Origin: Myxococcales bacterium
GTDB taxonomy: Bacteria > Myxococcota_A > Polyangia > Polyangiales > Houyiibacteriaceae
NCBI GenBank assembly: GCA_020354595.1
Contig: CP070650.1
Coordinates: 1,893,031 to 1,907,412, forward strand
DNA: 14,382 nt
Reading direction: 5' to 3'
Shown one piece after another: positions 1 through 14,382 of the stretch. Position numbers and translations under genes: made by a program. Within the stretch, counting starts at the first letter, position 1; each line of letters starts with the position of its first letter. Below the pieces are notes generated by a model. It worked only from the letters and a program-made list of their open reading frames with translations. It searched no databases and was not told where the DNA came from.

Positions 1-30
1 ACCACCGGCGAGCCGGAGGGAGCCGCAAGC

Positions 31-663
31 ATGCATGAAATCTGGGAGGCACTGGTCGAAGGTGCTCCGTTTTCGTTCATCAACCTCGGTGTCTTGGCTT
101 TTGGGGTGGGCGTGATCATCGACCGCGCCTGGTACATCCGCATGAACTACAGCGTCGACGCCGCCGAATTCATGAACCGCATTCGCAAGCTGGTTCAGGC
201 CGGCAACATCGACCGCGCGATTCGGCAGTGCGAGGCGAAGGCCATTCCCCTGCTCGAGGTGGTGAAGTCGGGGCTGACACAGGTGAACCGCGGCGAAGAG
301 GCCGTCATCGCCTCGATGGAAGAAAAGATGAGTGAGGTGATCCCCGCACTCGAAAAGCGCACGGGCTCGCTTTGGACGCTCGCCAACATCGCGACGCTCA
401 TCGGCCTGCTCGGTACGATCAGTGGTCTGATTCGCGCCTTCAAGGCGGTTGGCACCATCGACGACCCATCGCAAAAGACCGCTCTGCTTTCCGCGGGTAT
501 CGCCGAAGCCATGTGGAATACGTTTCTCGGTCTGCTGATCGCCGTGATCTTCATGATCGCTCACCTCGTGTTGCACGGTCTCACCAAGCGCCACAAGCAC
601 GAGATGGAAAAGGTCACGATGCAGCTCGAGAACCTACTCACGCTGCGCCGGCAAGGTGGTTGA
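31..663 (+). CDS. MotA/TolQ/ExbB-family proton channel subunit
   Basis: This inner-membrane protein should use the proton motive force to energise a partner complex, with the two ExbD/TolR proteins encoded just downstream. The 210 aa length is typical of the family. Three membrane segments are visible at about residues 14-35, 113-136 and 158-183, with a cytoplasmic loop between the first two. The family signature is clear: ATLIGLLGTISGLIRAF at 121-137 and GIAEAMWNTFLGLLIAV at 156-172. The ATG at 31 is preceded by a strong purine-rich ribosome site (GGAGGGAG, 15-22). The next gene starts 12 bases after the stop, so an operon is likely. In Myxococcus the gliding motor AglRQS and the Tol-like AglXV sets have such proteins. 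Which system this one serves cannot be decided here. Family call is sure; role is inferred. The 30 bases before the start may be the end of an upstream gene. Confidence 0.93.
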   Translation: MHEIWEALVEGAPFSFINLGVLAFGVGVIIDRAWYIRMNYSVDAAEFMNRIRKLVQAGNIDRAIRQCEAKAIPLLEVVKSGLTQVNRGEEAVIASMEEKMSEVIPALEKRTGSLWTLANIATLIGLLGTISGLIRAFKAVGTIDDPSQKTALLSAGIAEAMWNTFLGLLIAVIFMIAHLVLHGLTKRHKHEMEKVTMQLENLLTLRRQGG

Positions 664-675
664 TCGGGCCCGGCC

Positions 676-1233
676 ATGCCCGCACGGCTGACACCACGCC
701 AACGAGCCTATGTCCGCAAACGGACTATGGTTCCGGACGCGGACCCGTCTGAGCTCGATGAAGAGCTGAATATCGTCCCGTTCTTGGACATCGTCGTGAA
801 CATCATCATGTTCTTGCTGATGACCCTGACGACGGTGGCGTTCTTCTCGCAGGTGGAAGCGGCCCTACCCGAATATCGCAGGGGAGGCATCGGGAAACGC
901 GCTGCGGAAAACGAGGCGCTGAATCTGAACGTCACGGTCACCCGAGCCGGTGTCATCGTTTCGGGATCAGGCGGTAAGCTCGCACGCGGCTGCACCACGA
1001 CGGCGCCAGGCAAAGTGATCACCGTGCCGGCCGGGATGAATGGCCAACACGATTGGAAGGGCGTCACCAACTGCGTGCGGCGGGTCAAAGACCAGTTCGC
1101 CGATGAGACGCGCGTCACGCTGAGCGCGGACCCCGAGATCCCCTACGAACACCTCATCGCCGCCATGGACGCGGTTCGGGGCGACGAAAACGAGCTCTTC
1201 CCGGATGTCTTGCTGTCCGCAGGGATTCGATGA
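676..1233 (+). CDS. ExbD/TolR-family protein, first of tandem pair
   Basis: This is a stator-type partner of the upstream ExbB/TolQ protein. A cytoplasmic N-terminus of about 33 residues leads into one membrane helix (about 35-57) carrying the family's essential aspartate, D38, in the context NIVPFLDIV. A periplasmic domain follows to residue 185. Its C-terminal part (TRVTLSADPEIPYEHLIAAMDAV) is the usual ExbD fold ending. Unusual for the family are two cysteines in the periplasmic part, C106 and C133, which could form a disulfide. The ribosome site before the ATG at 676 is weak and the gap to the previous gene is only 12 bases, so translation probably depends on the upstream gene. The stop codon overlaps the next start (ATGA). 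The 185 aa length is slightly above the usual 130-150 because of the inserted segment around residues 100-135. Confidence 0.9.
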   Translation: MPARLTPRQRAYVRKRTMVPDADPSELDEELNIVPFLDIVVNIIMFLLMTLTTVAFFSQVEAALPEYRRGGIGKRAAENEALNLNVTVTRAGVIVSGSGGKLARGCTTTAPGKVITVPAGMNGQHDWKGVTNCVRRVKDQFADETRVTLSADPEIPYEHLIAAMDAVRGDENELFPDVLLSAGIR

Positions 1234-1835
1234 TGGCCGACGAACGCAGCACACCGCCGCGAGAATCTTTGGCCCCACCCGTGGCCGACAAGCCGGTGTC
1301 GATGTCCCACGTCAACCGAGTCGTCCGCGCCAAGCTCCGCCGCCGCGCCGAGCCCGAGCACTTCGGTCTCAACATCTACCCGATGATGGACATGCTCACG
1401 ATTCTGCTCGTCTACATGATGGCGATCTTCGCGACGTCGTCGGCGGCGGCCGTTCAGGAGAGCAGCGAGCTACGCATCCCCTATTCCACCTCGCAGGTCG
1501 AGGTCAGCGAAGCGCTCGGTGTCCAGATCTCGCGAAGTGGCATCGTCGTCGACGGCAAGCCCGTCCTCGAGCTCCGCAACGGCATCGTCGACCCGAGCCT
1601 CAAGCAGGGCGGCAGCAGCGGTTTCCTGATCACACCGCTCTATAAGACGCTCAGCGAAATCCGCGACCGTAAGAAGCGCACTGCGGCCCGCTTCGCCAAT
1701 CAACCCTTTGTCGGCGACGTGCAGATCATCGCCGACAAACGGACCCCTTACCGTACGTTGAGCGAAGTCATCTATACATTGGGGCAGACCGAGTTTAAGA
1801 ATCTGCGGTTTATTGTTAATAAGAAGACGGAGTGA
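1230..1835 (+). CDS. ExbD/TolR-family protein, second of tandem pair
   Basis: This is the second ExbD/TolR-like stator protein (201 aa). It has a longer cytoplasmic N-terminus (about 47 residues, Arg-rich at 33-39). A membrane helix follows at about 50-72 with the conserved aspartate D54 in the context NIYPMMDML. The periplasmic domain ends in the standard ADKRTPYRTLSEVIYTLGQ region (169-185). The ATG at 1230 overlaps the stop of the previous gene by four bases (ATGA), with a second in-frame ATG directly after it, which shows translational coupling. Sequence identity to the first ExbD is low by eye, so the two copies are not a recent duplication. One ExbB with two different ExbD proteins is the gene order of the myxobacterial AglRQS motor. 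This supports but does not prove a motility or envelope-energising role. Confidence 0.92.
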   Translation: MMADERSTPPRESLAPPVADKPVSMSHVNRVVRAKLRRRAEPEHFGLNIYPMMDMLTILLVYMMAIFATSSAAAVQESSELRIPYSTSQVEVSEALGVQISRSGIVVDGKPVLELRNGIVDPSLKQGGSSGFLITPLYKTLSEIRDRKKRTAARFANQPFVGDVQIIADKRTPYRTLSEVIYTLGQTEFKNLRFIVNKKTE

Positions 1836-1844
1836 AGTGAGCCC

Positions 1845-1888
1845 GCGTCGGGTTAATCACATCCGACCCGCCCCGACGCCTGCGGCGT
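1845..1888. terminator. possible hairpins between convergent genes
   Basis: Two overlapping inverted repeats lie in the 170-base gap between the ExbD operon and the convergent E2 gene. One is an 8-bp stem, GCGTCGGG at 1845-1852 with CCCGACGC at 1872-1879. The other is a short 5-bp stem, ACGCC at 1876-1880 with GGCGT at 1884-1888, followed by TTTGGTT on the plus strand. The position suits termination of the ExbD operon, but the T tract is poor. The rest of the gap (1889-2005) is C-rich on the plus strand and shows nothing else recognisable. Confidence 0.25.
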
Positions 1889-2005
1889 TTGGTTGGTCCC
1901 GCCCCACCGCCCCCACACTATCGCCTACCCCCACCCGTAATCCTCCCTGCGCGCCGGGCTTCGCCGTTCCGGCTCGCACTGCCGTGCATGTTTGGGAGGC
2001 GGGTT

Positions 2006-3268
2006 CTACAGCTCGAAGTCGCCGTACTCGAGAATCTCGCCGATGCGATACAGAAAGCCGTTTGCGTGCACGCCGTCGACCACGCGGTGGTCGTAAGTGA
2101 GCGCCATGTGCATCACCGGATGGATCGCCATCAGGTCTTCGCCGTCGTGCTCGATGACGACGACACGCTTCTTGATCGTCCCCAGTCGAAGGATGCCGAC
2201 GTTGGGCTGAGAGATGATGGCGCCACCGACGAGATTGCCGCGGCGGCCTGGGTTCGACACGGTGAAAGTTTTGCCCGCCAGGTCGTTGGGCGTCAGGTTG
2301 CCCGCGCGCGCGCGCTCCGCAACGTCGGCGACCGCCCGGGCGATGCCACGAATCGTGAGCTCGTCCGTGTTGCGGATGACCGGAACGACGAGGCCCTGGT
2401 CGGTGTCCACCGCGATGCCTACGTTCACCTCGGCCAGCTTGACGTACGCGTCATCGAGCACTCGGGCGTTGAGCTCTGGGAATTCGCGCAACGCGCGTGC
2501 GGTCGCGGCGATCGCAAACGCCAGGTAGGTGAGGCTCAAGCCGTCCTTCTTAAACTGTCCCTTATGTTGATCTCGGAGCACCGCGGTCCGATGTAGGTCG
2601 CACTCGGCGAATGTGACGACGTCGGGAGCGGTCTGCTTCGAGTACACCATGTGGTCCGCGATGATGCGGCGGCGCCTCGTGAACGGGACCAGCTCGTCCC
2701 CTTCCTTCGGGACGTAGGGGGGCACACGAAACGCGCCCGCCGGGCCGGTGCCGCGCGAGGCTGCCGGAGCAGGGGGGGGCGCCTGCGGGGCGGGCGGCGG
2801 CGGGGTGGTGGCCATCCGCTCGGGCGGCGTGCTCCCGATCGCCGCCATCACGTCGCCGTGCATGATTCGACCGCCATCTCCGGAGCCTTGGACCCCGGCA
2901 AGGTCGACGTCTTTCTCACGGGCGAGCTTGCGGACAGACGGAGACGTCGGCGCCGGCACGCCCGCCTCTTCGGGAGCGGCCTGCTCGTCGGAAGGAGGCG
3001 CCGCGGCAGGGGGACTTGCAATCGCCTGCGCTCCCTCGTCGATCTCGCAGATCGGATCGCCCACGGCGACGATGTCGTCCTCTCCCGCGAGCAGCTTGGT
3101 CACGACGCCCGCAACGGGCGACGGGAGCTCGCTATCGGCTTTGTCGGTCAGGATCTCGACGAGGGCCTGGTCCTTCGCGACGGACTGCCCGACCGAGACG
3201 AGCCATTTGCCGATCGTGCCTTCGACGACGCTCTCGCCGAGCTGCGGCATGGTCACTTGGGTGGCCAT
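2006..3268 (-). CDS. 2-oxoacid dehydrogenase complex E2, dihydrolipoamide acyltransferase
   Basis: This is the core E2 enzyme of a 2-oxoacid dehydrogenase complex. It moves an acyl group from lipoyl-lysine to coenzyme A. The 420 aa show the full layout. A lipoyl domain (about 1-80) has its lipoylation lysine K43 in TDKADSELPSP. A flexible Ala/Pro/Glu linker follows, then a peripheral-subunit-binding domain (about 109-144, SPSVRKLAREKDVDL). A second Pro/Ala linker precedes the catalytic domain (about 193-420) with the active-site motif YDHRVVDG (H394, D398). The reading frame stays open for another 173 codons upstream, but MATQVTMPQLGESV is the standard E2 beginning, so the ATG at 3268 is the start. 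The linker and the motif NPGRRGNLVGG suggest a branched-chain or general E2. The substrate cannot be fixed, because no E1 or E3 gene is adjacent and the flanking genes lie on the other strand. Confidence 0.95.
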   Translation of the reverse strand: MATQVTMPQLGESVVEGTIGKWLVSVGQSVAKDQALVEILTDKADSELPSPVAGVVTKLLAGEDDIVAVGDPICEIDEGAQAIASPPAAAPPSDEQAAPEEAGVPAPTSPSVRKLAREKDVDLAGVQGSGDGGRIMHGDVMAAIGSTPPERMATTPPPPAPQAPPPAPAASRGTGPAGAFRVPPYVPKEGDELVPFTRRRRIIADHMVYSKQTAPDVVTFAECDLHRTAVLRDQHKGQFKKDGLSLTYLAFAIAATARALREFPELNARVLDDAYVKLAEVNVGIAVDTDQGLVVPVIRNTDELTIRGIARAVADVAERARAGNLTPNDLAGKTFTVSNPGRRGNLVGGAIISQPNVGILRLGTIKKRVVVIEHDGEDLMAIHPVMHMALTYDHRVVDGVHANGFLYRIGEILEYGDFEL

Positions 3269-3346
3269 TGGAGCCGCACCATAGCCCAAAAAGACCCATT
3301 CGGTAGCGTCTTGCCGGAACTCGCCGGTTGTAGGACGATCCACCGC

Positions 3347-3532
3347 ATGGGGGGCGAGGACGATCCACCGATCCGCAAGGGCGACAAGGGCTTCCTGTTC
3401 AGACTGATCGGCGGCGTCGGGGTCGTGGTTCTGCTCGGAGTGTTGGTGCTCGGGCTCCTGGACCGATCCCGGCTCGGGAGTTGCGCTGCGCGCGGTTTTT
3501 TGCAGGTCACCGATACGCCCTCTTCGGACTAG
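3347..3532 (+). CDS. small single-pass membrane protein, unknown function
   Basis: This short reading frame of 61 aa has an ATG at 3347. AGGA lies at 3332-3335, 11 bases before it, a slightly long spacing. A charged N-terminus (residues 1-19, with Asp, Glu, Lys and Arg) leads into one very hydrophobic segment (about 20-37, Gly/Val/Leu-rich). A short polar tail with a single cysteine follows. It sits 78 bases from the divergent E2 start and 33 bases before the TerB-like gene, so it probably opens the operon that ends with MscS. No family is recognised. It could be a spurious frame, but the clean topology, the position in a gap that would otherwise be empty, and the same strand as the genes that follow argue for a real gene. 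No function is proposed. Confidence 0.5.
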   Translation: MGGEDDPPIRKGDKGFLFRLIGGVGVVVLLGVLVLGLLDRSRLGSCAARGFLQVTDTPSSD

Positions 3533-3565
3533 TGCTGAGCCCACGGTCGGAGTAGAGTCCGGCGG

Positions 3566-3892
3566 ATGCTGGACGCGCTCACCCGGGAAGACAGGCTCCA
3601 ACTCATGCGATTCGTGTGCTCGTTCGCGTGGGCAGACCTGGAGGTCACTGCGATGGAGCGCGAGTTCATCGTGACCATGGTGGACCGACTCGATCTCGAC
3701 GACGACGAACGCGAGCAGGTCGCGAGTTGGCTCGAAGTACCGCCCCGTGCCGACGACCTCGACCCCGCAGACGTCCCGCGTGAGCATCGGCAGCTGTTCT
3801 TAGACGCAGCACGAGCGATGATCCTCTCGGACGGTGAGGTCGACGACGTCGAAGCCGAGAACCTCGTCATCCTCGATCAACTGCTGCGCTAA
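3566..3892 (+). CDS. TerB-fold protein (tellurite resistance TerB-like)
   Basis: A small soluble, acidic, all-helical protein of 108 aa. It shows the twin TerB pattern: helices beginning near RLQLMRFVCSFAWADLEVT (10-28) and again near RQLFLDAARAMILSDGEVDD (74-93). In each, an acidic loop (ADLEVTAME, SDGEVDDVE) follows a hydrophobic helix. TerB-fold proteins bind metal ions or act as scaffolds at membranes. No tellurite operon (TerC, TerD, TerZ) is present, so the name says fold, not tellurite resistance. It lies between a small membrane protein and the MscS gene (25-base gap), and the three probably form one operon. The ribosome site is weak (GGAG at 3549-3552, 13 bases from the ATG). The fold is fairly sure; the function is unknown. 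Confidence 0.7.
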   Translation: MLDALTREDRLQLMRFVCSFAWADLEVTAMEREFIVTMVDRLDLDDDEREQVASWLEVPPRADDLDPADVPREHRQLFLDAARAMILSDGEVDDVEAENLVILDQLLR

Positions 3893-3917
3893 CCCGTTTG
3901 CACTATCGGAGACATCT

Positions 3918-4751
3918 ATGGAGCTCGACGCAAACAAGTATCTAGACCTGCTCATCGAGTACGGCCCCAAGGTCGTCGGCGTCCTTATCGCGCTGTTCGC
4001 CGCGTGGGTCATCGCCGGCTGGTTGGAGCGCGCCGTCCGCAAGGCACTCGAAAAACGGAACTTCGACGATACGCTCACACGCTTTTTCGCCAAGCTAACG
4101 CGCTACTTGATCCTCGTTGGCGTGGTTCTCGGATGCCTCGGGGTATTCGGAATCCAGACGGCGAGCTTTGCAGCAGTTCTCGCCGCGGCCGGCTTCGCCG
4201 TCGGCCTCGCCTTTCAAGGCACACTCGGGAACTTTTCGGCGGGCGTCATGCTGTTGGTCTTTCGACCATTCAAAGTCGGAGACTTCGTCGAGGTCAACGG
4301 AGAGACCGGCACTTGCGAGCACATCGATCTCTTCACGTGCGAGTTCCGCACGCTCGACAACAAGAAGCTCATCATTCCCAACGGCGCCGTCTTCGGGAAC
4401 ACCATCACCAACTACACCGGATATGACACGCGCCGCGTGGACATCGATATCGGGGCGGAATACTCCGCGGACGTCGACGCGACGCGCGCCGCCCTCGAGA
4501 AGGCCGCGGCAAACATCCCGGGGATGCTCAAGGATCCCGCGCCTCAGGTGTTCCTGAAGTCGCTCGGAGCTTCGTCGGTCGATTGGCAGGTCCGCATTTG
4601 GTGTAAGACCGAGGACTTCTGGAACGTCTGGCAGGCCACCACGCAAGCATCGAAGGCCGCGCTCGACGCAGCCGGCATCGGGATCCCATTCCCGCAGCAG
4701 GACGTGCATTTGGACGAGGCGGTCGTGGAGGCGCTCTCGGGCAGAAGCTGA
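3918..4751 (+). CDS. MscS-family small-conductance mechanosensitive channel
   Basis: This is a tension-gated channel that releases solutes during osmotic downshock, acting in the inner membrane as a homoheptamer. The 277 aa are close to E. coli MscS (286). Predicted helices lie at about 17-35 (TM1) and 62-80 (TM2), with the pore-lining helix at about 83-113, rich in Ala and Gly (AAVLAAAGFAVGLAFQGTLG). The family's beta domain (FRPFKVGDFVEV, 115-126) and the IPNGAVFGNTITNYT segment (153-167) follow, then the terminal IPFPQQDVHL (256-265). The ATG at 3918 is chosen because GGAGA at 3908-3912 lies five bases upstream and because residue 1 then fits the family. The frame is open for 28 codons further, but these overlap the TerB gene. 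The stop codon lies inside a 12-bp palindrome that begins a tandem repeat. Confidence 0.95.
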   Translation: MELDANKYLDLLIEYGPKVVGVLIALFAAWVIAGWLERAVRKALEKRNFDDTLTRFFAKLTRYLILVGVVLGCLGVFGIQTASFAAVLAAAGFAVGLAFQGTLGNFSAGVMLLVFRPFKVGDFVEVNGETGTCEHIDLFTCEFRTLDNKKLIIPNGAVFGNTITNYTGYDTRRVDIDIGAEYSADVDATRAALEKAAANIPGMLKDPAPQVFLKSLGASSVDWQVRIWCKTEDFWNVWQATTQASKAALDAAGIGIPFPQQDVHLDEAVVEALSGRS

Positions 4752-4758
4752 CGTCAGC
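4747..4758. repeat. 12-bp perfect palindrome over MscS stop codon
   Basis: GCTGACGTCAGC reads the same on both strands. It contains the MscS stop codon TGA (4749-4751), and its right half is the first unit of the hexamer array. In effect the array is preceded by one inverted unit, so the first units could fold back on the MscS transcript. Confidence 0.8.
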
Positions 4759-4878
4759 GTCAGCGTCAGCGTCAGCGCCAGCGCCAGCGCCAGTGCAAGT
4801 GCCAGTGCCAGTGCCAGCGCCAGCGTCAGCGCCAGTGCCAGCGCCAGCGCCAGCGCCAGCGCCAGCGCCAGCGCCAGC
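4753..4878. repeat. 21-unit hexanucleotide tandem repeat
   Basis: There are twenty-one consecutive 6-base units. In order on the plus strand they are GTCAGC x4, GCCAGC x2, GCCAGT, GCAAGT, GCCAGT x2, GCCAGC x2, GTCAGC, GCCAGT and GCCAGC x7. The array begins one base after the MscS stop codon and ends 96 bases before the end of the convergent Hsp70 gene. It is therefore non-coding, although all six frames of the array are nearly free of stops and yield Ala-Leu or Pro-Val/Ala strings. The homogeneous right half (seven identical units) suggests recent slippage expansion, and the mixed left half suggests older copies. The remaining gap, 4879-4974, shows no convincing gene or terminator. Confidence 0.97.
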
Positions 4879-4974
4879 GGAACGTGTGTTTTCGCGGTTG
4901 GTGCTGCAAGCCGTTGAAACGACTTGGTTCGTGAGGGGCGAGCGTGTCCCCGGTTGCTGCTTTCCGAGCTGGCG

Positions 4975-6168
4975 TCAAGCGCAGGGGTCGAGAAGCTCTG
5001 AAACCGCAGGTCGGGCCGCGGCCAGACTGGCGCCCAAGCTGACCGCGTGCATCGGGTCGAGGTCTGAGCGCGGCCGCTTGTCGAAGTACTTGGAAATGAA
5101 GGCGCGGAGGCCTGGAAGCAGCGTGCTCCCACCCGCCAAGAACACCGCGTCGATGTCGCGCGCCCGGAGGCTCGCCTGCGCCAACACCTCGTCACAGATA
5201 CCGAAGGTCCTGCGGACCAAGTCCAAGGTCAGTTGTTGGACTTCGTCCCGGCTGATCGGAATGATGCCGCAGCTCTCCGGCGCAGCCGGGTCGACGCTGG
5301 GAATGGCGATCGCGGCTTGCTCGGACTCCGTCAGCTCGCACTTTGCCATCTCGCACGCCATCACGAGGCGATCGAAGGTCACCGCGTCGTTGGTGAGGTC
5401 CCAGCCGTCGCGCGACAACGTGCGATCGGCAACGTGAAGCGCGATTGTCCGGTCGACGTCATCGCCACCGAGGTAGGGGTCGCCGCCGTGGCCAACGACG
5501 CGAAACGGATAGCGGCTGCAATCGACGACCGCGGCATCGAACGTGCCACCGCCCAAGTCGTACACGAACGCATGCTTCAAGTTGCTGCGATTTAGATACG
5601 CAAGCGCCGTCGCAACCGGCTCTTCGACCACCCGCACGGTCGCAAATTCCGCCTTGGTGACCGCGAGCGAGGTCGCGTTGCGGCGGCGTTGATCGAAGCC
5701 GACCGGCGCAGTGACCACCGCATGCACGTCCTTGGTGGAGTGGTTGGCGAGTTGGCACAGACCACGCACGACCATGCCACCGATGTCGACCGCAGATATG
5801 ACGCCCGCTCGGGTTCGGAACGCCAGCTCGCCCTGCGGGGTTTGCACCAAGTCGTAGGGGTAGTGTTGGCGGAACTGCGTGGTGTACGAAGAGTGCCACC
5901 TCGCGCCGATGATGCGCTTGGCCGACAAGATGGTGTTCTTCGGATCCATCGCGCGCCGCCGACGCGCCGGTTTCCCGATCAGTGTCGCCCCGCTTGGGGG
6001 GAACGCCACGGCGGACGGCATCACAGACCCCTGACCCTCGAGGGTCAAGGCCTCGAAATTGCGGGCGACCACCGTGTTGGTGGTACCGAGATCGATTCCA
6101 ACGGTTCTCTGCCTGCGGATGGACATCGGCCGTCCGGAAATCTTGGGTCGTACTGCAGTGAGGTCCAT
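4975..6168 (-). CDS. Hsp70-family protein, ATPase domain only
   Basis: This is an actin-fold ATPase of the Hsp70 superfamily. The nucleotide-binding landmarks are all present: phosphate-1 loop VGIDLGTTNTVVA (23-35), VVTAPVGFDQRRRNA (151-165), VEEPVATALAYL (181-192), phosphate-2 loop YDLGGGTFDAAVVD (203-216) and adenosine loop VFLAGGSTLLPGLRAF (342-357). The protein stops at residue 397, soon after the ATPase fold. DnaK has about 638 residues, so the substrate-binding domain and lid are missing and a classic chaperone role is doubtful. No DnaJ or GrpE gene lies nearby. The start is uncertain. The ATG at 6168 has only a distant AAGAGG, while the ATG at 6126 (residue 15, MSIRRQRTVGIDLG) gives the more usual Hsp70 N-terminus. 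It is divergent from the reductase gene and convergent with MscS. Confidence 0.88.
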   Translation of the reverse strand: MDLTAVRPKISGRPMSIRRQRTVGIDLGTTNTVVARNFEALTLEGQGSVMPSAVAFPPSGATLIGKPARRRRAMDPKNTILSAKRIIGARWHSSYTTQFRQHYPYDLVQTPQGELAFRTRAGVISAVDIGGMVVRGLCQLANHSTKDVHAVVTAPVGFDQRRRNATSLAVTKAEFATVRVVEEPVATALAYLNRSNLKHAFVYDLGGGTFDAAVVDCSRYPFRVVGHGGDPYLGGDDVDRTIALHVADRTLSRDGWDLTNDAVTFDRLVMACEMAKCELTESEQAAIAIPSVDPAAPESCGIIPISRDEVQQLTLDLVRRTFGICDEVLAQASLRARDIDAVFLAGGSTLLPGLRAFISKYFDKRPRSDLDPMHAVSLGASLAAARPAVSELLDPCA

Positions 6169-6268
6169 AGGGGGGAGTGGCCTCTTCGAAACAACCAGGC
6201 TACGTCATTCGGAAGCCGCCTGCCACACTGAGTTCGCCGGCTGGACCCGATGGGGTGTTCATCCTAGA

Positions 6269-6283
6269 GTGAAACACGTTCTA
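6269..6283 (+). promoter_or_regulatory. KstR-like operator before reductase gene (site A)
   Basis: GTGAAACACGTTCTA ends 17 bases before the reductase ATG. Positions 2-15 of this 15-mer fit TNNAACNNGTTNNA, the published consensus of the TetR-family steroid regulator KstR. The identical 15 bases occur in opposite orientation before the Rieske oxygenase gene. Here the flanks extend the dyad (CTAGA on the left, TCTAG on the right). No clear -35/-10 pair was found for this site. Confidence 0.7.
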
Positions 6284-6300
6284 GTTGGAGACAGCACCGG

Positions 6301-7356
6301 ATGCCCGCTGAGTTTCACAAGCTTCAAATAGCAGGAATCATTCAAGAAACGCATGATACTCGCTCCTATGTCCTCGCCGTGCCCGAGTCGCTGCGAGAGG
6401 ATTTTCGGTACCGCGCCGGTCAGTTCCTGACCTTCGAGGTTCCGTGGAACGGGATGCAGCTGCATCGTTGCTACTCCCTGTCCAGCGCGCCGGAGACCGA
6501 TCCGTGGCCCAAGGTGACGGTTAAAAGGGTCGATGACGGCCGCATCTCCAACTGGTTCAACGACAACGTCAACGTAGGGGACTGGGTCTCCGTTCAACCG
6601 CCCGAGGGTCGTTTCTCGATCCGCTCCAACGAAGGCGACCATGGGATCGTGCTCTTCGGTGGGGGTAGCGGCATCACCCCCGTGCTCACGAACAAGAAGT
6701 CGGCGCTTCGAAACACCGATCCGGACGTAAAGCTCGTTTACGCCAACCGCGATGAGCGCTCGATCATCTTCAAAGACGAAATCGACCTCTGGCTCGCCGA
6801 GTTTCCGAACCGCCTCGAGGTCGTGCACCACCTGGATAGCCACGGCGGCTTCATGTCGGTGGCTGACATTCAAGAGCACATTCGCGGTTGGGAGGACGGA
6901 GAGTTCTTCGTCTGTGGCCCGACTGGATACATGGACACGGTCGAGGAGGCCTTCAAAGCGTCGAACATCGACGCAGGACAGACGAAGTTCGAGCGGTTCC
7001 TCTCGCTGCCCGATCCCGATCGCAGAGACGAGTCCGCCGACGTCATTCCCGAGCAGTCGGACGACGAGATCCCCGAGGCGTTCACCATGCTACTGGAGGG
7101 CCGACAGCACGAGGTGCCCTACAAGAAAGGGCTGACTTTGCTCGACTCAGCCGTCAAGGCCGGTCACAAGCCGCCTTCCTCCTGCGAGGACGGCTACTGT
7201 GGGTGTTGCATGGCACTCTTGAAGACCGGACAAGTCAACATGGCCAACCACGATGCACTCGAGCCGAGCGACATCGAGCGTGGTTGGGTGCTGGCGTGCC
7301 AGGCGCGGCCCGCAAGCCAGGAGCCGATCGAGCTCGACTTCGACGCCGAATACTGA
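6301..7356 (+). CDS. FAD/NAD(P)/[2Fe-2S] oxygenase reductase (KshB/PaaE-like)
   Basis: This electron-transfer protein takes electrons from NAD(P)H through FAD and a plant-type [2Fe-2S] cluster to an oxygenase. The order of domains in the 351 aa is FAD-binding barrel (RCYSLSS at 56-62), NAD(P)-binding domain (FGGGSGITPV at 119-128, FVCGPTGYMD at 203-212) and C-terminal ferredoxin. The cluster ligands are C295, C300, C303 and C333, with an extra C302. This order matches KshB and phenylacetate hydroxylase reductase PaaE. The ATG at 6301 has GGAGA at 6287-6291. The gene converges with the NTF2-like gene with only four bases between them. Because it shares an operator sequence with the Rieske oxygenase gene, that oxygenase is its most likely partner. 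The enzyme class is sure; the partner is inferred. Confidence 0.93.
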   Translation: MPAEFHKLQIAGIIQETHDTRSYVLAVPESLREDFRYRAGQFLTFEVPWNGMQLHRCYSLSSAPETDPWPKVTVKRVDDGRISNWFNDNVNVGDWVSVQPPEGRFSIRSNEGDHGIVLFGGGSGITPVLTNKKSALRNTDPDVKLVYANRDERSIIFKDEIDLWLAEFPNRLEVVHHLDSHGGFMSVADIQEHIRGWEDGEFFVCGPTGYMDTVEEAFKASNIDAGQTKFERFLSLPDPDRRDESADVIPEQSDDEIPEAFTMLLEGRQHEVPYKKGLTLLDSAVKAGHKPPSSCEDGYCGCCMALLKTGQVNMANHDALEPSDIERGWVLACQARPASQEPIELDFDAEY

Positions 7357-7360
7357 GCCG

Positions 7361-7891
7361 CTACGGCCGTTGCCGGTCGGGCCAATCCCAGAAGGATGCC
7401 TTGCCAATCGTCCAGTCGGGGCCGTTGCCCCAGTCGTTGCGGGTCCGCTTGTTGCGATGGTCGGGGTCGTGCTCTTTGAGGGCCGCCTCGTACTCCTGGA
7501 ACTGCTGGATACCAAGCTTCTCAGCCCAGTAGTCTTCTTCGGACGACCATCGGTTGTTCCCGGCATACTGGACAATCGTCACGCCCGGAAAGTCCATGGC
7601 GCCCTCGCCGCTCGGATGGTCGCGACGATTGATCATGCGAAACACCACACGCCCGCTCGGGTCCGCGACGTGCCAGTCATAGACGCCGTAGATCTCGCCG
7701 TACTGCTCCATCAACGGAACAATCCAATTTCGGACCGTCTCGCGCCCCTGCATCGTGCCGAGCACGCGCTCCTCGTAGACGACGTCCTCGGTAAACAAGT
7801 CGGCCCAGGCGTTCCAATCCTCGCGGATCATCCCCGTGTACCAGAAGTGCCGAAAGGCATCCTCGACTTCTGCGAGCTGGAAACGGGCCAC
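7361..7891 (-). CDS. NTF2/SnoaL-fold protein with Trp-rich tail
   Basis: A cone-shaped NTF2-like fold is indicated by FRHFWYTGMIREDWNAWADLF (13-33), then FTEDVVYEERVLGTMQGR (33-50) and the VVFRMIN to VQYAGNNRWSSEEDYW strands (82-122). Members of this superfamily include steroid isomerases, polyketide cyclases, dehydratases and small subunits of Rieske oxygenases, so the activity cannot be named. The GTG at 7891 shares one base with the stop codon of the Rieske gene (TAGTG), so it is translationally coupled and should act with that oxygenase. The total is 176 aa. The last 36 residues are charged and Trp-rich (W154, W160, W168, W170) and extend beyond the usual fold of about 130 residues. The frame stays open upstream inside the Rieske gene, but that part is a shadow. 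Confidence 0.8.
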   Translation of the reverse strand: MARFQLAEVEDAFRHFWYTGMIREDWNAWADLFTEDVVYEERVLGTMQGRETVRNWIVPLMEQYGEIYGVYDWHVADPSGRVVFRMINRRDHPSGEGAMDFPGVTIVQYAGNNRWSSEEDYWAEKLGIQQFQEYEAALKEHDPDHRNKRTRNDWGNGPDWTIGKASFWDWPDRQRP

Positions 7892-8856
7892 TACTCTGCG
7901 GCCTCTTGGTCTTCCGGCCAGGAATAGAACTGGGTGCACCAGCGCCGGAAGAGCGCGATCGGGCCGTCCCCGTCGCAAAGAAGCGGCTTCTCGTACTGGA
8001 CCTTGTTTTCCCAGATCGGGATATCTTGCTCGAGTTGGCGGGTCACCTCCGCAACGAACGCTTTGCCAACGCCGCGCGCCATCTCGGCACCCCCGGTTTT
8101 TTTCACGGTGAAGTGAAAACGCAGGTGCACGTGGTCTGCGTCGATCGGCGTCTGCGTAGCGACGTTGAGCGTCTCCACGATGCCTTTGAAGCGCACGACC
8201 GCCAGACCAAAGCCGTGATTGAAGCTTTCGATCGACCCTTCGACCGTGCCGCGCGGGGTCTCCATACCGGCGGGGGAGAAGACGCGAAGGACGGGTCCAT
8301 CCGCCGATGCCTCGGCGTGGGGCATGTTGGTCGTGCCATGCAGATAGTGGAAGTGGGCGGTGTCGACGGCGTTCTCGGCCATCTCTTGGTTGCGCGTGCG
8401 AATGGTCCATTCCCTTTGGACGACTTCGGTCCACTCGTCATGACCCCACTCGGGGATCTCATCGGGGATGTCGAAATTTGGCGGCTCGCCCAACGCGTGG
8501 TGCCAACACATCACCATGTTGGCGACTTCCTTGATCCGCCAGGTCGGGACCTTTGCTTTACGCGGAACGTGCTCGGCGTATGGGACCGCGGTGCATCTAC
8601 CATCCGTTCCGAACTGCCACGCGTGGAAAGGGCACTCGATCGAGTCGCCTTTGACCGAGCCCCCGTGGCCGAGGTGGGCGCCCAGATGCGGACAAAACGC
8701 GTCCAACACGGAAAGCTCACCGTCCTCCGAGCGCCAGATGACGAGGTCCTCGCCGAAGTACTTCAGCGGCTTGACGTCACCGGGCTTGATCTCGTCGGAG
8801 TACGCGATCTGAAACCAGCCGTTGGGGATCGGTGGGGTGAAGTAGCGGTCGTCCAT
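7891..8856 (-). CDS. Rieske non-heme iron oxygenase, DAF-36/KshA-like
   Basis: This is the oxygenase component of a two-component system. The N-terminal Rieske domain has cluster ligands C55 and H57 (CPHLGAHL) and C75 and H78 (CPFHAWQF). The catalytic domain carries the likely mononuclear iron ligands H168 and H173 in ENAVDTAHFHYLH, with D165 bridging from the Rieske site, and D278 in LEQDIPIWENK. The 321 aa are compact, as in sterol and steroid oxygenases; ring-hydroxylating dioxygenases are nearer 450. The CPHLGA form is that of the DAF-36/Neverland cholesterol 7-desaturases, whereas KshA has a CRHMGG-type motif. A steroid or sterol substrate is inferred, and another hydrophobic substrate is possible. 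No ribosome site precedes the ATG at 8856. A -10-like TATTTT ends seven bases before the ATG, so the message may be leaderless. The NTF2-like gene is coupled downstream. Confidence 0.92.
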   Translation of the reverse strand: MDDRYFTPPIPNGWFQIAYSDEIKPGDVKPLKYFGEDLVIWRSEDGELSVLDAFCPHLGAHLGHGGSVKGDSIECPFHAWQFGTDGRCTAVPYAEHVPRKAKVPTWRIKEVANMVMCWHHALGEPPNFDIPDEIPEWGHDEWTEVVQREWTIRTRNQEMAENAVDTAHFHYLHGTTNMPHAEASADGPVLRVFSPAGMETPRGTVEGSIESFNHGFGLAVVRFKGIVETLNVATQTPIDADHVHLRFHFTVKKTGGAEMARGVGKAFVAEVTRQLEQDIPIWENKVQYEKPLLCDGDGPIALFRRWCTQFYSWPEDQEAAE

Positions 8857-8862
8857 CGGCCA

Positions 8863-8890
8863 AAAATAGAACGTGTTTCACTTTTTTCAA
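8863..8890 (-). promoter_or_regulatory. candidate promoter of the Rieske gene
   Basis: On the minus strand, TTGAAA (8885-8890) and TATTTT (8863-8868) are separated by 16 bases, a fair sigma-70-type match. The -10 element ends only six bases before the ATG, so transcription would begin at or near the start codon. The KstR-like site fills the spacer and touches the -10. Confidence 0.5.
8867..8881 (-). promoter_or_regulatory. KstR-like operator before Rieske gene (site B)
   Basis: Read on the minus strand, this is GTGAAACACGTTCTA, identical over 15 bases to site A before the reductase. It sits between the -35-like and -10-like elements and ends 10 bases before the ATG. A bound repressor there would block RNA polymerase. 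The flanks differ from site A, so the shared 15 bases are not part of a longer repeat. Confidence 0.72.
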
Positions 8891-8963
8891 GCCAAAAGCG
8901 GTTTCGAAAGAAGAACGTGCGCCCACGACATCGAGCGCTAGGTTCCTCCGCGGAGACAAAGAA

Positions 8964-9428
8964 ATGGACAGGATCGGCGTAGGCGCGACGGCGCCCGACT
9001 TCACCAAGACGACCCAGAACGGCGACACGATCACCCTCTCCCAGTTTCGGGGCGATAAAACCGTCGTCTTGTACTTCTACCCAAAGGACGAGACGACGGG
9101 ATGTACGTTGGAAGCCTGCACGTTCCGCGACCACTACGAAGACTTTGTCGACGCCGGTGCGGTGGTCATCGGCGTCAGCCAAGACAGCGACAGGAGCCAC
9201 AAGCGATTCGCCGAACACCATCGATTGCCATTCTTGCTGGTGAGCGACCGCGACAAAGCGCTGCAGAATGCGTACGGAGTGCAAAAGACCATGGGCCTGC
9301 TGCCCGGCCGCGTCACCTACGTGATCGATCGCGAAGGCACGATACGACACGTGTTCAACTCGCTGATCAACGCGAAGAAGCACGTTCGCGAAGCGCTGAA
9401 CGTAGTCAACCGACTTGCCGCGACCTGA
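8964..9428 (+). CDS. peroxiredoxin, PrxQ/BCP type
   Basis: This thiol peroxidase reduces hydrogen peroxide and organic peroxides in the cytoplasm. The 154 aa match the bacterioferritin-comigratory protein group. The active-site region YFYPKDETTGCTLEACTFRD (38-57) has the peroxidatic C47 in the PxxxTxxC arrangement, and C52 five residues later as the usual resolving cysteine. The common Pro two residues before the peroxidatic Cys is Thr here (TTGC instead of TPGC). The ATG at 8964 has GGAG at 8952-8955. The gene is divergent from the Rieske gene across 107 bases, in which the candidate Rieske promoter lies. A peroxidase next to an oxygenase may be protective, but this is inference. The 3' end overlaps the convergent protease gene by 23 bases. 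Confidence 0.93.
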   Translation: MDRIGVGATAPDFTKTTQNGDTITLSQFRGDKTVVLYFYPKDETTGCTLEACTFRDHYEDFVDAGAVVIGVSQDSDRSHKRFAEHHRLPFLLVSDRDKALQNAYGVQKTMGLLPGRVTYVIDREGTIRHVFNSLINAKKHVREALNVVNRLAAT

Positions 9429-10533
9429 AGCGGCGGGCCGCGAGTACGAGCAACAGCACCACCCACGGTACCGGTGAGGGGGTGCCCATCGGGGCCGCGC
9501 TGCAGCCTCCGCCGTCAGCCGGGACCACGCCCACAGCACCATCGCCGCCCGTGCCTGGCACCGAAGGCATCCCGCAGGGCTCACCCCCGCATGCGTCCGG
9601 TCCACAGAGGTCCTCGCCTCCGAGTCCTTCGTCGCACAAGGCAGCTACGATTGGCGCAATGTTGTGGACGATTTCACCTGCGTCCTCGTCGTCGAAGACG
9701 TTGGGCCGCGTACAGCCTTCCCCGGGGCTGATCACGTAGTCCGGCACGCGACCTCCAAGCAGAATCCCCGCCAATTGGCTCTCGGAATCGAAGGTCGCGG
9801 CCCCGGAGTGACCTTCAAACGCGTCGAGATTCGCGACGAAGAAGTCGAGCCGGTCGGCGCGGGCGTCAGCGACGTACGCGCCGGAGTCGATCTTGGCAGG
9901 CAAGCCGCTGCCGAAACCGATCATCGCGACCGGGTCTCCCTCGTCGAGCGGAGTCGCCGGACGGATCGCCAAGGGCTTGTGGCCTCCCTCGACCGGTCGG
10001 TCGAGCTCGATGATCGCAAAGTCGGGGGTCAGGTCAGTCCCCGAAGAGTCGGTCTCGAGGGCCACCCGCTTGCAGGAATACACGTCCTCGTCCTCGATCA
10101 ACGCGAGCTCATCCGGGCCGTCGAGGTGATAGTTGAAAACGTAGCGGAACGTCTCGCATGACCTCTGCGTGCTGATGCAGTGGCCCGCCGTCAGAACCAA
10201 ATCATCGGCGATGAGCGCACCGGAGCACGACGCCGCGACGGGCTGGTTGCCGAACGGTTCATCGGGACAGAGGTCTCGCTCGTCCTTCAACAAGAAGGTG
10301 TCGAGCCCGTAGTGCCCCTGAGGGAGCCGGGTGATCCGCGATGTCGGGATGAGCGCGACGACGGACTCACGGGCAACGCGCTGGAGCTCTGCATTGGGAT
10401 GATTGAAAACTTCCAACCGATCGTCGGTCCCGTAGACGACGGAGGCCTCGAGCTCCCCCACGATGAGCTGGTCCGAGGGTCCGCAAGCGATGCCCAAGCC
10501 AAGCAACGACAATAAGAAGGCGCGCGCACCCAT
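9406..10533 (-). CDS. secreted trypsin-fold serine protease, MYXO-CTERM anchor
   Basis: This is a chymotrypsin-fold (S1-type) endopeptidase, exported and probably held at the cell surface. From the ATG at 10533 it has 375 aa. The order is signal peptide (about 1-17, ending GLGIAC, a possible lipobox), protease domain, Cys/Gly-rich linker (about 300-345), then a MYXO-CTERM-like tail. The tail has GGGCSAAP (341-348), a hydrophobic helix (about 355-366) and terminal RRFRSR. The catalytic triad is H118 (TAGHC), D171 (DFAIIELD) and S243 in GHSGAAT. The serine motif is not the usual GDSGGP but resembles glutamyl-endopeptidase types, so specificity may differ from trypsin. A TTG at 10554 would add seven residues, but the ATG gives a normal signal peptide. 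It lies 34 bases after the pyruvate kinase gene on the same strand. Its 3' end overlaps the peroxiredoxin gene. Confidence 0.85.
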   Translation of the reverse strand: MGARAFLLSLLGLGIACGPSDQLIVGELEASVVYGTDDRLEVFNHPNAELQRVARESVVALIPTSRITRLPQGHYGLDTFLLKDERDLCPDEPFGNQPVAASCSGALIADDLVLTAGHCISTQRSCETFRYVFNYHLDGPDELALIEDEDVYSCKRVALETDSSGTDLTPDFAIIELDRPVEGGHKPLAIRPATPLDEGDPVAMIGFGSGLPAKIDSGAYVADARADRLDFFVANLDAFEGHSGAATFDSESQLAGILLGGRVPDYVISPGEGCTRPNVFDDEDAGEIVHNIAPIVAALCDEGLGGEDLCGPDACGGEPCGMPSVPGTGGDGAVGVVPADGGGCSAAPMGTPSPVPWVVLLLVLAARRFRSRQVG

Positions 10534-10567
10534 AATCTTCTTATCTAGGGCCAAATGGGGCCCGATG

Positions 10568-12001
10568 CTACTCGGACACTCGAACCTGTATGCTCGTCAC
10601 CAAATCGCCAGTCGCGGTCGCCACATCCGAAACGACGACCACCGGCTCTCCCGTGGCGATCACGTCACGTTCGCGAAGCTTGGAGAGCGCATTCACGATG
10701 GTCTTCTCGGGGTCGCTCGAGAGATTCATTCGGAACGGAATCACCGAACGGTTCAGCCAGAGCTTGCGCCGCGTGGTGCTCATGTTGGTGAACGCATAGA
10801 TGATCGCGCGTTGCGGACGGTAGCTCGCCACGAGCTGTCCGAAATAGCCGCGCCTCGTCATGACCACGATCGCCTTCGCATCGAGGGAATCTGCGAGACG
10901 ACACGCGCCTTGTGCGATGTGCGCTCGCTGCGTCTCGGGGGGGGGGCGCTCTTTGTAGAAGTCGAGCCCCGGTCCCATCTCGATTCGACGCGCGATGGTG
11001 TCGAGAACCTCGACGCAGCGCACAGGATACTTCCCGGCGGCGGTCTCGCCGCTCAACATGATCGCATCCGCCTGCTCGTAGACGGCGTTGGCTACGTCGG
11101 TGACCTCTGCGCGCGTTGGCAGGGGGTTGTCTATCATCGATTCGAGCAAGTGTGTCGCAACGATGATCGGCTTTCCCGCGATGGCACAGCGTCGAATCAT
11201 ATCGCGCTGCAGGACCGGCAGCTCTTCGAAGGCTACTTCGACGCCGAGATCGCCGCGAGCGACCATGATGCCGTCCGCGGCTTCGAGGATTTCATCGAAG
11301 TTGTCGATGCCTTCTTGGTTTTCGATCTTGGCGATGAGCCGTTGATGTCCGCCCGCGGCGTTCACGATCTCGCGAACCTCGCGCACGTCTTGCACGCCGC
11401 GCACGAACGATAGCGCGATGAAGTCGACGTCCTGCTCGATGGCGAATTGAATGTCCTCGCGGTCCTTATTGGTGATCGATGGAAGGTTGACCCGAACGCC
11501 AGGCAAGTTGACGTGTTTGCGCGACCCAAGCGTGCCGCCATCGAGCACACGGCACTTGAGGCGGTGCTCGGAAATCTCGAGGACCTCCAGGTTGATCAGA
11601 CCGTTGTCGACGGTCACGCGCTCACCGACGCGGAGGTCGTTCACCAAGTCTAGGTAGTTGACGTGGACGCTGCGCTCTTCGGCATCGTCGGCGAGTACGC
11701 TGAAGTAAAAGACATCGCCGGAGTTGAGGTCGAGGCTCTCGGCGAGCTCGCCAGTGCGAATCTCCGGGCCTTGAAGGTCCATCAGGATCGACACCGGGTG
11801 CGGGAGCTTCTTGCTGAGACTCTTGAGATTGCGAATCACCTGGAGATGCGACGCGTGATCGCCGTGCGACATGTTCAAACGAGCCAGGTTCATCCCGGCC
11901 CGGGCCAAAGCAGCTAGCGTGTCCCAAGAGCGCGTCGATGGCCCGATCGTGCAGACGATCTTGGTGAGTCGAGTCTGCGACTGTTGCGGCGGCAGCTTCA
12001 T
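10568..12001 (-). CDS. pyk: pyruvate kinase
   Basis: This enzyme converts phosphoenolpyruvate and ADP to pyruvate and ATP, the last step of glycolysis. The 477 aa are the normal length for a bacterial enzyme. Visible landmarks are TKIVCTIGPS (13-22), LARLNMSHG (39-47, with R41 and N43), MDLQGPEIRTG (74-84), KIENQEGIDNFDEI (225-238, catalytic K225 and metal ligand E227), MVARGDLGVE (246-255, D251) and VATHLLESMI (281-290). The last of these is usually TQMLESM. The C-terminal regulatory domain is more divergent (TRRGYFGQLVASYRP where the family has a TxSGxTA-type segment). Ten consecutive C bases encode P353-P355, a possible slippage site, but the frame is intact. It is transcribed between two MYXO-CTERM protease genes on the same strand, with gaps of 24 and 34 bases. 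Confidence 0.96.
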   Translation of the reverse strand: MKLPPQQSQTRLTKIVCTIGPSTRSWDTLAALARAGMNLARLNMSHGDHASHLQVIRNLKSLSKKLPHPVSILMDLQGPEIRTGELAESLDLNSGDVFYFSVLADDAEERSVHVNYLDLVNDLRVGERVTVDNGLINLEVLEISEHRLKCRVLDGGTLGSRKHVNLPGVRVNLPSITNKDREDIQFAIEQDVDFIALSFVRGVQDVREVREIVNAAGGHQRLIAKIENQEGIDNFDEILEAADGIMVARGDLGVEVAFEELPVLQRDMIRRCAIAGKPIIVATHLLESMIDNPLPTRAEVTDVANAVYEQADAIMLSGETAAGKYPVRCVEVLDTIARRIEMGPGLDFYKERPPPETQRAHIAQGACRLADSLDAKAIVVMTRRGYFGQLVASYRPQRAIIYAFTNMSTTRRKLWLNRSVIPFRMNLSSDPEKTIVNALSKLRERDVIATGEPVVVVSDVATATGDLVTSIQVRVSE

Positions 12002-12002
12002 T

Positions 12003-12014
12003 GCTCCGCGGAGC
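12003..12014. repeat. 12-bp palindrome at pyruvate kinase start
   Basis: GCTCCGCGGAGC is a perfect palindrome in the 24-base gap between the upstream protease gene and pyk. It begins directly before the pyk ATG and includes the only GGAG that could serve as its ribosome site, three bases from the ATG. A hairpin here could hide the ribosome site, but such a short GC palindrome may also be chance. Confidence 0.45.
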
Positions 12015-12025
12015 GTAGGGCAGAG

Positions 12026-13093
12026 CTATCTGCGTGACAATCGACGCGACCAAAACGCCAGCCCGACCAATAGCGCAAAAGCCGGGGCCGGCGAGTGACC
12101 GCCCGACTGGGGGATGGATGCGGCGCACGTTCTGGCCCTATGCAACGAACCTCCCTTGGGAGCGCTGATCGGTCCGGCACCCTCCGCGAGGAACGACACG
12201 TCCTGGTCGCCGGACTCCAAGACCGGCTCGAACCTGCTGGGCGCCGTTTGCGCGATCCACGGTAGATGCGCCGAGATGAGCGTGTACACTCCGCCATCGC
12301 CGCAGTCTCTCTTCACGTCAGAACGGCCCCGCGAGACCAGGCCGACGAGAAAATCCCCGTGGTCGGTCGGCACGTATAGCGGCCCTCCGGAGTCCCCATA
12401 ACACGAATCACCAAGCTGATCGCCGCGTCGGGTCATAAGCTCGCGCGGCCCAATGATGTCGATGACCGCGTCCGTGATGTAGAGCTCGCCAGTCGAGCCC
12501 TCGTCGAGATCGAAAACGCCATAGCCCGCGACGAAACCCACGTCGCCGTGGTGTACCAGCTCCCTCTGACGTTCGAACGTGAGCAAGGGAGCCGATGGAA
12601 TGTGGTCGAAGGGGCTCGACAGGAAGAGCAACGCGATGTCATTTGGCGATCCGATACCGCCTTGGCCCGCGCCGGCCCGGGTGCGTCCCATGATGAAGTC
12701 GTGGTCGTACTCCTCGTGGACGCGAACTTCCGTCACGAAGCGAATCATGTCGTCCCCGACCGCATGGCTCGCCAAGTGACCCGCGACGACCCACAAGGTG
12801 CCGGGCCCGGCGGGGCGCACTTGGCCTTGCTCTGGCTCTACGACCGCGCAGTGCGCAGCGGTGACGACGATGGAAGGCGAGATGACCGTGCCGGAGCAGA
12901 ATCCAGACGACGCGCCAGCTCTGCGGATCTCGACGGTCGCGAAGATCTGGTCGGCGGTCGCGGCCCAACCGCCGACGACCTCGGCCGCAGTCGCGCCTAC
13001 CTCACCCTGGCTCGGGTGACCGCTGTCACCGCAGCCAAGGGTTATACCCACCAGGGCTACAAATAGGGCCTTGTATGCCTTTGAGGGATACAT
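12026..13093 (-). CDS. secreted trypsin-like serine protease, MYXO-CTERM anchor
   Basis: This S1-family protease of 355 aa is exported and probably anchored in the envelope. A signal peptide (about 1-20, ending ITLGCGDSG, a possible lipobox with C21) comes first. A short pro-segment leads to the activation-like site EVVGGWAA (38-45). The catalytic residues are H81 (TAAHC), D152 (NDIALL) and S235 (GDSGGP). D229 in GDSCYGDSGGP is at the position of trypsin residue 189, so cleavage after Arg or Lys is expected. The C-terminus has the MYXO-CTERM-like order: Cys (C323 in TCAAS), spacer, hydrophobic helix (about 337-347) and SRRLSRR. The ATG at 13093 has no clear ribosome site but gives a proper signal peptide. 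It is the first gene of the strand-sharing set protease, pyk, protease. It differs strongly from the second protease. Confidence 0.9.
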   Translation of the reverse strand: MYPSKAYKALFVALVGITLGCGDSGHPSQGEVGATAAEVVGGWAATADQIFATVEIRRAGASSGFCSGTVISPSIVVTAAHCAVVEPEQGQVRPAGPGTLWVVAGHLASHAVGDDMIRFVTEVRVHEEYDHDFIMGRTRAGAGQGGIGSPNDIALLFLSSPFDHIPSAPLLTFERQRELVHHGDVGFVAGYGVFDLDEGSTGELYITDAVIDIIGPRELMTRRGDQLGDSCYGDSGGPLYVPTDHGDFLVGLVSRGRSDVKRDCGDGGVYTLISAHLPWIAQTAPSRFEPVLESGDQDVSFLAEGAGPISAPKGGSLHRARTCAASIPQSGGHSPAPAFALLVGLAFWSRRLSRR

Positions 13094-13171
13094 GGGACAA
13101 GGTAGGTTGAGGTATCACGATGACTTAACCCTTACTAGAGCGAACGCGCTTCGAGGGGCCGTGATCTCGCG

Positions 13172-13190
13172 GTTCGGTGAGCTGCCGAAC
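13172..13190. promoter_or_regulatory. inverted repeat, candidate TetR operator
   Basis: GTTCGG (13172-13177) and CCGAAC (13185-13190) form a perfect 6-bp dyad with a 7-base spacer. It lies in the divergent gap between the protease gene and the TetR-family gene, 66 bases before the latter's ATG. A site of this size and place suits an autoregulating TetR dimer. It does not match the KstR-like sites A and B. Confidence 0.45.
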
Positions 13191-13217
13191 GTTTCCTTCG
13201 CTGCGGAAAAGTTGGTT

Positions 13218-13229
13218 CTCCCGCGGGAG
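13218..13229. repeat. 12-bp perfect palindrome before TetR gene
   Basis: CTCCCGCGGGAG is a perfect palindrome 26 bases before the ATG of the TetR gene. It contains a GGGAG that could act as ribosome site for the alternative GTG start at 13244. It may be a second operator or a small hairpin in the leader. Confidence 0.4.
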
Positions 13230-13255
13230 CGAGACGACAGTCGGTGCAGGAGCGC

Positions 13256-13861
13256 ATGAGCCGCCGAGCACGACGAAAAGAACAGACACTTCGCCGAATC
13301 GAAGAGGCCGGGTGGAGCCTTTTCACCACGCGGGGGTACGAAGCCACGTCGACGCGCGAGATCGCGGACGCCGCGGACATCGCAGCTGGAACCCTCTTCA
13401 ACTACTTCCCCGAGAAGCGAAGTCTCTTGATTCATCTGATGCAGCAGCGGATCGACGAGGCGATGCACCGAGGCTTGGACACACTTGCGGGGTCGTCACT
13501 CGAGGAGGATCTGACCCATGTCCTCGACGTGCTGACCCAGTGCTACGCAAAGGAACGACGCCTGAGCCGCGTGTTCGTGAAGGAGCTGCTTTTCACGGAC
13601 GGCGAGCAGCGCGCCGAGTCCGCTGCCTGGACGTTCGAGCTCGTCAAGAGGATCGCCGGGCTAATACGGGCCGCGCAGGGACGCGGAGAGCTCGACCCCG
13701 CCGTGGATCCGTTGGAGGCGGGCCAGCAACTGTTCAGCGCGCACTACTTCGGGCTCGTCACGTGGCTCGGCGGCACGATCCCATCGCGCGCGGCGCACCA
13801 GGAGCAGGTGCGGGCGTCGCTACGCCTGCTCTTGCGAGGCCTGGGCCGAAGCGCGGCTTAA
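13256..13861 (+). CDS. TetR-family transcriptional regulator
   Basis: A one-component DNA-binding repressor of 201 aa. The N-terminal helix-turn-helix domain reads ARRKEQTLRRIEEAGWSLF (5-23) and ATSTREIADAADIAAGTLFNYF (30-51), the classic TetR form. The rest is a helical ligand-binding domain with no recognised ligand. The ATG at 13256 gives the usual MSRRARRKEQ start, with AGGAG three bases upstream, which is close. A GTG at 13244 would add four residues and has GGGAG 14 bases away. It is divergent from the protease gene, and candidate operators lie in the gap. It converges on the alpha/beta hydrolase gene with a 42-base overlap. It is the only recognisable regulator in the window. Whether it binds sites A and B, about 4.4 and 7 kb away, cannot be told. 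Confidence 0.92.
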   Translation: MSRRARRKEQTLRRIEEAGWSLFTTRGYEATSTREIADAADIAAGTLFNYFPEKRSLLIHLMQQRIDEAMHRGLDTLAGSSLEEDLTHVLDVLTQCYAKERRLSRVFVKELLFTDGEQRAESAAWTFELVKRIAGLIRAAQGRGELDPAVDPLEAGQQLFSAHYFGLVTWLGGTIPSRAAHQEQVRASLRLLLRGLGRSAA

Positions 13862-14382
13862 TCGCCGGCTCACGTCGAGAACCGCGGCGGCGATTTCGTC
13901 GGGCACCTCTTCCTGAAGGAAATGCCCGGCCTGAGTCTCCGTGACGGGCGGATCGCCCAGCAATGCCCTGGTTCGTTTGAGGGCACGCGCAAGAACGGGG
14001 TCGCGTCGGCCCCAGACCATCGCCTTGGGACCGTCGAAGCTGCCGGCGAGTGCGGCGCACTCCTCCAACGCCGGAATCGAGGGGTGACCCATCTTGTCGA
14101 CCGCCATGCGCGCCGTGGCGAGTGGCGCAACTCGATCACGAACGTGACGCAGTGGGTAGCGATATGCGCGGGCGACGTTGCCGCGAATGCTCGACTTGTC
14201 ACCTTGCGCGAGGTGCAAGGCTGCTTGGGGCAGAGGCAAGACGCGAAACGCGAAATCACTGATCAGTGGCATGTGCGAGAGCTTGTGAAACGCAGTTGGC
14301 TTGAAACCAGGGGACGGCGCGTCGAGAACGGTGTTCAGGACGACCATGCCGCCGAGCCGGTCCCGTCGCGTCGTGAAAGGGT
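13820..14382 (-). CDS. alpha/beta hydrolase, haloalkane-dehalogenase-like, 5' end missing
   Basis: This is the C-terminal part (about 186 codons) of an alpha/beta-fold hydrolase. The frame stays open to the window edge, reading RRDRLGGMVVLNTVLD at its visible beginning, so the internal ATG at 14347 is not the start. RLGGMVVLNT is the strand that follows the nucleophile elbow in haloalkane dehalogenases and epoxide hydrolases. The nucleophile itself lies outside the window. A cap region follows, then MVWGRRDPVL, with a likely catalytic or structural Asp, and ETQAGHFLQEEVPDEIA, with the catalytic His. AGHFLQEE is typical of the dehalogenase and epoxide hydrolase branch. The substrate is unknown. 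The stop codon at 13820-13822 lies inside the end of the convergent TetR gene. Confidence 0.85.
   Translation of the reverse strand, partial: PFTTRRDRLGGMVVLNTVLDAPSPGFKPTAFHKLSHMPLISDFAFRVLPLPQAALHLAQGDKSSIRGNVARAYRYPLRHVRDRVAPLATARMAVDKMGHPSIPALEECAALAGSFDGPKAMVWGRRDPVLARALKRTRALLGDPPVTETQAGHFLQEEVPDEIAAAVLDVSRRLSRASAQASQEQA

Follow-up and report, generated by a model that had tools for sequence, protein, structure and literature searches.

Putative KstR-type operators at KshA- and KshB-like genes of a myxobacterium and a predicted steroid-catabolism regulon in its relatives

The analysed DNA, referred to here as the window, is a stretch of 14,382 nucleotides from a Myxococcales genome assembly (G000). 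The 15-mer GTGAAACACGTTCTA was found at positions 6269–6283 (+) and 8867–8881 (−), exactly where a sequence-only reading of this DNA had placed it. No third copy was present in the window even at three mismatches, a loose setting at which two matches were reached in 2 of 200 shuffles. In the whole assembly of 2.78 Mb, estimated to be 66.8% complete, the exact 15-mer occurs at these two sites only; the random copies in coding DNA that would have weakened a regulatory role were not encountered. The single one-mismatch copy (C1:265957) lies upstream of an FAD flavoprotein gene. Both copies fit TNNAACNNGTTNNA (6270–6283 and 8867–8880), the KstR consensus to which they had been assigned. A further match to this loose pattern at 6547–6560, within the reductase gene, fails the stricter form described below and is probably a chance occurrence.

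Gene and domain calls agreed with the earlier description of the DNA between the two sites, which holds only a reductase, a SnoaL/NTF2-like protein and a Rieske oxygenase. The KshB-like reductase (6301–7356, +, 351 aa) combines FAD_binding_6, NAD_binding_1 and Fer2 domains, and the first site occupies the stretch from 32 to 18 nt upstream of its ATG. The KshA-like Rieske oxygenase (7891–8856, −, 321 aa) carries a Rieske and a KshA_C domain, the latter at 133.5 bits, and among solved structures it comes closest to those of KshA, namely 4qdf (171 bits), 4qdc (167 bits) and 2zyl (148 bits). Related Rieske matches number 5 to 16 per genome of the genus, fragments included. Behind the KshA-like gene, domain search placed the SnoaL/NTF2-like protein (7361–7891, −), and a similar translation was found at the same position in the related genomes G018 and G026. 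Judged by sequence, the KshA-like/KshB-like pair is a candidate 3-ketosteroid 9α-hydroxylase. The reductase gene is convergent with the Rieske–SnoaL pair and each is headed by its own site. Of the claim that the sites face inward, the opposite orientation is real, and it means only that each site reads toward its own gene. The operator motif is nearly palindromic, and the reverse orientation was seen at other targets.

For the KshB-like gene, a promoter was predicted with a −35 box TGGACC (6242–6247, +), situated in a block GGCTGGACC common to the aligned loci of the genus, and a −10 box TAGAGT (6265–6270, +) overlapping the operator. The predicted boxes of the KshA promoter are TTGAAA (8885–8890, −) and TATTTT (8863–8868, −), the latter also overlapping the operator and ending 6 nt upstream of the ATG. 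For 22 promoters from G000 and G018, the best −35/−10 pair within the allowed range puts the −10 box on or beside the operator, for example TTGACG-17-TAGAAC (SCP2) and TGGACC-17-TAGAGT (KshB). Mismatches in these promoters total 89, less than in any of 200 flank shuffles, which averaged 113 and never fell below 102. Site-to-start distances rest on hand-chosen gene starts, among which that of the Rv3520c-like gene at L141 is off by some codons and that of L155 is the ATG at 11315. Because the operators overlap the predicted −10 boxes, repression by occlusion of RNA polymerase is likely, and by analogy with KstR this occlusion would be relieved by a steroid-CoA.

The loose TNNAACNNGTTNNA occurs at 32 sites in G000, compared with 17 for a reversed-pattern control, and is by itself a weak predictor. 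A stricter form, TRRAACNNGTTYYA, in which four positions were restricted after inspection of these 32 sites, occurs at 10 sites compared with two for the control. As the pattern was chosen after the loose sites had been seen, G000 cannot test it independently, and the other 56 genomes form the independent test set. Under a uniform rule (site between 150 bp before and 20 bp into a called start), nine of the ten strict sites and two of the 22 loose-only sites were in a gene-start position (p 1.8e-5); 19 of the 22 were inside called genes. These counts derive from a codon-based gene caller; with a cruder one, five of the eight strict sites located beyond the window fell within ORFs. A called frame that crosses a masked stretch encloses the tenth strict site (L058), and an ADH_N_2 oxidoreductase is on the opposite strand.

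Steroid- or acyl-CoA-type genes stand behind seven of the ten strict sites of G000. The ten sites precede genes for KshB, KshA, an HsaD-like hydrolase named from a best NCBIfam match that stays below the cut-off, and an EchA20-like hydratase and a thiolase that both exceed theirs, the thiolase together with a FadJ-like gene. The others encode an SCP2 protein, an acyl-CoA dehydrogenase, an FAD flavoprotein, a CurA-type oxidoreductase and a peptide deformylase. The names ADH/CurA, FadB and MoaD/E in this genome come from translations or one domain, and the labels EchA20, IpdA/B, Ltp, HsaE, HsaG and NTF2 are gene names that we presume to suit the family matches here and below. The deformylase-linked site (C1:1583798) is odd and counts against the reading; at its equivalent in G018, a KstD-like gene flanks the site on the opposite side. 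TGAAAC half-sites were present in eight of the ten strict sites. The strict form misses targets, because a loose-only site (C1:1156347) precedes the F420 oxidoreductase gene (Rv3520c family), whose G018 counterpart carries a strict one. The IpdA-type protein of G000 gave no NCBIfam match at 1e-30, and HsaA was not found in this assembly.

In G018, listed as 100% complete, 14 strict sites were found, 13 of which the uniform rule assigns to gene starts; the remaining one (L141 4510) falls within the Rv3520c-like gene, in a frame that was called too long. The targets include an F420 oxidoreductase (Rv3520c family), a CurA-like reductase, EchA20-like and CoA-transferase-type genes, and an operon SCP2-ChsH2-Ltp-thiolase-FadD-KshA that ends in a KstR-like TetR gene. 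HsaA-, HsaD-, HsaE- and HsaG-like genes also stand behind a site, together with divergently oriented amidohydrolase and enoyl-CoA hydratase genes. KshB and KshA follow further sites, and so do genes for a nitronate-monooxygenase-type protein, a pair of acyl-CoA dehydrogenases, an FAD flavoprotein and a KstD-like protein. The remaining targets are a GMC oxidoreductase, a hydrolase accompanied by an HsaB-like flavin reductase, and an aldehyde dehydrogenase. NCBI cut-offs were exceeded by the Ltp-type, thiolase, FadD, EchA20-type, acetaldehyde dehydrogenase, Rv3520c-family and FAD flavoprotein genes. Best matches below the cut-off were HsaA (418/450 bits), HsaD (177/400), the hydratase (386/409) and KstD (577/789); HsaB was a second-best match with 137.7 bits, behind HpaC with 138.8. 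The 80-residue piece searched showed no IpdB-type domain.

Strict sites number 10 to 26 in 23 of the 57 genomes and 0 to 4 in the other 34. The enriched genomes are all 19 of the genus, G000 included, three further members of the family (G021, G026 and G029) and G045, from another family of the same order. A Rieske match of more than 400 bits to the window protein was found in all 23 enriched genomes, an HsaA-like protein of more than 340 bits in 19 and a KstR-like TetR of at least 112 bits in 17; none of these was found in the other 34. The p-values for these associations, 7e-10 and below, are overstated because the genomes are related (19 of the 23 belong to one genus), and four genera (g1, g4, g9 and g24) are the fairer count. 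Sites of the TnnAACnnGTTnnA type are enriched and located before steroid genes, the pattern of a KstR regulon. The genome scan that the sequence-only reading had proposed, with the stricter motif enriched upstream of steroid and acyl-CoA genes, supports at the sequence level its KstR-type interpretation of the paired sites.

Both sites also turned out to be conserved in orthologous promoters, the second check proposed at that time. Among 30 Rieske loci examined, 17 had a strict promoter site, three a site with one mismatch and ten no site (L035, L036, L038–L042, L045, L047 and L048). The site was strict, and at a nearly constant distance, in all 15 loci with at least 76% identity. Upstream of the reductase, where the check covered 17 of the 30 loci and left out L183 (contig edge) and L196, the 14-mer was located at −31 in all 14 parsed loci of the genus, 13 strict and one with one mismatch. 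In G026 and G021, which represent two other genera, sites bracket convergent KshA-/KshB-like genes. KstR-like TetRs of 82–108 bits were found in ten genomes without site enrichment (G019, G022, G023, G025, G028, G031, G032, G039, G046 and G053). Counts of AGAACNNGTTCT, which cover nine of these ten (G039 left out), were above the control in G022, G025, G031, G019, G046 and G053, equal to it in G028 and below it in G023 and G032.

A candidate repressor is present in 14 of the 19 genomes of the genus. This TetR protein is the homologue of actinobacterial KstR, at about 30% identity. Among PDB entries KstR ranks first for it in both sequence and fold comparisons, and its predicted fold resembles KstR more than it does other TetRs. 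In G018 it has a TetR_N and a TetR_C_20 domain, both over the Pfam cut-off, a pair also seen in the M. tuberculosis KstR relatives listed (at least 120). The NCBIfam KstR cut-off is 280 bits; scores in the genus were 118.6–128.0 and none of the 57 genomes exceeded it, so that the protein is labelled KstR-like and not KstR. An operator was found at both copies of the KstR-like gene in G045 and about 100 bp upstream of the gene in G046; in G018 the operon-head operator is about 6.1 kb upstream. In G018 and G026 the gene follows KshA in the same direction, within an operon headed by an operator, whereas in mycobacteria, in the accessible text of PMC1995591, kstR is divergent from fadE34; this divergence is a matter of synteny and not a defining trait. 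No KstR-like gene above 62 bits was found in G000. Its SCP2 operon is shorter than that of G018, the ChsH2-to-KstR block being replaced, and loss of the repressor gene is possible because SCP2 is followed by other genes.

The window itself encodes a TetR protein (13244–13861), and this protein, instead of the KstR homologue, might bind the operators. KstR is its best NCBIfam model (61.8/280 bits), and six sister genomes (G001, G003, G005, G010, G016 and G018) have, some 5 kb from the Rieske gene, a match to the KstR model with a similar score. The protein is also encoded in G000, which yielded no KstR-like gene. In the TetR tree, however, which was built without L256, L258, L259, L261 and four of six extra homologues and carries a long-branch warning, it falls outside the group of KstR and KstR-like proteins. 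Its identity to KstR is 21%, in a comparison that left out L090 and L095, and its best PDB match is the Thermus FadR (3ang). No motif match with at most one mismatch occurs near its gene, whereas operators do precede KstR-like genes. On identity and tree placement this candidate was rejected; the window's own TetR is probably not the regulator of the two sites, and we regard such a role as improbable.

It is very doubtful that the operators belong to a set for sterol biosynthesis or remodelling, with SdmA/SdmB-like C-4 demethylation, instead of degradation. The top NCBIfam match of the Rieske protein is the 4β-methylsterol monooxygenase SdmA, at 62.1 bits and below the cut-off of 600, and a squalene-cyclase-type protein exceeds the Pfam cut-off in five of the 19 genomes of the genus, one of them complete (G016). 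G000 lacks the cyclase, and so do four members of the genus listed as 100% complete (G005, G013, G015 and G018), a distribution on which sterol biosynthesis was rejected. The HsaA-, HsaD-, KstD- and EchA20-like genes behind the sites argue against it too, as do the 148–171 bits of the KshA structures. Equally little credence is given to a general fatty-acid regulon under a FadR/PsrA-like TetR, whose site would only resemble that of KstR. Thiolase, FadJ-like and acyl-CoA dehydrogenase genes are among the targets, but ring-degradation-type genes stand behind sites as well, the match to the KstR table of Kendall 2007, as accessible in PMC1995591, extends over the full 14 bp, and the KshA-adjacent TetR is nearer to KstR than to FadR in sequence and fold. 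A chance repeat was ruled out by the window shuffles, the two-copy genome count and the strict-motif enrichment.

In actinobacteria, control of the KstR type is well established, and echA20 is there a gene of the KstR2 regulon. In the accessible text of Kendall 2007 (PMC1995591), the KstR operator is TnnAACnnGTTnnA, its version at the kstR promoter, TAGAACNNGTTCTA, partially overlaps the −10 box, and an M. tuberculosis site is reported between Rv3520c and Rv3521. As far as this text goes, the mycobacterial regulon has the same operator type, a TetR repressor whose own gene carries an operator, and a site adjoining an Rv3520c-type gene, as here; TGAAAC half-sites, frequent in G000, are present in its table, and its 16 and 31 predicted sites compare with the 10–26 strict sites per enriched genome. 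Unlike in that regulon, EchA20-like genes here carry a KstR-type operator. In the part of PMC5380842 available, the KstR2 regulon includes ipdAB; the EchA20-like hydratase gene, with a CoA-transferase-type gene next in line, resembles it, whereas these lower-pathway genes are here behind a KstR-type site. EdcR of Caenibius tardaugens is likewise a TetR repressor of steroid degradation outside the Actinobacteria, with a different operator, TnnCnnTACnAnTnGTAnnGnnA (PMC8700777, accessible text). The window proteins resemble KshA/KshB in their Rieske and KshA_C domains and in joining an oxygenase to a flavin/2Fe-2S reductase. The KshA-like protein has 321 aa compared with 386–394 aa in solved KshA chains, and the genes for the pair run toward each other, with a SnoaL-like gene in between and a separate operator for each.

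The literature searched, mostly open-access, yielded no report of KstR or of 9,10-seco steroid degradation in Myxococcota. The terms 'myxo' and 'deltaproteobacteria' are absent from the accessible text of PMC4810484 (Bergstrand 2016) and PMC5790920 (Holert 2018), and a sterol reductase is described also from uncultured Myxococcota in that of PMC13277303. Relative to this literature, KstR-type control in Myxococcota, as suggested by the sequences, would be new.

The two sites are with high probability KstR-type operators of steroid catabolism, at which a KstR-homologous TetR would repress and a steroid-CoA would release. This reading is built on the sites and their positions, their conservation, the target genes, the homology and predicted fold of the repressor, and the operators at its promoter or at the head of its operon. 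The TetR, known from sister genomes and presumably encoded in the strain of the window, would sit on TRRAACNNGTTYYA, covering the −10 box and the start region of each promoter, and block transcription. A steroid-CoA intermediate would free it from the operator, and its release would turn on the putative KshA/KshB 9α-hydroxylase pair and the remaining 9,10-seco steroid pathway. Slightly short of probable, in our view, is that myxobacteria and Actinobacteria have an entire steroid-catabolic regulon in common, with both its repressor and its operator code, owing to transfer or to descent from very ancient times, that the 14-bp code is almost unchanged at a repressor identity of about 30%, and that the KstR-type code also took over EchA20/IpdAB-type lower-pathway genes, which are KstR2's in actinobacteria.

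With this finding, the range of a much-studied steroid switch would come to include uncultured myxobacteria, and it may offer a DNA signature for predicting their steroid-degradation genes. It may serve as a case for how an operator code persists while its repressor diverges. Sterol or steroid degradation is thereby predicted in a lineage for which the literature searched holds no such report.

A predicted promoter of the form TTGAAA-16-TATTTT lies directly before the KshA-like Rieske oxygenase gene (window 8857-8890, minus strand) and is kept by most close orthologues. The ATG of KshA begins 6-9 nt after the end of the predicted −10 box, a spacing at which the transcript may well have no leader, or hardly any. 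On the other side of the cassette, the KshB-like reductase gene is divergent, both in the window and in its genus relative G018, from a gene for a 397-aa HSP70-family protein (4975-6168, minus strand). This protein covers only positions 2-373 of the 599 in the Pfam HSP70 model, and judged by this alignment its substrate-binding part seems to be missing.

The window also contains a TetR gene (13244-13861, plus strand), the product of which falls outside the KstR group formed by actinobacterial KstR and the KstR-like TetR proteins of sister genomes. Six sister genomes have a KstR-model match of similar score near their Rieske gene, roughly 5 kb away. Across the 19 genus genomes, the window KshA-like protein belongs to a large set, with 5-16 Rieske matches per genome (fragments counted). 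Squalene-cyclase-type proteins (177-189 bits) were found in five of these genomes (G002, G010, G011, G012 and G016), with none over the cut-off in the remainder of the 19 searched.

Candidate KstR-type operators also occur in pairs, with start-to-start spacings of 15-48 bp, at G001:C10:84579-84607, L158 17731-17761 (one mismatch in the second operator) and L155 11242-11303. The KstR-type operator TGAAACGCGTTTCA precedes EchA20-like and CoA-transferase-type genes at two loci (L141 18105-18118 and L049 4026-4039). In actinobacteria, such genes are part of the KstR2 set.

Two operators of the window's own assembly, G000, have a gene neighbourhood that differs from that in G018. The operator-bearing SCP2 gene (L053 5517-5998) lacks the downstream ChsH2-Ltp-FadD-KshA-KstR genes present in G018, and is followed by MoaD/MoaE-like genes, named from translation alone. 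A perfect operator, TAGAACATGTTCTA, precedes a peptide deformylase gene (L054 5799-5812, C1:1583798). Since the equivalent place in G018 (L147) carries a KstD-like gene divergent from peptide deformylase, the L054 operator may be an orphan remaining after gene loss.
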